A DNA stretch of 64,000 nucleotides from Eubacteriales bacterium (GTDB taxonomy: Bacteria; Bacillota; Clostridia; Lachnospirales; Lachnospiraceae). The notes below the pieces were generated by a model that saw only the letters and a program-made list of their open reading frames with translations, was not told where the DNA came from and did not search any database. The position numbers and the translations under genes were made by a program. The DNA is taken from the NCBI GenBank assembly GCA_030524715.1, contig JAUNGB010000001.1, positions 97,906 through 161,905 of the forward strand, given 5' to 3'. This document shows positions 1 through 64,000 of the stretch, piece after piece. The first letter of the stretch is position 1. Every line of letters begins with the position of its first letter.

Positions 1-1358
1 GCTGCATTCAACGCTGTTTCCAACGTGATCTTGTTCTGTCTGTCCTTGGTCCTGTCTGACAGCACTACGATAAATTTATCAGATTGGCCGTCACCCACAC
101 GATAAACAGATTCGTAAAACCAACGCTTTTCTGCTGTTTTTCTATGAGTACGCTCACTTTCCAGCGCAATCGACTGACCCGGCTGCATCAGATCCAGCTC
201 TGAGTAAGAAATGATCTTTCCACCTATGTATGCAGCTTTTCCTAATGTTTTAAGATCCGCCGTGACCTCTTCCTTGGAAATGCCGAGGACACGATTCACG
301 TTCGGCGTCACATATTCTACTGCATAAGACTTACTGTTGAGCATTAAAAACACATCATCTATATTTTCCGAAAGAATGCTGAATAGCTGTTCACGGTATT
401 GTATATCCTGTTCCTTACTTTCAATACGTTTGCGGCTTTGCCGTTCAAAAAGCAGAAATATTAGTCCTATGATAAACACAATAAAGACCGCAAAAATAAA
501 TATTTGGGACGAACGCAGTATATGGTCTGTATTTTCCATAACGACACTGCTTGGAATGATCGATATAATATACCATCCTTCCACGGCCTTTATGGGAGAG
601 AAGATAATGATGTTCTCTGAGCCGTTAAAGGAAAATTGGAGAACGCCGGAATGCCCCTTTGACAGGCTTTCTCTGAAGGTCTGAATATCCTCCTCATCAT
701 TTTCCTCTGCAATCATATCAAAAATATTTAAAAACGTGCGGTTACTGTTTTTATGGTATGGACGGATCAAAACGTCTCCGTTCTGATTTGTTATATAGGA
801 AAAACCACTTTCATTATAAAAGGATATGGAGAACTCTTTTGAAAGATTAGAAACCTTCTCACCCTTTTGCATTAGCCCTTGTACTCCATCGGCAAACAGG
901 AAGCATTCATAGACTCCCATAGTATTCTGTCCATCGTAGATGTTCAAATAGTTTTCCCTGATGCCTTTGCCGGAAAAGGTACGATAAAATTCCAGCTCCT
1001 CCGCGCTTAAAAAGCGCCGCTCCTCCAGACGGTTTGAGTATAAGATTCCATTGCCCAGATCAACAACGGTATAATTGGATGTCTCTCCGCCCAGTAGATT
1101 CAGATTATTCTGTATCTTGCTTTCCTCATAAGACTCTATTTCCGACATCTTATTGACTAAACTATTTACCCTTTCCTGTTCTATTGTAATATAAGTCTCA
1201 AATGCGTGCCCGCCCTGACTGGTAATTTCCAGGGTCTGTTCTGCATTTTGCATCCACAGGGAGGTCTGAACGCTCTTCATATAATAATAGCAGCCTAAAA
1301 GAATACTGCTAAGAATAATTACGATCAGACCATTTACCAAAAATCGTTTTATTCTCAT
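1..1358 (-). CDS. Cache/PAS sensor histidine kinase, N-terminal part (cut by window edge)
   Basis: The frame is open from an ATG at 1358 to the window edge, about 452 codons with no stop. A good ribosome site (GGAGGAAAT) lies just upstream. The N-terminus has a membrane segment (residues about 8-27), then an extracytoplasmic Cache-like sensor region ending near GWYIISIIP, a second membrane segment (about 283-302) and a PAS-like domain. The last visible residues (ITLETALNAA) match the linker that normally leads into a HisKA domain, so the kinase core should lie outside the window. It starts 18 bp after the stop of the solute-binding lipoprotein gene, so the two are probably one operon in which the binding protein may present ligand to the sensor. 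The domain order is seen; the ligand is unknown. Confidence 0.8.
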   Translation of the reverse strand, partial: MRIKRFLVNGLIVIILSSILLGCYYYMKSVQTSLWMQNAEQTLEITSQGGHAFETYITIEQERVNSLVNKMSEIESYEESKIQNNLNLLGGETSNYTVVDLGNGILYSNRLEERRFLSAEELEFYRTFSGKGIRENYLNIYDGQNTMGVYECFLFADGVQGLMQKGEKVSNLSKEFSISFYNESGFSYITNQNGDVLIRPYHKNSNRTFLNIFDMIAEENDEEDIQTFRESLSKGHSGVLQFSFNGSENIIIFSPIKAVEGWYIISIIPSSVVMENTDHILRSSQIFIFAVFIVFIIGLIFLLFERQSRKRIESKEQDIQYREQLFSILSENIDDVFLMLNSKSYAVEYVTPNVNRVLGISKEEVTADLKTLGKAAYIGGKIISYSELDLMQPGQSIALESERTHRKTAEKRWFYESVYRVGDGQSDKFIVVLSDRTKDRQNKITLETALNA

Positions 1359-1376
1359 TTCTATTTCCTCCGGGAG

Positions 1377-2642
1377 CTACTGTTCTAAAAGTCGGTTTAA
1401 CAGGGTAGCAGCCTCATCTGCAGACATTCCCGTTAACATCTGCTGTGTTATCTCAGAAAGAGAAGTGTCCAAAGGCAGGTTTATTCTGAAATCGGAGCCT
1501 ATCGCAATTCGCCTGCGTTCTAAACACGCAGAAGCGGGAAGGATCGTTTCATCGGCGGGGATTCTATTATCCTGCAGCGGCGTATAGGAGCTTTGGCTGT
1601 CACAGTATTCCCATATGCAATCCGGTTGGGTGATACATTCCACAAGCTGCATGGCCTCATCTAAATGCTCGCTGTCAGCGTTAACGCTGATACAGGTGTT
1701 CGCGTCGATTACGAGCACACCGCCATCATCCAGAATAGGAAAAGGATGCACACCATAAGAAAACTTAGGATTCATAGCAGCTACTCTGGGAGTCCCCCAT
1801 CCTCCGGTCACCATAAACGGCCGGTCTCCCCCAACGAATAGCTTGAGGTCATCCGAAGTTTGATCTGTCGTCAAAGTCTCTGCGCAGTCGATCCATTTAT
1901 AGTCGATCATTTCCTCAACCATTTTGACTCCCGGGCGCAGTGCGTTTGCCAATTCTTCCGGTTCACAATTGAATCTTTCGATTGTCGCCGCAGAATCCTG
2001 CTGGTAAACGGAATACAGCGATCTGGCCACAATAAGGTATCTGAGCGAAGCATAGTTATTAGCAACAATGGGCGTCATTCCTTTTTCCACAAAATAGTTA
2101 CAAACCTCCATAAAATCAGACCAGTTTTCCGGAACTTTCTGTCCATGTGCTTCCAACAGATCGTAATTGATATACAATCCGTAGGCAGATATACATATCG
2201 GCAGAAAATATACAGAACCGTCTTTGTTGATAAACTGCTCTTTCATAATATCCTGATACTTTTCAATCGCAGGCAGCCCGGATAAATCCGCTAATTTACC
2301 CTGCCCGGTCAACTCGATCACATGGTCATGATCAACCATAAATACATCGTCAAGCCCATTGGCCTGCGCCCGTCTTTCCAACGCATTCCAGTAGTCTGCC
2401 CCTTTCACGCCCTCGTAAGTTATGACAATATCCGGGTTCTGTTCCATATGGAGGTTCAATATGTTTTCAATCGCTGTCAGATTGAGTGCGTCTGCTTTAT
2501 ATCCAAAAACAGACAGAAACACCTGCTCTTGTTCCTCAGATGGTTCATTTTCAATCAGCATGATTTCACTGAACCGCTGACTACATCCTGTCATAATAAC
2601 GCTGATTAAAATAATTGACAAAACCCGTTTATACCTGTTCAT
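1377..2642 (-). CDS. Extracellular solute-binding lipoprotein (family 1)
   Basis: This 421-residue protein has a short hydrophobic signal peptide ending in a lipobox with the modified cysteine at residue 20 (VIMTGC). It is therefore predicted to be anchored outside the membrane. The body resembles family 1 ABC sugar-binding proteins: an early lobe (IVITYEGVKGADYW), a Trp/Tyr-rich middle, and the conserved MVTGGWGTPRVAAMNP segment typical of the second lobe. Length is normal for the family. No permease genes lie next to it; instead a Cache sensor kinase follows 18 bp downstream. It may therefore deliver ligand to the sensor or serve a transporter encoded elsewhere. The substrate is not readable from sequence; a carbohydrate is the usual case. 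Confidence 0.85.
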   Translation of the reverse strand: MNRYKRVLSIILISVIMTGCSQRFSEIMLIENEPSEEQEQVFLSVFGYKADALNLTAIENILNLHMEQNPDIVITYEGVKGADYWNALERRAQANGLDDVFMVDHDHVIELTGQGKLADLSGLPAIEKYQDIMKEQFINKDGSVYFLPICISAYGLYINYDLLEAHGQKVPENWSDFMEVCNYFVEKGMTPIVANNYASLRYLIVARSLYSVYQQDSAATIERFNCEPEELANALRPGVKMVEEMIDYKWIDCAETLTTDQTSDDLKLFVGGDRPFMVTGGWGTPRVAAMNPKFSYGVHPFPILDDGGVLVIDANTCISVNADSEHLDEAMQLVECITQPDCIWEYCDSQSSYTPLQDNRIPADETILPASACLERRRIAIGSDFRINLPLDTSLSEITQQMLTGMSADEAATLLNRLLEQ

Positions 2643-2676
2643 TCATCTTCTCCTTTATCTCCTATTCGGATTTCTC

Positions 2677-2970
2677 TTATTTCAACTGATACAACAGCCG
2701 GCCTGCTGCCCCCATTAAATCCGAAGTCCGATCCGTATACATCACCGATACTGGTGGATAACTTAAGTTGTGGCTAATCCGGAATAACAACTTTGCCAAT
2801 GCAGGACCCGGCATCATGATATCCAGCAGCAGAATTGAGAACTCCGTCCTGCACCGCGAAAGAATATCAATCACTGCTTCTTCCACATCATTTTGGTTTT
2901 TTATGATGTCTATCACAAGTACCCTATTCAGTTCTGAATTGTCACTTAAAATATTTTTTTTATCAACCAA
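2677..2970 (-). CDS. Degenerate response-regulator receiver-like small protein
   Basis: The reading frame encodes 97 residues. A buried beta strand (NRVLVIDII), the block ILLLDIMMPG and the later YPPVSVMYTD resemble strands 1, 3 and 4 of a CheY-type receiver. The putative phosphoacceptor Asp in LLLDIMMPG is present, but the paired acidic residues of strand 1 and the conserved Lys near the end are not evident. Only a TTG start at 2970 is available, and its GGGGGAG box is one base away and lies inside the arm of a large hairpin (2972-3022). It sits directly upstream of the solute-binding protein gene in the same direction. It may be a remnant of a regulator or a small regulated protein; translation is uncertain. 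Confidence 0.4.
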   Translation of the reverse strand: MVDKKNILSDNSELNRVLVIDIIKNQNDVEEAVIDILSRCRTEFSILLLDIMMPGPALAKLLFRISHNLSYPPVSVMYTDRTSDLMGAAGRLLYQLK

Positions 2971-2971
2971 A

Positions 2972-3022
2972 CTCCCCCAAAGTACATGTATTTATTATCA
3001 GTATACATGTGCTTAGGGGGAG
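2972..3022. promoter_or_regulatory. Long inverted repeat, 19-bp arms, in the divergent intergenic region
   Basis: Arms 2972-2990 and 3004-3022 are complementary at 17 of 19 positions around a 13-base loop. The outer end is CTCCCCC/GGGGGAG and the inner end ACATGTA/TACATGT. It lies between the minus-strand receiver-like gene and the plus-strand GntR-type gene. In a minus-strand transcript the GGGGGAG box before the TTG start would be paired. It could be an operator for the neighbouring regulator or an RNA hairpin. Confidence 0.6.
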
Positions 3023-3193
3023 CTCGCAATAACCATTTTGGTTAGGTAAGCATAAAGGTGAGCTTTTCATCGTGACAGAGCCAATTTTCAGTGTTATAAT
3101 AATTGCAAAGCAATGATTATCTTCACAGACCGTTTCTCTGAGTCGATGCATGGACGCAGTGTATATATAATGCAAGCAGATAGGAGATGAGTT

Positions 3194-4657
3194 ATGAAAC
3201 CTCAAGAAACCAAATTCTCATTTGTATATAACGAAATCAAGCAGTGTATTTTAGAGGGGCAGATCCTTCCGGGGAATTCTCTGCCTTCCTCAAGAGTGCT
3301 CTGTGAACAGTTCCACGTCAGCAGATATACAATCAATCGTGTCCTGGAAGCATTGCGGGAAGAAAATTTGATTGAGATTCGGCCACGGCTTGCTCCCATT
3401 GTTATTTTGAGAAAAGACGCATCTGAACCGTCTGATGCATTATCAGAAATTTTGAGTCAGAAAGATAGTATTTTACAGATTTATCAAACCTTTGCCATCA
3501 TTATGCCTGCCCTTCTGCCTTTTGCTATGCAAAACTGCGATATAGAGATAATGCCGCACTATAAACAGGCCAGGAATGTATCCCAGTTTGGAAATTCGGC
3601 TGGGGGATGGCGTTCATCCTTTAATTTGGGTTATGACATACTGAAAATAGGCGGAAATTCTCTGTTCAGTGAACTCTATTCCACAATTGTCCTTCACGGT
3701 AAGCTGACCTTTTTTACGGAGCAGTGTCCCTATTTCTGTCAAGTGTTTTTACAAGGTTCTGTATCCGTGACCGGGACGATCATGGATATATTAAAAGGCG
3801 AGCACTCCTCCATAATGCATGTGCAATTATCCAATATCTATCAAAAACTTACCTCTTCCATAGCTGATACATTGGATCACTTATCAGACGTAACGCTTGC
3901 ATGTCCGACACAAAACAGCACTATGTTTTTGTGGAATCCTGTGCGGGGCCGAGATTACTGTTATTCAAAAATTGTGACTGATTTAAATCATAAAATCGGC
4001 TCTGGAGAATATTCTGTGGGAATGTATCTCCCATATGAAAAGCAGTTGGCCAACCACTATGGGGTCTCTTTATCAACCGTCAGAAAAGCGTTAACCGAAC
4101 TGGAGCAAAGAGGATTTGTAAAGAAGTTAAACGGCAGGGGTACGGTTGTAATAGAACCGGACGACACCAAACTCAGCAAGCTTATGCTTAATGCTGGATA
4201 TGCAGAAATGATATTGCGTTATTTTTATGCCCAACAGCTTATGGTGCTTGTGATTTTTCCGGCTGCGTTAGCGGCGGCGCCGCGGTTTACCAAAGAAGAT
4301 TTGGATGAACTGGCAGATAAGACTTCTTCTCCAGGGTCAATTTATTTGGCAGACCTTTTTTTAATCCTATTGAAGCATACCACATTGGAACCCCTGCGTG
4401 TTATTTTAGCCGAAACCTCGCGCCTTCTTGATTGGGGATATTATCTTACATATTACTCCACCAAACGGCGAACAATTCCACATCTTAATAGACAAGTTAG
4501 AACCGCGCTGGAGCAATTGCGGGAGGGAAACTTCCATTCTTTTGCAGAGGGTGTTGCAGATTGTTACCGCTATATATTAGCCTGTACGAAAAGGTATATG
4601 GTGGAAAAGTATAACTTTAAAGCTGCTGCTAATATTCGAATTCCAGAAAAATACTAA
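3194..4657 (+). CDS. Transcription regulator with two GntR-type winged-helix domains
   Basis: The 487-residue protein begins 6 bp after an AGGAGAT ribosome site. Residues about 5-75 form a GntR-type winged helix (YNEIKQCILEGQILPGNSLPSS, then a recognition helix SRYTINRVLEAL). Residues about 255-330 form a second one (YLPYEKQLANHYGVSLSTVRKALTELEQRGFVKK, then the wing NGRGTVVIEP). The middle segment (80-250) and the C-terminus (330-487) are helical with no domain I recognise. Ordinary GntR regulators have one such domain, so this looks like a fused pair able to contact two half-sites within one chain. It is divergent from the receiver-like/solute-binding/kinase genes and probably regulates them through the intergenic inverted repeat. 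Confidence 0.8.
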   Translation: MKPQETKFSFVYNEIKQCILEGQILPGNSLPSSRVLCEQFHVSRYTINRVLEALREENLIEIRPRLAPIVILRKDASEPSDALSEILSQKDSILQIYQTFAIIMPALLPFAMQNCDIEIMPHYKQARNVSQFGNSAGGWRSSFNLGYDILKIGGNSLFSELYSTIVLHGKLTFFTEQCPYFCQVFLQGSVSVTGTIMDILKGEHSSIMHVQLSNIYQKLTSSIADTLDHLSDVTLACPTQNSTMFLWNPVRGRDYCYSKIVTDLNHKIGSGEYSVGMYLPYEKQLANHYGVSLSTVRKALTELEQRGFVKKLNGRGTVVIEPDDTKLSKLMLNAGYAEMILRYFYAQQLMVLVIFPAALAAAPRFTKEDLDELADKTSSPGSIYLADLFLILLKHTTLEPLRVILAETSRLLDWGYYLTYYSTKRRTIPHLNRQVRTALEQLREGNFHSFAEGVADCYRYILACTKRYMVEKYNFKAAANIRIPEKY

Positions 4658-4739
4658 GTGCAAGCAGTGAAAAAAATATCTTTTCCCGCTTATTGGAATG
4701 CCTCATTCCGCACCAAAAGGTGCAAAAAACGAGGACATA

Positions 4740-4955
4740 TCAAATGACGGGAGCTGTATCAAGGGTAACATGAACTCCCTGACACGGCTCTCGACCTTTC
4801 CTTTTGAGCATACAAGGAAACAAATTTGGTGGTATTATGCTCCAAATTTTTGTGATAGGTAAGCAGTCGGATATGCCACAGAATATCCTTGTTTGATTCA
4901 ACTGTCTGAACTCCCTGATTTTTAGCTCGGTGGCAAGTCCACTATCAATAATCAC
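4740..4955 (-). CDS. Hypothetical small protein coupled to the sortase gene
   Basis: This 71-residue frame starts with GTG at 4955, overlapping the sortase stop by four bases (GTGA), the arrangement seen in translational coupling. I do not recognise the product. The rest of 4658-4739, between it and the GntR gene, has a small hairpin (GCACC-AAAA-GGTGC near 4712-4725) and nothing else I can name. In related conjugative elements more genes normally follow the sortase, so this stretch probably marks the broken or terminal left edge of the element. Confidence 0.25.
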   Translation of the reverse strand: MIIDSGLATELKIREFRQLNQTRIFCGISDCLPITKIWSIIPPNLFPCMLKRKGREPCQGVHVTLDTAPVI

Positions 4956-5782
4956 TCCGACAGAAAAGCCACTATAACAAACCTGCTGGCCGATTTGCGT
5001 TTACTGCATGTTACCAGAAAAAGAAGCGGCTTTCCCGCATCTGGTACAGTCCCTGTATCATACAATTCATATTTTTTCAGCTGCCCGATATATTCCGTTC
5101 TTTTTCTATCTCCTGATAACTCCCTAAAAAAAAGACCATTTGTTTCACTCCATTCAGATTCATCTGCATAAAGTACAGAAAATACCGTATATTTTCTGTG
5201 CTCATACCGGCTATCAAGGCATACTGTTTTATGGGTTTCCCAGAATTCTTTTTGCCTATATTGAAGCACAGCGGCAAACATTGTTCCATTTTTCATATTG
5301 TGACCATATACAAAGAAATCCGCGTGCTCTTCCTGTAAGTCAGAAGCACCGGCAAAGATGGTTCCCGCATAAGACTCCCGCCCTTTAAAATCCCGGTGCA
5401 GATAGTATTCCGGCTCCTCCGGTGTCTGCATGACAGGATAGTTAATAGTGGTTCCGTCAATAGTAATCCAGCCGGCAAAATCTGGATTCTCTAATATCAG
5501 TTCCTGGTACTCCGGAAGGATCTCTCTTTCCCTGCCCTCACTCACATTCTTGTTCTTCTTTTCCTGACCCCCGATTTTAGAAGGCGCCGCCCTGGTATCT
5601 CCAGCATTCATATCCGCCACTTCTTTCTCCTGTCTTTTATTAGCAACCCACTCGGCCAGTTCTTCAAATGCCTGCTGTTCTGTATTTAACTCATTCCAAC
5701 GTTTCACCAACAGGGCCGTAAGTCCCCAAAAAAGGGCAAGGGATATTACCAGGAACATACGCTTCATCGCCCTCCCTCCCAC
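4952..5782 (-). CDS. Class B sortase of the conjugative element
   Basis: The 276-residue protein has an N-terminal membrane anchor (residues about 7-22), a charged linker rich in Lys/Glu, and a sortase B fold from YQELILENPDFAGWI onward. The catalytic triad can be read: His in YGHNMKNGTMF, Cys in LVTCS and Arg in SASRFV near the C-terminus. Class B sortases of this type are standard parts of Tn1549/CTn-like elements and anchor element-encoded surface proteins to the cell wall. The expected LPxTG-like adhesin substrate is not encoded next to it. Its start overlaps the end of the preceding small gene by 19 bp, so it belongs to the end of the transfer operon. Confidence 0.9.
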   Translation of the reverse strand: MGGRAMKRMFLVISLALFWGLTALLVKRWNELNTEQQAFEELAEWVANKRQEKEVADMNAGDTRAAPSKIGGQEKKNKNVSEGREREILPEYQELILENPDFAGWITIDGTTINYPVMQTPEEPEYYLHRDFKGRESYAGTIFAGASDLQEEHADFFVYGHNMKNGTMFAAVLQYRQKEFWETHKTVCLDSRYEHRKYTVFSVLYADESEWSETNGLFFRELSGDRKRTEYIGQLKKYELYDTGTVPDAGKPLLFLVTCSKRKSASRFVIVAFLSE

Positions 5783-6042
5783 AAAAGCCTGGAAAAATAT
5801 ACAAATTTCCCGTCAATCCAACGACAGATTCGGTTTTCAGTTAAATATTCTTCTCCTATACACTCTGGGTTATCAAGTCCCCAACCAGTATTTTCTAAGA
5901 ATGCCTCTACACTGTCAAAAGCAGTCAGAGCCGCCGCTGCCCTTCGATAGTCTTCCCCGCTCCAGTTCTCGGTTGAAAAAAGAAATTCCTGCTCTAACAT
6001 TTTTTTTAGATTCTGTCCCTTTAAAGCCTTTTTACCAATCAT
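5764..6042 (-). CDS. Conserved small conjugative-element protein, function unknown
   Basis: This is a 92-residue soluble protein with the pattern ENWSGEDYRRAAAALTAFDSVEAFLENTGWGLD. It overlaps the virD4 stop by 11 bp at its start and the sortase start by 19 bp at its end, so all three genes are tightly packed and probably co-translated. No signal peptide or membrane segment is seen. I cannot assign a function; position suggests an accessory role in transfer or in sortase use. Confidence 0.6.
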   Translation of the reverse strand: MIGKKALKGQNLKKMLEQEFLFSTENWSGEDYRRAAAALTAFDSVEAFLENTGWGLDNPECIGEEYLTENRICRWIDGKFVYFSRLLWEGGR

Positions 6043-7993
6043 CTGTAAATAAATCCTCCACCTTCTCTATAGTTCCTGGTTTCCGTCTGGGAAACTCTTC
6101 CTGTTTTTCCAAGTCTGATTCTTTGGTGGTATCCTCTGGCGCATCCACCATCTCTGTCTTTTTATCCCTTCCTGGCCATTCCCTCGGCTCATACTCGTAT
6201 GCCAGGTCAAATCCGCTATCCCTGCCTGCCTCCTGTTCCATTTCTGCCTTCTCCCGTCTCCTCCATTCCGGAATATGGCAGTCTGTCTTTTCCGGTATGA
6301 GCTTTTCTGCCTCGGAATGCCTGGTATAGTCCATCTTCCTCACGCGCAGGATTTTCTGTCCCCGGATAATCACAAGCGCCTGGTCGAGCGGGAAGCGAAG
6401 CACCTCGTCCGGAAGCAGAAGTTTACGTTTTCCTATGGAGCTGGTTTCCGAGTAATCCGGCACATAGTTGCTCATCCGCACCGTGCTTAGATTCTTCCGG
6501 ACCGAGGATACCCCCACCGTCACCTCTCCGGAACGGTCGCTGAAATAGGTGGCTGTCGTCATATCATTGCACCCTAAAAACAGGGAGATGTCACAGCCTC
6601 CCAAAATCTCCTCCCACTGCCCGTCTGGATAGCGGTTCTGAAGCTGGGGGATGTTCTGGTACAGAACGCTGATTCCGATCTGGCGGCTTCTGGCTGTTGC
6701 CAGTTTTTTCTTGAAATCCGGCACCACTCCGATATTAGGAAATTCATCCAAAATAAAATGCACCGGAACCGGCAACCTCCGGTCTGGCTGGCGGTCGGCA
6801 AACCGTACCAGCTTAATGCACAGAAAGGAGACAAACAGCGTTGCCAGCACATCATAGGTCGAATCCTGGTCCGAGGTGATACAGAAATACGCGCACTTTT
6901 CCTGTCCCGGGAGCGTCAAGTCAATTTCCTTGTGGCTGGTGATTTTCTGCACCTTCTCATTCTGCAGAATCTGGAGCCGGGTTCCCAGGCCAAGAACGGC
7001 ATTCCCCTTTACCTTTTCCGCTTTGGAAAAGAGGCGGTACGGACCCTTCGCGGGGTGGGATGTGGGGAGCCGGTCAAAAATCCCGTCAATCGCCTCCAGG
7101 CTCTGGTTGATTAAGATCTTATAACTTTCCGCAAAAGTCCGGTCCTTCTCCTCATACTCGTGGTACACGTACAGACAAAGTGCCTTCAGCAAATCCATTT
7201 CGACATTGTCATAAAAATGGTCGAACTTGTCTGTCGTGTTGCGGATTACCACGTCTACAAAGGTGTCAATCAGTCCACCCTCATCAATCTCCGCCAGGCA
7301 GTCCCATGCATCGGAGTTCTCCAGGTCAATCAGGTTCCATTGACGAACCGTATAGCCCTCCGCTTTTAAGTAGGCAACCATGTCCTCATACAGTTCGGAT
7401 TTTGGGTCCGTCACAAACATGCTCTCCCCGCGCCTGACGCACTGGAGGATCATGTTCCTTGCAAATGCCCGGGACTTCATGGAGCCCTGCGAACCGCACA
7501 CGGCAATATTCCGGTTCAATCTGGAATCCACCGGAAGGCTAAGTATATTCCCGCTCGTCATTTCCAGGCCCAAAATGATCCCATCCACATTCCTTACGTC
7601 TTTGTCCTCCTTTAGCACCTTCCTCCGCTCACTATCCTTCATGTACCCGGCTGTCCCGTAGGTTCCCAGTTTCGAGTAAGTAAAATTCCGTTCCTCGTCC
7701 TCCCCGTCTGTGTCGTTGATACTGCCTTGGAATACGATTACCCCGGCAAGTGCGGCAAGGAGCAGCACGGTAAACACCGATGTTTTTAACCCTGCCACGG
7801 AGGACACCGCAAAGTACAGACACCAGAGCGGATTCAGGCTCACATGACCGGCATCTACCATAAGCTGGCGCAGGATGCCTCCGGCATAGAGAGCCAGGAG
7901 AAGCAGACAGGCCACCCCCATGATAAACTTCTTTTTCCTGGACTTTTGTTCTTCCTCCATCTGATTCCTCCATATTTTCTGTAATTGGCACAA
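6032..7993 (-). CDS. VirD4/TraG-type coupling protein (CD1115-like)
   Basis: The 653-residue protein has two N-terminal membrane segments (about 25-45 and 60-90), then the coupling ATPase. The nucleotide-binding region is AVCGSQGSMKSRAFARN (about residue 166), followed by FVTDPKSELYED. The Walker B region is FILDEFPNIG (about 416), and ARSRQIGISVLYQNIPQL follows. These are hallmarks of TraG/VirD4 proteins that bring the relaxase-DNA complex to the secretion channel. The P-loop is unusual, with Met where Gly normally precedes the catalytic Lys. The C-terminal 90 residues are acidic and charged. The ATG at 7993 follows a GGAGG site and sits 3' of a hairpin with a U-run. Confidence 0.92.
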   Translation of the reverse strand: MCQLQKIWRNQMEEEQKSRKKKFIMGVACLLLLALYAGGILRQLMVDAGHVSLNPLWCLYFAVSSVAGLKTSVFTVLLLAALAGVIVFQGSINDTDGEDEERNFTYSKLGTYGTAGYMKDSERRKVLKEDKDVRNVDGIILGLEMTSGNILSLPVDSRLNRNIAVCGSQGSMKSRAFARNMILQCVRRGESMFVTDPKSELYEDMVAYLKAEGYTVRQWNLIDLENSDAWDCLAEIDEGGLIDTFVDVVIRNTTDKFDHFYDNVEMDLLKALCLYVYHEYEEKDRTFAESYKILINQSLEAIDGIFDRLPTSHPAKGPYRLFSKAEKVKGNAVLGLGTRLQILQNEKVQKITSHKEIDLTLPGQEKCAYFCITSDQDSTYDVLATLFVSFLCIKLVRFADRQPDRRLPVPVHFILDEFPNIGVVPDFKKKLATARSRQIGISVLYQNIPQLQNRYPDGQWEEILGGCDISLFLGCNDMTTATYFSDRSGEVTVGVSSVRKNLSTVRMSNYVPDYSETSSIGKRKLLLPDEVLRFPLDQALVIIRGQKILRVRKMDYTRHSEAEKLIPEKTDCHIPEWRRREKAEMEQEAGRDSGFDLAYEYEPREWPGRDKKTEMVDAPEDTTKESDLEKQEEFPRRKPGTIEKVEDLFTDDW

Positions 7994-8022
7994 AAAAAGC
8001 AGACCACCACTTCGTCTGCTTT
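7992..8022 (-). terminator. Hairpin with U-run ahead of virD4 (attenuator-like)
   Basis: On the minus strand, arms AAAGCAGAC and GTCTGCTTT (8022-8014 and 8004-7996) enclose a 9-base loop and run into seven T residues. It ends only a few bases short of the virD4 start at 7993, before which GGAGG is still readable. The shape is that of an intrinsic terminator placed in a leader. Confidence 0.7.
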
Positions 8023-8067
8023 GCCGACTTCTTTAATTTTTGATTTTCCTGCCCGGCCCTGTAAATG

Positions 8068-8093
8068 ACAAAAGGCCCCCGCAGGAGCCTTCC
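8068..8093 (-). terminator. Terminator-like hairpin after the rloB gene
   Basis: On the minus strand AAGGCTCC and GGGGCCTT pair around a 4-base loop, followed by TTTTG. It lies about 110 bp past the rloB stop, which would insulate the RloA/RloB cargo from virD4. Between 8023 and 8204 I see no other gene I can support. Confidence 0.5.
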
Positions 8094-8204
8094 GAACTAT
8101 AAGCTTTTCAAGTTTCCATGGTGCGGTCACTGGATATCACATATCGTTTCTTTATTGGAACAAGACGGTCTGACAGGTTCCATCGTTCTAAGCTCATCTT
8201 GCCA

Positions 8205-8828
8205 TCAACCTCTATCCCTTAAATACGCAACAAGTTCCCCTACCGTTGTCACAGGATTACTTCGTCTGGAGAGCAGTTCCACATTACCTGAATCCAGTTC
8301 CTCGATCCGTTTTTTCATTCGTTTAATTGCCTGTTCCTGCATTGGCTTCAATGTATCAAAGACATCCATATTCTTTTCATACTGTTCCAGTCTGCCCGGC
8401 TGCTTCAGCATCTTAATCAAGTTCTGGCAATCCGGCACTTCCGCACGCTGGTCAATAAAATGCACCAGAAACCACAGTTCAAATGATGGATTTGAGTATG
8501 CCAGCTGATATCCTTCCCTCTTTGCCGCCTGCTTTGCCCGAAGCAAACTGTCATCACTGTTGTCGTCCCGATCAAATACACACCAGATGATATCCCCGTC
8601 TTCCGGATAGTAAGGGTTGCTGCCCATCGTAGCTTTGGCTTTCTTCACTAAACTGTCTGCCGCCTTATACTGGGATGTCAGTGGGATAATATCGATGTGG
8701 CATCCTCTTGTACGAAACTTTTTAAAATATCGGATTTCTGTTTCACTGCCTTCGCATATCAGGTAAACCACAGGGTTGCGTGCTCTTCTATGGGCAGGCT
8801 TTCTGCTTATCTCTTTTATTCTTCCCAT
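8205..8828 (-). CDS. rloB: RloB-like Toprim nuclease partner
   Basis: The 207-residue protein matches the RloB family in size and motifs. The Toprim-type glutamate is in LICEGSETEIRYF (Glu26) and the acidic pair is in CVFDRDDNSD (Asp86/88), the metal-binding signature of OLD/Toprim nucleases. A later block, SNPSFELWFLVHF, is also typical of the family. Its start overlaps the stop of the upstream ATPase gene by 13 bp, so the two are translated together. RloA/RloB pairs were first noted beside restriction genes and resemble ATPase-Toprim antiphage pairs such as PARIS and OLD-type systems; an antiphage role here is inferred. A hairpin terminator follows at 8068-8093. Confidence 0.8.
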   Translation of the reverse strand: MGRIKEISRKPAHRRARNPVVYLICEGSETEIRYFKKFRTRGCHIDIIPLTSQYKAADSLVKKAKATMGSNPYYPEDGDIIWCVFDRDDNSDDSLLRAKQAAKREGYQLAYSNPSFELWFLVHFIDQRAEVPDCQNLIKMLKQPGRLEQYEKNMDVFDTLKPMQEQAIKRMKKRIEELDSGNVELLSRRSNPVTTVGELVAYLRDRG

Positions 8829-10003
8829 TCTGGCGCACCTCCAATAAACGGAATCGCACCATAGCGTCCCTGCAGGTAACCCTTGGATATGTTCTCGCCC
8901 TTTCTGGGAGAAAACTCAGTGAGTGCATAGATTTCCGTCTGAAGCGTATCCTCGTTTTTTTCTGCGAACCAGATCTGGTCTCTTCTCAGCAAGGTTGTAT
9001 CCAATAATCCGGGATCATGGGTAGTAAAAATCAACTGTGCATGGTTGGTATTGATTGCCGCATCCTGCACCATCTCAATCAGATGTCTGGTAAGCAGTGG
9101 GTGCATACTAGATTCAATCTCATCTACCAATAAAACAGAGCCGGTTTCCAGAGCCTCCAGCCACAGGCCAATGCGCCCAAAGAACCGTTGCGTACCCATG
9201 GACTCCATTCTCAGAGGCAGCGAGTATGCGGAATATTCCTTTTTATCTTTATCATGAACCCTATGCACGGTCGCTATCAGCGGGGATTCCTTGGGGCCGG
9301 AAACAACGACATCACGGATACCTAAGTCGGCTACCAGCATCTCTTTTAGCAGACGCTGTTTTGCTTCTCCGCCCTTCTGTACAGTGGACAGGCTTTGACA
9401 GATATCCATTTCGCTTCCGGAAAGACTCTTCATCTTTTCTGTAAACCACAGATAAGCGTTTTCCGTCTGCACGCAATTCCACTCATTAGAGCTGACTAGA
9501 TACAAACGGTTTTCAGACGTTCTTCCAGCCAGGACCATCTGCTCCTGCACATTTTCACGGAACTGATACTGATTCCCATCTCTTGAAAACACCAGTGCCT
9601 CACGGCCGTTCGGCCAGTGGTACAGATATTCGGTAAGGATCTGTTCCTTATCAAAGGTATATCCATAGGCATACTTGATACCCTTATAAAAGTAAATGAT
9701 TTCAAAACCTGTCGGCTTATTACTCTCTCTTGTGAATGCAAACGGTTCCTGTGGAAGCTTCTCTGCCTTTAATGGCTGGGCATATACACCACAAACCATC
9801 TCCCTCATCAGGGTGAGCGCATGAAGTATGTTGCTCTTACCCGCTGCATTGGCGCCGTATAAGGCCAGCAGAGGAACCAGTTCTCTTTTTCCGTCCGGAG
9901 AAATCAGACTTTCCTTCAAAGAAGAATCCTTTGAAGCCTTCATGGAAATAATTGCGGTATCTCTGATGGATCTATGATTCGTTACTGAAAACTGAAGCAG
10001 CAT
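8816..10003 (-). CDS. rloA: RloA-like AAA/ABC-type ATPase
   Basis: The 395-residue ATPase starts with the SMC/OLD-like N-terminus MLLQFSVTNHRSIRD and has Walker A GANAAGKS at residues 50-57. Walker B is SVLLVDEIESSMHPLL, followed by LIFTTHDPGLLD, the D-loop and H-switch of ABC-type (AAA_21) ATPases. No nuclease domain is present; the Toprim partner is the overlapping downstream gene. It has its own promoter (10034-10063), independent of the transfer operon. The pair probably forms an ATPase sensor and nuclease effector. It is inserted between the replication-type gene and virD4, a cargo position inside the conjugation core. Confidence 0.82.
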   Translation of the reverse strand: MLLQFSVTNHRSIRDTAIISMKASKDSSLKESLISPDGKRELVPLLALYGANAAGKSNILHALTLMREMVCGVYAQPLKAEKLPQEPFAFTRESNKPTGFEIIYFYKGIKYAYGYTFDKEQILTEYLYHWPNGREALVFSRDGNQYQFRENVQEQMVLAGRTSENRLYLVSSNEWNCVQTENAYLWFTEKMKSLSGSEMDICQSLSTVQKGGEAKQRLLKEMLVADLGIRDVVVSGPKESPLIATVHRVHDKDKKEYSAYSLPLRMESMGTQRFFGRIGLWLEALETGSVLLVDEIESSMHPLLTRHLIEMVQDAAINTNHAQLIFTTHDPGLLDTTLLRRDQIWFAEKNEDTLQTEIYALTEFSPRKGENISKGYLQGRYGAIPFIGGAPEWEE

Positions 10004-10033
10004 GATAGCGCCTCCCTTCTTGTTGTAGTTATA

Positions 10034-10063
10034 TATTACTCCTTATACTGCCTTTTAGTCAAC
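10034..10063 (-). promoter_or_regulatory. Promoter of the rloAB cargo operon
   Basis: Reading the minus strand, TTGACT (10063-10058), an 18-base spacer and TAATAT (10039-10034) match a sigma-A promoter. It lies about 30 bp ahead of the rloA ATG. The stretch 10064-10156 toward the next gene is AT-rich with no gene. Confidence 0.65.
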
Positions 10064-10156
10064 TTTTATTCATATATTTTGCACATTTTTTGCAATAATA
10101 TGATTTAAATTTTATATTCAGCACATGTAAGAGTGTATCGCTCTGTTTTAAAACCT

Positions 10157-11233
10157 CTATTTCCTCCGTTTTTCATGAATCTGCACCAGATTCCCATAAT
10201 ATGAATTTATGGTGTGCACCGAATTATACAGCGCCGTCACCATCACTGCCCGGATATTCCTGGCCTTTGATTCCGTCTCCTGCATACAGGATAATACATA
10301 CCGGATGTGGAACATATTGAGACGCCGGTACTGCTCCTTAACAAGTTCGGCCGGCTTGTCCTCCCGGTTTACACGGATGGTGTCTGCCGTGGAGGCTAAA
10401 ATCTCAACGGCCACCTCCACCAGTTCCTCCAGTTCCTCCCGCTCCCCCAGGTCCTGCTTTAGAATGTCGTACTCAATCTGCTCTTTAAATCCATCCTTCA
10501 GCTTCTGATAGGATTGGATAGGATATTCTTTGTTGTAATCTCTGTATGTAATCTCTGTATTTGTCTCCCCCATTTCGGGGAGAGGTGTCACTTTTTTTCG
10601 TATAGATATGTCACCAATTTCGGGGGGAGGTGTCCCCGATTTGAGTGACACGTCTCCCTTATTTCGGTGACACCCCCTGCCTGGTACTCCCTTTTCTGCA
10701 CCCCGGCTCTTTTTTCCTTCCGCTTTCTGCCCCTCTGAATTTGATTCTTCCAGTTGTTGCCCTTTTGGTTTTATCCCTTCCGGTTCCCCCTCATAGTCTT
10801 CCGGAAAGGTAAGCCGCTCCAGAACATCTACATCGAGATCGAGAAACAGGATATTGGGGATAGACTGCCCGTTTGAAGTCAGGGTACGGAAGACACGGCG
10901 GACCACTCCCAGCTTCTCTAACTCCACCACTGCGTTGGTCGCATCCCGCTTCGTAATCCCGAACTGGTCCGCCATCTGCTGGTAGCTTCGCTGCAGCAGG
11001 TCAGCCTTAAACCGTTTCCGGTACCCTAAAAGCTGTCCGCTCCCCTCATCCCGTACCTCGGCCGCACGGTACCAGTACACGATATCAGACAGGATCACAA
11101 TGGCAATCAGATATGGCTTTCCCGTGTCTCTCAAAATGGTCCGGTACCATGCCGGGGGAATCACATTGCCGGTGAGCCGTACCCGGCTCAAGCGGTCTAC
11201 GGTTTCATTCCCTGTTTGATAGATCGGTTCCAT
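10157..11233 (-). CDS. Replication-initiation type protein with HTH and DUF6017-like C-terminus
   Basis: The 358-residue protein opens with IPPAWYRTILRDTGKPYLIAIVILSDIVYWY, a helical block seen in element replication/primosome proteins. A winged helix follows (QQMADQFGITKRDATNAVVELEKLGVVRR, about residues 90-118). The middle is a low-complexity Glu/Lys/Pro linker. The last 90 residues (HIRYVLSCMQETESKARNIRAVMVTALYN, then SYYGNLV) resemble the DUF6017 end of RepA-like proteins from Firmicute elements. It therefore probably acts in element replication or replisome assembly. It follows the upstream HTH gene by 16 bp, in one operon. Confidence 0.65.
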   Translation of the reverse strand: MEPIYQTGNETVDRLSRVRLTGNVIPPAWYRTILRDTGKPYLIAIVILSDIVYWYRAAEVRDEGSGQLLGYRKRFKADLLQRSYQQMADQFGITKRDATNAVVELEKLGVVRRVFRTLTSNGQSIPNILFLDLDVDVLERLTFPEDYEGEPEGIKPKGQQLEESNSEGQKAEGKKSRGAEKGVPGRGCHRNKGDVSLKSGTPPPEIGDISIRKKVTPLPEMGETNTEITYRDYNKEYPIQSYQKLKDGFKEQIEYDILKQDLGEREELEELVEVAVEILASTADTIRVNREDKPAELVKEQYRRLNMFHIRYVLSCMQETESKARNIRAVMVTALYNSVHTINSYYGNLVQIHEKRRK

Positions 11234-11249
11234 AGCACTCTCTCCTTTT

Positions 11250-12368
11250 CTATTCCTCTCTGCCCTGCTGCCCCCACCCCAGATACCGGTACACTTTCTC
11301 GGGCCGGATTGCCTCTACTTCAAACCAGCTGGGTGCCAGTAAGCGCAGCATCTCTGCCTGATAGGTAAAACAGAAGATCCTCCCGCCTCTTTTTAATGGC
11401 AGGGTGATGATCCGTTTTAACTGCCACAACTCCATCAGGTAACAAAAGTATACCAGGTTCCCGTTTTCGTCCTCTCCGTCCTCCGGTGAGAATCGGTCTT
11501 CATTCACCCGTTTCAGGGCACCGCACAAAAAACGGTAAAGTTTGTTCCCACCCGCTTCGCTGCCTAACAGTTTCAGCTGGATTGCTGCCTCCGCTAAAAA
11601 AGGAACATAGTAATAGCTTTCGTATACATCGTCCAGAGAAAACAGGTTCCCCTTCATCCCTCCGTCGCTGGCTATGATCCTCTGCACCATCTCCATACCG
11701 GTTCCCATGATAATCGCTCCGCCCGGTAAAATTTCCCGGCTTTTTCTAAAACGCAGTTCCAGACGTCCCCTTAAATTCCGTTCTGTTTTAGGTACCCATT
11801 TCATCAGGCTGCCCATCGTATTGTAGACCACATAGAACCGGTCCGCCGCCAGCACCCCGCAGGTCCTTGAGCCTTTGATCTCCATATCCATTTCCTGTTT
11901 CCACTCCATTGTCCCGTAATAACAGCCGCCTGCCTCACCGTCAGCAGCGGTAGGGACGCCGGACGGAGTCAGATGGAGAACAGGGAAAAGTTCCGGTTTT
12001 TTACTTTTAAAAATCCGTATCCCTGCCCGGTGAAAATAGATCCATACCATGCTCATACGGTGGAGCCGCAGCCGTTTTTCCGGTTCGCTCTTTACATGAT
12101 TGGTGGAGACAGCGCCGGATAAATAGAGCAGCACATCTTCCCGGTAATGTGCCAGCAGATACTGTTTTGCCTTACTCCGGAGCAGATAGCCTCTAACCCC
12201 GTCTTTACTCCGAAGCTTTACCAATCCCCCCCGCTTCAGCCGGGTCAAAAGGGCGGCGGCATAGGATTCGGAACCGACTGCACGGCCAATCCAGTCTGCC
12301 GGTATCTCACCACTCATCGCTATCAACAGAAGCAATTCATCTTTCTTATCCATGTCCACAACTGTCAC
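11250..12368 (-). CDS. Winged-helix conjugative-element protein, function unknown
   Basis: The 372-residue protein has an N-terminal winged-helix pattern (IPADWIGRAVGSESYAAALLTRLKRGGLVKL, about residues 17-52) followed by a mixed body. It recalls replication-relaxation or relaxosome accessory proteins of Gram-positive elements, but I cannot confirm that by eye. No membrane segments are present. It is 113 bp downstream of the DUF6100-like gene and 16 bp upstream of the replication-type gene, so it probably contributes DNA binding at the element origin. Confidence 0.5.
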   Translation of the reverse strand: MTVVDMDKKDELLLLIAMSGEIPADWIGRAVGSESYAAALLTRLKRGGLVKLRSKDGVRGYLLRSKAKQYLLAHYREDVLLYLSGAVSTNHVKSEPEKRLRLHRMSMVWIYFHRAGIRIFKSKKPELFPVLHLTPSGVPTAADGEAGGCYYGTMEWKQEMDMEIKGSRTCGVLAADRFYVVYNTMGSLMKWVPKTERNLRGRLELRFRKSREILPGGAIIMGTGMEMVQRIIASDGGMKGNLFSLDDVYESYYYVPFLAEAAIQLKLLGSEAGGNKLYRFLCGALKRVNEDRFSPEDGEDENGNLVYFCYLMELWQLKRIITLPLKRGGRIFCFTYQAEMLRLLAPSWFEVEAIRPEKVYRYLGWGQQGREE

Positions 12369-12481
12369 CTCCCTTAGTTCCGTATACTACCTTTTCATAC
12401 CCTGCCTACTCCATCCCTGGGTAGCATGAGGCTCCCCTCAGTCTACGATCCGGTACGGTTTATGTGGTCGCGGCCAGCTTC

Positions 12482-13252
12482 TTACCCTGTCGAAATTCCA
12501 TCGCCGAAATCCGTCTCGTTTTTCGATACCGGAGCAGGAGGCTGTCTTTTTACAATCCACCCGGGAAACCGGTCCCGGTCCATCAAAAAAAGGAACGTAC
12601 AATCCCGTTCCCCCCTTGCGGTCGTATGATATGTGTCCAGATACAGTCCGTTATCGGACAGCAGAAAATACGTCCCCAGTGCGTCCACCACCTGCTTCTC
12701 CTCTATGTTGTCATGATCCCGGATTCTGCTTTTCGGCAGCATCTGATTGTATTCATGGACAAAGCAGACAATCGCCTGTTTATATACCGGAATCTCTTTT
12801 CCTCCCTTTTGGCGTTCCATACACCAGTCCTGTAGCGCCAGAAAAAACGGCTTATAGATATAGTCCGTATATTTGTTTTTCCGGTGGGGCAGCAAAAACG
12901 GGAGCTCCGCCTTTAAGATATGATTCTCATAAGCGATATGAATTTCATGAATCTGTACCAGCTTAAAACAGTATTCCTCTTTTTTCAGGCTATCATAAGT
13001 ATTCCCCAGGACCAGTCTGCGGAGCCGTTCTGTCAGGCGTTCCGCGTACTCGGAGGCTTCGACCATGCAATCCATCATCTGTCCGTACTGGAAGCTGGAA
13101 GCGCTGCGGTCATAGAGTGTCTTGATGCTCCGCGCCTCCGCCAGCTTCTCCTGCATGTCCCCGGCCGCCCTCTGGACCTCTAACAGCTGCCATTCCAGAT
13201 GCCCCGTTATCTCAATTTTCTTTCTTTTTTCGGTAGTATTCGACTTCACCAC
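12482..13252 (-). CDS. DUF6100-like conjugative-element protein
   Basis: The 256-residue soluble protein has an N-terminal helical half (residues 10-90, coiled-coil-like, AERLTERLRRLVLG) and a C-terminal half ending in VSKNETDFGDGISTG. I recall this pattern from DUF6100 proteins found next to VirB4 in Lachnospiraceae elements; the assignment is from memory. It overlaps the next gene upstream by 41 bp, in another frame, which suggests coupled translation. Function is unknown; an accessory or regulatory role in transfer is likely from position. Confidence 0.55.
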   Translation of the reverse strand: MVKSNTTEKRKKIEITGHLEWQLLEVQRAAGDMQEKLAEARSIKTLYDRSASSFQYGQMMDCMVEASEYAERLTERLRRLVLGNTYDSLKKEEYCFKLVQIHEIHIAYENHILKAELPFLLPHRKNKYTDYIYKPFFLALQDWCMERQKGGKEIPVYKQAIVCFVHEYNQMLPKSRIRDHDNIEEKQVVDALGTYFLLSDNGLYLDTYHTTARGERDCTFLFLMDRDRFPGWIVKRQPPAPVSKNETDFGDGISTG

Positions 13253-13760
13253 CCTCCTTCACTACACAATACCCAATCGTTCCCGGCACCTCAACCTGTC
13301 CGGTCAGTTCTTTATACCCCAGGACGACAATATGCTTTTCCCCCGGTCTTCTGCCTTTCGCATACAGGCCGTTCACGATTTTTAAGTCCCCGGCCCCGAC
13401 ATAAAGAATGTCATAAATCTCCTGCCCGCTAAAAAAGACAAGCCGCACTGGAAAATCCTCTTTTACTGCCAGATAGTGCCCCTCCACCTCCCGCTTTGAA
13501 AGCATGTCAATCAATACCCAGAGGCACTTTATGGTTCCCTCGTCTTTTAACGAATAGGCAAATTCGCTGGAAGCAAGAAGCCCGGTATAGGGGTTTTTAT
13601 ATATCTGCCGGTTTTTTAACAGCCTTGAAACGGCCCTTGCCGCCGCGTTTTCCTCTCCTTTGAAGAACCGGCAGAGCTGTTCCAAATAGAGTACATTGTA
13701 AGTCCGGATGATTATAAGCACCCGCTCCTCCATCAACTCCGGGCTTATATAGACCCCCAT
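13212..13760 (-). CDS. DUF5697-like winged-helix protein
   Basis: The 182-residue protein begins with a winged-helix-like segment (LIIIRTYNVLYLEQLCRFFKGEENAAARAVSRLLKNRQIYKNPYT, shown here only as the block at residues 14-58). A compact mixed domain follows, ending in a Lys-rich tail. It resembles DUF5697 proteins encoded with VirB4 in clostridial elements (from memory). It starts 5 bp after the virB4 stop and overlaps the DUF6100-like gene, so it is part of the same transcript. It may control element gene expression or help DNA processing. Confidence 0.5.
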   Translation of the reverse strand: MGVYISPELMEERVLIIIRTYNVLYLEQLCRFFKGEENAAARAVSRLLKNRQIYKNPYTGLLASSEFAYSLKDEGTIKCLWVLIDMLSKREVEGHYLAVKEDFPVRLVFFSGQEIYDILYVGAGDLKIVNGLYAKGRRPGEKHIVVLGYKELTGQVEVPGTIGYCVVKEGGEVEYYRKKKEN

Positions 13761-13765
13761 ACGCC

Positions 13766-16405
13766 TTATCCTCCCATCTGTTTACCGTATGCCTGGCTCC
13801 CGAACTTTTCAAGCCGCTCTTTTAAGTTCTGCAAGTCCTTCCGGTCTGTGGTAATCAGATCGTTTTCAAGCTGGCTGGCTCGAAATTCCAGTGTCAGGTT
13901 GTTATTGTTTGTGGAAATCATGCCCTTCCCTCTCTCAAAATGGACAATCTCCATCCGCTCTGCATCGGACAAATGTAAAAGCTCCTGTACCTTTTTTGCT
14001 TCATCATTTTCCAGGTTAAGTACTATTTTAGTCTTTGTGGCATTGATAATCCCCCGCCCGTATTTCCCGTCCTTAAGCGCCAGGAAGTCGGATAAATCCT
14101 GGGTCGCACAGACTGCGCCCCCTGCGTAACCCCTGATAATTTTAAAAATCTCCAGGACATACTCTGCCGCCAGTTCGTTGGAGGAAGCCCCAATCAACTG
14201 CCATACCTCGTCTAAAAATACCGCCTTTTTCTCTGTCCGGTCTTCCTTCACCTTCGACCACACATAATCAACCGCCACAAACATTCCAACCGGCAGCAAA
14301 TCCCCGGAAAGCTCCGAGATATCCAAGACTATGTATTTATTTTTCAAATCCACGTTGGTCTGCTGGTTAAAACTAGAGGCGGAACCATGTACGAGACGGT
14401 TTAAAATATTCGCCAGCCGTCTGGTCTCCTGCTTCTCAATCAACTCCTCATAAAGATCCCCCAGAACTGGCATTTTCCTGTATTGTTCCGGGTTCTCTGG
14501 ATCAACGAGGCTTTCGTTCTCGTGGGTAATCCCTTTCTTCTGGTAAGTCAGAACCAGTGCTTCGTCTAAGAGTTGTTTTTCCTCATGGGACATATCAGGA
14601 ATCAACAATGAGAAGAAAATGTGTAAATCCTGAATTTTCGCCGCCAGTTCCGAATGTTCCATCACTGCGCCATCCAGAATCTCACTTGTCTCCTTGTTTT
14701 TCTTCCGGATTTCCATCACATTAATACAGTTCTTGGAGGATGACGAAATTTTAATAAACTCCCCTCCGATGTTGGTGCAGGCCCTGGCAAATTCATGCCC
14801 CTTGTCCGGCGCTATGATAAAGACCTGGATGTTTTTCCGCCTCATACGCAGGGCCATCAGCTGGAGGAGGAAGGTTTTCCCGGCTCCGGTTGTCCCCATA
14901 ATGGAGATATTTGCATTCTTATAGATGGAGGAATTGAAGATATCCACAATCACCAGGGAACTGTTCGCGGTATTGACCCCCATCAGGATTCCGTCCTTGT
15001 CCGACATTTCAAACGAAGTAAACGGATAACAGCTTGCCGCGCCGGACGTCAATACGTTCCGCTTGGAGCGCTCATAAATACTTTTATCCAGCCTTAACAG
15101 GGGAAGTGCGGAAAAGAATGCCTGCTCCTCCTGGAACAGGCAGGAAATTGTATCTAAGTCCTGGGCGTTTAAGAGTTTCCGCATCTCCTTTGCCCGCCAC
15201 TCTACCTCCTTCGCGCTGTAGCCGGTTACGGTAATTAGGATACAGATATAGTAAAACTCTTCATTGGCTGACAGACCGTTTTTCAGATAATACCCGGACT
15301 GGATTGACTCCGCCAAGTCGTCAAAATCCGTATTGGTATCGCTGGCATCCTTGATTTTCGAGCGGTTCAACCGGATTCGCCTCCCAATCCGCTCAATGGT
15401 CTTGACCTTGTCCTGTTTATATAAAAACAGGTCCACATCAATGCCTTCCCCCGCATTGACAAGCAGGGACATCCAGCCAGCCGGCACCCGGTTCCGGTAC
15501 CGTGCGGACGGAATAAAGAGGTAGGTGTGGTATACCCCGTCCATAACCACATAATTCCCATGCCGGAAATCCAGACTTTCCGGCGCGAAGTATTCAGAAA
15601 CCGGAATCCGAGCGGTGCTGTCCTCCCCGTTCTCCCGGATATACCACTCCGCCACCTTATTCAGCCGCTCGGATAAGGGAACCGTTGTACTGGTTTTCCG
15701 GTTTAAAAGCAGGTATAGCATTTCAACGGTGTCCTGGGTCGGGTTATCGGACAGTTCGACCTCGTTGCCGCACTGGTATAAGTATTTCTTTGCAGTCTGG
15801 GCATAGGAATTTAATGTTGCCGCAATCTCAGACTCAGTCCCCCGCCTACCGTCCATGGCAAAAACCAGAAAAAATCTACGGGTAACCGCTTCCCGGTACC
15901 CGACAGAGCGCAGAAGCTTGATATAGTCCTCCTGGAGCATCCGGCACCGTCCATCGGCCTCCGCCTCAATATCCTTTTTTACTGCTTCGATATACTGGCC
16001 AATATCCGCTTTTTTAGAAATAGATTTAATCTGCAGCTCTGCCGGTGCAATCTTTAAATAACCCATGTAGGAATAGATAATGTTGCGTTGCTCACTGGCG
16101 CTGCGGTGCAGGAAGTTAATCGGCAGGGCCTCCAGGATCTTGACATAACGCCCGTCTGTGGTATATAGGATTCCATCCCGGATTGACGCGATTGGCATCT
16201 CTTTAGAAGCCCTTGTGTAGGGCAGGTCATAACACTCCTCCTGTTTCCCGGTCTCCGTTTTCTCCGACGTCTGCTTTTTTCGGGTGTTTTTTCCACTTTG
16301 TTTTTTTATCCTTTTTTTCTGCTCCTTCTTCAGCTCCTTTCTGACTTTCCTTAACTCCCTCTTCCAGGCTTTTCTCTGGTCTTTTCCGCTTTTTTCCTTT
16401 TTCAC
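13766..16405 (-). CDS. VirB4-type conjugation ATPase (CD1110-like)
   Basis: The 879-residue protein powers the type IV secretion channel. After a Lys/Arg-rich N-terminus (residues 1-60) it has the VirB4 N-terminal domain. Walker A is GTTGAGKTFLLQLM (about residue 505), Walker B is KKAVFLDEVWQLIG (about 730), and GYAGGAVCATQDLSDF follows, the usual downstream motif. The first 60 codons overlap the 3' end of the PrgI gene by 179 bp in a different frame. A later internal start is possible but would remove part of the conserved block YTRASKEMPIASIRDGIL, so the long form is preferred. It is central to the transfer operon. Confidence 0.93.
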   Translation of the reverse strand: MKKEKSGKDQRKAWKRELRKVRKELKKEQKKRIKKQSGKNTRKKQTSEKTETGKQEECYDLPYTRASKEMPIASIRDGILYTTDGRYVKILEALPINFLHRSASEQRNIIYSYMGYLKIAPAELQIKSISKKADIGQYIEAVKKDIEAEADGRCRMLQEDYIKLLRSVGYREAVTRRFFLVFAMDGRRGTESEIAATLNSYAQTAKKYLYQCGNEVELSDNPTQDTVEMLYLLLNRKTSTTVPLSERLNKVAEWYIRENGEDSTARIPVSEYFAPESLDFRHGNYVVMDGVYHTYLFIPSARYRNRVPAGWMSLLVNAGEGIDVDLFLYKQDKVKTIERIGRRIRLNRSKIKDASDTNTDFDDLAESIQSGYYLKNGLSANEEFYYICILITVTGYSAKEVEWRAKEMRKLLNAQDLDTISCLFQEEQAFFSALPLLRLDKSIYERSKRNVLTSGAASCYPFTSFEMSDKDGILMGVNTANSSLVIVDIFNSSIYKNANISIMGTTGAGKTFLLQLMALRMRRKNIQVFIIAPDKGHEFARACTNIGGEFIKISSSSKNCINVMEIRKKNKETSEILDGAVMEHSELAAKIQDLHIFFSLLIPDMSHEEKQLLDEALVLTYQKKGITHENESLVDPENPEQYRKMPVLGDLYEELIEKQETRRLANILNRLVHGSASSFNQQTNVDLKNKYIVLDISELSGDLLPVGMFVAVDYVWSKVKEDRTEKKAVFLDEVWQLIGASSNELAAEYVLEIFKIIRGYAGGAVCATQDLSDFLALKDGKYGRGIINATKTKIVLNLENDEAKKVQELLHLSDAERMEIVHFERGKGMISTNNNNLTLEFRASQLENDLITTDRKDLQNLKERLEKFGSQAYGKQMGG

Positions 16406-16772
16406 GGTTCCTTTTCCCTCCTCTCTGCACTCGCTCTTTTCTCCGGCTCTGCTCTAAGCGGTATCTTTCATCCGGCACAGATAAGATACGGCGTCTCCTT
16501 AAATACCGGAAAAAGCTTGCAATAAACGCAAAAAGGCTTTCCCCCTGAACTCCCATAACAGCCAGGATTATCACTGGTACCAGGACAATCATGCCGATAT
16601 ACAGCTTGGTTTTCCCTGCCACATCAAGCGACATAATAAGCGGCACCAATCCGGAAAGGAGCAGCGCCGTTTCCAGGGCATTCCTTGTCTTTACTCGCCC
16701 GGAAAGGATTGTCCCCTCCTCAGCGAAATTGGGAGGGATGGTATAAATATCAATCCGGTTATCCCCACTCAT
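16227..16772 (-). CDS. PrgI-family (VirB3-like) membrane protein
   Basis: The 181-residue protein starts with the PrgI pattern IDIYTIPPNFAEEG and has two membrane segments (about residues 30-48 and 56-75). A short loop and a strongly basic Lys/Arg/Glu tail (residues 90-181) follow. PrgI proteins are the VirB3 counterpart of Gram-positive transfer channels and pair with VirB4, which is encoded immediately downstream. The whole basic tail is encoded by DNA that also encodes the VirB4 N-terminus in another frame (179-bp overlap), an unusually long dual-coding stretch. Confidence 0.85.
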   Translation of the reverse strand: MSGDNRIDIYTIPPNFAEEGTILSGRVKTRNALETALLLSGLVPLIMSLDVAGKTKLYIGMIVLVPVIILAVMGVQGESLFAFIASFFRYLRRRRILSVPDERYRLEQSRRKERVQRGGKRNREKGKKRKRPEKSLEEGVKESQKGAEEGAEKKDKKTKWKKHPKKADVGENGDRETGGVL

Positions 16773-16787
16773 CGTTTCCGATTCCTC

Positions 16788-17450
16788 CTATTTCTCCCGT
16801 TTTCGTATGTAAATCAGGCTTCCGGTGCATATCAGGATCAATACCATTGCAAGAATTCCCAGGATTGGTATTTTGCCCTGTTCTCCCCTTCCCGGTGCAT
16901 CCTCCGGTACAACTGGTTCAGTCTGCTCTTCCGGTTCCTCTGTTTTTGTCTCCTCTGACGCCCCTGCCGGCTGCACCTGTGTATCTTCTGGAAACTTCCG
17001 GACGCTGCATGGCATAACGTACACGTTACAGACAGTCACGGAATCTGCTGTAACTTCCACTGTCTCCGGCTCCGCATAGCAGTCATATTCCCGCAGTTCC
17101 GATATGGCCGTAACCCCTGATACATGGTATGTGTCCCCTGTCAGGGACAGATTTGCCATATAATCCCCGTCTTGATTTAGCCTTACTTCAAAGCTCCTTC
17201 CTCCAACAAGTCCTGTAAAATGAACCGTAACCTCGCCGTGAAACCCTTCAAACACCTCCCCCCGGACGGCCAGTGTCCCTTTTTCGGTATCCGTATCGGT
17301 GTATTCCTCCTCACATGCAGCGACATTTTTTATATCTGCCGAACTCCCAGCTGGGTTTCCCAATGTGGCGGCACGGCAGACGATGGCGCTGTTAAGTGCC
17401 AGACTTACGATCAGGCATGGGAAAAGGAATCCCTTTTTATTACGCTTCAT
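16788..17450 (-). CDS. Secreted, membrane-anchored surface protein of the element
   Basis: The 220-residue protein has a signal peptide (residues 1-28, ending near VCRAA), a beta-rich extracellular domain (GTLAVRGEVFEGFHGEVTVHF onward), and a Glu/Pro/Thr-rich spacer (160-190). A C-terminal membrane helix with a basic stop (IPILGILAMVLILICTGSLIYIRKREK, given as residues 194-220) follows. This resembles a small cell-envelope component of Gram-positive transfer systems. No LPxTG motif is visible, so it is held by its own helix. It lies between the transglycosylase gene (1 bp gap) and prgI. The exact role is unknown; adhesion or channel exposure is plausible. Confidence 0.6.
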   Translation of the reverse strand: MKRNKKGFLFPCLIVSLALNSAIVCRAATLGNPAGSSADIKNVAACEEEYTDTDTEKGTLAVRGEVFEGFHGEVTVHFTGLVGGRSFEVRLNQDGDYMANLSLTGDTYHVSGVTAISELREYDCYAEPETVEVTADSVTVCNVYVMPCSVRKFPEDTQVQPAGASEETKTEEPEEQTEPVVPEDAPGRGEQGKIPILGILAMVLILICTGSLIYIRKREK

Positions 17451-17451
17451 G

Positions 17452-19440
17452 TCATTCCCCTCCTAAAATCCATATGCCGCCATCGCTTAGGTCCCTTGCA
17501 TAGGACTGGATCGTGGACGGAGTATAGATATTGCCGGTCCTGCCCCGGCTGCCGGGATCGGCAATCGTTATATTTCCTTCACTGGTTACCCCCGTAAGCA
17601 CAATAAAATGGCCGCTGCTGCCCGATATGGTATTTTCCGCACAGATCACCACCGCAAGTTTCCCGCTTTTCAGTTCCTCAACCACATGGTCCATCTGTTC
17701 CCGCTTAACGCGCTCCACGGACAGCCCCCAGTGCCGGGCCGCATTGGCCGGGTACGCATGGCTGGTCCCCCGTCCCGGGACATAGCCTCCGGTGTCTACC
17801 GCATATTTTGCTGTCAGTTCTGGTGTTACCGGTTCACCGGTCAGCGTGGAAATCGCAATCGCCAGTGCAGTCGGGCCGCATCCCGACGCGCGGACCGTGC
17901 TTCCGCCGTAAGAAAGAGACGCCCATGGTTCCTCCCCCTGGTTGTAATACACCACCTCCCCAACACAGCCGCTCACGGTATCGTAGGTAATAGTATCCCC
18001 GCCGGTGGCAATGGTACTGGTGTACACACCATCAGACGCCCCTGCTCCCAGAATATAATTTTTCCAGCTTGCCGCCTTAAACAGGATGTCAAGCACGCCG
18101 TCCCTGCCATTTTGGAGCATCTGGAACAGTTTCAACACGTTATTAAAACTGTTTAAATCAGTCACATAGCGGAAGTTATATCCCGTTCCCACATCGCTTA
18201 ACTGCGGGTTCAGCTTCACAATAATGGCATAGTCCACAATCTCATATTCCTCCTCCTCGTCACCGGAGCCACTTGTTTCCGTATGCGTTCCGGTCATTGT
18301 CCAGCCAAAGAACGTACTGCCTTTTTGCTCAACGATGGACTTTAAAAGCACCTTGGAAACAGACGGGTCGGTTTGGGTAATCCCCGGCATAACTGTTCCT
18401 TCCCCTAAATACCCAAGGACATTCTGTACATAGGCCGGCGTCTCCCCGTTTTGCGGAATTTGATAGCCCGCCCGTATCACGGCACCCGGTCCCGCGTTAT
18501 ATGCCGCAATCGCCAGTTCCACCCCATTGGGATAAGCTGAAAATCTGGCAAGCTGCTGTGAGATATAATCTGCTCCGCCCATGATATTCTGCTTCGGGTC
18601 GTAAGGATCAGTAACGCCTAAGTTTGCCGCCGTATCGGGCATAAGCTGCATGATCCCGATGGCTCCCGCGCTTGATACGCAGTTCGGGTCAAAGTCGGAC
18701 TCTGCTTTTGCCATCGCCTTTAAAAGGTCTTCGGAGACCTGGTAAGTAGCTGACGCAAGTGCAAAATACTCATCATACACACTGGTAAGGGTGCCCGTCC
18801 CGCCTGCGGAACCGTATCCGTTAAAACCTTCTATCTGTTTTCCGTTCCATGACTCTTCCATCAGGACCGCCAGATACTGGCTCAGTTTTGGTTTCAGGAC
18901 CGTCTCGTATTCATCTTCCACTTCATAGCCGTCATACCCGCTCTGGTTATTATCATAATCATCCTGTATTTCCGCCGCCGCCTGGTTCCGAAAGCCCTCA
19001 ACCAGTCCATAGATTTCCGTTTTATAGGCAGGGTCAGCCGTAAAAAGAGCCTCGATCTGAACCTTCATGTTGTCACATTCCGCCGCGCGGGCCTGGGAAA
19101 CATACCCGTCCGCGTCAGCAAAGCCAAGATACATAAAGATAATGCCTACGGAATTTACCAGTATGTAGGCAAAAAGGAGGATAGCAAGCAGAATTGAGCC
19201 AACTATCTTCCAGAAGGTTTTACTTGTAAGCAGCGCGCCTGCCACGGTTCCAAGAGGTCCCGCCAGCGCCGTGCCGACTGCCGCACCGCTGGCCGCACCT
19301 CCGGCTTTCACAGCCCCGGCTGCGGCATGGGCGGCCTGTATCGTATGTGCGATTCTTTCTGTCTGCCCCGCTGCCCGAACGATTCGGGCAGCCGTTTCTG
19401 CCGCTTTGTCAAGCGGCTCTTCGCTCCGCTCCTCGTTCAT
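17452..19440 (-). CDS. Bifunctional wall hydrolase: lytic transglycosylase plus C39-type peptidase (VirB1-like)
   Basis: The 662-residue protein has an N-terminal membrane anchor (about residues 78-105). A GH23 transglycosylase domain follows, with catalytic Glu in AMAKAESDFDPNC, then GAIGIMQLMPDTA and ELAIAAYNAGPGAV. A linker leads to a C39-like cysteine peptidase domain with SGCGPTALAIA, GHFIVLTGV and ITIADPGSRG supplying Cys, His and Asp. Such two-headed enzymes open the cell wall for the channel, as CwlT or Orf14 do in Tn916-type elements. It lies between the VirB6-like gene and the surface-protein gene. The domains are clear; substrate bonds are inferred. Confidence 0.9.
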   Translation of the reverse strand: MNEERSEEPLDKAAETAARIVRAAGQTERIAHTIQAAHAAAGAVKAGGAASGAAVGTALAGPLGTVAGALLTSKTFWKIVGSILLAILLFAYILVNSVGIIFMYLGFADADGYVSQARAAECDNMKVQIEALFTADPAYKTEIYGLVEGFRNQAAAEIQDDYDNNQSGYDGYEVEDEYETVLKPKLSQYLAVLMEESWNGKQIEGFNGYGSAGGTGTLTSVYDEYFALASATYQVSEDLLKAMAKAESDFDPNCVSSAGAIGIMQLMPDTAANLGVTDPYDPKQNIMGGADYISQQLARFSAYPNGVELAIAAYNAGPGAVIRAGYQIPQNGETPAYVQNVLGYLGEGTVMPGITQTDPSVSKVLLKSIVEQKGSTFFGWTMTGTHTETSGSGDEEEEYEIVDYAIIVKLNPQLSDVGTGYNFRYVTDLNSFNNVLKLFQMLQNGRDGVLDILFKAASWKNYILGAGASDGVYTSTIATGGDTITYDTVSGCVGEVVYYNQGEEPWASLSYGGSTVRASGCGPTALAIAISTLTGEPVTPELTAKYAVDTGGYVPGRGTSHAYPANAARHWGLSVERVKREQMDHVVEELKSGKLAVVICAENTISGSSGHFIVLTGVTSEGNITIADPGSRGRTGNIYTPSTIQSYARDLSDGGIWILGGE

Positions 19441-19489
19441 TCTCTCTCCTCACAAATCAGCCGGCCCTTAAAACCGGACCGGCTGTTTC

Positions 19490-21787
19490 TTACTTCTTTC
19501 CTCGTTTTCCTAGAGGTATCTTTTTCATATTCTTTTTCCCCTCCGGCTTCTTTCCCGGCGCCTGTTCTGGTATCCGCCTCTCCTGCGGAGGTTCCTTGTA
19601 TACCTTCTCCAGCCGTATCGAACCATCCTTCTCCAGTACGGCTTTGGTTTCCGGCAGGATCTCCGGAGCCTTGTCCTTTTCCGGGATCTCGTAATAGGTT
19701 TTTCCGTCTTCGTGGATCGTCTGGTAAGCTCCCTGGGGCTTTTCGTACTGGCTGGCATCATATCGCATATACCGCTCCCCATCTCGTTCAGCCAAATAAG
19801 AACCGGAATCTCCGGCCGGGGCTGCCTGGCCGGACTGCACATAAGCCCCTGAGGCTGTACTCGCCTCCGCAACAGAAGCGGCCTGCATTCCGCCTGCGGA
19901 CATTCCTTCCGCTCCATGTGTATTTTCTGCACCGGAAACAGAGCCGGACATACCGCCACCGGACACACTGCCGCCCGTTCCCGGGCTGTGGGATTGGATA
20001 CCGCCTGCTGCACCTGTTTCTGCTGCATGGATTCCGGCTGTATTCGTTCCCCCTGCGCCGGTTTCTTCAGCACCGCCTCCTGGCATTCCTGAATGTACGG
20101 TAGACGCTGGGCCTTCCAGGCCGCCTGCATATCCTGACGGCGCTGTTTCTGTTCCGCCCAGGGCAGTACCTGCACGACCGTCTGCCAAAGCGGACTCACT
20201 GCCAGCATAGGACAGGACACCTGAACCCTGCATTTCTGCATCTGGTACCGTCTCCGCACCAGCATTTTCCTGCATACCGGAAACTCCGCTGCCCTCTGCG
20301 GGCATATCCATACCGGTATCCTGTGCCATACCACTGGGGCCAGATACCGAATTTTCCTCTGTCCCGTTCCCTGTGCCAGATATTTCTTCTGCCTCCGGAT
20401 AAGCTGGTCCAAACGGGCCTTCTCCCGAATAACCCATTCCAGGGATTTCCCCTGCTTCTGCCGCATCTGCATAGGAGCCATCCATCGGCATTCCAGCCTC
20501 GTCAAACGGCAGCGGTTCCTGGTCCGCAGAAAGATCCTCTGCACCTTCAGCGCTATCCAGGCCATCGAAATAGCTTTCTTGTGGTTCATAACCGGATTCA
20601 TCTGGCATTCCAAAGGGCATATCCGCTGCACCGGCTCCCGGCATTTCATTATCATAGCCGTTAAAGTCATCTTCCGCTCCATGCCAGCCAAATTCCTCCC
20701 CTGCTTCCGGGTTCCCTCCATCGCTCATTCCGCTGTTCATTCCTCCGACACCAGAACCATTCTGCATACCGGACATGCCTTCCGCCCCGAAATCCGGGGT
20801 GCCGCTCCCCATCGGGATCGGTTTTCCAGAACCAAAGGCCATGCAGGAAGCTCCCTTATCCGTGTTTCCGCCCCCGGCTCTGCCACCGCCGCCTCCCATA
20901 TGAAGCAGGCGCCCGGCCATGAGAAGCGCGCCCATTCCGCTAAGTCCTCCCCCAATCCTGCCGAGATTCACGCCCAGGGAAGCCATATAGCTGTCCAGCT
21001 TTGCCGTGATCTTGCTAAACCCGATCAGGCACATGGTTGCGGCAAAAAACTTGGTAAACCCGTAGCTGCTTGCCATGATATTTCCATACCCGGACAAAAA
21101 CATTTTTAAGCACCAGGCATCCAGTATCACAATCAGTACCTGGCCGCCAAACATCCTTACCCAGGAAGTGGTAATATTGTTCGTGGACTTGGAACCGCCC
21201 GCGGCAAAGGCCAGCGGCGCAGTATAGGAAAAGATACCCAGCAGCACATACCGTTCCGCCAGGATAAAAAGCATTTTAAAGTAATTCCACGCCACAACAA
21301 AATGCAGGATCAGTAAAAGCATCTGAATACTGATTACGTCAATCCCCAGTACTGATACAACTGCCTCCGCCGCCGTCACATAGCCCGAAAAGGAGTTGAC
21401 CGTGACCGCGGTTCCTACCACCCACTGATAAGGCGTTCCCACGATATCCAGGATATAGTTGACAATATCCTTTGCATAGGCAATCATAAATAAACTGATT
21501 GCCGAACGGAATATCAGTTCCAGCGGTTCTTCCGATGAGGCCGTAATTTTGCCAAACATCCCCTTGAACAGCTGCCAGACCAGGATCATAAGCAGGATCA
21601 TAATTGCAATCGGCATGATACCGTTCCTGTATAGATCGCCTGCCACGCCAAATAATTCCTCAAACAAGTCCAGATCACAGGACAGAATTTCCGTAAACAT
21701 GCTGCTCGCAACATCCATCATATCTACGATAAACTGGGCGCACAGCTCTTTTATTCCTTCAAATAATAGTTCTAGCAGCCATCCCAT
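19490..21787 (-). CDS. VirB6/TrbL-like channel protein (CD1112-like) with long Gly/Met-rich tail
   Basis: The 765-residue protein has six or more membrane segments in the first 300 residues (for example MPIAIMILLMILVWQLF and MLLLILHFVVAW), with the loop STNNITTSWVRMFGGQVL typical of the clostridial VirB6 counterpart. From about residue 320 to 680 it is low-complexity, rich in Gly, Ala, Met, Glu, Ser and Pro. It ends in a basic tail. The membrane part builds the inner channel; the repetitive tail is probably exposed and flexible. It is preceded by Maff2 and followed by the wall hydrolase, the standard order in this element type. Confidence 0.88.
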   Translation of the reverse strand: MGWLLELLFEGIKELCAQFIVDMMDVASSMFTEILSCDLDLFEELFGVAGDLYRNGIMPIAIMILLMILVWQLFKGMFGKITASSEEPLELIFRSAISLFMIAYAKDIVNYILDIVGTPYQWVVGTAVTVNSFSGYVTAAEAVVSVLGIDVISIQMLLLILHFVVAWNYFKMLFILAERYVLLGIFSYTAPLAFAAGGSKSTNNITTSWVRMFGGQVLIVILDAWCLKMFLSGYGNIMASSYGFTKFFAATMCLIGFSKITAKLDSYMASLGVNLGRIGGGLSGMGALLMAGRLLHMGGGGGRAGGGNTDKGASCMAFGSGKPIPMGSGTPDFGAEGMSGMQNGSGVGGMNSGMSDGGNPEAGEEFGWHGAEDDFNGYDNEMPGAGAADMPFGMPDESGYEPQESYFDGLDSAEGAEDLSADQEPLPFDEAGMPMDGSYADAAEAGEIPGMGYSGEGPFGPAYPEAEEISGTGNGTEENSVSGPSGMAQDTGMDMPAEGSGVSGMQENAGAETVPDAEMQGSGVLSYAGSESALADGRAGTALGGTETAPSGYAGGLEGPASTVHSGMPGGGAEETGAGGTNTAGIHAAETGAAGGIQSHSPGTGGSVSGGGMSGSVSGAENTHGAEGMSAGGMQAASVAEASTASGAYVQSGQAAPAGDSGSYLAERDGERYMRYDASQYEKPQGAYQTIHEDGKTYYEIPEKDKAPEILPETKAVLEKDGSIRLEKVYKEPPQERRIPEQAPGKKPEGKKNMKKIPLGKRGKK

Positions 21788-21868
21788 GCTGTCATCCTTT
21801 TACAGGATTTTACCCACCTCCTTGACACCTCCTTGCTGGGAGAGCACCAGCCCCTTTTTAAGAATACG

Positions 21869-22249
21869 TTACGGTGAAAACATGCTCTGTGGAATAATAC
21901 TTTCCATATAGGTTACGATTGCGCCGAGGGTCATTAACGCCGCCCAGCAGATGATAATACGCTTCAGCCAGGCGCGTGATTCGTCCACGGTCTTCCCTGA
22001 TTTTGAAAAGTTCATAAGAAAAAGGCAAACTGCCGCACATACAACAGCACCGACCGTCGCAATCCCTGCAACATCCGTATACACTTGCTGCATGGCGGTC
22101 TTAGCTGTATCAAAAATATCCGCATAGGCTGTCTGGCTCATGAGCAGCGACATCATGCCAATGACATAGACCCGCCCAGCTAGCGCCGGCATATTCATAA
22201 AGCTTCTTTTTTCAGGCAGCCGGGAGCCTGCCTGTTTCTCCAAGTTCAC
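21869..22249 (-). CDS. Maff2-family small membrane protein (VirB2-like position)
   Basis: I place the start at a GTG (22249) preceded by AAAGGAGGG with a 6-base gap, giving 126 residues. A longer frame starting farther upstream would run through a leader hairpin and is unlikely. The protein has two hydrophobic segments: VYVIGMMSLLMSQTAYA, a likely signal, and IATVGAVVCAAVCLFLMNFS. A third follows near the C-terminus (IICWAALMTLGAIVTYM). It matches the Maff2 family of element membrane proteins, which sit where the pilin-like VirB2 gene would be. It heads the secretion operon, behind its own promoter and attenuator-like hairpin. Confidence 0.8.
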   Translation of the reverse strand: MNLEKQAGSRLPEKRSFMNMPALAGRVYVIGMMSLLMSQTAYADIFDTAKTAMQQVYTDVAGIATVGAVVCAAVCLFLMNFSKSGKTVDESRAWLKRIIICWAALMTLGAIVTYMESIIPQSMFSP

Positions 22250-22271
22250 ATCAATCCCTCCTTTTGGGTAC

Positions 22272-22304
22272 AAAAAAAGCAACCACCGTGATGATGATTG
22301 CTTT
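22272..22304 (-). terminator. Hairpin with U-run in the leader of the secretion operon
   Basis: On the minus strand a 12-bp stem (22304-22293 with 22287-22276, allowing G-U pairs), a 5-base loop and a run of seven T residues form an intrinsic-terminator shape. It lies between the promoter at 22374-22402 and the Maff2 start at 22249, so it would act as an attenuator for the whole VirB operon. Confidence 0.7.
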
Positions 22305-22373
22305 CCTTGTATTATTTTTCGGTTTTCATGGCTCTCCATGGACCTATATCCATGCACAAAAACTGATGATATC

Positions 22374-22402
22374 ATTATAAAATCTTTGAAATCTCAAGTC
22401 AA
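22374..22402 (-). promoter_or_regulatory. Sigma-A promoter of the secretion operon
   Basis: Minus strand: TTGACT (22402-22397), 17-base spacer, TATAAT (22379-22374). This is close to consensus. Transcription would start near 22367 and give a leader of about 118 bases containing the hairpin at 22272-22304 and a CCATG-rich inverted segment (22328-22354). Confidence 0.8.
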
Positions 22403-22453
22403 CGCATATTCCGTCCCAATGATGTTTCTTTTCAGTCTCATGATAAAAAATGT

Positions 22454-22690
22454 TCAGGCCGCATTTTTAATCTGCCCGCTTTCTCTGCCATCCCGCTCGA
22501 TTGTGTAATAATATGAGCTGGTTTCAAGCCGTACATAATCCGCTGCGATCTCCAGGATACGCCGCACTTTATCCGTCCACATCAGTTTTCCTCCGTATCG
22601 GTAACACGCTTCCTCTCCCACTCTGATCGGTAACTGCACTTCGCCAACGGTTCTTACGATTCTTTTTGCCTGTAAACTATTCCTCATCAT
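22454..22690 (-). CDS. Small conjugative-element protein, function unknown
   Basis: This 78-residue protein reads as a compact beta-rich fold (GEVQLPIRVGEEACYRYGGK, then YVRLETSSYYYTIERDG). It starts 16 bp after the stop of the upstream 150-residue gene and probably shares its transcript. No motif I recognise. Short proteins of this kind occur ahead of Maff2 in related elements. Confidence 0.55.
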   Translation of the reverse strand: MMRNSLQAKRIVRTVGEVQLPIRVGEEACYRYGGKLMWTDKVRRILEIAADYVRLETSSYYYTIERDGRESGQIKNAA

Positions 22691-22706
22691 AACGGCACCT
22701 TCCTCC

Positions 22707-23159
22707 TCAACTGGCTAACTGGTCTAATGACAGCACGCTCACCTTATTGGTATAATCTACTTTCTTTCCATTTCCAAAGGCAAATTCCAGCTTCCTGACG
22801 GATAACGGGATTGTCTTTCGCAGACGGAAATCCAGCAGCTCCGCCTTCACCTCCGTAATCACGGTTTTTGACAGCCTGGAACGGAAATAATTATAGTCCA
22901 GAATTTCCGCCTGCTGGCTGGTTCCTAAATGCTGCAGCTTCTCATTCTCCGTCCGGATTCCTTTCGCCTCCAGCCCGACCACAATCGTTCCATCGGCCAT
23001 ATAGCTCTTCTTCTGGACTGCCTGCCCGATTGACAGTTCCATCGGCTCCGGATTTTCCATCTGTAATCCGCTTAATAACAGGACACAGTTATCCGGGTGG
23101 CTCACCGGTTCAAGTGTCTGGACTTCCAGTTTCATTTTCTTAAATTTGTCACGCTTCAT
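22707..23159 (-). CDS. Conjugative-element protein at the head of a leader-controlled operon, function unknown
   Basis: The start chosen is the ATG at 23159, directly behind AAGGAGGAAACGA, giving 150 residues; a longer frame would run into the leader hairpin. The protein is soluble, with VQTLEPVSHPDNCVLLLSGL near the start and a basic C-terminal half (KAELLDFRLRKTIPLSVRK). I do not recognise the family. It is the first gene after a consensus promoter (23406-23434), an operator-like palindrome and a terminator-like hairpin, so its expression is probably tightly controlled. Possible roles are regulation or single-strand DNA handling. Confidence 0.55.
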   Translation of the reverse strand: MKRDKFKKMKLEVQTLEPVSHPDNCVLLLSGLQMENPEPMELSIGQAVQKKSYMADGTIVVGLEAKGIRTENEKLQHLGTSQQAEILDYNYFRSRLSKTVITEVKAELLDFRLRKTIPLSVRKLEFAFGNGKKVDYTNKVSVLSLDQLAS

Positions 23160-23240
23160 TCGTTTCCTCCTTCGGTTAATGTTCTGATTTTTAGTTTCTG
23201 CCCTCCTCCTGTACTGCTGTCCTATCCTGCTTTTCTGCAC

Positions 23241-23278
23241 AAAAAAAAGCGCTTCACTTTTTCAAAAAAATGAGCGCC
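23241..23278 (-). terminator. Hairpin with U-run in the leader of the first element operon
   Basis: Minus-strand arms around GCGCT and AGCGC, extended by a T-rich/A-rich inner stem, end in a run of eight T residues. It lies about 130-160 bases after the predicted transcription start and about 80 bases before the first ATG, so it would act as an attenuator. Confidence 0.65.
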
Positions 23279-23366
23279 ATTCTATAATTGCTTAAACTAT
23301 GAAAGATCCAGAGCAGACTCATGCCCTGACTGCTTCTTTCTATGCAGAAAGAACAAACTTTTTATA

Positions 23367-23386
23367 CATTACCAGGACCGGTAATG
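23367..23386. promoter_or_regulatory. Operator-like palindrome just downstream of the promoter
   Basis: CATTACC (23367-23373) and GGTAATG (23380-23386) are perfectly inverted around six bases. The site starts about 13 bases after the predicted transcription start of the minus-strand promoter, a position suited to repression. Confidence 0.6.
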
Positions 23387-23405
23387 CACAAATCAATACA
23401 GTATT

Positions 23406-23434
23406 ATTATAATACTATATGTTGTGGTTGTCAA
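23406..23434 (-). promoter_or_regulatory. Perfect-consensus sigma-A promoter
   Basis: Minus strand: TTGACA (23434-23429), 17-base spacer, TATAAT (23411-23406). Both boxes match consensus exactly. It drives the leader and the genes at 23159 and 22690. Confidence 0.85.
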
Positions 23435-23515
23435 TTATATAAGTACCATATTTAGTCTTATAATCTCTTTTGTATACCCCTCTTTTCTCTACTGTTCATT
23501 CTCCAGGGCCAAAAC

Positions 23516-24079
23516 CTACCAACGCACATAAACCGTTTCCGCTAATGTAATCTTTCCAGCCTCCATATCAACAGCACGCATTTTAAGTAATTGGTTCAAT
23601 GCCTCGTCAAATTTGGAAAAATCAAAGGAATCGATTTTCCCCATGCGGACCAGCCTCTCTATTTCAGTCTTCAGATGTGCTTCATCAATCCCATAATTGG
23701 CACACTTTTGTTCATGAAGAGCATATACCATGGCTGCACAAGCCGGACTTAATTTCGTTATGGCAGTTTTGGATATAAATATACACCCCAACAAAATAAG
23801 CTGGATATAATTAAATACATTTTCCGGTTTGCTAAGCGATGCAGCCAGTTCAATCCCAGCGGCAATACACGCCCTTAAATCCAATCGGATGTTTCCTGGC
23901 TTTATAGAGAATGAATGATCTGCCAGGACAATCATATCCTTTTTCACCGGCTCCGGGCTGATGATTATATTTCCCATGACACAGTCATAAAATGGTTCCT
24001 CGATTCCCATATCCTCTGAACAGTTTTTTAAATGCCGGTTCAGCTCCAAATCAAGTGCCTCTGCCTCATCTCTCGTCAT
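23516..24079 (-). CDS. Partner protein of the HExxH protease gene, function unknown
   Basis: The 187-residue protein is mostly helical (ACIAAGIELAASLSKPENVFNYIQLILLGCIF, residues about 70-102, hydrophobic enough to bury in a fold or membrane). It ends in an HTH-like AVDMEAGKITLAETVYVRW segment. Its start overlaps the stop of the upstream protease-like gene by 14 bp, so the pair is co-translated. I do not recognise the family. Being paired with a predicted protease it could be its substrate, inhibitor or regulator. Confidence 0.5.
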   Translation of the reverse strand: MTRDEAEALDLELNRHLKNCSEDMGIEEPFYDCVMGNIIISPEPVKKDMIVLADHSFSIKPGNIRLDLRACIAAGIELAASLSKPENVFNYIQLILLGCIFISKTAITKLSPACAAMVYALHEQKCANYGIDEAHLKTEIERLVRMGKIDSFDFSKFDEALNQLLKMRAVDMEAGKITLAETVYVRW

Positions 24080-25121
24080 TGTTTCCCCTCCCGTAAATCC
24101 GAGTCGGCCGGATAATTGAATCCAGCTTCCCCCTCGTTCTTTTCAGCAAAACCTGCGTCCTGTATTCATCATATACATCCAAAAAACCGCCATACAGATG
24201 ATTCCCGTCCACAGTATCAAACATGTATTGATCATCACGCAAAACAGCGAACAGCCTTGCCTTCCTCTTTATCGGTAAAGGGTGCGTATCCGTGTTCAGC
24301 CTCGTCCGATACAACACATAGTCTGTATAGTAGAGAAGATCAAAATAATCCATATACATCATCGGAGCCATGTAAGTATATTCTTCAAGAATCCGTTTTT
24401 TCCGTTCTTTTCCTCTGCTTTCCATAATCATCTTCAGGACAATATCATAAGCAATCCCGTCCGCATCAAATTCCTCCTGCCGCATGGCCTGTTTCCCCTT
24501 TTTGACAGTTCTTTCCTTTAAATAGAGGTGTGCGATTTCATGTGCGATCGTAAATGCAGTGATTGTCCAGTAACAGTCTTCCGCCAGATTTATAACCTGC
24601 ATATCCCCATGGATTTCTTCCATCAACGTCCTGCAGGACTTCTCATCCGGCAATTCGCCCAAGATACTGACGTCATTCAAAATAAACAGGGTGTACAGAA
24701 AACAAAAACCATAGGTATCCAGATTCCGAAAGTCTTTCGACCATTTGAACAGAACCAGAAGAAACGAAAGGACTGCCGATTCAAACAACTCGTCAATATG
24801 GAGGAAACGGCTTTCCTCCTCCTTTTCTCCTAGCCACACATAGCTTCCCACTGTTTTTTGATACCGGTTGTTCAACTCGATCCGCTCGTCCTGGAATCCA
24901 TAATCCCGCTTAAAATAGCCGCGGACGGTTTCCAACATATTCTCCAAATTATATTGGTTCAAATTCTCCCTGATAACCGGCTCCGAGACCAGATCTTTCG
25001 GCAAATAATCTTGTATCAATCCTATCGCAAACTCTATATCCCTTGTTACCTCGCCGCCATATTTCAAAATACTATAATCACTTGGAGGAACCAGGAAATC
25101 AAACATCGACCTCTTATCCAT
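24066..25121 (-). CDS. Putative zinc metalloprotease with HEIAH motif
   Basis: I prefer the ATG at 25121, which has a GGAGAG site 5 bases upstream, giving 351 residues. An in-frame ATG at 25205 would add 28 residues but lies inside a palindrome and has only a weak, distant site. The core is ITAFTIAHEIAHLYLKE, an HExxH zinc motif, followed about 20 residues later by EEFDADGIAYDIV, which can supply the third ligand in the manner of M48 peptidases. Residues before it are helical and partly hydrophobic (SAVLSFLLVLFKW). It forms a two-gene unit with the gene at 24079. Substrate is unknown; a regulatory, immunity or toxin-type role inside the element is possible. Confidence 0.6.
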   Translation of the reverse strand: MDKRSMFDFLVPPSDYSILKYGGEVTRDIEFAIGLIQDYLPKDLVSEPVIRENLNQYNLENMLETVRGYFKRDYGFQDERIELNNRYQKTVGSYVWLGEKEEESRFLHIDELFESAVLSFLLVLFKWSKDFRNLDTYGFCFLYTLFILNDVSILGELPDEKSCRTLMEEIHGDMQVINLAEDCYWTITAFTIAHEIAHLYLKERTVKKGKQAMRQEEFDADGIAYDIVLKMIMESRGKERKKRILEEYTYMAPMMYMDYFDLLYYTDYVLYRTRLNTDTHPLPIKRKARLFAVLRDDQYMFDTVDGNHLYGGFLDVYDEYRTQVLLKRTRGKLDSIIRPTRIYGRGNNDER

Positions 25122-25190
25122 ACCATCTCTCCATAGATATATGTCTGCCACATCCACATCGCAGAGTTTCCATATCTCCGTCTGTATTCG

Positions 25191-25221
25191 GGAACCTTGC
25201 GACATAATGTCGCAAAGTTCC
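25191..25221. repeat. parS-like palindrome, copy 1
   Basis: A 31-bp palindrome with a single arm mismatch and core TTGCGACA-N3-TGTCGCAA. Related copies are at 26012-26040, 28893-28911 and 28945-28974. It lies 70 bp upstream of the preferred start of the HEIAH protease gene and covers an alternative ATG. A possible promoter (TTGTGT, 17 bases, TATAAT on the minus strand) lies farther upstream. Candidate ParB-binding or operator site. Confidence 0.7.
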
Positions 25222-25384
25222 TGATGTCTCCTCTTAACTGGTTTCGTTCATAATCCTTCATTATGTGGGGCATCTGTACATGTCATTATATCACTCAAAA
25301 AAATACCACACAAGGCACAAATGCTTTGCTGCCTGCCATTTGGGCAGGTGCTCGCAGATTCGTTTACCCTATGCCGCATTTCTA

Positions 25385-25939
25385 TTACTCGTCCATCGTC
25401 CATGTATCCTGAAAATGTTTCAGAAGCTTTCTGCTTTCATCTTCATAACCCCACAGTATATCTTTCACCGCTTTTAAAGCGCTCTCCCTCCACCGGAAAT
25501 ATGTGCTTCGGTTAATCCTTATGTTCTGCGGCAGGTGCGGGTCCAGCTTGCTTATAATCTCCGCAATATTATTTGGTTTATAGGCCGACATATAAGTGTA
25601 ATACAGAACCCAGTAATTCCGTTCCCCTTGGGGGTGATATTTCCGCATCAGTTCAACGGACTCGTCAATCAACTTCAGGAATTTGTTAGAGCTGTTAATT
25701 GCCTCTACCCTGGACTTTATATTCGCCTCGTCCTCATTAATGTCCATTCCGGCCTGATACAATGACTCTAAAAACTCATCCACATCGGTGCCATATTCCT
25801 TTTTAAAACGATGTTTCACCTGCCCAATCTGCATCTGCATCCTCCAGGATACGGAACGGTAGATCTGGAATAATCTTACTACATCATGATATACCGCATT
25901 ATCTTTATTCTCGCCTATAATAATTCCACTTTTACCCAT
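25385..25939 (-). CDS. Putative HTH regulator, ArpU/sigma-region-4-like
   Basis: The 184-residue protein is helical throughout. The C-terminal part contains a possible helix-turn-helix (IRINRSTYFRWRESALKAVKDILWGYE, around residues 140-166) recalling ArpU/RinA-type late regulators and sigma region 4. The middle has WVLYYTYMSAYKPNNIAEII, also HTH-like. It lies between two parS-like palindromes and upstream of the protease pair. It may control cargo or transfer genes; the assignment is by pattern only. Confidence 0.4.
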   Translation of the reverse strand: MGKSGIIIGENKDNAVYHDVVRLFQIYRSVSWRMQMQIGQVKHRFKKEYGTDVDEFLESLYQAGMDINEDEANIKSRVEAINSSNKFLKLIDESVELMRKYHPQGERNYWVLYYTYMSAYKPNNIAEIISKLDPHLPQNIRINRSTYFRWRESALKAVKDILWGYEDESRKLLKHFQDTWTMDE

Positions 25940-26011
25940 TATATTTATCCTCCATATTATTTTCTGTTGTGAAAACCATATTTGCTTTGGAGAATAGAAT
26001 TTAATTGGTTA

Positions 26012-26040
26012 GAACCTTGCGACATTGTGTCGCAAAGTTT
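26012..26040. repeat. parS-like palindrome, copy 2
   Basis: Core TTGCGACA-TTG-TGTCGCAA, with flanks GAACC and AGTTT close to copy 1. It lies in the intergenic stretch 25940-26188, upstream of the ArpU-like gene and downstream of the P-loop kinase gene. That stretch holds no gene I can support. Confidence 0.7.
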
Positions 26041-26188
26041 ATAGTGTAGATATTTTTAATAAGTTCCATATTTAGCTACTGAATAAAAATATAGGACACC
26101 TGATTATTTTAGATATCAGACGTCCTATTAATGCATTATCATATTGAGATTTACCCCTGTTGGAAGTACGTTCCGAGATTTTGTCTTA

Positions 26189-26722
26189 TTACAACAAAGT
26201 CAGGATTTCATCTACTATTTCTTCCAATGTCTTATCCTCTGTGTTGATTCTTACCACATTCGGGTATTCGTTATTCAAATACCGCATCTGCCCATCCACG
26301 TTATGCTTCTGATGTTCCCGCATGTTTTTGTCCCGAATTAAATCATTATCTATACGGGATATAATAGTTTCTTTTTTAGCCTCAAGAATAATGTGAAGCA
26401 TGGAAATATTTTTCTTTTCAAAATAGTCCAAAAGTTCTCTTTCACATAGTTTATCCACAAGCGATACTGACACGATAGGCATCTTACCACCATTGTACAC
26501 CTTTTCTTCTAACACTTCTCTAAGTAAGTTGAGAAATTTTTGATTATAATATGGAGCAAACCCAGTAAAGATATTGTTTTGGTCATTTTGAAGAAACTCT
26601 ATCCAATATTGATCAGACTCAACATACTCAGCGTTCCTATCTGCTAGGAATTTTGCAAGTTTCTTAGCTACATGGGATTTTCCCACACCATTGGCTCCGT
26701 CTATCCAAATAATCATATTCAT
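26189..26722 (-). CDS. P-loop kinase-like NTPase (AAA_33/TmrB type)
   Basis: The 177-residue protein has a Walker A motif near the start (IIWIDGANGVGKSHVAKKL, Lys about residue 16) and the acidic strand ESDQYW that in nucleoside and shikimate-type kinases follows. A lid-like basic segment (LIRDKNMREHQKHN) occurs near residue 130. Size and layout fit small-molecule kinases such as TmrB or chloramphenicol-phosphotransferase-like proteins, some of which give drug resistance. It is cargo in the element, preceded by a short sequence repeat shared with two other cargo genes. The substrate is unknown. Confidence 0.6.
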   Translation of the reverse strand: MNMIIWIDGANGVGKSHVAKKLAKFLADRNAEYVESDQYWIEFLQNDQNNIFTGFAPYYNQKFLNLLREVLEEKVYNGGKMPIVSVSLVDKLCERELLDYFEKKNISMLHIILEAKKETIISRIDNDLIRDKNMREHQKHNVDGQMRYLNNEYPNVVRINTEDKTLEEIVDEILTLL

Positions 26723-26756
26723 TTACCCTATAATATTTATTCTCGTCCTCAACCAA

Positions 26757-26789
26757 ATTCAATTTGTTCAGTTCGTCAAACTGGAATTA
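26757..26789. repeat. Cargo-boundary repeat, copy A
   Basis: Segment upstream of the P-loop kinase gene resembling 27098-27132 and 28719-28749. Shared pieces on the minus strand are AATTCCAG, GACGAA and AAATTGAATTT. It ends about 35 bp before the start codon. Similarity was judged by eye. Confidence 0.4.
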
Positions 26790-26802
26790 ATCGAGCTGAT
26801 AG

Positions 26803-27081
26803 TTACTGTTTTCTAACACTCCATTCATCATTTTGAGTTTTTCTTTCGGCATAGTAACCGCAAGGCATATCCTTTAGAATACCAACAGAATTATCTAAGT
26901 CAAATATTGATTTTAAGGATACTAACTTTGCTTCGTCTGTTCCATGCGTTTTTCCACATAGAAATTGCCACATTCCATCATCTTCATCATGTGATACATA
27001 CAAAATAGGTTCTCCATTCTCTATTATGTGGCAACAGGTAATTGTAGCTGTATTTGGTGCGTCATAAAAAGGAAATTCCAT
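26803..27081 (-). CDS. Small immunity-like protein (Imm33/DUF2185-like pattern)
   Basis: The start is the ATG at 27081 behind AAAGGAGTGTTAGAT, giving 92 residues; a longer frame reaches back through an AT-rich repeat and is unlikely. The pattern is ATITCCHIIENGEPILYVSHDEDDGMWQFLCG, then LVSLKSIFDLDNSVGILKDMPCGYYAER. The DDGxWQFLCG block recalls Imm33/DUF2185-type proteins, often encoded singly in accessory DNA. No toxin partner is seen beside it. The assignment is tentative. Confidence 0.5.
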   Translation of the reverse strand: MEFPFYDAPNTATITCCHIIENGEPILYVSHDEDDGMWQFLCGKTHGTDEAKLVSLKSIFDLDNSVGILKDMPCGYYAERKTQNDEWSVRKQ

Positions 27082-27097
27082 ATCTAACACTCCTTTC

Positions 27098-27132
27098 AAA
27101 TTCAAATTTTTCGTCTCATCAACCTGGAATTT
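27098..27132. repeat. Cargo-boundary repeat, copy B
   Basis: Second copy of the short repeat, just upstream of the immunity-like gene, with AATTCCAG, GATGAG and AATTTGAATTTG on the minus strand. Confidence 0.4.
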
Positions 27133-27190
27133 ATTGACTTTCTTTTTTATTTCCTTCTTGCCTTGTTTTTTTCTCTTTTTACCTTGTGTT

Positions 27191-28696
27191 CTAAAGTATA
27201 TCTGCATAATATTTTCCATCAATATTGGAAAAAGTCACTTGGGTAGGGAAAAGATTTATTCCCATAGCTGCCATTCCAACAACACTGCACGCCCATTCAC
27301 TTAGTTCATTCGGAAGTCGAAAGCACTCAGATTCTCCATCTTTTAGAATTGTTACTGTTGGAATGAATTTCTTATCCACACCAACCGATAATACATCAAA
27401 AGTCTGAGAACCTTCATGTAACGGCAAAAGGAGTTGCTTCCTCGAATCAAAATATACCTTCCCACCCCTTTTATTAAAAAATGATTCTTCGTCAAAGGGA
27501 ATTACTGGCTCAAAGGGCAATTTGCATCTTCTTTGTTCAAAATACCTTGTTAATTGCTCACAAGCAAATGCATTAAAGTATTCACCTTGCATATCTATAT
27601 CAGCCCGGATCTGTTCGACAGATTCAAAATGGTTCATAAAATTAAGCAAGGCATTGAATATAACCAGATCATCCGAATAAATACCGGAGTACGATTTGTA
27701 CCAAGCTGGTTGCCATTCGCAAATAAGACGATATAGCTTTTTATAAAGCTCTAATTGAACTTCACTCAAACAAAACCAACCTGCATCAAGAATCTTTTTG
27801 TTGGTACTTTCATCAAAAGATTGGTAGCGTAAGGAATTGCACACCCCCTTCAACAGCTTAGAAATGATTCCCGCCATCATATCTGCCATACGAAGACCTG
27901 GATGCTCCGTAGAATCGGCTTCATCTGAATTATCCAGACCCATTTCACGAGCAGACTTTAGAGTTTTACTTTCTTCCTCCGCTTCACCTTCTTTATCAAT
28001 AATCAGTAAATAATTTTGTATATCTTTTTCCTGCAAATACTTATTGAACCCATCAAAAGGCATATGATAATCCCAATCAAGCTCTGGGACATCTGAAATT
28101 TCATCTAATACGAGTAAAATTTCTTGAAATGACGTCGTCTCAGCTTGCTTTAATCCCGGATTGGTTTTATTGCATTCAATCCTATCTCGGAAAAACTTCT
28201 TTAGTTCCTCTAAAAAACTTTCGGATGATTTGTAGAGGCACTTAATAATTTCCTGCGGGCGATACACAACGAGAGCCTTTGTAATGGAATACTTCATTAA
28301 GTCCGCATCAACGAGAAAACTGTTTCTGTACCCTCGAAAAACCTGTAACACAAGGTATTCGATCTTGCTGCCAACAGAAAAGTAAATATGAATATCCTCG
28401 TCAAAAAGCGATAGAAAATCATTTATAAACCGAGCATTCTGCTTGTTGAGGGAGGCAAAACCATTCTTGAATTGTTTTTGTTGAAACATCGTACTTTTAA
28501 TTTCACCATTATGATTTTTTCTGTCTGCGTACTTGGTTTCAAAAGCAGCATGCCGTTGCAAAATATCATCTTTCTCGGCTGACCATCCTACAATCATGGT
28601 CACGAAATTATCATAATAATTAGAGGCACTTACCGTCTTGTAATTAATTCTTCGGCTATGCTCAGACTCATCATAGTAGAAATTGTATTTAGACAT
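27191..28696 (-). CDS. DUF3800-like protein (RNase H-fold type) of the cargo region
   Basis: I choose the ATG at 28696, so the protein begins MSKYNFYYDESEHSRR; a longer frame from 28762 would include the cargo-boundary repeat. The N-terminal YYDESE block and the later PGLRMADMMAGIISK resemble the two acidic motifs of DUF3800 proteins, thought to have an RNase H-like fold. After about residue 330 comes an extra domain (PVIPFDEESFFNKRGGKVYFDSRK onward) absent from simple DUF3800 proteins; total length is 501 residues. Such proteins are frequent in mobile and defence regions. Nuclease activity is inferred only. Confidence 0.6.
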   Translation of the reverse strand: MSKYNFYYDESEHSRRINYKTVSASNYYDNFVTMIVGWSAEKDDILQRHAAFETKYADRKNHNGEIKSTMFQQKQFKNGFASLNKQNARFINDFLSLFDEDIHIYFSVGSKIEYLVLQVFRGYRNSFLVDADLMKYSITKALVVYRPQEIIKCLYKSSESFLEELKKFFRDRIECNKTNPGLKQAETTSFQEILLVLDEISDVPELDWDYHMPFDGFNKYLQEKDIQNYLLIIDKEGEAEEESKTLKSAREMGLDNSDEADSTEHPGLRMADMMAGIISKLLKGVCNSLRYQSFDESTNKKILDAGWFCLSEVQLELYKKLYRLICEWQPAWYKSYSGIYSDDLVIFNALLNFMNHFESVEQIRADIDMQGEYFNAFACEQLTRYFEQRRCKLPFEPVIPFDEESFFNKRGGKVYFDSRKQLLLPLHEGSQTFDVLSVGVDKKFIPTVTILKDGESECFRLPNELSEWACSVVGMAAMGINLFPTQVTFSNIDGKYYADIL

Positions 28697-28718
28697 TTTC
28701 CAACGTCCCCTTCTTATA

Positions 28719-28749
28719 AAATTCAATTTAGAAGCAACTTCCCAGGAGG
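28719..28749. repeat. Cargo-boundary repeat, copy C
   Basis: Third, most diverged copy, upstream of the DUF3800-like gene, sharing AAATTGAATTT and TCCTGGGAAG-like sequence on the minus strand with copies A and B. Confidence 0.35.
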
Positions 28750-28892
28750 TCATTTCTGCCATCTTATCCAGCCACTAAATTCAAATTTATTTAATTATAT
28801 CAAAAGCACTTCTCAAAAGGAAGCTTAATATATATCTATTCGCTGAATATATCATATCTTTAAAATATAAAGACCTAGTCACTACTATCGCT

Positions 28893-28911
28893 TTGCGACA
28901 TTGTGACGTAA
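28893..28911. repeat. parS-like palindrome, copy 3 (degenerate)
   Basis: TTGCGACA-TTG-TGACGTAA: the left half matches the consensus core and the right half has two changes. It lies in the 28763-28985 intergenic stretch beyond the parB stop, 40 bp from copy 4. Confidence 0.55.
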
Positions 28912-28944
28912 AGTTTATGATCATATTATCATTTTACAGACTAT

Positions 28945-28974
28945 GGAACCTTGTGACATTATGTCGCAAGGTCC
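28945..28974. repeat. parS-like palindrome, copy 4
   Basis: Core TTGTGACA-TTA-TGTCGCAA, flanked by GGAACC and GGTCC. It ends 12 bp before the stop codon of parB. Placement beside parAB is typical of a partition site. Confidence 0.7.
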
Positions 28975-28985
28975 CACTTACCTAG

Positions 28986-29879
28986 CTAACTGAATCCATG
29001 GCTGTCTTTCCAAGACTTCAGCAACTCAATTATTACAGCTTCAATCTGCTCTTTTGTATATTCCTGCGGAAAATAATTTCTTATTTTCTTAGAAGATATT
29101 GTGATACTCGGCATCTCCCGTCCTTTTTCCCTAGGAGACAAAATCATCATTACTCTTTCTTCTGTCAAGGTTCCCGCCCTACTCTCGTCTTTTAAAGACT
29201 CAGCCTGCGTAACCGACAAAGAAAGATTTTGCTCCACTATCACTTTGAGTACCCACTCCTGCTCTTCCCTGGCAAGATAAGATAGTTTTTCTGCCGGAAG
29301 AAGAAGGAGTTTTTTCTTATCCACATGATCCAAGAGTTCTGGAAGCAAATAGGTCAAGCGGATATACCGCTGCACGGTTCTGCCTGTCTCTTCAGCATCC
29401 TGCCCTATCAAATCTGCTGTATACCCCTCTCCTTTGACCCCCTGATGGCTCAGCGCCTCCATTTTCATACGATACGCCTTAGCTTTTTCTGATGGCAAAA
29501 GATCTTCTCTCTGAATATTGGAATCAACCATGATAATGGTAGCCTCATCATCCGTCAGTTCCCGAACAATAACCGGCATATCCAAACAGCCGGCTAGTTC
29601 ACTTGCCCGTTTTCGTCTGTGACCTGCAACAATCTCATATCCTCCCTTCTTGTCCTTGCGGACGATTCCAGGTACTAAAACCCCATACTTTTTAACACTC
29701 TCAACTGTCTCTACCATCTTGTCATCATCAAGAACACGAAACGGGTGATTTTCAAATGGATGCAGTGATTCAAGCGGCAGACGTATGATTTGGCTGTCTT
29801 CCATTTTTTCACCCTGTCCCTTACCAAACAAGTCATCATAAGAGGCAAATTGAACTTTATCCGCGCTACGCCTGCCCAT
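28986..29879 (-). CDS. parB: ParB-family partition protein
   Basis: The 297-residue protein has the ParB/Spo0J N-terminal domain: LESLHPFENHPFRV, then GIVRKDKKGGYEIVAGHRRKRASELAG (the CTPase and arginine-rich box region, residues about 60-90) and VDSNIQREDLLPSEKAKAYRMK. A helix-turn-helix region follows, covering roughly residues 125-190. It would bind a partition site and spread or clamp with CTP. It overlaps the parA stop by 14 bp, forming parAB. Palindromes with core TTGCGACA-N3-TGTCGCAA lie just past its 3' end and are its best candidate sites. Confidence 0.93.
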   Translation of the reverse strand: MGRRSADKVQFASYDDLFGKGQGEKMEDSQIIRLPLESLHPFENHPFRVLDDDKMVETVESVKKYGVLVPGIVRKDKKGGYEIVAGHRRKRASELAGCLDMPVIVRELTDDEATIIMVDSNIQREDLLPSEKAKAYRMKMEALSHQGVKGEGYTADLIGQDAEETGRTVQRYIRLTYLLPELLDHVDKKKLLLLPAEKLSYLAREEQEWVLKVIVEQNLSLSVTQAESLKDESRAGTLTEERVMMILSPREKGREMPSITISSKKIRNYFPQEYTKEQIEAVIIELLKSWKDSHGFS

Positions 29880-30654
29880 GAGTAAGCACCTCCTCCGTCA
29901 GAGCCGCATAGCCTTCGGCAGCGACCCCCCTGGGATCGTGAAGGTATATGCTTTTACCTTCTGCACTCGTTTCTGCAGCCCTTACAGACAATGGAATACA
30001 ATTTTCAAAAATGTGAATCTGGCTGCCATATGCTGCTCTCAGCTTATCGGAAATATCCTTTGCAAAATTGGTTCTGCGGTCTACCTTCGTCAGTAATATT
30101 CCTTCAATCTCAAGTTCTGGATTTAGTTGGCGGTGGACCCGACCAATGGTTTTAATAAGCTGCTGCAGTCCTTTTGCCGGCAGATAGGCCGACTCTACTG
30201 GTATCAGTACGCTGTCCGCCGCTACAAGGGCATTAATTGTCATCATTCCAAGAGATGGCATACAGTCAATCAATATGTAATCATATTGTCCCTTAAGCTC
30301 TTCGATATAGAGGCGGAGTACAGTCTCCCTGCTCATCACATTCACCAACGTAGTCTCAAGGCCAGCCAGTTCAATATTAGCAGGAAGAAAGTCTACCCCT
30401 TCCGCATGATGAAGAATCCCCTCTTTTATATCTATCGGTTTGTCATTCACCACCTTTTTCAAAACGTCCACTAAAGTCACTTCGAGGTCATCCGGTTCTT
30501 CAATTCCCAGGCTGGCAGCTAGATTTCCCTGTGGATCAGCATCAATTAAAAGAACTCTCTTCCCTTTTCTCACCAGTCCAATTCCTAAGTTTACACATGT
30601 GGTTGTCTTTCCAACTCCGCCCTTTTGATTTGCTATTGCTATTATCTTATCCAT
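29866..30654 (-). CDS. parA: ParA-family partition ATPase
   Basis: The 262-residue protein shows the deviant Walker A motif KGGVGKTTTCVNLG (residues about 11-24), switch I DADPQGNLAASLG, and the Walker B-like segment YDYILIDCMPSLGMMT. It drives positioning of the element, or of a circular intermediate, together with ParB. The ATG follows GAGGAGAAC. Length is normal. It is 41 bp downstream of the DUF6075-like gene. Confidence 0.95.
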   Translation of the reverse strand: MDKIIAIANQKGGVGKTTTCVNLGIGLVRKGKRVLLIDADPQGNLAASLGIEEPDDLEVTLVDVLKKVVNDKPIDIKEGILHHAEGVDFLPANIELAGLETTLVNVMSRETVLRLYIEELKGQYDYILIDCMPSLGMMTINALVAADSVLIPVESAYLPAKGLQQLIKTIGRVHRQLNPELEIEGILLTKVDRRTNFAKDISDKLRAAYGSQIHIFENCIPLSVRAAETSAEGKSIYLHDPRGVAAEGYAALTEEVLTHGQA

Positions 30655-30695
30655 GATGTTCTCCTCTTCATAGTAAAACTAAAAGTTATGATTAC

Positions 30696-31112
30696 TTATA
30701 CACCTCCGCAGCACTCAGGATATCTAATCTTAACCGCCTGCCAGAAGTATGGCGCATACCCACAGTAGAATAGATCCTCCACAGTATATTTTCTGCATTC
30801 AGAGAGCTGTTCTTCAGCCTCTTTATAATCATATACACTGGGAGTACCATTGCAATAAAGGTTATATGCCATTCTTACGATATGCAGGCTTCCTGTTGTC
30901 TGCCAGCCCTCATGCAGGCATTTTGTTTTAACAGTCCCCGATTTAAAATCATAAATTCGATTCACATTTTTTCTTGTATCCTCGCTAATTCCCAGACAGT
31001 AAACCAGGGCGGCGTGATATACATCCTGACATCTGCATTTTGGCAGGTACTGCACAAAGAAACGTTTATGAGCCTCATTCTTAAAAACAATGTTTGTCTT
31101 ACTATCTTCCAT
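30696..31112 (-). CDS. DUF6075-like conjugative-element protein
   Basis: The 138-residue soluble protein has the pattern FFVQYLPKCRCQDVYHAALVYCLGIS and later YTVEDLFYCGYAPYFWQAVKIRYPECC. I recall this from DUF6075 proteins near parA in clostridial elements. The start lies behind AAAGGAGACGTACCAA. A hairpin with a T-run (31147-31182) lies in its leader, as with three other genes of the element. It is the rightmost element gene that I can support. Function is unknown. Confidence 0.6.
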   Translation of the reverse strand: MEDSKTNIVFKNEAHKRFFVQYLPKCRCQDVYHAALVYCLGISEDTRKNVNRIYDFKSGTVKTKCLHEGWQTTGSLHIVRMAYNLYCNGTPSVYDYKEAEEQLSECRKYTVEDLFYCGYAPYFWQAVKIRYPECCGGV

Positions 31113-31146
31113 TTGGTACGTCTCCTTTCCTCTCTTGATAAAAGCA

Positions 31147-31182
31147 AAAAGGATATTTCCTTAATTATGGAAACATCCTTTT
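31147..31182 (-). terminator. Hairpin with U-run ahead of the DUF6075-like gene
   Basis: Arms 31147-31160 and 31169-31182 (AAAAGGATATTTCC and its partner, one G-U pair) enclose eight bases; on the minus strand the stem runs into TTTTTGCTTTT. It is about 35-70 bases upstream of the start codon, so it is attenuator-like. Confidence 0.65.
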
Positions 31183-31304
31183 AACCCAACAGTTCATTCT
31201 GTAATAAAAATATTTAATTGTTCTCTTAGCTACTTATGTCTTTTTTTCGAGTCTGCCGTCATGCCCCTAATTTAAGGGAAACTACCAGCTTACCTGATGG
31301 AGGT

Positions 31305-31324
31305 TCTTTACGAATGAAGGTCAC
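31305..31324. repeat. 20-bp direct repeat, copy 1
   Basis: TCTTTACGAATGAAGGTCAC occurs here and identically at 33657-33676. Each copy is followed 110-120 bp later by a broken uvrB fragment. The surrounding stretch 31183-31388 has no gene I can support. Confidence 0.8.
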
Positions 31325-31388
31325 CAATCCATACAGTTTACCCTGTATTTTATGTCCATATTTCCCGCCCAGTACACAATATATGGTA

Positions 31389-31712
31389 TTAGCAAATCAG
31401 CACACCATCAACTGGTTGTGGTTTTTCCTCACATGCGTAGTAGGAGACAAAGTATTCTACCGCGTTGTTGGGGAAATATTCTTTGAATTCTCCGTATAAC
31501 TGGGCTGCCAGGGTCTTATTGTGGGCGATGATCAGGGTCGGCTTGTTTAACGCCTGAATAACATTGGCCATCGTAAATGTTTTGCCGGAGCCGGTGACGC
31601 CCAGCAAGGTCTGAAATTGATTGCCTTCTTTAAATCCCCGCACCAACTCGGCAATGGCCTGGGGCTGATCGCCGGTTGGGGCGTATTCTGATACTAATTC
31701 GAAATGGTCCAT
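31389..31712 (-). pseudogene. uvrB: uvrB, 5' fragment 1
   Basis: The frame starts with its own ribosome site (AAGGAG) and encodes the true UvrB N-terminus: [19 protein letters not shown], Walker [16 protein letters not shown] and [17 protein letters not shown]. It continues to YFVSYY at about 31437, where UvrB normally reads DYYQPEAY. Here unrelated residues follow for 15 codons to a stop. Only about 93 of some 660 residues remain, so this is a fragment, not a working excinuclease subunit. The break lies at the same codons as in fragment 2 at 33791-33910. Confidence 0.85.
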
Positions 31713-32325
31713 ATATGTTTATCTCCTTCATTATAGTAGCACTCTCCCTAATATAGCTAGTTCTTTTCCCAATTCGAATTAAGAAATAGCATAATATTTG
31801 TATTTGAAGCTTTTCAAGTATTCTTCCTACATCCCCCGTTTTGAGCGTAAACTCGCAATGTTGACTTATATCTTTTGGATGTTTATCTTTAAATGTTACA
31901 TAGCACACATTGTTAACCACTTCATAAAAACATTTTGAGTGGGAAACTGCATTCCTCGTATGTCTATAAAAATTAATAGTACTCAAATCATTACTAGATT
32001 CATTATTGTATGTTGTATTCGCATTAGTAACTAAGTTTAAAAATAATTGATTAATTTCCCTCTCACATTGATCACCATAAGTTTTATCATATTTTTCAAA
32101 GATTCCTTTTGGCATTACCAGTAATACATATAAAAACATTTGCATAGTAGCAGGATTTCCAATTCCTGAAGCTTTTAATATTTTTCTAAAATTTTCATTA
32201 TTACCAGAAAATTGAAGTTTTTGAAAATATTCACTCTTTAAAAAATTATTATTACTTAATTCTCCAAGCAATGAAGTTATTGCCAATGCTTGGCACAAAA
32301 CAGATTCATTAGGTGTTAATTCCAT
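31630..32325 (-). CDS. HEPN-domain protein with R-x4-H motif
   Basis: The frame is 231 residues. The first 190 are helical and contain [12 protein letters not shown], fitting the R-x4-H signature of HEPN ribonucleases and resembling the MAE_28990/pEK499_p136 type. The last 27 residues are out-of-frame reading of the uvrB fragment, so the native C-terminus has probably been altered; a one-base shift near 31765 would give an earlier natural stop. The gene follows the DUF1016 nuclease gene by 34 bp in the same direction. A toxin, abortive-infection or defence role is inferred from the motif and partner. Confidence 0.6.
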
Positions 32326-32359
32326 AACATCTTTCTCCCTTTATAAAACTCATATCTCG

Positions 32360-33391
32360 TTAATCCCCCAACTTTTTAAAGTCATCCAAATTCAATTCTC
32401 TGCGAAGTTCTTCTTCTGTCGGCATATACGGCAAATATTTTGCCGCATAAATCTGTTTATTATTTTCCGGCAAAGTATAACGGACCAAAGTATCACTTTT
32501 ATCCGCACACAGAAGAATTCCAATAGGGGGATTATCTCCTTCATTCATCAATTCTCTTGTATAATAATTTACATACATCTGCATTTGTCCTATATCTTGA
32601 TGAGTCAAATCATCTACTTTTAAATCAATTAGGACAAAACATTTCAGGATATAGTTATAAAACACAAGGTCAATATAAAAATGTCTCCCATCAAAATTAA
32701 TATGTTTCTGACGTGCTACAAATGAAAATCCTCTTCCCAACTCTAATAAAAACTTCTGTAAATGATTAATTAGAGCTTGTTCTAAATCACTTTCATAAAA
32801 ATGTTCATTTGCCGGTAAATTAAGAAATTCAAGTACATATGGATCTTTAACAATTGACTCATATTCTGGTTTAGGTTCTACTACCTCAATTTCCTTAGCG
32901 ACACTTTCTTTGTCATGGCTTGCGAGAATACGCTGATAAAACATCGTATTAATCTGACGTTCTAATTGTCTTACACTCCACCCTGCTTTCACAGCCTCTT
33001 TAGCATAAAATTCCCGCGCTGTTTCATCTGTTACTCTCATTAATTTAATATAATGCGACCAGCTCAATTCGGGAGACAGTGTCTCTCGAATTGGAAACAT
33101 CAAATAAAAACGTCTCATATTTCTAAGATTCGTTATATCAAATCCTTTTCCAAATTCTGCTGTCAATTTTTTAGATATATACTGTAATAGCTGTTTACCA
33201 TATGTCGCACGTTCATTTTCACCACATGCATGATAAATCTGTTCGCCGATTTCCCAATATGCATTTACCATTGCGTAATTAACGGTTGCTTTAACTTTAT
33301 TTTGTGCATTTATAATATATCCACGAATGGATAAATACATTTCTTCTTGTTTTTGTTCAGCAAAAAGTAATTCTTTTTCCTGTTTCTTCAC
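32360..33391 (-). CDS. DUF1016 (YhcG-type) PD-(D/E)XK nuclease-domain protein
   Basis: The 343-residue protein has the DUF1016 N-terminal helical domain: VNYAMVNAYWEIGEQIYH, and GFDITNLRNMRRFYLMFPI, then WSHYIKLMRV. The C-terminal PDDEXK-like domain contains FYIDLVFYNYILKCFVLIDLK, whose Asp and Asp-x-Lys are the likely catalytic residues, and later GILLCADKSD. Length is normal. Homologues are common beside restriction-modification and other defence genes. Here it forms an operon with a HEPN protein, both set between broken uvrB fragments. Confidence 0.85.
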   Translation of the reverse strand: MKKQEKELLFAEQKQEEMYLSIRGYIINAQNKVKATVNYAMVNAYWEIGEQIYHACGENERATYGKQLLQYISKKLTAEFGKGFDITNLRNMRRFYLMFPIRETLSPELSWSHYIKLMRVTDETAREFYAKEAVKAGWSVRQLERQINTMFYQRILASHDKESVAKEIEVVEPKPEYESIVKDPYVLEFLNLPANEHFYESDLEQALINHLQKFLLELGRGFSFVARQKHINFDGRHFYIDLVFYNYILKCFVLIDLKVDDLTHQDIGQMQMYVNYYTRELMNEGDNPPIGILLCADKSDTLVRYTLPENNKQIYAAKYLPYMPTEEELRRELNLDDFKKLGD

Positions 33392-33790
33392 GTGACACCT
33401 TTCCTTTCAGATTTCTTTCTACTTTAATTATGCAGACATTATCTGCGCAATTATCCATACGGTATTAAATTCGCTACATGCGTGTAGCTTTTTCATTTTC
33501 CATAGTCATTTCCACATTACACGAATACAGATCACAAAATTCAATCATCACCCGATATTACCTAGTCCACACTTTCTTATTTTTTGTGCACAAACAGATA
33601 TAATTTTAGATACATTTTTCCCATCATAAAGAAATAAAAAACTTGTCTATTCTGACTCTTTACGAATGAAGGTCACTAAACGCATTCAATCCAGCTAATT
33701 CTATCCCGTCCATTCAATCCATATAGTCCACAAAATATGGGGTAAACAACAACAAATAACACTAAATAGCAAGTCTGAACTCCCCAACGC
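33392..33790. other. Non-coding stretch with second 20-bp repeat
   Basis: AT-rich intergenic stretch upstream of the DUF1016 gene. It holds the second TCTTTACGAATGAAGGTCAC copy (33657-33676). No gene, RNA or clear promoter box is seen. Confidence 0.5.
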
Positions 33791-33910
33791 TTAGTAGGAT
33801 ACAAAATATTCAACCGCGTTCTCCAGGAGCATCCCCTTAAATTCGCCATAGAGCTGTCCCGCCAACGTCTTATTGTAGGCGATGATCAGGGTCGGCTTAT
33901 TCAGCGCCTG
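33791..33910 (-). pseudogene. uvrB: uvrB, internal fragment 2
   Basis: On the minus strand this encodes [19 protein letters not shown] and then [14 protein letters not shown] before a stop. It matches residues about 50-90 of UvrB and overlaps the content of fragment 1 (31389-31712), with several substitutions. It has no start. It breaks at nearly the same base as fragment 1 (TCCTACTA), which suggests a preferred breakpoint. Confidence 0.75.
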
Positions 33911-33983
33911 TTGCAGTAATCATATCGTATTATTTTCAACGTCACATTTTATTTGGATTTCAATTATATCATATGCAACAAAA

Positions 33984-34020
33984 AAAGTACAGAGCAAATC
34001 GAACCTTTGTTCTGTACTTT
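33984..34020. terminator. Bidirectional terminator-like hairpin
   Basis: AAAGTACAGA and TCTGTACTTT form a perfect outer stem, extended inward by GCAAA/TTTGT, with a 7-base loop and A- or T-runs outside. The rest of 33911-34308 holds nothing I recognise. Confidence 0.7.
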
Positions 34021-34308
34021 CATAGCAGATTTTCTTGTTCCGATTTTAGGCCACAAATTTTATCCGACTGAGGAATGAATTTCTGCTGTAGTGTTTGATT
34101 TCTTTCCTAACCGTCTTTGGACCTTCAATGTTCTGCTTATATAATCAATATCAGAATGTCAAATGATAATCTCATCAAAAGCTGCTCTTTATCTGTAAAT
34201 TCCGCTACAAGCAAACATCCTATGTGACCGCTTTTTTACATCTCAAATCAATTCTTCTTGCATTTCAGAACTTTTCTTTCTATCTAACTGATAGCATTAA
34301 ATACCTCA

Positions 34309-35262
34309 TTATAATACCCTCTCCATATATTTCACAAGCATCTCCGTAGACCATCTATATGTTTCATCTGTCTCATATTTTCGATAATCACACTCCAATG
34401 CAAGTAGTAGAAACAAATAAATATCATACCAGAGAATCCTTGTCTTTTCTGCAGCGGTAAATTCCGTCTTACCGTATCCCTTTAGGAAATCCGCCGATTG
34501 CCCATAACTTCTGAATCCGACTTCCATAAGCGGATCTCCCCATAATGCCCGCTCAAAATCAATAATTCCTGTTACTTTTCCATTCTCAACAAATATATTT
34601 CCATCCTACAAATCCCAATGAACCATTTGAGGGATTTGGACTTCCTGAAAACAATTTTCATATGTGTCTAACAGTGAAATCATCTCAGGAACATCAATTT
34701 TTAAGTCAATCCCCATCTTTTCTGCATCCCCAACAGCAAGCTGCAGCATATCTTTAAAAACCTTAAACCAATAAGTCCCCTACAAATCCGGCTGTCCCGG
34801 ATAACCGAATTTTGCACCTGTAATAGAATTTATTTGTTTTGTATACTTTCCCACCTGCTGCATAATACAAGATTTTTCGTTTTCCGGGAGTTCTCCCCCT
34901 ACAGTCGACAGACTACATCCTGAAATTTTTTCCATAAAAAAATAAGGCGCATCGCAGATTATGCAATCTGCATCATATGCATAGATTTCTGCAACCGGAG
35001 CTTCCGTTCTCTTTCGTACAAGATTCATTGCGTTTACTTCACTATACATAATATTTTTTTCATAAGACATAATGAGAGTATCCGAATGCGGCGCAATTTT
35101 TAAAATCACCTGCCTCCCATCCGATAAAACTACATCATATACGGCATTAAAATATCCCTCTTTCAATTCTGCTATCATTGTCACTTCCAATCCCGGAAAT
35201 GCCTGTTCTGCCATACGCCTAATATCTGCTTGATGTTTCCTATTTTTCGTTACACTTTCCAT
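34309..35262 (-). pseudogene. Aminoglycoside/choline phosphotransferase-like gene with two in-frame TAG codons
   Basis: From the ATG at 35262 (behind AGGAGGAGG) a single frame runs to 34309, about 317 codons, with TAG at 34782-34780 and again at about 34609. Both sit in the identical context GATTTGTAGG. The product is an APH-fold kinase: VILKIAPHSD, PYFFMEKISG, then HWDL-stop-DGNIFV, where the family has Trp in HWDLWDGNIF, then VTGIIDFERALWGDP (the metal-binding Asp). Nothing else is broken. It is either a recent pseudogene or would need amber readthrough. Antibiotic resistance cannot be inferred; many such kinases act on other substrates. Confidence 0.75.
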
Positions 35263-35343
35263 AACTAGCCTCCTCCTGAACCAAAAACGCACAAATTCAC
35301 ACCAGAGCCCCCATTGCAAACAGCTGATAACGTTGTTCAACCA

Positions 35344-36306
35344 TTAGTCAGCAATATTTTGTTTCCGGTATTCTGCCGGTGCAATTTTCAAGACATCTCG
35401 AAATGCTGTTGCAAACTTGCTCTGATTTTCATATCCAACCTGGTTTGCAATTTCCGCTATGGTCGCCTGTGTCTGCCGAAGCAGCACAGCAGCCTGTTTC
35501 ATGCGATATGTTTTCATGTAGCTTCCGATGGGCTGTCCATAGACCCCTTTGAACGTATCTTTTAACGACGCAGTATTGATAAGATATTCTTTGGAAAGCT
35601 CCTCAATCGTTGGACGCTCCTGCAAGTTGGAAATCAACTGCTTATGAATCTCCCGCACAATCTCCACCTGCGGAGAAGTGTATAATTCCCGCTGTTTTTC
35701 TTTCTTCACATCCACCATGCACAGGAATAAAAGCAGCTCCTGAACTTTCAGCATGAAATACGGCTTTTGCAGACAATCCGGCACAGAATAAAGCTCAGAA
35801 AAGATATGCTCAATCTCGTCCTTTGCCCGCATGACAAAGCAGGCTCCGTCTGCACAGAATTTCTCTTTGAAGTCTGCAATGTCAACACCGCTCTCTGCAA
35901 GGATTCCAGGCGGATTTTGTGAAACAATCTCCAGATCAAGCACCACAGAGATTCCCCGTTAATGTTTCAAAGGGAAGGACATTTCAAAGACACAGTTATC
36001 CATTGTGTGAATAGAAAGATCTCCCTCTCCGAGATACAGGCAGGAGCCGCTTTGCAATTTGCTCCCTTCCCGACCTTCCCGGCAGTGATTGATTTCCAGT
36101 ATGTTTTTACCGAGGTTTCCATCCCAATAGCAGCTTGTCGCCTCAAAATCATTGTAAATGAGCTGAATACCGGGATAAACCTGATAGACTGTCATAAGCC
36201 CCAGGCCATCCGCACAGTCCATTTTATAGACGGTACAATATCCGTCATTATCTTTTGGAATAACCGCAGACAACCCCGCAGCGTTGGTAATAGGGTTTTC
36301 GTTCAT
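35344..36306 (-). pseudogene. AraC-family regulator interrupted by one in-frame TAA
   Basis: One frame runs from the ATG at 36306 (behind GGAAGGAATACT) to 35344, with a single TAA at 35961-35959 after MSFPLKH. The part before the stop (115 residues) is the ligand-binding N-terminus; the part after ends in an AraC HTH pair (TIEELSKEYLINTASLKDTFKG and ATIAEIANQVGYENQSKFATAF). Related proteins read straight through this point, so the TAA could come from CAA by one change. The regulator probably once controlled the neighbouring MATE exporter or kinase gene. Confidence 0.75.
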
Positions 36307-36409
36307 AGTATTCCTTCCGTTATCTCGATTTGTTCTTCCAGGATTCTCCTGGCATCTTTTATTATATCGCTTTTTCGCATTTTACTCCGCTCCAATCAGC
36401 AGGATTTAC

Positions 36410-36435
36410 AATCCAATTTGAAACCAAATTAGATT
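36410..36435. promoter_or_regulatory. Operator-like palindrome upstream of the AraC gene
   Basis: AATCCAATTTG and CAAATTAGATT are inverted around four bases with one mismatch. It lies about 100 bp upstream of the AraC-type start, past the MATE stop, within the 36307-36538 gap. Confidence 0.45.
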
Positions 36436-36538
36436 ATAGTACATCCCTGCCGACTGTGCAAACGAAGAAAACAGCTAATACCTCAACTTTATATTCGTTT
36501 CCTGGTTTCCAGCGCAAAAATACATAAGCGTTCCCTCC

Positions 36539-37915
36539 TTACCGGCTCACAGAAGAAGTCGCTGGCAGCTTACAGAACTCATAAAGCATCATGGAAACGG
36601 TAATGACAACCAGGATTGCATCGGTCAGAGCAATCGCCAGCCAGACACCACGGATACCCATGCCGCCGATCATCGGCAGAACCACGCAGAGCGGAATAAA
36701 CAGAATGATCTGGCGGAACAGCACCAGCCAGGTTGCCTTTTTCGCCTTACCCAAAGACTGGAACAGGGTTACGGCAATCAGGAAGCTGCCTTGCAGGATA
36801 TAGGTGCTGAACATGATGCGGAAGTTTGTGGCACCCGATGCGGCAATACCCGGCGTTGTCAGGAACATAGACAAAATCTTTTCCGAGAACAACTCGGCAG
36901 GGATATAGAACACCAGCGACAGCAGCGTTGCAGCGGTAATGAAAACTCTGGTCAGCGTCTTTACCCGGTCATAGTCCTTTGCACCGTAGTTTGTACCGGC
37001 GGCAGGCTGGAAGCCCTGACTGATACCCCACAGAGGAACGAAAGAGAAATTCCAGAAGCGAAGCGCCGCACCCAACAGAAGCTGCGAGGTTTCGCCGCCA
37101 TAGCCACTGGCCACACGATAGATCACTGTCTGCTGTACCAGGATCAAAATCTGCATCAACAGGGCGGATACGCCGACAGAAAGAACCTGAGGGAGCAGCT
37201 CACCGTCAATGCGGATGCGCCCGATCTTCACATGGGGGCTTTTCTTCTTGAAATACCAAAGGGTAATCGCGGCCTGAACAAATTGGGAGAAAATCGTTGC
37301 ATAAGCAGCGGCTTCAATTCCCATGCCATAGGGATTCAGGATGCTGATAAAAATGGGATCAAGGATGATGTTCAAAATAGCGCCGCTGGTAATTATCATC
37401 ATTGCCTTTTTAAGCTGGCCTTCTCCACGGATTACCATGTTGGCGCTTTGGAAGAAGTTTACGAACAGAGAACCGGCGAACACGATCCGCAGATATTTCT
37501 CAGCGTAATTCAGAATATTGTCGCTGGCACCGGTCAGGGACAGAAGCTGGCGGGTGAACACCATGCCGAAGGCGGTGTAAATAACGGACAGCAGAAGAAC
37601 CATCGCAACCAGATTGCCCATGATCTTCTTAATCGTGTTTTCGTCCTTCTTGCCGACCGCGCGGGACAGTACCGATGCAGAACCCACGCCCAGCATAGCC
37701 GCTGATCCGGCATTGATAAGGGTCAATGGATAAGATACCGATATGGCTCCCATCTGCACATCACCGACCATCTGGCCGACAAAAATGGAATCCATCATGT
37801 TATAAAGCCCAACGACCACCATACCGAGAACCGCAGGAATGCTAAGTTCAATCATAAGGGGCCAGGGACTTTTTGTTAAAAGTTTTGTTCTTGTGTCAAG
37901 TGCCTGTTTCATCAC
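36539..37915 (-). CDS. MATE-family multidrug/cation antiporter
   Basis: The 458-residue protein has about twelve membrane segments in two halves. The family start LTKSPWPLMIELSIPAVLGMVVVGLYNMMDSIFVGQMVG and the typical PLTLINAGSAAMLGVGSASVLSRAVGKKD loop are present (residues about 13-95). MATE proteins export cationic drugs in exchange for Na+ or H+. Here the sequence is of the DinF/NorM-like clostridial branch. Length and segments look intact, unlike the regulator gene just downstream on the same strand. Confidence 0.92.
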   Translation of the reverse strand: MMKQALDTRTKLLTKSPWPLMIELSIPAVLGMVVVGLYNMMDSIFVGQMVGDVQMGAISVSYPLTLINAGSAAMLGVGSASVLSRAVGKKDENTIKKIMGNLVAMVLLLSVIYTAFGMVFTRQLLSLTGASDNILNYAEKYLRIVFAGSLFVNFFQSANMVIRGEGQLKKAMMIITSGAILNIILDPIFISILNPYGMGIEAAAYATIFSQFVQAAITLWYFKKKSPHVKIGRIRIDGELLPQVLSVGVSALLMQILILVQQTVIYRVASGYGGETSQLLLGAALRFWNFSFVPLWGISQGFQPAAGTNYGAKDYDRVKTLTRVFITAATLLSLVFYIPAELFSEKILSMFLTTPGIAASGATNFRIMFSTYILQGSFLIAVTLFQSLGKAKKATWLVLFRQIILFIPLCVVLPMIGGMGIRGVWLAIALTDAILVVITVSMMLYEFCKLPATSSVSR

Positions 37916-37948
37916 TGTATTCCTCCTGGTCTATTTTATTACCAAGTA

Positions 37949-37983
37949 TCCGACAAAACGTGCCATCGACGGGTTTTGTCGGA
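37949..37983. repeat. Perfect 11-bp inverted repeat upstream of the MATE gene
   Basis: TCCGACAAAAC and GTTTTGTCGGA enclose 13 bases. It is about 35 bp upstream of the MATE start, in a position for regulation of that gene. Confidence 0.6.
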
Positions 37984-38037
37984 TTAGCCACATCTAACCA
38001 GCCATATAAAGTATATAAAATCCGGGCTTCCTTGTCC

Positions 38038-38059
38038 GCTCCATAATGGAGCTTTTTTT
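38038..38059 (+). terminator. Plus-strand hairpin with seven T residues
   Basis: GCTCC and GGAGC with a short loop, followed by TTTTTTT. No plus-strand gene lies directly upstream, so it may be part of a leader for the metal ATPase remnant or the end of a lost gene. Confidence 0.5.
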
Positions 38060-38227
38060 ATCCAAAGAGAAATGAGATTTTTGTCGAAAATCCAATCGGC
38101 AGGTTTTCCAATCCAAAGGGCAGAACCGCTCCCGAATCCATTGACTTTGAGGGGTTTCGTGAATATACTGGCAGCGTGAACGATTAAACAATCTTTTAAT
38201 TGTTCAGCCATATCAAACCAACCAGAA

Positions 38228-38283
38228 CAAATATCCTGCGGATATTTGCTTCGCGGGCAGTCGCCAGAAACAAATAAATTTGT
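38228..38283. promoter_or_regulatory. Two palindromes upstream of the metal ATPase remnant
   Basis: CAAATATCC-TGC-GGATATTTG (38228-38248) is perfect, and ACAAAT-AA-ATTTGT (38270-38283) is perfect. The second resembles the AT-rich dyads bound by ArsR/CadC regulators. The ArsR gene at 39178-39546 is the obvious candidate binder. Confidence 0.5.
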
Positions 38284-38333
38284 CCCTGGCTCGTTGCTTT
38301 CGCGAAAATATCAAAATGAAAGGGGGGTTCTCC

Positions 38334-39124
38334 ATGAAAAAGATCATTAAACTGATTGATCTGGACTGCGGCCATTGTGCTGACAAAATCCAGAACGCTG
38401 TAAAGAAGATTGATGGTGTGACCAGCGTATCCGTCAACTTCCTGGGTCAGAAGATGATTCTGGAAGCGCCGGACGATAAGTTTGACGCTGTGCTGGCCGA
38501 AGCAAAGGCGCTGATTAAGAAGATCGAGCCGGATGTATTGTCATCGAGGACGAGATCAAGAGCGATGCTCCGGCGGCAATCAAGTTGCTGAAATCTGCTG
38601 GCATCCGCAAAACGGTCATGTTGACCGGTGATGCAGATGCCGTTGGTAAGAAAGTCGCTGGGCGGCTTAATCTGGATCAGGCTTATACAGAGCTGCTTCC
38701 GGCTGATAAGGTTGACCGTGTGGAAAGCCTGCTGAATCAGAAAAGCGAAAAAGGTACGCTGGCCTTTGTGGGGGATGGCATCAATGACGCTCCCGTACTG
38801 GCGCGGGCCGATGTAGGTATTGCTATGGGCGGTTTGGGTTCCGATGCGGCCATTGAAGCTGCCGACGTTGTTCTTATGACAGATGAACCGTCCAAAATCG
38901 CCGCAGTTATGAAGATTGCCCGCAAAACAATCCGCATTGCAAATCAGAACATTGTCTTTGCCCTGGGCGTTAAGTTCCTGGTTCTGATTTTGGGTGCGCT
39001 GGGCTATGCGAATATGTGGGCGGCTGTGTTCGCTGATGTAGGCGTTTCTATTATTGCGATTCTCAATGCGATCCGCGCTATGCAGGTCAAGCTGCCGGAT
39101 ATGCCAGCGGGCAGCGAGGATTAG
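38334..39124 (+). pseudogene. cadA: P1B-type Zn/Cd/Co ATPase with internal deletion
   Basis: The ATG at 38334 starts an HMA metal-binding domain with DLDCGHCADKIQ (CxxC). It reads well to EPD at about 38535, then shifts frame. The downstream half resumes as VIEDEIKSDAPAAIKLLKSAG and continues through TGDADAVGKKV and VGDGINDAPVLARADVGIAMG to the last membrane helices, ending at 39124. The middle, with membrane helices 1-6, the actuator domain and the DKTG phosphorylation site (around 1.2-1.4 kb in relatives), is absent. The two halves are out of frame, so no working pump can be made. Confidence 0.85.
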
Positions 39125-39139
39125 GGGTAAGCGCAATCG

Positions 39140-39175
39140 AAATGCGCCGCAGCTTTCACTCGCTGCGGCGCATTT
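39140..39175. terminator. Bidirectional terminator between cadA remnant and arsR
   Basis: AAATGCGCCGCAGC and GCTGCGGCGCATTT are perfectly inverted around eight bases between convergent genes. Confidence 0.85.
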
Positions 39176-39177
39176 CT

Positions 39178-39546
39178 TTATTGCATTTCAGTCGGACATG
39201 ATATTTCAAACAATGCATCTATGGAGCGGTGCAGGAGCTTTGCCTGCGGCGTATCCGACAGAGAATAATAAACTTCTTTTCCCTCCCTCCGGCTTGAAAG
39301 GATCCCGCTCTTTTTTAGTATCCGCAGATGATGCGACACAGCAGGGGCGCTCATATTCACAGCCGCCGCGAGGTTGCATACACATTCCTCGCAATGGCAC
39401 AGCAGCCATAGAATCCGCAGTCGGGTCGGATCACCAAGCTGCTGAAATAAAAAGGCTATATCCGTAAAGCCTTCCGCAGAGGGCATTTTATTTAATACCT
39501 TTTCAATATTCTGTCCATGGTTGTGAGGTAGATTATAATGCGGCAT
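39178..39546 (-). CDS. ArsR/SmtB-family metal-responsive repressor (CadC/CmtR-like)
   Basis: From the ATG at 39546 (behind GGAAGGAGCTGA) the protein has 122 residues. It has the winged helix of ArsR proteins (FLFQQLGDPTRLRILWLL, MSAPAVSHHLRILKKSGILSSRREGKEVYYSL). The segment CHCEECVCNLA replaces the usual ELCVCDLA and gives four cysteines at the alpha3 metal site. This supports Cd, Zn, Pb or As sensing. The expected partner ATPase is the convergent remnant at 38334-39124, so the repressor may have outlived its target. Confidence 0.88.
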   Translation of the reverse strand: MPHYNLPHNHGQNIEKVLNKMPSAEGFTDIAFLFQQLGDPTRLRILWLLCHCEECVCNLAAAVNMSAPAVSHHLRILKKSGILSSRREGKEVYYSLSDTPQAKLLHRSIDALFEISCPTEMQ

Positions 39547-39662
39547 AAAAATCAGCTCCTTCCTGTGACTATGATACCGGCATAACGCTTGTCTGTCAAA
39601 CACCCTAATTGATAAAAGCGCAGCCCCTGTGCTGTTTTGCAGGGGCTGCGCCGGGGATTCCA

Positions 39663-40181
39663 TTACAAAGTTTCGTAGGAAACCAACTGGCTCATCGGGA
39701 TGCGCTGCTTATCGAAACGATTGGGGTCGCCGGTTCCTTCATGGGAATAGCCCACAGCCAGAATGTTGACCGGCTCCAGGTTGGCCGGGAGGTCAAATTC
39801 CTTGCGCAGAACATCGGGCTTGAAGTAGCATACCCACACCGTTCCAAGGCCCAGCTCCGTGGCCTGGAGCATCATGTGGTCGGTCAGGATGGAGGCATCG
39901 ATGTCGCCGGTCTGCTTCTGATCGAAAGGCCGTACCCACGCCTTATCGTGATCGGCGCAAACAATGATGGCCAGGGGCGCACCGTAGATGTTGGCCGCTT
40001 TGCTGATCTTCGCAAGACCTTCCTCGCTCTGGACAGCAATCAGACGAACCGGCTGAAAATTGGCAGCGGTCGGGGCCACATGAGCCGCCTCCAGAATCTT
40101 CTCCAGCTTCTCAGGCTCCACCTTTGTTTCCTTGTAATCGCGTACCGATATACGCTGCTTTGCAATTGTGATAAAATCCAT
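39663..40181 (-). CDS. Nitroreductase-family flavoprotein
   Basis: Starting at the ATG at 40181 (behind AAAGGAC) the protein has 172 residues. The FMN-binding signature ISVRDYKETKVEPEKLEKILEAA is at the N-terminus; AANFQPVRLIAVQ and GLGTVWVCYF follow, and the C-terminus has VNILAVGYSHEG. It fits the short nitroreductase family that reduces nitro groups or quinones with NAD(P)H. It is divergent from an HxlR regulator gene 150 bp away, a common pairing in which the regulator senses the same reactive compounds. Confidence 0.88.
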   Translation of the reverse strand: MDFITIAKQRISVRDYKETKVEPEKLEKILEAAHVAPTAANFQPVRLIAVQSEEGLAKISKAANIYGAPLAIIVCADHDKAWVRPFDQKQTGDIDASILTDHMMLQATELGLGTVWVCYFKPDVLRKEFDLPANLEPVNILAVGYSHEGTGDPNRFDKQRIPMSQLVSYETL

Positions 40182-40331
40182 AGTATAAAGTCCTTTCCGT
40201 ATTTTTATTTTGAGCATATCAAATCAACCATTGACCTAATTGTAGCATTTGAAAACAAAACCGCAAGAATGCACTTTTTCGGAAGATACTTTCCAAAAAG
40301 ATAGCACCTTGCGGGAAAGGAGAGCCATTTT

Positions 40332-40682
40332 ATGAAAGGTAAAAAAAATCAATTCAACTGCCCTGTGGAAGCGACCCTGTCTTTGATCGGCGGCAAGTAC
40401 AAACCGTTAATCCTTTGGCATCTGATCGACCATTCCTTACACTATATGGAGCTGCAGCGGTTACTTCCAAACGCAACGCCGAAAATGCTTTCGCAGCAGC
40501 TTCACAGCCTGGAAAATAGCGGCTTGATTCATCGTGAAGTCATCCCTGAAAAGCCGCCAAAAACAATCTATTCTCTTACGCAATTGGGACAGAGCATCGT
40601 TCCCATTCTGGATGCAATGTGTCAATGGGGAAACAGCTACCTGGACGGTCTGGATGTTCCATGCTGTGAAAGTCAAAAATAA
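40332..40682 (+). CDS. HxlR-family redox/electrophile-sensing regulator
   Basis: The 116-residue protein follows AAAGGAGAGCC. It has the HxlR winged helix: CPVEATLSLIGGKYKPLILWHL with the conserved N-terminal Cys that serves as a redox sensor, LLPNATPKMLSQQLHSLENSGLI and the wing IPEKPPKTIYSLTQLGQS. It is divergent from the nitroreductase gene and probably represses it until the Cys is modified. Confidence 0.88.
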   Translation: MKGKKNQFNCPVEATLSLIGGKYKPLILWHLIDHSLHYMELQRLLPNATPKMLSQQLHSLENSGLIHREVIPEKPPKTIYSLTQLGQSIVPILDAMCQWGNSYLDGLDVPCCESQK

Positions 40683-40815
40683 AACACTTCTCATTGAGAT
40701 TTCGTCCGCTGTATGATAAACTTTCCATAACACACAGCGCTCTCAACAGCAGCTGCAGCGAACGCATCGTTGATTATTTCCACCAGAAATTTTCCACAAA
40801 GAAAGGCCACTTATT

Positions 40816-41460
40816 ATGAAACTTCTTCTCACTGCATTTGATCCCTTCGGCGGAGAGCCGATCAATCCGGCTCTGGAGGCAGTTAAGCTGGTTCCCGATC
40901 AGATCGGCTCCGCAGAGATCGTGAAACTTAAGGTTCCCACCGTATTCCGCAAATCCATCGCTGTTGTGACAGAAGCGATCGCAAAGGAACAGCCGGATGC
41001 TGTGCTCTGCATCGGACAGGCAGGCGGATGCTTTGATCTGACTCTGGAACGGGTGGCAATCAATCTTGATGATGCCCGGATCCAGGATAATGAGGGCAAC
41101 CAGCCCATCGACCTGCCCATCTATGAGAACGGCGCTCCTGCTTATTTTTCCACATTGCCCATCAAGGCTATGGTGCATAACATCCGGTCAGCAGGAATTC
41201 CGGCCAGCGTATCTAATTCAGCCGGTACCTTTGTCTGCAATCATCTGATGTATGGTGTACTGCATGCCCTGGCGCATAACGATCCAGGCATCCGCGGCGG
41301 ATTCATGCATGTTCCGTTTATCCCCAGCCAGGTAGTAAACCGTGCCGATCCGACTCCCTGCATGAGCCTGGAAACCATTGCTGCCGGAATTGAAGCTGCG
41401 ATTTCTGCCATTGCCGAACATTCTTCTGATATTGCGGCAGCAGAAGGAAAAATACATTGA
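40816..41460 (+). CDS. pcp: Pyroglutamyl-peptidase I
   Basis: The 214-residue enzyme removes N-terminal pyroglutamate from peptides. It begins with the family signature [19 protein letters not shown]. The catalytic residues are readable: Glu in [11 protein letters not shown], Cys in [15 protein letters not shown] and His in [10 protein letters not shown]. The ribosome site AAAGG lies upstream of the ATG. It is the first gene of a plus-strand run with an HTH gene, an ECF transporter S component and an Xaa-Pro-type M24 peptidase, which suggests a small peptide-use locus. Confidence 0.95.
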
Positions 41461-41665
41461 TCGATGCCAGTATTCATTCCGCCCGCCGCCTGTGATTCTA
41501 CGACATAAAAGTATGAAACTTTCTTGAAACCTTTTTCCGAATACGGAAACTTCTTTTATTTCCATTCTAATGGGATAATGAAAAACAGAAGTTATGGAGA
41601 TGCAGCTGTTTTATATCATTTCAGCTGTATCAACAGGAAAATACAGAGGAAATCAGGTTTCATTC

Positions 41666-41890
41666 ATGATTGTTTACGATAAATTATGGGATGTTCTAAA
41701 GCGAAAAGGAATCTCACAAAATAAGCTGTACAAGCAATACGGCATCAGCCGGGCACAGATTTACCGGCTTAAGCATAATCAGGTCGTATATACCAGCACA
41801 TTAGATATGATGTGTGAGATTTTGGAGTGCAGTGATATCTCTGATATCGCAACCTATATTCCCAATGACCGGCAGGTTAGCGACTCATAG
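41666..41890 (+). CDS. Small XRE/HTH_26-type DNA-binding protein
   Basis: The start at 41666 gives 74 residues and matches the usual start of this family (MIVYDKLWDVLKRKGISQNKLYK). A Cro/C1-like helix-turn-helix covers residues about 17-60 (GISRAQIYRLKHNQVVYTSTLDMMCEILECSDISDI). An upstream ATG at 41594 is possible but would add a poorly conserved segment. It is encoded between the pcp gene and the ECF gene and may regulate that run. Confidence 0.75.
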   Translation: MIVYDKLWDVLKRKGISQNKLYKQYGISRAQIYRLKHNQVVYTSTLDMMCEILECSDISDIATYIPNDRQVSDS

Positions 41891-42088
41891 CGCAATTCTT
41901 TCTTTAGCAACTTATCACCCACGCTTCACACCATCAGCTATAACCGATTCCCAGATTCCAGAGCACTTCGTTAACTGGCATTGTAAAAAATTTAAAATCT
42001 GGCTATTTGAATATGTCCAGATGAATGCTATACTATGACCAATCCAATTGGCAACTGCCAGTAATTTATTATTCACGAGGTGCTTATC

Positions 42089-42703
42089 ATGAGTTATCAG
42101 AAATCTACCACAGTAAATCATGCCGGTTCTGCAGCTCCGGCAGCTTCTTCCAACGTAACCTCCACGGTTATGACAGCATTTTTTGCTGCTGTTATTTTCC
42201 TGGGAATCCAGTCTTTTCGCATCCCGCTTCCAGCAGCCGTGGGCACACCCTTCTTACACTTTGGCCATATCTTCGTTATGCTGGCGATCCTGTGTCTGGG
42301 AAGCAGACGTTCTGCCATTGCCGGCGTCCTTGGTCTGGTGATCTTTGACCTGCTGAATGGATATATTCAATCCATCCCCAATGTATTTGTCAGTACCATC
42401 ATTAAATGCTTGCTTGTGGGCACAATCAACTCCCTGTTAAAGAAACTTGCAAACGGCAATGCAAAGAAGGAATATGCTTGTGCCGTTATCTGCGCAGCGA
42501 TCTACGGAATCACCAATATCGTGGTGGACTTCATCTGGTCAGCAGCTGAATTGATCCTGTTAGGAAGCGCTCCGGCGGCAGCTATTACGGCTGAGCTGAC
42601 CTCCATCCCGGCTACCATGATCAATGCCGGCTTCACAGTGATTGGAATCGCACTTTTATACGTGCCTGTTACATCTGCTTATAAACGTGTCGAGCGCAGA
42701 TAA
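42089..42703 (+). CDS. ECF transporter S component, substrate unknown
   Basis: From the ATG at 42089 (behind GAGGTGC) the protein has 204 residues and about six membrane segments (for example VMTAFFAAVIFLGIQSF and ATMINAGFTVIGIALLYV). The pattern FLHFGHIFVMLAILCLGSRRSAIAGVLG and LLNGYIQSIPNVFVSTIIKCLLVG is typical of S components, which bind a substrate and share an energising ECF module encoded elsewhere. Here it is set between an HTH gene and an M24 peptidase gene with a pyroglutamyl peptidase farther up, so a peptide-derived or modified amino acid substrate is possible. Confidence 0.82.
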   Translation: MSYQKSTTVNHAGSAAPAASSNVTSTVMTAFFAAVIFLGIQSFRIPLPAAVGTPFLHFGHIFVMLAILCLGSRRSAIAGVLGLVIFDLLNGYIQSIPNVFVSTIIKCLLVGTINSLLKKLANGNAKKEYACAVICAAIYGITNIVVDFIWSAAELILLGSAPAAAITAELTSIPATMINAGFTVIGIALLYVPVTSAYKRVERR

Positions 42704-42758
42704 GGATGCCTATCAGAATCTTGTCAAGCGCAAGGATAACATTTAAGGAGCTGCTTTT

Positions 42759-43940
42759 ATGGATATTAATAAGATTCAGCATCTGCTTCTGGAATACGGT
42801 CTGGACGGCTGGCTGTTCACCGATTTCCATGGGCATGATTTTATTACACGGGAATTTCTTCACCTGGCGGAGCGAAAGGCCGACCGTGCCTGCACCCGCC
42901 GTATGTTTTACTACATTCCAGCCTCTGGAGAGCCTGTCAAAATTCTTTCTGCCATCGAACCGCTGCTTTTAGATCATCTTCCTGGCCGAAAGCTTCTTTA
43001 TCAGGGCATAAAAGGCCAGACCCAGGTGCTGTCGCAGTATTTTACACCTGGAATGCGTGTGGCCTGCCAGTACTCTCCCGGCGGCAACGTACCGGTTATC
43101 AGCTCTATGGATGCAGGGCTTGTGGAATATTTAAAATCATTTGGCCTGAAGCTGGAGCCCTCCGGCGATTTAATGCAGCATTTCGGTGCAGTCTTAACCG
43201 AACAGCAGATCGAAACTCATAAACAAGCTGGCGTAATCATCCACCGTATCCTGGATCGGACCTTCTCCTGGATCCGAAACAATCTGAATCAGGGCAATTT
43301 CATCGATGAATGGATGCTGCTGCAGGAAATGGAACGACTGATTTCCCTGGAACCTATTTTCATGGCTTCCCCGCCATTTTTTGGCATTGACGAGCATGCA
43401 TGTGACCCGGGATATGAACCGAAGGAGCAGGGTTCCAAACAGATCAAGGAGGGAAGCCGCCTGATCATCGACATTGCCGGGCGACTGCCGGAGGATGATG
43501 CCATCTACTACGATATCTCCTGGTGTATGAATGTAGGACCCCATATCGATCCGGAATATCAGAGAATTTTTGACATTGTCAACTACGCCCGCGCTCAGGC
43601 TGTCACATATATTCAGAATCATCTGAACGAAGATATTCCAGTTCATGGATGTGATGTGGATGCCCTGACTCAATCCATTTTCCGTGAAAAACAGTTAGAT
43701 CAATATATCATGCACCGAACCGGTCATAATATCGGGCACACCTGTCACGGCATTGGCGCCAATCTGGATGACTATGAGACCCACGACGACCGGTGCCTCC
43801 TTCCTGGCACCATGTTTTCTGTAGAACCCGGGATTTATACCCAACAGTACGGAGTGCGGTTGGAATTTGATGTACACATTACATTTGACAAGAAGGTTCA
43901 GATCTATGGACCTGTGCAGAATAAAATTTTAGTGATTTAA
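42759..43940 (+). CDS. M24-family metallopeptidase, Xaa-Pro aminopeptidase type
   Basis: The 393-residue protein follows AAGGAGCTGCTTTT. The M24 metal ligands can be followed in order: Asp in SRLIIDIAG, Asp in IYYDISWCM, His in TGHNIGHTCHGIG, Glu in FSVEPGIYTQQYG and Glu in RLEFDVHI. The N-terminal creatinase-like domain (residues about 1-150) is present. Xaa-Pro peptidases split the bond before proline. It is the last gene of the pcp/ECF run, ended by a hairpin at 43988. Confidence 0.88.
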   Translation: MDINKIQHLLLEYGLDGWLFTDFHGHDFITREFLHLAERKADRACTRRMFYYIPASGEPVKILSAIEPLLLDHLPGRKLLYQGIKGQTQVLSQYFTPGMRVACQYSPGGNVPVISSMDAGLVEYLKSFGLKLEPSGDLMQHFGAVLTEQQIETHKQAGVIIHRILDRTFSWIRNNLNQGNFIDEWMLLQEMERLISLEPIFMASPPFFGIDEHACDPGYEPKEQGSKQIKEGSRLIIDIAGRLPEDDAIYYDISWCMNVGPHIDPEYQRIFDIVNYARAQAVTYIQNHLNEDIPVHGCDVDALTQSIFREKQLDQYIMHRTGHNIGHTCHGIGANLDDYETHDDRCLLPGTMFSVEPGIYTQQYGVRLEFDVHITFDKKVQIYGPVQNKILVI

Positions 43941-43987
43941 TCAAAACTGTGTTTTGATTCGAAGCTTCTACATAGTATTCTCTCTTT

Positions 43988-44025
43988 CTGGCAGATATTT
44001 TTTAATCTGCCAGTTTCTTTTTCTT
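43988..44025 (+). terminator. Terminator of the pcp-ECF-M24 run
   Basis: CTGGCAGAT and ATCTGCCAG form a 9-bp stem with an 8-base loop, then TTTCTTTTTC. Confidence 0.85.
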
Positions 44026-44106
44026 CCCTCACAGCTTCCCAGGAAATTTACAATTCACGTCGTTGAACTTATGGCCGAAATATAGTATCATAAATATATC
44101 TACTGC

Positions 44107-44132
44107 TATAGTTTTATATACTAATAACTATA
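44107..44132. promoter_or_regulatory. Operator-like dyad upstream of the XRE gene
   Basis: TATAGTT and AACTATA are inverted around 12 bases, about 130 bp before the regulator start. The rest of 44026-44259 is AT-rich without a gene. Confidence 0.35.
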
Positions 44133-44259
44133 CAAAATTATACCAAGCCGACCATTTGGATACCGGCATTTTTTTAAATAGCTGTACGTTGATATGCTGT
44201 AAACAGGCCTGCACATTGCACACAGGAATTTAAAGTAAATCGAATACGGAGCTTGCCTT

Positions 44260-44604
44260 ATGAGTGAAATTGATTTTTCTAAAATTGGATTAAAAATGAA
44301 ACAGTTGAGAACGGAACAAGGGGTTACGCAAGAAAAGGTTGCAAAAGATTTGGACTGCACCACTGCATTTGTCAGCAATCTGGAGAACAACCGGACAAAG
44401 CTGAACCTGCGGGTCCTGCTTTACTATGCAAAGCTGTGCAATGTTTCGGTAGACACGCTGCTCCATGCTGGTGAAGTTCCCCAGGTAACTGGATCTTCCT
44501 CGGAGCAGCGGAACCGGGAACTCCTGGATATTTTCCAGACCTTTACCCCGGAGGAGCAAAAGAAGATTATTGAAATGTTAAAACTATGGAAATCAACATC
44601 ATAA
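44260..44604 (+). CDS. XRE-family regulator
   Basis: The 114-residue protein has a classic Cro/C1 helix-turn-helix at residues about 10-65 (LKMKQLRTEQGVTQEKVAKDLDCTTAFVSNLENNRTKLNLRVLLYYAKLCNVSVDTLL is the region). A short C-terminal segment of helices (LLDIFQTFTPEEQKKIIEMLKLW) follows. A GGAG box precedes the ATG. The product may control itself and the DUF6809 gene 57 bp downstream. Confidence 0.88.
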   Translation: MSEIDFSKIGLKMKQLRTEQGVTQEKVAKDLDCTTAFVSNLENNRTKLNLRVLLYYAKLCNVSVDTLLHAGEVPQVTGSSSEQRNRELLDIFQTFTPEEQKKIIEMLKLWKSTS

Positions 44605-44660
44605 TGTGAGCAAGCAATATCACAAAAGCAACTACGAAGCATGTGAGGAGGAATAGACAA

Positions 44661-44969
44661 ATGAAAAGCATTCTACAGCAATTATACGATGGCGAACTTT
44701 ACCCAGCAGAACAATTATGCTCCCAATTAGAAGAATATCGAGAAAAACGTGGTCAATACAGCAGCAATTATGAAAATTTCCTGCAGAAATTATCCAGCAT
44801 GAATCCCCAATTGGGCGAGCAGTTCTCACAGATCATGGAAGAACAGATGGAGCTGATTCCATATGAGGGCTCTGAGCTTTTTATCAACGGTTTCCGGATG
44901 GGTGCAAAAATGATGCTTGAGATCTTATGGCAGAAGGATATGGAAACATCTGAGAAAATCAAGGTTTAA
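44661..44969 (+). CDS. DUF6809-like small protein
   Basis: The ATG at 44661 lies behind GAGGAGGAATA, giving 102 residues. The pattern LQQLYDGELYPAEQ, then ELFINGFRMGAKMMLEIL, resembles DUF6809 proteins, common beside XRE regulators in Lachnospiraceae (from memory). The protein is helical with no membrane segment. The function is unknown. Confidence 0.65.
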   Translation: MKSILQQLYDGELYPAEQLCSQLEEYREKRGQYSSNYENFLQKLSSMNPQLGEQFSQIMEEQMELIPYEGSELFINGFRMGAKMMLEILWQKDMETSEKIKV

Positions 44970-45034
44970 CGTAACGGTAAGGACACACAGCATAATTGCC
45001 ATTTCAGGAAAATCAGGATAAAAGGAGATTCCCC

Positions 45035-45868
45035 ATGCCAAATATTATTGAAATAACCGACTTTTCTGCACCGGAGCTGGACATCTACGCCCGCCTTACA
45101 GAAGCCCAGCTGCTTCATTATTATGAACCGAAGGGCGGCCTGTTCATTGCAGAAAGCCCAAAGGTGATCGAGCGCGCCCTTGACGCCGGATGTGTTCCGG
45201 TTTCTTTTTTGCTGGAACGAAAACAGATCGAAGGACAGGCCAGAAGCGTGCTGTCACGCTGCAAGGATACTCCGGTCTACACGGCGGATTTTGACGTACT
45301 GACAAACCTGACCGGTTTCCAGCTGACCCGCGGCGTCCTGTGCGCCATGCTCCGCCCAAAGCTGCCTGACGTTGAAGCAATATGTGCCGGCGCACGCCGT
45401 ATTGCGGTACTGGAAAATGTTATGAATCCTACCAATATCGGGGCCATCTTCCGCTCTGCTGCTGCACTGAATATGGATGCAGTCCTGCTCACGCCTGCAT
45501 GCAGCGATCCCCTGTATCGGCGTGCTATCCGCGTAAGCATGGGCACGGTCTTTCAGATTCCATGGACCTTTCTGAGCCATGAGAATACCTGGTGGCCTCA
45601 GCCTGGCATGAAGCTTTTAAAACGGCTGGGCTTTCAGACGGCTGCCATGGCATTAAGCGATGATTCCATCAGCATTGAAGATCCTCGGCTTATGTCAGAA
45701 GAAAAACTGGCTATCGTGCTGGGAACGGAAGGGGATGGACTGGCCGCCGCAACCATTGCAGGCTGCGACTACACCGTCCGCATCCCCATGTCCCACGGGG
45801 TCGATTCTCTGAATGTAGCCGCAGCCAGTGCGGTTGCTTTCTGGCAGCTGGGAACCCGGCGGCCTTGA
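45035..45868 (+). CDS. SpoU/TrmH-family RNA 2'-O-methyltransferase
   Basis: From the ATG at 45035 (behind AAAGGAGATT) the enzyme has 277 residues. An N-terminal substrate domain leads to the SpoU motifs: motif 1 ENVMNPTNIGAIFRSAAALN, motif 2 LAIVLGTEGDGL, and motif 3 IPMSHGVDSLNVAAASAVAFW. These form the trefoil knot that binds S-adenosylmethionine. The target is rRNA or tRNA ribose; which one cannot be told from sequence. Confidence 0.92.
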   Translation: MPNIIEITDFSAPELDIYARLTEAQLLHYYEPKGGLFIAESPKVIERALDAGCVPVSFLLERKQIEGQARSVLSRCKDTPVYTADFDVLTNLTGFQLTRGVLCAMLRPKLPDVEAICAGARRIAVLENVMNPTNIGAIFRSAAALNMDAVLLTPACSDPLYRRAIRVSMGTVFQIPWTFLSHENTWWPQPGMKLLKRLGFQTAAMALSDDSISIEDPRLMSEEKLAIVLGTEGDGLAAATIAGCDYTVRIPMSHGVDSLNVAAASAVAFWQLGTRRP

Positions 45869-45895
45869 AAGCACAAGAGATATTTTATTTCCTGC

Positions 45896-46699
45896 TTATA
45901 ATGGAATCACTCCAATCACCACTGCAACGATGATCGATAAAATACTTACTGCCCAGACCCATGGAATCGAATATTTGATATGATCGCCAAGCTCCAGATC
46001 CAGCACTCCCAATCCCAGGAATACGGCTGGTGTCAGCGGGCTTATGGTAACTCCAACATTCTCCGCGATCAGCAGGGTTCTTGCCACAATCTCTGCCTCG
46101 ATTCCAAAATTGGCGCAAACTCCGATCACCACCGGAAGCAGACCGTAATAAAAGGCATCTGTTCCAAGACACATGATCAGCGGTACTGCAAAGGCAGCAA
46201 TGATAAAATGCGTGTACGGTCCCAATGCAGCCGGGATAATAGCTACGATCGTTGCTGCCATACTGTCCAGAATTCCGGTATTTTTCAAAACTCCGGTAAA
46301 TACTCCGGCTGCAAACAGCGTTACTACCATGCTCATGGCTGCCGTTCCATATTCTTTCAGCTTCTTATTCTGCATTTTCAGATCTGGTATATTAACGATC
46401 AGTCCGATTGCCAGACCCATCATGAAAACAAATGCAGACGGCAGCATATCCATCACCAGCAGCGCGATCACACCGATCGTCAACACATAGTTGATTAGAA
46501 GTCTTACCTTTGAGTTTTTGTCAAAACCAGGATTGGGAGCATCTTCCTTTTCAGTATGCTTCTGCGGCTCATCTGTCAAAGTTTCCTTGCCACGTTTCGA
46601 AATCTTCCCCTGCAAAAAAGCAACCACAAGCAGCAGTATTAACATCACCGCCTGAACCGGAATCAATGGATGCCATAAGTCAGAAGAATTCATATCCAA
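45896..46699 (-). pseudogene. CitMHS-type citrate/metal symporter, 5'-truncated
   Basis: The frame encodes 267 residues that match the second part of CitMHS transporters from DLWHPLIPVQ on, then about seven membrane segments with LGPYTHFIIAAFAVPLI and ENVGVTISPLTPAVFLGLG. Full-length relatives have about 430 residues, so the first 165 or so are missing. The first codons (GTATTGGATATGAATTC) join directly to the end of the DUF4387 gene, leaving only a TTG or internal ATG start. A working symporter is unlikely. Confidence 0.8.
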
Positions 46700-46938
46700 T
46701 ACTCAATCGGTACACGGGGAAGGCTGATCTTCGCCACCTGGATATGCTTCAGGCAGAAGATCTGCAGATCCTCCGGCTTTACCTGAAAGATTCCGGCAAT
46801 CAATGACCGCTCCCGCTCAAAGGCGGCTGCGACCCGCTCAGTATCTTCCACATTATTACAAAAGGCATCAATTGTCAGCCAGAATGGGCCTGCATTTTTG
46901 CTGCGAATATATTTTACAGTTGTTTCAATCGTATTCAT
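46690..46938 (-). CDS. DUF4387 (AtuA-associated) protein, 3'-truncated
   Basis: From the ATG at 46938 (behind GGAGGTGCAAA) the protein has 82 residues: YIRSKNAGPFWLTIDAFC near the start and DLQIFCLKHIQVAKISLPR near the end. DUF4387 proteins pair with DUF1446/AtuA proteins and are usually somewhat longer. Here the sequence stops seven residues after SLPR, at the junction with the CitM remnant, so the C-terminus is likely lost. It starts 28 bp after the AtuA stop. Confidence 0.75.
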   Translation of the reverse strand: MNTIETTVKYIRSKNAGPFWLTIDAFCNNVEDTERVAAAFERERSLIAGIFQVKPEDLQIFCLKHIQVAKISLPRVPIEYWI

Positions 46939-46965
46939 TTTGCACCTCCGGATTTTCATCATTTA

Positions 46966-48162
46966 TCAGACAGCCTCATAGGCAATACGAACCAGTTCCA
47001 GCGGATCTTCCACAGATACTGTGTGATACAGCTTAAATTCATAGATTGCACCTCGCTCCATTTCTGCAGGTGAGAAGATAAAGCTGTAAGAAGGCATCTG
47101 CTTTCCTTCAAAAATATTGTGATGAAGCAGCAGCGGATTAAATGCCTTCGTGATCTGCGTTGCCATTTCCTGAGTATCTGCTGTAACAGTCAGCATCATC
47201 AGTACTTCATTTGGCACATAGTTTTCCGGAGCTGCCATGCCGGAAACACCGTTGTAGCCGTAAGGACGGAGCCAGAAATCATAGCTGTCTCGTGAAATCC
47301 CTGCCTTTTCCAGCTTTTCTACACCAACCTTTGACACAGCCTCCACCCATTTCATCGGATCCTGCATCACCTTACGGTCGCGGATGCCTGCCATGCTGAC
47401 CGTCTGATATCCCACAGGGCCGGAACCCTCCAGCTTCAATGTGTATGGAAGATATTCGATCGTTGTCCCTTCCACCCGCACTGCAGTTTCGGACAATGCC
47501 GTATAGGTGGAATTTGCAGTGTCGATCCGGATGCCCGGCTCTGTCAGCTGGATCGGATTGGAATTTTCATAGATCAGATGGGCAGATACGGAATAGGGAG
47601 AAACGGTGCTTCCCGGCTGAACAGAACGGATTGTAAATCCCTTCTCATCTACCTCCATAAACACACCGCCCTGCAGGCCGGCGCTGGTACATACGCCGCC
47701 GCATTCTACCGTCTTTGCCGCATGCCAGCAGGAAGCCGGATCACAGCCCTTCATCAGCGGATAGGCAGCCATAACTGCGGTATCGGTGGACCGGCCGCCG
47801 ATGATAATGTCCGCGCCGTTCTTAAATGCCTCCTCATATGCCTCTGCGCCAAGCAATGCCACGATCGTACTGCAGTCATCAAAGGTTTTCTCCGAGATCT
47901 CAGGGGCGCCATGCAGCGCATTGATCTTTCCCTCCCGGTATTTCCGCTTGATCACCTCAGTATCCTGCTGAGAATAGATCTTTGCGATCTTCTTGTGAAT
48001 GCCTGCCTCCTCACAGATCTCACGGATCAATTCATACGCTGTATCAACGCCTTCATCTGAACCGCAGGTTCCTGCAGAACCGATGGTCATGGGGATTCCC
48101 AGCTTATGTGCCGCCTTATCTGAGTTCTCGAATAAGGTGCATTTGAGCAGAAATTTCCTCAT
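46966..48162 (-). CDS. AtuA-like (DUF1446) protein, probably 5'-truncated
   Basis: The frame from an ATG at 48162 gives 398 residues: GIPMTIGSAGTCGSDEGVD, GGRSTDTAVMAAYPLMKG, ECGGVCTSAGLQGGVFMEV and LRPYGYNGV are DUF1446 motifs. Relatives begin well before the IGSAG block with another 50-80 residues; here that part is replaced by sequence that belongs, on the other strand, to a LysR gene. Either a shortened protein is made or the gene is dead. DUF1446 proteins act in breakdown of branched or carboxylated substrates; the substrate here is unknown. Confidence 0.7.
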   Translation of the reverse strand: MRKFLLKCTLFENSDKAAHKLGIPMTIGSAGTCGSDEGVDTAYELIREICEEAGIHKKIAKIYSQQDTEVIKRKYREGKINALHGAPEISEKTFDDCSTIVALLGAEAYEEAFKNGADIIIGGRSTDTAVMAAYPLMKGCDPASCWHAAKTVECGGVCTSAGLQGGVFMEVDEKGFTIRSVQPGSTVSPYSVSAHLIYENSNPIQLTEPGIRIDTANSTYTALSETAVRVEGTTIEYLPYTLKLEGSGPVGYQTVSMAGIRDRKVMQDPMKWVEAVSKVGVEKLEKAGISRDSYDFWLRPYGYNGVSGMAAPENYVPNEVLMMLTVTADTQEMATQITKAFNPLLLHHNIFEGKQMPSYSFIFSPAEMERGAIYEFKLYHTVSVEDPLELVRIAYEAV

Positions 48163-48732
48163 GTAGAACTGATTCTGATCGAAGAACGCATGAGCGTCCT
48201 TCAGGAGATGGTTAAATGCGGAAAGGCTGATATGGCTTTTGTCTATCGGACACAGGAGCCCGATCTGGAATATCATCTGGTCCTGGACAATCCAATTTAT
48301 CTTCAGGTTCCCCCTTTCTTTCTGGAAGGGAAGACGGATTGGAAGCCTGGCATCCAAAATCCCTCCATATTGCCGGAAGCCTTATCCGGCCAGCCCATGA
48401 TCCTGCTGAAAAAAGGCCGCGGTATGCGCAATGCGGCGGATCGCCTTCTGATGCAGTTCCAAATTACTCCCGGCAAGATAGTTGAGACTGAGAGTATCCA
48501 TCTTGCCAGAAGTCTGGTACAGTTAAACAAAGGATTTACCTTCGTTCCCAGCATCGGGATCCATCACTTTTCCAGAAGCGACCATTCCAGCTTCTACTGC
48601 CAGATAAAAGATTATCCAATGAATCGGAGTCTGTACTGCTGCTATCGAAAAAATGGATATTTGACAGAGGCAGAACGTTTTTTAATCGACTTGATCCCGG
48701 GAATGCCGCTCTTCAATTATAATACTCATTGA
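48136..48732 (+). pseudogene. LysR-type regulator, 5'-truncated
   Basis: The frame opens after a TAA at 48133 and reads FEQKFPHVELILIEERMSVL, the normal start of the LysR ligand-binding domain, through to the stop at 48732. The DNA-binding half (about 90 residues) is absent. Its first bases abut the truncated AtuA gene on the other strand. One deletion would explain the loss of both 5' ends and the shared promoter region. Confidence 0.75.
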
Positions 48733-48745
48733 GCACACACCCAAA

Positions 48746-48777
48746 AAAGAGGCAGCATCTTTCCATGCTGCCTCTTT
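48746..48777. terminator. Bidirectional terminator between LysR remnant and uxuA
   Basis: AAAGAGGCAGCAT and ATGCTGCCTCTTT are perfectly inverted around six bases. Confidence 0.88.
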
Positions 48778-48798
48778 CCGATCACATTTAAAATCACA

Positions 48799-49902
48799 CT
48801 ATTTCTTTTCTTTCTTTTCTTCCGCCAGCTTATCCAGCAGATCCCATACACCAAGCATATACTGAGTGCCCAGCGCACGGTCGTACTTGCCATAGCCAGG
48901 ACGGCAGGTTCCAGGACCTTCCTCCCATAACTGACGGCCATGATCCGGACGGATGTATCCCTCATAACCGCAGTCATGATATGCGCGGAGAATATCGATG
49001 ATACCGGTCTCGCCGCAGCAGTCACGATGTGCTGCCTCGGAGAAATCTCCGTTAGGGAAGTGGTGGATGTTGCGGATATGAGCAAATGCGATACGGTCGC
49101 AATGCTTCCGAACGATAGCCGCCACATTGTTTTCCGGGTTTGCATTTAACGAACCGGAGCACAGGGTCAGGCAGTTGTACGGATCATCTACCAGAGCCAG
49201 GAACTTGTCAATCGCCTCTGCATCGGTTAGCAGACGGGGAAGTCCGAAGATATCCCACGGCGGATCATCCTGATGAATCGCCATCTTGATATCGCACTCA
49301 TGACATACCGGCATGATTGCTTCCAGGAAATATTTCAGGTTCTCCCAGAGAACCTCCTTTGTAACAGGTGCGTAGGCCTTAAACAGCTCATCCAGCTTTG
49401 CCATACGCTCCGGCTCCCAGCCAGGGAAGGTCATATTGTATTTCTCAGTAAAGTTCAGAATGTACTCTGCCATGGACTTGTAATCATCCTGGATCAGATC
49501 CTTCTGATAGAACAGTGCGGTGGAACCGTCTCCTACCGGGTGGAACAGATCGGTTCTGGTCCAGTCAAACACTGGCATAAAGTTGTAGCAGATCACCTTT
49601 ACTCCAAACTTGGAAAGGTTGCGGATCGTCTGCTTGTAGTTTTCAATATACTGATCTCTGGTGGGGAGTCCGATCTTAATATCATCGTGTACGTTAACAG
49701 ACTCCACTACATCCATATTGAAGCCGTATGGCTCTAACTGCTTCTGAACCTCTGCGATCTCATCAATCTCCCAGATCTCGCCCGGCATCTTGCTGTGAAG
49801 CGCCCAGACGATGCTTGTCACGCCTGGAATCTGCTTAATGTCAGATAAGGTAATCGGGTCATTGCCTTCCCCGTACCAGCGCCATCCCATCTGCATTGGC
49901 AT
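48799..49902 (-). CDS. uxuA: Mannonate dehydratase
   Basis: The 367-residue enzyme converts D-mannonate to 2-keto-3-deoxygluconate in hexuronate breakdown. It starts MPMQMGWRWYGEGNDPI behind AAGGAGG and carries the UxuA blocks VVESVNVHDDIKIG, ICYNFMPVFDWTRTDL, AIHQDDPPWDIFGLPR, CSGSLNANPEN and IRPDHGRQLW, with His/Asp/Cys residues that bind the metal. Length is normal. No other hexuronate genes are next to it in this window. Confidence 0.95.
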   Translation of the reverse strand: MPMQMGWRWYGEGNDPITLSDIKQIPGVTSIVWALHSKMPGEIWEIDEIAEVQKQLEPYGFNMDVVESVNVHDDIKIGLPTRDQYIENYKQTIRNLSKFGVKVICYNFMPVFDWTRTDLFHPVGDGSTALFYQKDLIQDDYKSMAEYILNFTEKYNMTFPGWEPERMAKLDELFKAYAPVTKEVLWENLKYFLEAIMPVCHECDIKMAIHQDDPPWDIFGLPRLLTDAEAIDKFLALVDDPYNCLTLCSGSLNANPENNVAAIVRKHCDRIAFAHIRNIHHFPNGDFSEAAHRDCCGETGIIDILRAYHDCGYEGYIRPDHGRQLWEEGPGTCRPGYGKYDRALGTQYMLGVWDLLDKLAEEKKEKK

Positions 49903-50103
49903 AAGTTATGTCCTCCTTAAATAAGTAATGTAGATTAATCATCGACTAACTGTTTCTATTTTATCAGATATCACAAAAAAAGTCACGGTTTTTGTTGATA
50001 AAATATAGAATTTACCATATTTTCTTTTCCGTTACATTTCTTTACCATCTATAAATCATTGCCTTTCCCAGGCAGACAGGATATTCTCTGTGGCTGCTGC
50101 TTA

Positions 50104-53100
50104 CTATCTGGAAGTTCCTCCCAGCCAGGTTTCCAGGCACCGCATTAACTGTTCAATATTCAGCGGCTTCGTCAGGTGTTCATTCATACCGGCATTCCGG
50201 CTCTGCCGGATGTCTTCTGCAAAGGCATTTGCAGTCATAGCGATGATGGGAATTCTGGATGCATCGCTGCGGGGAAGCCTTCGGATCGCAGCAGTAGCTT
50301 CGTATCCGTTCATGACCGGCATCTGAATATCCATAAAGATTATATCATAGTAATTCTCGCCCATTGCTTCGAATCGTTCCAGCGCCTCTTTTCCATTCTC
50401 TGCGCTTTCTACCACCACGCCTGTCTGTCCGATAATCTCTTCTGCAATTTCCCGGTTCAGTTCATTATCTTCCACCAGAAGAACCCGTTTTCCTGACAGA
50501 TCCGTTCCATCCGGCAGCTCCCGTTCTGCCAGCTCCTGCTTCCGATCTGTTTCGGCGATCTGATTAAACAGGTACACCAGCCGTGACTTAAACAGGGGCT
50601 TTGATATAAAGCCGTTCACCCCTGCATGGCGTGCCTCTTCCTCCACACCGCTCCAGTCATATGCAGACAGAATAATGATCGGAACATCCGGGCCTACCTG
50701 CTTCCGGATCTCCTGCGCCGTCTCGATCCCATCCATATCCGGCATCTTCCAGTCCAGGATCACAGCAAAGAAATCCTCATCCGCCTGATGCTACTCCAGC
50801 ACACGCTCCACGGCTTCCCTTCCGCTGAGAACGTATTCTCCTTTCATTCCAATATTATCCAGGATCAGGCAGGTCATCTCCCCGGAAGCTTTGTCATCAT
50901 CCGCTACCAGCACCGGAAGATCCGCCAGCTTTTCTGTATTCGGCGCTTCGGTATCCTGCAGCTTAAAAAACAGCGTTGCCACAAACTGGGTTCCTTTTCC
51001 GCTCTCGCTTTCTACGGTAATATCTCCGCCCATCCTGCGGGCAATATTTCTTGCTATGGTCATTCCAAGGCCGGTTCCCTCGATCTTGCTGACTCGCGAA
51101 TCCTCCTCTCGGCTGAATGGCTCAAACAGCTTTTCCTGAAATTCCTTGCTCATTCCGATTCCATTGTCACGGGAAATAAATTCATAACAGCCATATCCGT
51201 ATATATGGGAAGTCTTTTCATTGATCTCCATCTCGATGGTTCCGCCTGGAGGCGTATATTTTACCGCATTTCCCAGTATATTCATAAAAATCTGCTGCAT
51301 CCGCATGGAATCGCCGATCACATGCTCGTGCTCCACATTTGCAATCCGCACATGAAAATTATGCTTCTTTTCCTGCATGGAAGGACGGATCATGGTGACC
51401 AGATTTCAGATTTGATCCGATAAGCTGATTTCCTCCTCTGCCAAGTCGATCTTGCCGGATTCGATTTTGCTCATATCAAGAACCTCATTGATCAGAGACA
51501 AAAGATGCCGGCTGGAGACCGTTATCTTACCCAGACAATCCGCCACCCGCTCCTGATCATCCAGATACCGGGCTGCTATCGCCGTCATCCCGATAATCGC
51601 ATTCATAGGAGTCCGGATATCGTGACTCATCCTTGACATAAACTCACTTTTGGCTGCATTGGCATGATTGGCTGCCTCACACGCCTCCTTCAGTGCCTGC
51701 TGCTCCTTCTCTTCCTTCAGCTTGCTCTCCGTCACATCCTGTGCCACATACAGAGCCCGCTTCGGCCTGCCGTCGCTGGCCGTCTCAGCCAGCACCACCG
51801 TAGCCCGGATTCAGGCCTTTCTTCCGCTTGCATCCAGTGCCATGCGGTATTCAAATGCAGTCAGCGGATGCTCCCGGCTCAAAGCATCCATCAACCTCTG
51901 ATGATCCATATGTTCCAGATATTCTTCCCTGTCATCTGGATGAATAAATTTTTCAGCATACATCCGGGCTGCCTGGGTATAATTCCTCTCATCTCCCAGC
52001 ACACTGCCCACCTCTGCCTTCTGTGTCACAGGACGGAAGGAATCGTTCTCAAAATCAATATAATATGTGGCAAAGAACATACTGCTTAAGCTGTTGATAA
52101 TCGATATCTTTTCCATGGAATCTCTCCGCGCCTGTTCCTCTGCCTGCTTTTCCGCAGTAATATCCCGTCCCAGTATATTGACAACAATCTTCTTTCCCTG
52201 ACGGATATACAGGATATGGGCCTCAATCCAGCGTACAGCATCTCCCTTGTGCCGGTACTGATAAATTTCCTCCTTATAATCCTGTATATCCTTTGCCTTT
52301 TTCCGCAGATTCTCCAGCAAAAATGCCTGTTGAAAGGATTCCTTATCTGCATCTGCCACAACCAGCTTCAAAGCCCTCCAAATGGATTCATCGTACTTTC
52401 CTTCCCTCCGACTGTTCCGTTCTCCTTCCCTCAGCCAGATCCGCTCACCGATCCCGGTCTCCAGATCTACCGTATTTAATGTGCTGTATCTTGACTTGAT
52501 AATAGCAGCCATTCTCCGGTCATTCTGGGTACGCTCCTTCTCCCGCTTTGTCTGCTCATCCACGTCCTGAAAGGCCAGGATCGCATAACCGCCCTGTATT
52601 TTGCTTTTTTTAAAATAAGCAGATACCGAGATATACCGCCACTCACCATGGAGAAATCCCCGGCATACAAACGTCCGCTTCTTTTCGCCATTTTTCCATG
52701 CCAGCCGCATTGCTTCCAGAGAATACTGATTCCAAAATTCCTTCTGATCCTCCGGAGCAATGTACTGATTTCCCTCGCTGCTCATTACCTGGTCCCATAA
52801 AAAATGTCTGTCTTAATCGCCCGCTTGACCATTTCAGTGGTCCGCACCATATCCACATCACCGCTCTGAAGATCCACCACATACACGGCAAAGTTCGCAT
52901 CCCCCAGAGAATTGATGATCTCCTGATTCCGCATGTTGATCTCTTCCTGGTCCAGCCCGCTTTGAAACAGATCCTGAATTTCTCCCTGGTCAGCTTTGAC
53001 GATATTATAGGTGTCTGTACTTAAATTTGTCACTGTAATCATAAACGCTGGAATCGTATCCTCCCAACGGAGCCGTGTGGCTGCGATCTCTACCGCTTTG

Positions 53101-53345
53101 CCAAAGGGATCATCATAATTCACAGAACGCGCTTCCTGCTTCTCTCCAATATAACGCAGGGGGCAATTGGCACAGGTGCCTTTCCTTATCTCATGGCATA
53201 TCATCCCCTTCTGGATATTAGGCACCACCTCCGCTGCCCGCTTGTTGTAATACAATATCTCATGATTATCTTCCCGAATGACATAGATCCCTGTCGTCTG
53301 CAGGGAATCCAGCACCATTTCATAGTCTCTCGTTTTCACACACAT
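50104..53345 (-). pseudogene. Hybrid PAS-HisKA-HATPase-REC-REC sensor kinase, broken
   Basis: Starting near 53345 (ATG or nearby GTG, after GAGGG), the gene reads a PAS-like part with a Cys cluster (GTCANCPLRYIG), further PAS domains and HisKA ([21 protein letters not shown], catalytic His). HATPase follows (RDNGIGMS, EGTGLGMTIARNIARRMGGD) and two receivers (VILDWKMPDMDG, DIIFMDIQMPVMNGYEA). It is interrupted by a frameshift near 52795 in a T6 run, and in-frame stops at 51811-51813 (TGA, for Trp), 51406-51408 (TGA) and 50791-50793 (TAG). The domains all remain and each break is a single change, so inactivation looks recent. Confidence 0.8.
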
Positions 53346-53364
53346 CCCTCGTTCCAACCCTTTT

Positions 53365-56300
53365 TTACAGCTTTTGATATAATTCCAGTATTCCTTTGTA
53401 ATCCTCTCCATAGAGGAAATAATAATCAATTTGATCGGCTCCCTCTGTATACAGATAAGTCCCATACATGGGGATGGCACAGCACATAACCGTTGGCCCT
53501 GCAGCCGCTCCGATTCCATATCCGTATTCTGAGACCAGAAGGGGCATTCTCTGCTTTTTTCCGCCAAAGCTGATATATCTTGCCTTCTGGTTCATCCGTT
53601 CCAGGTCATCTGCCAGGATTCCCTTTGCAGAAAGCTTCTCATTCTTCGGCCAGTCAAAATATACCCAGGACTGCCCGGCTCCATCGGTTTCCATCTGACG
53701 CGGCAATGTTCCTTTCTCTGCCAGCAGGATATCCCCCTTCCGGTTCAGAAACAGAAGAGCCCCTGTCCCTTTATCGATCCGGACCCGAAGCCTCCCGGCA
53801 GCAATCTCCACCAGAGCTTTTCCCTCCCTTGCTGTCCAGGAAACCGGCACTTCCGGCTCGTAGTTCCAATGCCCAGGCTGAAAAGCAGCCATGGCTTCCC
53901 TCCGAAACTGTACCCGGATCATCCCATCTTCCAGCAAAGTTAAGCGCAGCGTCCCATAGCTGCTGATCAGATCAATAAATCGCTTCGTCTTTCTCACAAT
54001 ACGAACTGAATTGTCAATACGGCTGTGCCCCTTTGGACGCAGCAAAGCTGGATCCGGGACATCCCAGAAGCGATAGGGCGATGGATTGATCGATACTGTA
54101 TTGTTTGCAGTTCTGACGCTGCGTTCTCTCTTAACTTTCTGCTCCGCCTCCGGTCTTACCCGGATTCCTCCGCCTGTCTGCTGTGCCTTCACTGGGGCTT
54201 CCTGTTCTGCCTCTGGTCTTACCCTGACGCCCCCGCCAGCCTGCTGTGCCCGCGCTCTGGCTCCCTGCAGCACCTTCTGCAGCTCCTGTTCCTTCTCTGC
54301 CATTTCCTTTGCAATATCTGGTTTCGTTTTCCTGGTATGCCGTTCGGATTCCTTTAACACCTGATTTTCCAGGGACCTCATACGCTTTTCATCCGATACC
54401 GGCTTTCGGATCAGATCCGTCAGATCTCCCAGATGAACCACAGTCAGTTCATGAAGGGCACGGGTTGCCGCCACATATAAAAGCTTTACATAAGAATCCT
54501 CCGCCGGATAATGTTCCTCTGATGGGTGATAAATCAAAACAGCATCAAATTCCAGGCCCTTTGTATATTCCACCGGAAGTACCATAATACCGGTTCCAAA
54601 TTCTGTTGTTTCCATATTGCTGTCCACCAGGGAAAGGCTTTCCCCCAGACGGCCGCTTACCCAGGCTGCCTCTGCTTCATCCCGGCAGATCACTGCGATG
54701 GTCTCGTAGCCGTCCCTCTGCCAGCCTTCGATCGTTCTTATTGTTTCCTGGAGCATGGACTCATGATCTCTGCATTCTGTCACTCTTACATGATTCCCAT
54801 GCCGGCTGATGGGCTCCACCGGGTAGATGGAAAAGCTGCCATGCCGCAGGATCTCTGTGGCAAAGTCTGAGATCTCCACCGTGTTCCGGTAGCTTTTCTT
54901 CAGCAGGCCAAAGCTGTCAAAGGCACCAGTGAGAATCAGCTCCTGCAGCTCCTTCCAGTCATTTAAGCCATAGCCGAAATGGATATTCTGGGATACATCC
55001 CCCATAATGGTATAGGTACAGCCCCGAAGGCAGTACGCCAACGCTCCATATGCCATCATTCCAAAATCCTGGGCTTCATCAATAATCACATGGCTCGCCT
55101 CCCGGATCCCGTCCGTTTCCTTAATCCGCTTATACAGATAGGCAAGGGCCGCCAGATCATAAACATCAAATGTATTCTCCACAAAGGGTATGGCTTTTCC
55201 TCTTAATTCCTGCGCCTTCAGAAAGCTCTGATAAACCTCAAATACAGAGCCCTTCCAGGCGGCCCTGCCAAAATGCCACCGGCATCTGCGGTACAGTTTC
55301 TTCTTCTCTTCCTGGGTGTAATATGCATGGGGAGCCGACAATTCATTTTCCAGCTTTGACAGCAGGATTTCATTCAGCATATGGATCTTATTCTGCATGG
55401 ACATCTGGGGATTGTTTTCCAGATAATTGCAGATCATTTTCTTTTCTACAAGAAGCACATTCTCTTTCTCCAGACGAATCTCCTCCTGAGGGATTCCTGC
55501 ACGCTCGTACTCCCGGCAGAACTGCTCCAGATCATGGAACCACTCATAGCCTCCCTTCATGGAAGCATAAGGATTCTTCTTGTCAATGGGACGGATCTGA
55601 TGAAGCTTTGGATCCCAGTCTTCATAGAGAAGCCGCACAAACAACTGCTCCATGGTCATCTGCCGCACCCCATACACATCCAGATCCGGCAGCACACTGG
55701 TGATATAATTCAGAAGGATCCGATTGCTTCCAATGATGTAAAAATCCTCCGGGCGAAATCGATTCCCATAATTATACAAAATATAGGAAATGCGGTGCAT
55801 GGCAACGGTTGTCTTTCCCGAACCGGCCACACCCTGGACAATCAGATTCGTCATTGGCGATTTACGGATGATTGCGTTCTGCTCCTTCTGAATCGTGGCA
55901 ATGATTTCTCCCAGCACCGCCTTCTTGCTTTTTGCCAGATATTTGTTCAGCAGCTCATCATTTGCCACCACATCGGAATCAAAAAAATCCTTTAACCTGC
56001 CCTCTGCAATCTCATAGGTTCGCTTTCGTTTCAGGTCGATCTCATAGGTTCCCTCATTTTTAACCGTATAACTGCATGGGCCAATGGAATTTTCATAGTA
56101 AACCGATGCCACCGGCGCTCTCCAGTCGATGACCACCGGCCTTGACCCCTCCCTGGAAATTCCCACCCGTCCCACATAATAGGATTCCTCCTGAGGCTGC
56201 TTCGGATCTTTAAAATCGATCCGACCGAAATACGGCTTTTTTCTCGCCTTCTGACACCGCAGCAGATCACGTCCGTACTCCTGCAATTGGGACTGGGTGT

Positions 56301-56499
56301 TGTGCAGCAGGGACAGGCCCTCCTTGTCCTTCGGTCCGTAGGTCTCCATCAGATCATGCAGCTCATCTGATAATTGGCTGATGTATCCTTCTGTTCTGAC
56401 CAGGTTATTCTGTGCGATGCTGATGATCTCTGCCAGCTGCCGCTCTTCTTCCTCCCGGCTCAATCCTGGAATGGGGCGAAATGCCTTCTCTTTTTCCAT
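53365..56499 (-). CDS. HelD-type UvrD-like helicase fused to a GH31 N-terminal beta-sandwich domain
   Basis: I prefer the ATG at 56499 behind AAAGGAGAAG, giving 1044 residues. Residues 1-700 match HelD/HelR RNA-polymerase-recycling motors: an N-terminal coiled coil, Walker A VQGVAGSGKTTVAMHR (about 222-232), HVIIDEAQDFG (Walker B), GDVSQNIHFGYG and VEYTKGLEFDAV with YVAATRALHEL. A linker with two near-identical 17-residue repeats (AQQAGGGVRVRPEAEQ and AQQTGGGIRVRPEAEQ) follows. The last 235 residues (from YRFWDVPDPALLR) read like the beta-sandwich that precedes the barrel in GH31 glycosidases, ending YLYTEGADQIDYYFLYGEDYKGILELYQKL. The catalytic barrel is absent. The gene ends 20 bp before the broken kinase gene. 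Confidence 0.8.
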   Translation of the reverse strand: MEKEKAFRPIPGLSREEEERQLAEIISIAQNNLVRTEGYISQLSDELHDLMETYGPKDKEGLSLLHNTQSQLQEYGRDLLRCQKARKKPYFGRIDFKDPKQPQEESYYVGRVGISREGSRPVVIDWRAPVASVYYENSIGPCSYTVKNEGTYEIDLKRKRTYEIAEGRLKDFFDSDVVANDELLNKYLAKSKKAVLGEIIATIQKEQNAIIRKSPMTNLIVQGVAGSGKTTVAMHRISYILYNYGNRFRPEDFYIIGSNRILLNYITSVLPDLDVYGVRQMTMEQLFVRLLYEDWDPKLHQIRPIDKKNPYASMKGGYEWFHDLEQFCREYERAGIPQEEIRLEKENVLLVEKKMICNYLENNPQMSMQNKIHMLNEILLSKLENELSAPHAYYTQEEKKKLYRRCRWHFGRAAWKGSVFEVYQSFLKAQELRGKAIPFVENTFDVYDLAALAYLYKRIKETDGIREASHVIIDEAQDFGMMAYGALAYCLRGCTYTIMGDVSQNIHFGYGLNDWKELQELILTGAFDSFGLLKKSYRNTVEISDFATEILRHGSFSIYPVEPISRHGNHVRVTECRDHESMLQETIRTIEGWQRDGYETIAVICRDEAEAAWVSGRLGESLSLVDSNMETTEFGTGIMVLPVEYTKGLEFDAVLIYHPSEEHYPAEDSYVKLLYVAATRALHELTVVHLGDLTDLIRKPVSDEKRMRSLENQVLKESERHTRKTKPDIAKEMAEKEQELQKVLQGARARAQQAGGGVRVRPEAEQEAPVKAQQTGGGIRVRPEAEQKVKRERSVRTANNTVSINPSPYRFWDVPDPALLRPKGHSRIDNSVRIVRKTKRFIDLISSYGTLRLTLLEDGMIRVQFRREAMAAFQPGHWNYEPEVPVSWTAREGKALVEIAAGRLRVRIDKGTGALLFLNRKGDILLAEKGTLPRQMETDGAGQSWVYFDWPKNEKLSAKGILADDLERMNQKARYISFGGKKQRMPLLVSEYGYGIGAAAGPTVMCCAIPMYGTYLYTEGADQIDYYFLYGEDYKGILELYQKL

Positions 56500-56615
56500 C
56501 CTCTTCTCCTTTACCATAAATTCCATCCCGATGAGAGTATTTTACCATCTTTTTATGGCTAAAAAAAGGGATTTCTACGAGAAAAGAGAAGGAATAAAAA
56601 ATAGAAATGTTACGA

Positions 56616-56645
56616 TTGACTAACAGCCATTTCGCGCCCTATACT
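56616..56645 (+). promoter_or_regulatory. Sigma-A promoter ahead of the FeoA-type gene
   Basis: TTGACT (56616-56621), 18-base spacer and TATACT (56640-56645), about 80 bp upstream of the start codon. Confidence 0.6.
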
Positions 56646-56726
56646 AAATTTAGATACTACATCGTGAGCAAGTCTTCGATTTTTTCCTGCTGTGAAAATC
56701 AGGATCATTGATAGGAGGTAACAAGT

Positions 56727-56939
56727 ATGCAGTCATTATCAGAAATCCGTGCCGGTGAGGCCTGTACCATTAAATGGATGCTGGGAAACGTTCAGATTAT
56801 GGAATTTCTGCGCAGCCGTGATATGAAAGAAGGAAGCCTGGTCCGCGTGCTTCAGCAGAGAAGCAATGGAACCATTATCCGTATGGATGACCGGCGCTTT
56901 GCCCTGGGAAGGGAAGTTGCTGAGCGGATTAAGGTCTGA
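56727..56939 (+). CDS. FeoA-domain protein
   Basis: The 70-residue protein follows GATAGGAGGTAAC. It has the FeoA SH3-like pattern: SLSEIRAGEACTIKWM, FLRSRDMKEGSLVRVLQQ and RRFALGREVAERIKV. FeoA proteins normally assist FeoB in ferrous iron uptake; no feoB is present here, so this is a stand-alone member. A large terminator hairpin follows. Confidence 0.85.
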   Translation: MQSLSEIRAGEACTIKWMLGNVQIMEFLRSRDMKEGSLVRVLQQRSNGTIIRMDDRRFALGREVAERIKV

Positions 56940-56994
56940 TATGGTCAAAGGAGAGTGCTGGATTACCGTACTGATCCAGCAGCTTACCAGCCGC

Positions 56995-57060
56995 AAAAAG
57001 GAGTGCCTCCTCTGACATCGACTCGATGGGAATCGATATCAGAGTGGGGCACTCCTTTTT
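56995..57060 (+). terminator. Large terminator hairpin after the FeoA gene
   Basis: Outer arms AAAAAGGAGTGCC and GGCACTCCTTTTT enclose an inner stem (TCTGACATCGA with TCGATATCAGA). Poly-T on the plus strand ends it. It also precedes the 3' end of the convergent membrane-protein gene. Confidence 0.85.
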
Positions 57061-57104
57061 ATGGTTTTTGGGGACACAGGTTCCCTGTAAACGTAACCGC
57101 TTCG

Positions 57105-58037
57105 TTATCTCCAGCTTCCTTTTTCCACCAAAGCCAAATGATACCCGCTCACAATGTACAAAAAACCTGCGATCATCTCCGCAAATGGAAAGAGAAACAG
57201 GCCAAGGATACTGATGACCGCCCCAAATGCCCGAAGCCTGGGAAAAGAAACCTTAAAGAACAGCAGAATCCCGATAAATCCGAAACAGATCAGATAAAGA
57301 TACCCCAGCATTCCAACGGTCATAACTGTATTCTGCAGCATTTCCTGTTCAAAGGGCTGCGCCATCCTGACACTGTAGCCCAAAATAGCCAGCAGAGCCA
57401 GATACCCGGTCCATTTCGGCGGATAATACAAAAACACAGATTTCGGCTTCTGTACCGGGAAACGAAGCCTGCGAAGAACCAGCAGGCTGACCTCATACAC
57501 AACAAAGCCCTGAAGAATTCCCATCAGCGTCATGGAAATCACAAAGATCTGCTTCAGATAATTGACAGACAGTATATTCTCCGGCACGGCAACACCCGCC
57601 TGCTGGAATACGGTATTCATCATCGTCTGCAGCTCCACCACCTCCTGGTTCAGATCGACTCCAAATAAAAAGCCCAGAACAATGGTGTTCAAAACATTTA
57701 CACCTGCAGACAGCGCCATCACTGCAAACAAGGTTTTTGTCATATCAATCCTGTGATACAGACAGCCGCCGAACACAAGTCCGATCAGAGCCTGGGTTAC
57801 CGCGTAGAAAATGGTCGAAAAATTCCCGAACAGTACTGAGATCAGCGACATGGCTGCAAACACCGGAATCCCATTCTTCACACCATACAAGGCAGCATAG
57901 GCCACCATGGGGATCGGATACAGAAACACAAAGACCTCCTCAAACAGGCTTCCCGTCTGCCGGTTCAGCAAAAGCAATACGCCGAAAATCGCGGTGACCA
58001 TGGCGCCGGTTGTGATTTTAAGTGCGTTCTTATTCAT
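57105..58037 (-). CDS. DUF2232-family membrane protein
   Basis: The 310-residue protein has about eight membrane segments (for example TTGAMVTAIFGVLLLLN, MVAYAALYGVKNGIPVFAAMSL and MLGYLYLICFGFIGILLFFKVS). The layout, including EVFVFLYPIPMVAYAALYG and the near-terminal GLFLFPFAEMIAGFL, resembles DUF2232/YybS proteins. Some members act as substrate-binding-like components of transporters. The product probably works with the small membrane protein encoded 39 bp upstream. Confidence 0.75.
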   Translation of the reverse strand: MNKNALKITTGAMVTAIFGVLLLLNRQTGSLFEEVFVFLYPIPMVAYAALYGVKNGIPVFAAMSLISVLFGNFSTIFYAVTQALIGLVFGGCLYHRIDMTKTLFAVMALSAGVNVLNTIVLGFLFGVDLNQEVVELQTMMNTVFQQAGVAVPENILSVNYLKQIFVISMTLMGILQGFVVYEVSLLVLRRLRFPVQKPKSVFLYYPPKWTGYLALLAILGYSVRMAQPFEQEMLQNTVMTVGMLGYLYLICFGFIGILLFFKVSFPRLRAFGAVISILGLFLFPFAEMIAGFLYIVSGYHLALVEKGSWR

Positions 58038-58076
58038 AAGCTGTTTATCCTCCTTCTCTCTGCAGATTTTACATCC

Positions 58077-58364
58077 TTAATCTGTCTCCTGGCAAAGCAG
58101 ACATTCCATGGAATTCAGCTTCAGAAGCCTCCAGCTGCTTCGCAATTTCTCCCACTGATTTTGGTGATATGCTTCTGCCGCCATGCCAACGGCGATCCAG
58201 CCAACGATATGAACTGCAATAATCATAGCGAGATAACCGAAAAGCAGCCCTATGCCCGCAGCATTCCAGCCATCTGCACTGAAATACAGAATTCCCAAAG
58301 GAACCGCAACACTCAAACATAAATGTAAGTACATTCCAAATAAAAATAATTTTGCAGATCTCAT
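58077..58364 (-). CDS. Small membrane protein, possibly truncated
   Basis: From the ATG at 58364 (behind GAGAGGACAAAG) it has 95 residues: two or three membrane segments (YLHLCLSVAVPLGILYF, AAGIGLLFGYLAMIIAVHIVGWI), then KLRSSWRLLKLNSMECLLCQETD and a stop. The Lys/Arg/Trp block before the stop is of a kind that leads into more membrane helices in longer proteins I recall, so the C-terminus may be missing. The function is unknown. Confidence 0.5.
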   Translation of the reverse strand: MRSAKLFLFGMYLHLCLSVAVPLGILYFSADGWNAAGIGLLFGYLAMIIAVHIVGWIAVGMAAEAYHQNQWEKLRSSWRLLKLNSMECLLCQETD

Positions 58365-58416
58365 CTTTGTCCTCTCAGCCACTTAATCTCGTCCAATTTC
58401 CATCATTGCTGCTTAT

Positions 58417-58872
58417 TCATTCTGTCAGATCCATTCTGTCAAATAATTCACTGTCAATCTTAATTATATAATCCATTGGCAGGCTGATTCTGTCCTCCAT
58501 GACCAGTTTTCGTTCATAAAAATCAATTTTCCTGATAATTCCAGATACTGTCCGATACGCTCCGCCATTTTTCCTCTCATCCGGCTGGAAAACTACTGCC
58601 TGGATCTTAGGCTGCTGGCTCAAATGCTGCTGAAGAACCGCCAGCTTTCTGTCCAGATCAGCCCTGCTGCTTTCGTCCAAATCCAAAAATTCTTCCGTTA
58701 AACGTGCCGTTTCCTGTACAGCATCCGAGTACCCGGTCAGGGCCTGGAAGGGTAAAAACTGTGCCGCCCGGTCCGATAATGCCATCTGCGGGTGCTTTGC
58801 AGAAACGTGATGCGGCAGATTGATAATATCCTCATACCGGCTTGTATCCCGATAACGTTCCTCCATTTTCAT
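58417..58872 (-). CDS. YolD-like protein
   Basis: The ATG at 58872 (behind GAAGGAGGCG) gives 151 residues. YolD-family features are DIINLPHHVSAKHPQMALSDRAAQFLPFQALTGYSD near the start, and FYERKLVMEDRISLPMDYIIKIDSELF at the end. YolD proteins are encoded next to Y-family polymerases (as yqjX/yqjW in Bacillus) and are thought to act with them in the SOS response. Here the gene follows the polymerase by 38 bp. Confidence 0.88.
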   Translation of the reverse strand: MKMEERYRDTSRYEDIINLPHHVSAKHPQMALSDRAAQFLPFQALTGYSDAVQETARLTEEFLDLDESSRADLDRKLAVLQQHLSQQPKIQAVVFQPDERKNGGAYRTVSGIIRKIDFYERKLVMEDRISLPMDYIIKIDSELFDRMDLTE

Positions 58873-58910
58873 CGTCAATCCGCCTCCTTCAACAATCAGC
58901 CAGCCGCCAT

Positions 58911-60440
58911 TTAAGCCTTATGCCCGCCGATCTGTCCATTCCGCTCTCTGGCTGTGGCTCCTTCTTCCAGATTCATTCCCTTTAAAATTGCATTTTTGCC
59001 GAACCGTTTCTTGATCTCCAGCATGGCATGCTGCATCTTCTTCTCCCGTTCCAGGGCTGCTTCTGCTGCTTTTCGTTCCTTCTCAAGAGCGGCGTAATCG
59101 GTAAACAAATTAAGCTGCTCCATGACCTCCTCCTGCTGTACCGAGGCCTCATCCGCCACCCTGCAGGCTGTAACATAAATCCTCCTCACCAGCAGCCCAG
59201 GATTCACGATCCGGTCAAACAGCTCCATGGCTGCGTCTGTAATCAGCTTTGTGGATGAGCTCTGCTTTTCCAGGTGAATGGTGCCATGTGCATGCCTGGG
59301 AACCTTCCTGCCATAGCGGTCCACTGTCACCGGTCCTTTATACTGCCTGCTGATTTCCGGATTTGTCAAATTATCAATATCATATCCTACTGTCAGTACG
59401 ATCTGGTCCGTTACAAGCTTCTTATCCACCAGGTCCAGCACCAGAAGCTCTGTCATCTCTCTAACAACCAGCCTTGCCTTCTCAAAGGAATAGGGACACT
59501 GCAGAACCTGACCAGAACCAATGCTGCTGCTTTCCGGCTGATATGCCTTGATGTCTGCCATGGTACAGGGCTCCCAGCCCCAGGCATGATCAATCAGAAG
59601 CTGGGCATTGATGCCAAACAGCTTATAAAGCAGTTCTTCATTGTAATAGTCTGTAGGTTTCCCGACGGAACACCTTGCAATGTCTCCCATAGTAAAGATT
59701 CCCTGCTCCTCCAGCTTCTTTCTGTAGCCCTGTCCAACGCGCCAGAAATCTGTCAGCGGACGGTGACTCCAGAGCAAGCGCCGGTACGACATCTCATTCA
59801 GCTTCGCAATCCTTACACCATTCTGATCCGGCGGGATATGCTTCGCCACAATATCCATGGCAACCTTGGCCAGGTACAAATTCGTCCCGATCCCAGCCGT
59901 TGCTGTGATTTTAGTGGCGGAAAGAACCTCCTGAATCATCTTCATGGTAAATTCCCTGGCCGTGAGCTGGTAATGCTCTAAATAATCTGTCCCATCGATC
60001 AGAACCTCATCAATGGAGTAAACATGAATATCCTCCGGGGCAACGAACTGCAGATAGATCTGGTAGATCCGCGTGCTCCATTCCATATAATGGGCCATCC
60101 GCGGCGGCGCCACAAGATAATCAATTTTCAGTGCAGGGTCAGCCTTCAGCTTGGTATCATCTGTTGATGAACCAGAAAAGGCTCTATTGGGCGCACTCCT
60201 CAGCCTCATCTGATTGGCTTCCTTTACCTTCTGGACGACTTCAAACAGCCTTGCTCTGCCCGGTATCCCATATGCTTTTAAGGAAGGGCTGACTGCAAGA
60301 CAAATGGTCTTTTCCGTCCGGCTCTTATCTGCAACTACCAGATTCGTGGTCAAAGGGTCAAGGCCCCGCTCCACACACTCCACAGAGGCATAGAAGGACT
60401 TCAGATCAATCGCAATATAAGTCCGTTCGCCCTCTGCCAT
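58911..60440 (-). CDS. Y-family DNA polymerase (UmuC/DinB-like)
   Basis: The 509-residue polymerase starts MAEGERTYIAIDLKSFYASVECVERGLDPL, giving the first catalytic Asp, with the palm pair in VYSIDEVLIDGTDYL. ATAGIGTNLYLAKVAMDIVAKH, the helix-hairpin-helix region and a little-finger domain follow. It lacks a clear clamp-binding motif at the end. Translesion synthesis is expected. A LexA box lies about 32 bp upstream, so it should be induced by DNA damage, with the YolD-like gene downstream in the same transcript. Confidence 0.92.
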   Translation of the reverse strand: MAEGERTYIAIDLKSFYASVECVERGLDPLTTNLVVADKSRTEKTICLAVSPSLKAYGIPGRARLFEVVQKVKEANQMRLRSAPNRAFSGSSTDDTKLKADPALKIDYLVAPPRMAHYMEWSTRIYQIYLQFVAPEDIHVYSIDEVLIDGTDYLEHYQLTAREFTMKMIQEVLSATKITATAGIGTNLYLAKVAMDIVAKHIPPDQNGVRIAKLNEMSYRRLLWSHRPLTDFWRVGQGYRKKLEEQGIFTMGDIARCSVGKPTDYYNEELLYKLFGINAQLLIDHAWGWEPCTMADIKAYQPESSSIGSGQVLQCPYSFEKARLVVREMTELLVLDLVDKKLVTDQIVLTVGYDIDNLTNPEISRQYKGPVTVDRYGRKVPRHAHGTIHLEKQSSSTKLITDAAMELFDRIVNPGLLVRRIYVTACRVADEASVQQEEVMEQLNLFTDYAALEKERKAAEAALEREKKMQHAMLEIKKRFGKNAILKGMNLEEGATARERNGQIGGHKA

Positions 60441-60471
60441 GCTTTCTGCCTCCTTCCAGCTCGCTTTATAC

Positions 60472-60485
60472 CGAACATACGTTCT
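60472..60485. promoter_or_regulatory. LexA (SOS) box
   Basis: CGAACATACGTTCT matches the Firmicute LexA consensus CGAAC-N4-GTTCG except for the last base. It is about 32 bp upstream of the polymerase start, overlapping its likely promoter (TATAAAG on the minus strand). The stretch 60486-60664 has no convincing gene. Confidence 0.8.
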
Positions 60486-60664
60486 TTATTTAATTATAAT
60501 ACGATTCATGCTTCGCTGTCAAGGCATCCTGCAGTAATCTCTAGTCCCTGGAACACTTTTCCGCATCAATCGCCAGAACCAGCATAAGCGCGCACAGCGC
60601 ATCTTCCGGATCATGCACATCGATTACATATGTATCCGTCCAGTTGAACAGCTGCTTTGATATC

Positions 60665-62419
60665 TCAGCAATGCATGCTCCTTCCGGTTTTATAGGACAC
60701 TTTCTCTTTTTCAAGCATGACCTTACATTTCTTTTTATAGCATGCAATGCCGTACTTGTAGATCGTATGATAGCCATCGTTCTTTAATTCTTTCGTATAG
60801 CCATCCGCCTCAATCTGCTGCAATGCGCCTTTGCACACATCAGCATACCGGGCATTTTCCGCATATTTTACTTCTATGATGATTCCGATCTCTTCGCTTT
60901 CGATCTTAACAATAATATCGCAATAGCCATCTCCGGATTCCCGATTAGACTTTATAAACCAGCCTTCTCTAAATCCCAGGATCCCCAACAGGATTCCATG
61001 GTAAAAATTTTCTTTGGTAGGTTTCCTGACAAACGTATCACGAATACTGATGGTTCTTCCCAAATAGTCCGTAAACAGCTTCTCAACTGCTTCCGCATTC
61101 CCCGTCTGCAATGCCTCACAGAATGCTCGCAGAGTATCTCCATCCTTCTCAACACTCTTTCTGAACATTGTCATAATCTGACTTTTAAAAATGTTCCGAA
61201 TTTCCATATTCGGAATGGTTAATTGATATTTCTTCCCGCCCAGTGTTCCCCGCTGAGTTAAATATCCGGTAGTAAACAGTACGCTCCAAATGTTATCAAT
61301 GGAATCGTACAGCTTGTTATAAGTCAAATCTTCATGAATCTCCTTCGTCACAGTTTCTCCGGCAACCAACATTTCGATCTCACTTTTCGTCAGTCCGTCA
61401 CCTACCTTTTCTATAAAATGCCGAACCACTTCATTGCTGCTGGTGTTTGACCAATAATCCTGGGGCGGCAAGTTTCTTTTTACCAGAAGTTTATTTACGT
61501 AATTGATAACATCCCATGGACAATATACATCCACATCCCCAAAACGATATCCATCGTACCACTCTTTCATCGTATCATACTTATCTTTCAGGTCATAATA
61601 CTCCAGCATTTTCCTAACCTCATCATCCGTAAACCCGAAATAAGAATCGCAGTCTTCGTCTGTAATTGAAAAAATACTTGGATTGTTTAATCCTGTGAAG
61701 ATGCTTTCCTTCGATACACGCAGGCATCCTGTCAAAACTGCAAAATATAAACTGTCATTCGTCTTGAGTGCCTGCTCAAACATATTGCGGATCAGAAGTA
61801 CCATCGCGTCATAATAGTTCTGTTCATTCGCCTTTGCCAGCGGCACATCATATTCATCCACCAAAATAATGACTTTCTCGCCATAATATTTTTCCAGCAG
61901 CACGGACAATGTTTTCAGACTTCCCATCAGAACAGCATCCGACATCTTGAAACTCTCTGTGCCGCTTGTGTCAACCTTGACCAACTGCCTGTACTGTTCC
62001 TTCTCTCTTTCAGTCAGCTTATCGTCCTCCAGCAGAAACTGAAATCTCATTGCTTCATTACCAATCGTTGAACACATAAGCGAACGGGCCGTTACGTAAT
62101 CAGCTCCGTTTATACCTTTCAGAGTAACTGACACAACGGGGTATTTCCCCATATATCGTTCACAAATCACCGCTTCCTTTGCAATCTCCAGACCATCAAA
62201 CAACGTCTTATCACAACCAATTTCAAGAAAATATTTGAGCATACTCATATTCAGAGATTTTCCAAAACGGCGCGGGCGAGTAAACAGGTTTACTTTACCA
62301 CGTCTGCGAAGCAAATCCCGAATCATTGCTGTTTTATCAACATAATAATATTCATCTGTTCGAATCTCTTTAAAATTCTCGATTCCTACTGGGAGTTTTT
62401 TCATTTCTGGGTAATCCAT
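60665..62419 (-). CDS. AAA-ATPase-like/PDDEXK nuclease-superfamily protein
   Basis: The ATG at 62419 (behind AAGGAGTG, 11 bases) gives 584 residues. The N-terminal AAA domain reads MKKLPVGIENFKEIRTDEYYYVDKTAMIRDLLRR, then LFTRPRRFGKSLNMSMLKYF (a modified Walker A) and VIILVDEYDVPLAKA (Walker B). The C-terminal PDDEXK-like domain has GDGYCDIIVKIESEEIGIIIEVKYA with Asp and Glu-x-Lys. Such proteins (PF09820 plus PF08011 types) occur in many copies in gut Clostridia and Bacteroidetes; their function is unknown. Confidence 0.88.
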   Translation of the reverse strand: MDYPEMKKLPVGIENFKEIRTDEYYYVDKTAMIRDLLRRRGKVNLFTRPRRFGKSLNMSMLKYFLEIGCDKTLFDGLEIAKEAVICERYMGKYPVVSVTLKGINGADYVTARSLMCSTIGNEAMRFQFLLEDDKLTEREKEQYRQLVKVDTSGTESFKMSDAVLMGSLKTLSVLLEKYYGEKVIILVDEYDVPLAKANEQNYYDAMVLLIRNMFEQALKTNDSLYFAVLTGCLRVSKESIFTGLNNPSIFSITDEDCDSYFGFTDDEVRKMLEYYDLKDKYDTMKEWYDGYRFGDVDVYCPWDVINYVNKLLVKRNLPPQDYWSNTSSNEVVRHFIEKVGDGLTKSEIEMLVAGETVTKEIHEDLTYNKLYDSIDNIWSVLFTTGYLTQRGTLGGKKYQLTIPNMEIRNIFKSQIMTMFRKSVEKDGDTLRAFCEALQTGNAEAVEKLFTDYLGRTISIRDTFVRKPTKENFYHGILLGILGFREGWFIKSNRESGDGYCDIIVKIESEEIGIIIEVKYAENARYADVCKGALQQIEADGYTKELKNDGYHTIYKYGIACYKKKCKVMLEKEKVSYKTGRSMHC

Positions 62420-62776
62420 CTGTTTACACACTCCTTCTCTGCACAGGTTCCACGTTCATGGGTTTAACCGATATGCTGCATCTCTTCCCAAAGCTGCTTC
62501 CCATCTTTTCTGATTGCATTTTATCATGAGATACCAGGCATGAGCAAGCCTGATTCAAATCTCTCATTATTTACTTCTGCTATATCAGATTTTCACCTGC
62601 TATGTTTTAAGCTTTATTTACGGTTTTATCGTTTTTCATGACAGCTGCAAATTTTAAAGGATGAAATTCTGCCTGGTCTCTGAAGCAGACTGCCGTCTGC
62701 CGGAAGCCGCTGCTTACTGTCTGATCAGTGTACCCAGTTCATCATTTTTTAATCTTCAATCAGCAGGAAACTTGTC
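62420..62776. other. Intergenic stretch between AAA gene and esterase gene
   Basis: AT-rich, with scattered TTTA-rich segments. No gene, hairpin of note or clear promoter was found on either strand. Confidence 0.4.
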
Positions 62777-63853
62777 TTATTCCGCTGATTGCTCAAACAG
62801 CCAATCTCTCACTGCCGGAATCTTATATGCATAATTGAAAGATGCCATATGCTCCATTCCATTTCCGTCCGCGAGCACAGTGCCTGTTTCAAATCGAATC
62901 ATATTGGCAGAATATCCCTGGGATATCAATTCCTGCACCGCGGCATTCTGATCTTCCATGGAATCCTGAGCACTCCAGGTTCCATAGCTGTAACCTACGC
63001 CGTCCGTATCAAACATTTCCATTACTTCATCCTGCCCTCCGGATGCTTTGGCATCACCGCCTGCCGTGATATAGAAGAATTTTGCGTCCTCCAGTCCGTT
63101 CAGAACGGATATATCCCATTGCCCGGAAACAAACAGAGACGCTGCAAAAAGATCTGGATATTTGCTGTTCAGATACAGAGAGGTCATGCATCCCATGGAT
63201 TGCCCAGTAGTATAGATTCTGTCCGTATCAATGGAATAATCTGCCGTCAGCTGCTGAATCAGCTTCACAGCCGCCTCGATCTCCTCTGAGGTATTCCAGT
63301 TATCATCAACCACCGTTTCTGAAAAGGCTGGCACAAGAACGAAGGAAGGATGCTTTTCCTGTTCCTCGTCACTCACCCAGATATCCGCTCCGTAGTACTG
63401 CTCCACGATCTCCCTTGCGCTTTTCCCTGCACCAGTGGAATCCGGAATATACATGATAAGGGGATAACTTTCCTCTTCCCTGTAATTTTCCGGGATATAC
63501 AAGCTGTATTCCAGGTCGATTCCCGATTCTTCATCCACAAATGTCATTTGTGTAAACTTCTCTGCCCCTTCCTCCATTACCGCCAATACATTCTCATCGG
63601 TTTCAACGGTCATCTGACCGCCGCGTCCGCCTGGATGATCTCCGCCTCTTCCGCCGCGGTCTGTCCCCTGCTTCCTCCCATCTTCCGCTTCCATGGAAAT
63701 ATCCATGCTTTCTTTTTCTGTTTCAGAATGTTCAGCCGATTGCTCCGACTGTATTTCTTCCGCCCCATTATTTACTGTACGGTTCCCGGAGCATCCGCTT
63801 AAGGCGATGCAGCATCCCATCCATAACGCCAGATATCTATTTTGTTTTCCCAT
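62777..63853 (-). CDS. Lipoprotein alpha/beta-hydrolase (esterase/prolyl-oligopeptidase-like)
   Basis: From the ATG at 63853 (behind AGGAGGAATGTG) it has 358 residues. The signal peptide ends in the lipobox ALSGC. A low-complexity acidic/Gly-Arg-rich spacer with DRGGRGGDHPGGRGGQM follows (residues about 60-85). The hydrolase has SYPLIMYIPDSTG, the nucleophile elbow TTGQSMGCMTSLY (Ser) and GMEHMASFNYAYKIP with the likely His near the end. It resembles PHB-depolymerase/feruloyl-esterase-like enzymes. It is probably exported and anchored to the membrane, acting on polymeric or ester substrates outside the cell. Confidence 0.85.
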   Translation of the reverse strand: MGKQNRYLALWMGCCIALSGCSGNRTVNNGAEEIQSEQSAEHSETEKESMDISMEAEDGRKQGTDRGGRGGDHPGGRGGQMTVETDENVLAVMEEGAEKFTQMTFVDEESGIDLEYSLYIPENYREEESYPLIMYIPDSTGAGKSAREIVEQYYGADIWVSDEEQEKHPSFVLVPAFSETVVDDNWNTSEEIEAAVKLIQQLTADYSIDTDRIYTTGQSMGCMTSLYLNSKYPDLFAASLFVSGQWDISVLNGLEDAKFFYITAGGDAKASGGQDEVMEMFDTDGVGYSYGTWSAQDSMEDQNAAVQELISQGYSANMIRFETGTVLADGNGMEHMASFNYAYKIPAVRDWLFEQSAE

Positions 63854-63910
63854 GATCACATTCCTCCTCACCGATAGATCGGTTTCTTTCTATTTTTCCA
63901 ATATCAAAAT

Positions 63911-63940
63911 GTAGAGGTCAAAAGATGTTTTGACCTCTAC
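63911..63940. promoter_or_regulatory. Perfect 13-bp palindrome upstream of the esterase gene
   Basis: GTAGAGGTCAAAA and TTTTGACCTCTAC enclose GATG. It is about 60-90 bp upstream of the start at 63853 and is an operator or hairpin candidate. Confidence 0.65.
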
Positions 63941-64000
63941 GATACTTTAACATTTAGTTTTGAAACAATTTTGAAAATTTAGTGATCAAACTGTGAAATT

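Follow-up and report, generated by a model that had tools for sequence, protein, structure and literature searches.

Palindromic repeats beside parAB

What reads the four palindromes that lie beside the parAB genes of this mobile element? Within the window, i.e., the whole stretch of 64,000 nucleotides that was analysed, the core TTGCGACANNNTGTCGCAA (TTGCGACA-N3-TGTCGCAA) occurs four times between positions 25197 and 28969 (Table 1), where 0.19 copies would be expected by chance and where none of 100 shuffles reached four. Alignment of all four copies yields a single 31-nt repeat family. The 25-bp palindrome within it reads ACYTTGCGACA-N3-TGTCGCAARGT in the window, site 3 being degenerate, and the sites form class I of a family of 25-bp palindromes of the form ACTT-n7-N3-n7-AAGT. 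A search of the 5.28-Mb host genome with up to two core mismatches returned the same four places only, all within 3.8 kb beside parAB, compared to one match for the reversed control, which bears out the earlier note's count of four copies around these genes.

Table 1. Positions of the candidate sites and surrounding genes in the window
Feature	Position	Strand	Core (mismatches)	Remarks
parS-like site 1 (candidate)	25194..25218	.	25197-25215 (0)	class I 25-bp palindrome; ACCTTGCGACATAATGTCGCAAAGT; about 75 bp upstream of the likely start of the Lit-like gene
parS-like site 2 (candidate)	26014..26038	.	26017-26035 (0)	ACCTTGCGACATTGTGTCGCAAAGT; centre 87 bp upstream of ORF 25385-25939
parS-like site 3 (candidate)	28890..28914	.	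28893-28911 (2)	degenerate
parS-like site 4 (candidate)	28948..28972	.	28951-28969 (1)	just past parB stop, upstream of DUF3800 gene
Cargo gene downstream of site 1	24066..25205	-		weak Lit / M78 peptidase similarity
Cargo gene downstream of site 2	25385..25939	-		no family match
Cargo gene downstream of sites 3 and 4 (DUF3800)	27191..28762	-		
parB	28986..29879	-		297 aa; ParB_N (E 8.2e-19) and HTH_ParB (24.0 bits, cut-off 22.6)
ParB recognition helix codons	29355..29393	-		EETGRTVQRYIRL, residues 163-175, counted by hand on the translation
parA	29866..30654	-		Walker ATPase (AAA_31), E 4.9e-59
DUF6075 gene	30696..31112	-		co-inherited with dispersed-site ParBs

According to a mechanical ORF map, a minus-strand gene lies downstream of each of the four sites, and the core of copy 4 is situated 16 bp beyond the parB stop. 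Copy 1 does cover an alternative ATG (25203-25205), as had been claimed earlier for one of the copies, and this codon opens the longest reading of ORF 24066-25205; by our reading of the sequence, translation more likely starts near 25121, where there is a Shine-Dalgarno-like stretch. A Walker-type ParA is encoded next to parB, the two genes overlapping at 29866-29879. The window ParB is devoid of the loop insert that bears the site in many relatives; two of its segments, GHRRKRA and NIQRE, have their counterparts in GERRYRA and NLQRE when aligned to a Spo0J of solved structure, and are putative CTP motifs. The 23-bp-spaced repeats that are present beside parB in relatives were searched for in the window and not found.

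Palindromes of this kind might alternatively represent transcription terminators or RNA hairpins, and one copy indeed scores as a weak terminator-like site. This match, however, has the plus orientation, whereas the genes next to it are encoded on the other strand, and is the only one in the region, where 2.3 are expected; moreover, RNA structure would not account for core letters that match residues of the ParB helix (see below). On these two grounds, the terminator scan and the helix-core match, RNA hairpins were rejected, and we consider the entire explanation extremely unlikely.

A palindrome inside parB in the wider family

In the wider family, 106 unique ParBs were compared, 67 of which harbor a palindrome within the parB gene itself, in the loop just before the helix-turn-helix, as called by a fixed 25-bp scan. 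These intragenic palindromes share their 25-bp shape with the window sites, and 11-12 of the 12 arm pairs are matched in 34 of 85 parB ORFs (not dereplicated), as opposed to 3 of 850 synonymous shuffles, on the basis of which pure coding constraint was rejected for them. That the palindromes are chance repeats, or a product of coding constraint, could otherwise be argued from the generic 25-bp pattern, which with two mismatches gives 6 forward and 4 reversed-control matches in the host genome, and from the bare 16-base core, which occurs in unrelated phyla too. The low expectation for the window and the reversed controls, which yielded one core match in the host genome, none in a set of 61 genomes and none in a set of 21, speak against this, as do the synonymous shuffles, and the probability of such an origin appears vanishingly small.

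The recognition helix and the site sequence

The core of the intragenic palindrome tracks the recognition helix of the ParB that carries it. With backbone similarity removed, helix similarity predicts core similarity (partial r 0.278, equalled in 0 of 2000 permutations; the 67 intragenic sites of the 106 unique ParBs, dereplicated to 47). For one arm position, one helix residue predicts one base in 34 of 34 cases when relatives are left out. Sites with disagreeing arms were dropped per position, such that 42 of the 47 were used for arm position 8, where a helix R goes with G (13/13), and 38 of the 47 for arm position 9, where a single helix position pairs N with C (10/10), D with G (6/6) and E with A (6/6).

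The rule was then frozen and applied to 45 new ParBs, 38 of which (from three sources contributing 11, 26 and 1) contain an intragenic site. It was correct for 24 of the 25 sites covered at position 8 and for all 23 covered at position 9, a score unmatched in 5000 permutations, the rest of the 38 having out-of-rule residues or disagreeing arms. Without L411, which was preselected because it had been found by a site pattern, the scores are 23/24 and 23/23. When the prospective set was restricted most strictly, to ParBs with <60% backbone identity, position 9 scored 6/6, a result without power because the base is always C. Plasmid and phage records supplied nine non-duplicate ParBs with an intragenic site, five of them covered by the rule, which held in 5/5 cases at each of the two positions.

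This covariation ties the palindrome to ParB as its probable reader, and it strongly supports the earlier proposal of a distinct ParB site family. It suggests a near one-residue-to-one-base code, in which residues of ParB would predict letters of its predicted DNA site. When only intragenic sites are used for training, the code returns GACA for the helix of the window ParB (G166, R167), matching the inner GACA observed, and the host's two perfect 25-bp palindromes of the GACA type both lie within other parB genes. Given this covariation, and given their repetition, their restriction to this place in the genome and their conserved positions in relatives, the four palindromes very probably serve as parS for the ParB that the element itself encodes. 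The code has exceptions: the outer triplet of the window site is TGC, whereas CTG is predicted; the ParB of L185 shares the SGRT helix motif of the window, but its only candidate site, CGCGCCA, is wrong at position 9; and class Ib ParBs, which share the helix motif of the window ParB, use CYCGACA, so other residues matter too.

Distribution of the sites and of ParB

Class I sites occupy matching places in the elements of 12 relatives. All 12 have a class I site that follows the DUF6017 gene at a distance of 1.4-1.8 kb from parB, and, where the stretch extends that far, a cluster of sites past the coupling-protein gene and a single site past the sortase gene; further class I sites occur along the compared stretch. 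ParA (73-80%) and ParB (53-59%) are far more conserved in these relatives than the coupling protein, the VirB4-like protein and the sortase (26-36%). A de novo palindrome search, which lists clusters of three or more only, missed the class I sites at L164, L173 and L178, where copies are fewer. In the tree, whose groups are labelled by helix motif and not by site, the window-motif ParBs fall together with a support of 85 (21 rows, counting the window) and the class II helix ParBs with a support of 95 (8 rows), the class I group including class Ib ParBs and that of L185. The core of the sister ParB clade differs from that of the window.

A ParB with the [ST]GRTVQ helix motif is present in 17 of 21 genomes reached via site-bearing loci (site counts being those among the matches listed, with part of the places itemised); in the other four (G062, G079, G080 and G081) no window-motif ParB was found among the hits examined. 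Of five genomes with the exact core, host included, three have a ParB at E <1e-99, one has a 65%-identical fragment and more distant ParBs, and one a distant ParB only. The check proposed in the earlier note, whether genomes lacking this parB have the palindromes, gave a mixed result. The bare 16-base core was found in at least 120 stretches, including those of unrelated bacteria, with a ParB in 10 of the 120 (each of at most 8 kb) among the matches listed. The 25-bp form, at up to two mismatches, was found in the host and three more of the 291 genomes searched in the class, and lies within a parB gene in two of these three. The extended exact pattern gave no hits in viral contigs.

The palindromes could also be operators at which a different regulator of the element acts, one inherited along with parAB; the DUF6075 protein is the most plausible candidate. 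Its gene adjoins parA in the window, and a DUF6075 match occurs in 25 of 101 stretches, all with ParBs (some of them fragments) 50-100% identical to that of the window. L245, however, contains class I sites together with full ParA and ParB and no DUF6075 match in its stretch, and a match is found in none of the stretches whose parB has an intragenic palindrome, which nevertheless display the same 25-bp shape and helix code. DUF6075 was therefore rejected as the reader of the sites, and an operator role for such a regulator is very unlikely; the protein is a possible partner of the dispersed-site ParBs.

A further alternative accepts ParB as the reader, but holds that it acts mainly as a KorB- or BisD-like transcription regulator of the element and not in segregation. 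The sites are dispersed and in the window lie upstream of cargo genes, and 56 of 98 sites are intergenic compared to 16.7 expected, on a mechanical ORF map that places some sites inside spurious ORFs, with many elements being near-copies and possibly one or two chance matches in the set. In addition, 18 of 91 wider-family ParB stretches have no match to the window's ParA, and some of these ParBs may therefore not serve segregation. Those 18 are, however, all distant (ParB 38-43% identical), whereas ParA is present in all 19 stretches with the window helix motif and all 10 with the class II helix; promoter-like matches in the site region do not stand out from chance, with 16 present where 14.4 are expected, and the site lies within parB in many relatives. 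We thus regard a mainly regulatory role as unlikely, albeit a serious candidate.

Comparison with known ParB systems

Like chromosomal ParABS systems (Spo0J, Caulobacter ParB), the present one combines a ParA, a ParB with ParB_N and helix-turn-helix domains, and a palindromic candidate site. The chromosomal parS is a 16-bp site with the consensus TGTTTCACGTGAAACA, as opposed to the odd palindrome of 25 bp in the window family, where the core varies among close relatives and the site is either dispersed or located in a loop insert of parB. In agreement with the earlier note, which had judged the palindromes unlike chromosomal parS, no match to TGTTTCACGTGAAACA at up to three mismatches was detected in the window; three perfect copies lie within 2.7 kb on one other contig of the host, adjoining a chromosomal-type parB. 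G166 of the window ParB aligns with an arginine of Thermus Spo0J, presumably the equivalent of Caulobacter R173. The latter is reported to contact a parS guanine (PMC7383237), in a study that also attributes the change of specificity between Noc/NBS and ParB/parS to the same helix region. Of the NCBIfam models, that of Noc matches the window ParB best, but the score of 101.2 bits falls short of the cut-off of 315, so the protein is not a Noc.

KorB acts from several dispersed sites on a conjugative element, and its site sequence differs from that of the window. KorB of plasmid RK2 is reported to be a ParB-family CTPase clamp and repressor (PMC11790492). The window resembles it in having a ParB-type protein and several candidate sites between genes of the element. 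BisD of Pseudomonas ICEs is likewise a ParB-like protein, reported to regulate gene expression (PMC12704722); the likeness, a ParB-like protein on a mobile element, is by description only. The IR1-4 sites of phage N15 are spread over its genome. They are reported as several single centromere sites of SopB (PMC7205306), and the likeness to the window is again by description only, its ParB (SopB) being different.

Proposed function and significance

We infer CTP loading, spreading, segregation and repression for the window ParB as follows. A ParB dimer would bind each 25-bp palindrome, with T165-G166-R167-T168 of the helix reading the inner GACA of each half. ParB-CTP would load at the sites, as in other ParABS systems, and slide to neighbouring DNA, and ParB would give ParA a handle for segregating the element when it is excised or replicates. 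Since cargo genes lie between the sites, their transcription may also be lowered by ParB that is bound there or slides past; it is plausible that the sites double as operators, a role that their intergenic placement fits.

The palindromes and their ParBs apparently constitute a large, undescribed family. Tentatively, and with rather less than an even chance of being right, we suggest that it is self-labelling, in that parB carries its centromere in the loop codons that precede the reading helix. Site and reader could therefore be swapped as one cassette, with specificity shifting as a unit via the near one-residue-to-one-base code, and many related elements might share a cell with their centromeres kept apart. 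In the window clade, where the site is outside the gene, the sites would make up a dispersed network of centromeres and operators, in which DUF6075 might be a KorA-like partner.

How a ParB selects its site has been worked out in detail for one pair, parS and NBS (PMC7383237). More than 100 unique natural ParBs with their own candidate sites (67, 38 and 9) render the recognition code directly testable. The code would explain why the protein motif DLTSxQxGxK looks conserved, namely as a trace left by selection on the DNA, and candidates for orthogonal pairs of ParB and site, for use in DNA labelling, can be drawn from the family. It also suggests how hosts may tolerate many related elements, as in one Sporofaciens genome with 18 matches (E<=1e-15), among them fragments and distant ParBs, to the ParB of the window.

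Sites of the window and their element

All four palindromes that an earlier note had placed around parAB were recovered. At up to three mismatches the window contains four copies of the core TTGCGACA-N3-TGTCGCAA, against 0.19 expected by chance, and a search of the whole 5.28-Mb host genome at up to two mismatches returned the same four places only. With its conserved flanks, the site forms a 25-bp palindrome, ACYTTGCGACA-N3-TGTCGCAARGT (class I). The parB and parA genes adjoin the sites, as that note had it, and the cargo genes beside them are defence-like or lack an assignment. The window's coupling-protein and TraG-type genes, together with those for sortase and lytic transglycosylase, are consistent with an integrative conjugative element. 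Two further gene pairs of the window are entered in the table.

Features of the window and of other DNA stretches (L-numbers)
Feature	Location	Strand	Remark
Class I sites	25194-25218, 26014-26038, 28890-28914, 28948-28972		
parB	28986-29879	minus	adjoins sites
parA	29866-30654	minus	adjoins sites
DUF6075 gene	30696-31112		
RloB/AbiLii-like and AAA (AbiLi-like) gene pair	8205-10003		between coupling-protein and DUF6017 genes
Weak HEPN-like gene and YhcG/DUF1016 nuclease gene	31630-33391		adjoining; PADLOC candidate PDC-S02
Further host parB genes	L448, L449 (contigs C121, C173)		both contain a perfect ACTTGTGGACA-N3-TGTCCACAAGT inside the gene
Class I-like core	L007:3831-4061		adjoins parA fragment; genome yielded a distant ParB only
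Palindromic repeat clusters	L167:3438-3615, L177:5337-5467, L199:11418-11526, others		spaced 23 bp, or a multiple of this, apart; in the parB-DUF6017 interval
Distant ParB, no match to window's ParA	L202, L203, L205, L209-L214, L216, L217, L219-L221, L232-L234, L257		18 stretches; most with intragenic palindrome

Distribution of the sites

In a species-genome collection the exact core was found in at least 120 stretches, many of the matches listed coming from unrelated phyla; about 60 chance matches are expected from base counts alone in 257 billion bases. Among the matches listed, the extended ACTT...AAGT form belongs mainly to Lachnospiraceae and other Clostridia. In a set of 61 genomes, made up of the host and 60 relatives, five, one of them the host, carry the exact core, at 11 sites in total, and the reversed control gave none. 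The 25-bp pattern, at up to two mismatches, is present in four of 291 genomes of the class, the host included (reversed control, one genome). The three non-host genomes all carry ACTTTCCGACA; two of these palindromes sit inside parB genes, and the third (L412:1501), whose 3-kb stretch lacks a ParB match, is possibly a dispersed site, that is, one outside parB. A host scan with ACTTnnnGACA-N3-TGTCnnnAAGT (up to two mismatches) gave six places, against four for the reversed control: the window's four sites and two perfect palindromes inside two other parB genes, the recognition helices of whose products also read TGR.

In 12 elements of relatives, class I sites lie at matching places: behind the DUF6017 gene at a distance of 1.4-1.8 kb from parB, farther on, as a cluster past the coupling-protein gene and, where the stretch extends there, also past the sortase gene. 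ParA and ParB are far more conserved in these elements than the transfer genes. The co-occurrence of site and ParB proposed earlier held in 17 of the 21 genomes reached through site-bearing loci, in which a ParB carries the window's helix motif, [ST]GRTVQ; it failed among the ParBs examined in the remaining four (G062, G079, G080 and G081). The repeat clusters with 23-bp spacing seen in relatives may represent an origin of replication or an additional centromere; a search of the window found none.

Intragenic sites in a wider ParB family

A palindrome search of 27 ParB regions and the window, unseeded by the window core, showed that other ParBs go with other cores. Dispersed sites resembling ACTTCTGGACA-N3-TGTCCAGAAGT (class II) accompany ParBs that share 50-54% identity with that of the window. 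For many more distant ParBs (34-52% identity), a 25-bp palindrome lies inside parB, at one position and in one frame, in the loop before the helix-turn-helix, where it encodes motifs such as DLTSSQVGTK. Eleven or 12 of 12 arm pairs are matched in 34 of 85 parB ORFs, versus 3 of 850 synonymous-codon shuffles. The window ParB and its clade lack the loop insert and have sites outside parB instead. A tree of 147 ParBs came from a short search, was rooted at the midpoint and is hence silent on the direction of change. In it, the [ST]GRTVQ ParBs form one group (21 rows including the window) and the ParBs with class II helices another (8 rows); the two are sisters (support 91), placed among intragenic-site ParBs.

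A parS within a parB gene is already known from B. subtilis spo0J, and the phrases 'within the parB gene' and 'intragenic parS' occur in published papers. Searches of open-access papers, among which PMC7383237, PMC12704722, PMC11790492, PMC5512222 and PMC7205306 were consulted, turned up no account of this site family, of the loop site or of a helix-to-base code such as that described below; given this coverage, the silence is weak evidence of novelty.

Recognition helix and arm bases

Similarity of the recognition helix tracks similarity of the core once backbone similarity is removed (47 dereplicated ParBs; partial r 0.278, 0 of 2000 permutations). At arm position 9, Asn goes with C (10/10), Asp with G (6/6) and Glu with A (6/6); at position 8, Arg goes with G (13/13). 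In our alignment, the helix residue of these pairings lies one past the equivalent of Caulobacter ParB R173, which contacts guanine according to PMC7383237.

When every relative sharing more than 60% of its backbone was excluded from training (by identity), position 9 was predicted in 34 of 34 cases (majority base, 18) and position 8 in 36 of 39 (majority base, 23). Positions 6 (13/40 vs 9/40) and 11 (31/41 vs 17/41) were also predicted above the majority base; prediction was no better than that base at positions 5 (16/36 vs 23/36), 7 (17/39 vs 17/39) and 10 (39/42 vs 40/42). The rule was then frozen and applied to ParBs collected beforehand but unexamined for sites and to ParBs collected afterwards. 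It was correct for 24 of 25 at position 8 and 23 of 23 at position 9 (23/24 and 23/23 minus one ParB preselected by site pattern), compared with 19/25 and 16/23 for an always-C guess, and none of 5000 permutations reached this pair of scores. For ParBs sharing less than 70% backbone identity with the training set, the rule scored 12/13 and 12/12 (always-C, 9 and 8), and for plasmid and phage records 5/5 and 5/5.

When the code derived from intragenic sites is applied to G166 and R167 in the window's helix, it predicts GACA beside the centre, the bases actually present; it misses the window's outer triplet. The code also holds for dispersed-site ParBs of other elements, namely class Ib (CYCGACA) and L324 (TGTGCCC, helix SARQ). 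The one clear position-9 exception among dispersed sites is L185:11344, where the window's helix motif accompanies a single candidate site, CGCGCCA; at the L242 dispersed site only one arm matches.

Proposed function and exchange of site and reader

Each site would most likely be bound by a ParB dimer, and ParB, whose putative CTP motifs were located only by aligning sequences, would most likely load there as a CTP clamp, spread, and work with ParA to segregate the element. Every stretch with the window's helix motif (19) or a class II helix (10) has a ParA match. Across the wider set, that holds for 73 of 91 ParB-bearing stretches; the segregation role is less certain for the wider family because of the other 18, whose ParBs are all distant (38-43% identical) and possibly orphans. 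Dispersed sites are intergenic in 56 of 98 cases versus 16.7 expected, on a mechanical ORF map and with many near-copies among them, and from this placement we infer a putative operator action. DUF6075, found in 25 of 101 stretches, in each case together with a ParB of the window's kind, is a possible KorA-like partner rather than the site's reader.

Two groups of close ParBs show 53-54% DNA identity from palindrome to helix versus 77-88% in the flanks, and cassettes that resemble one another are found on distinct backbones (examples are SKNQIFR with TTCCC, and RE(T/Q)IRR with GACACC). Both patterns fit a family in which the site and its reader may be exchanged as one unit.
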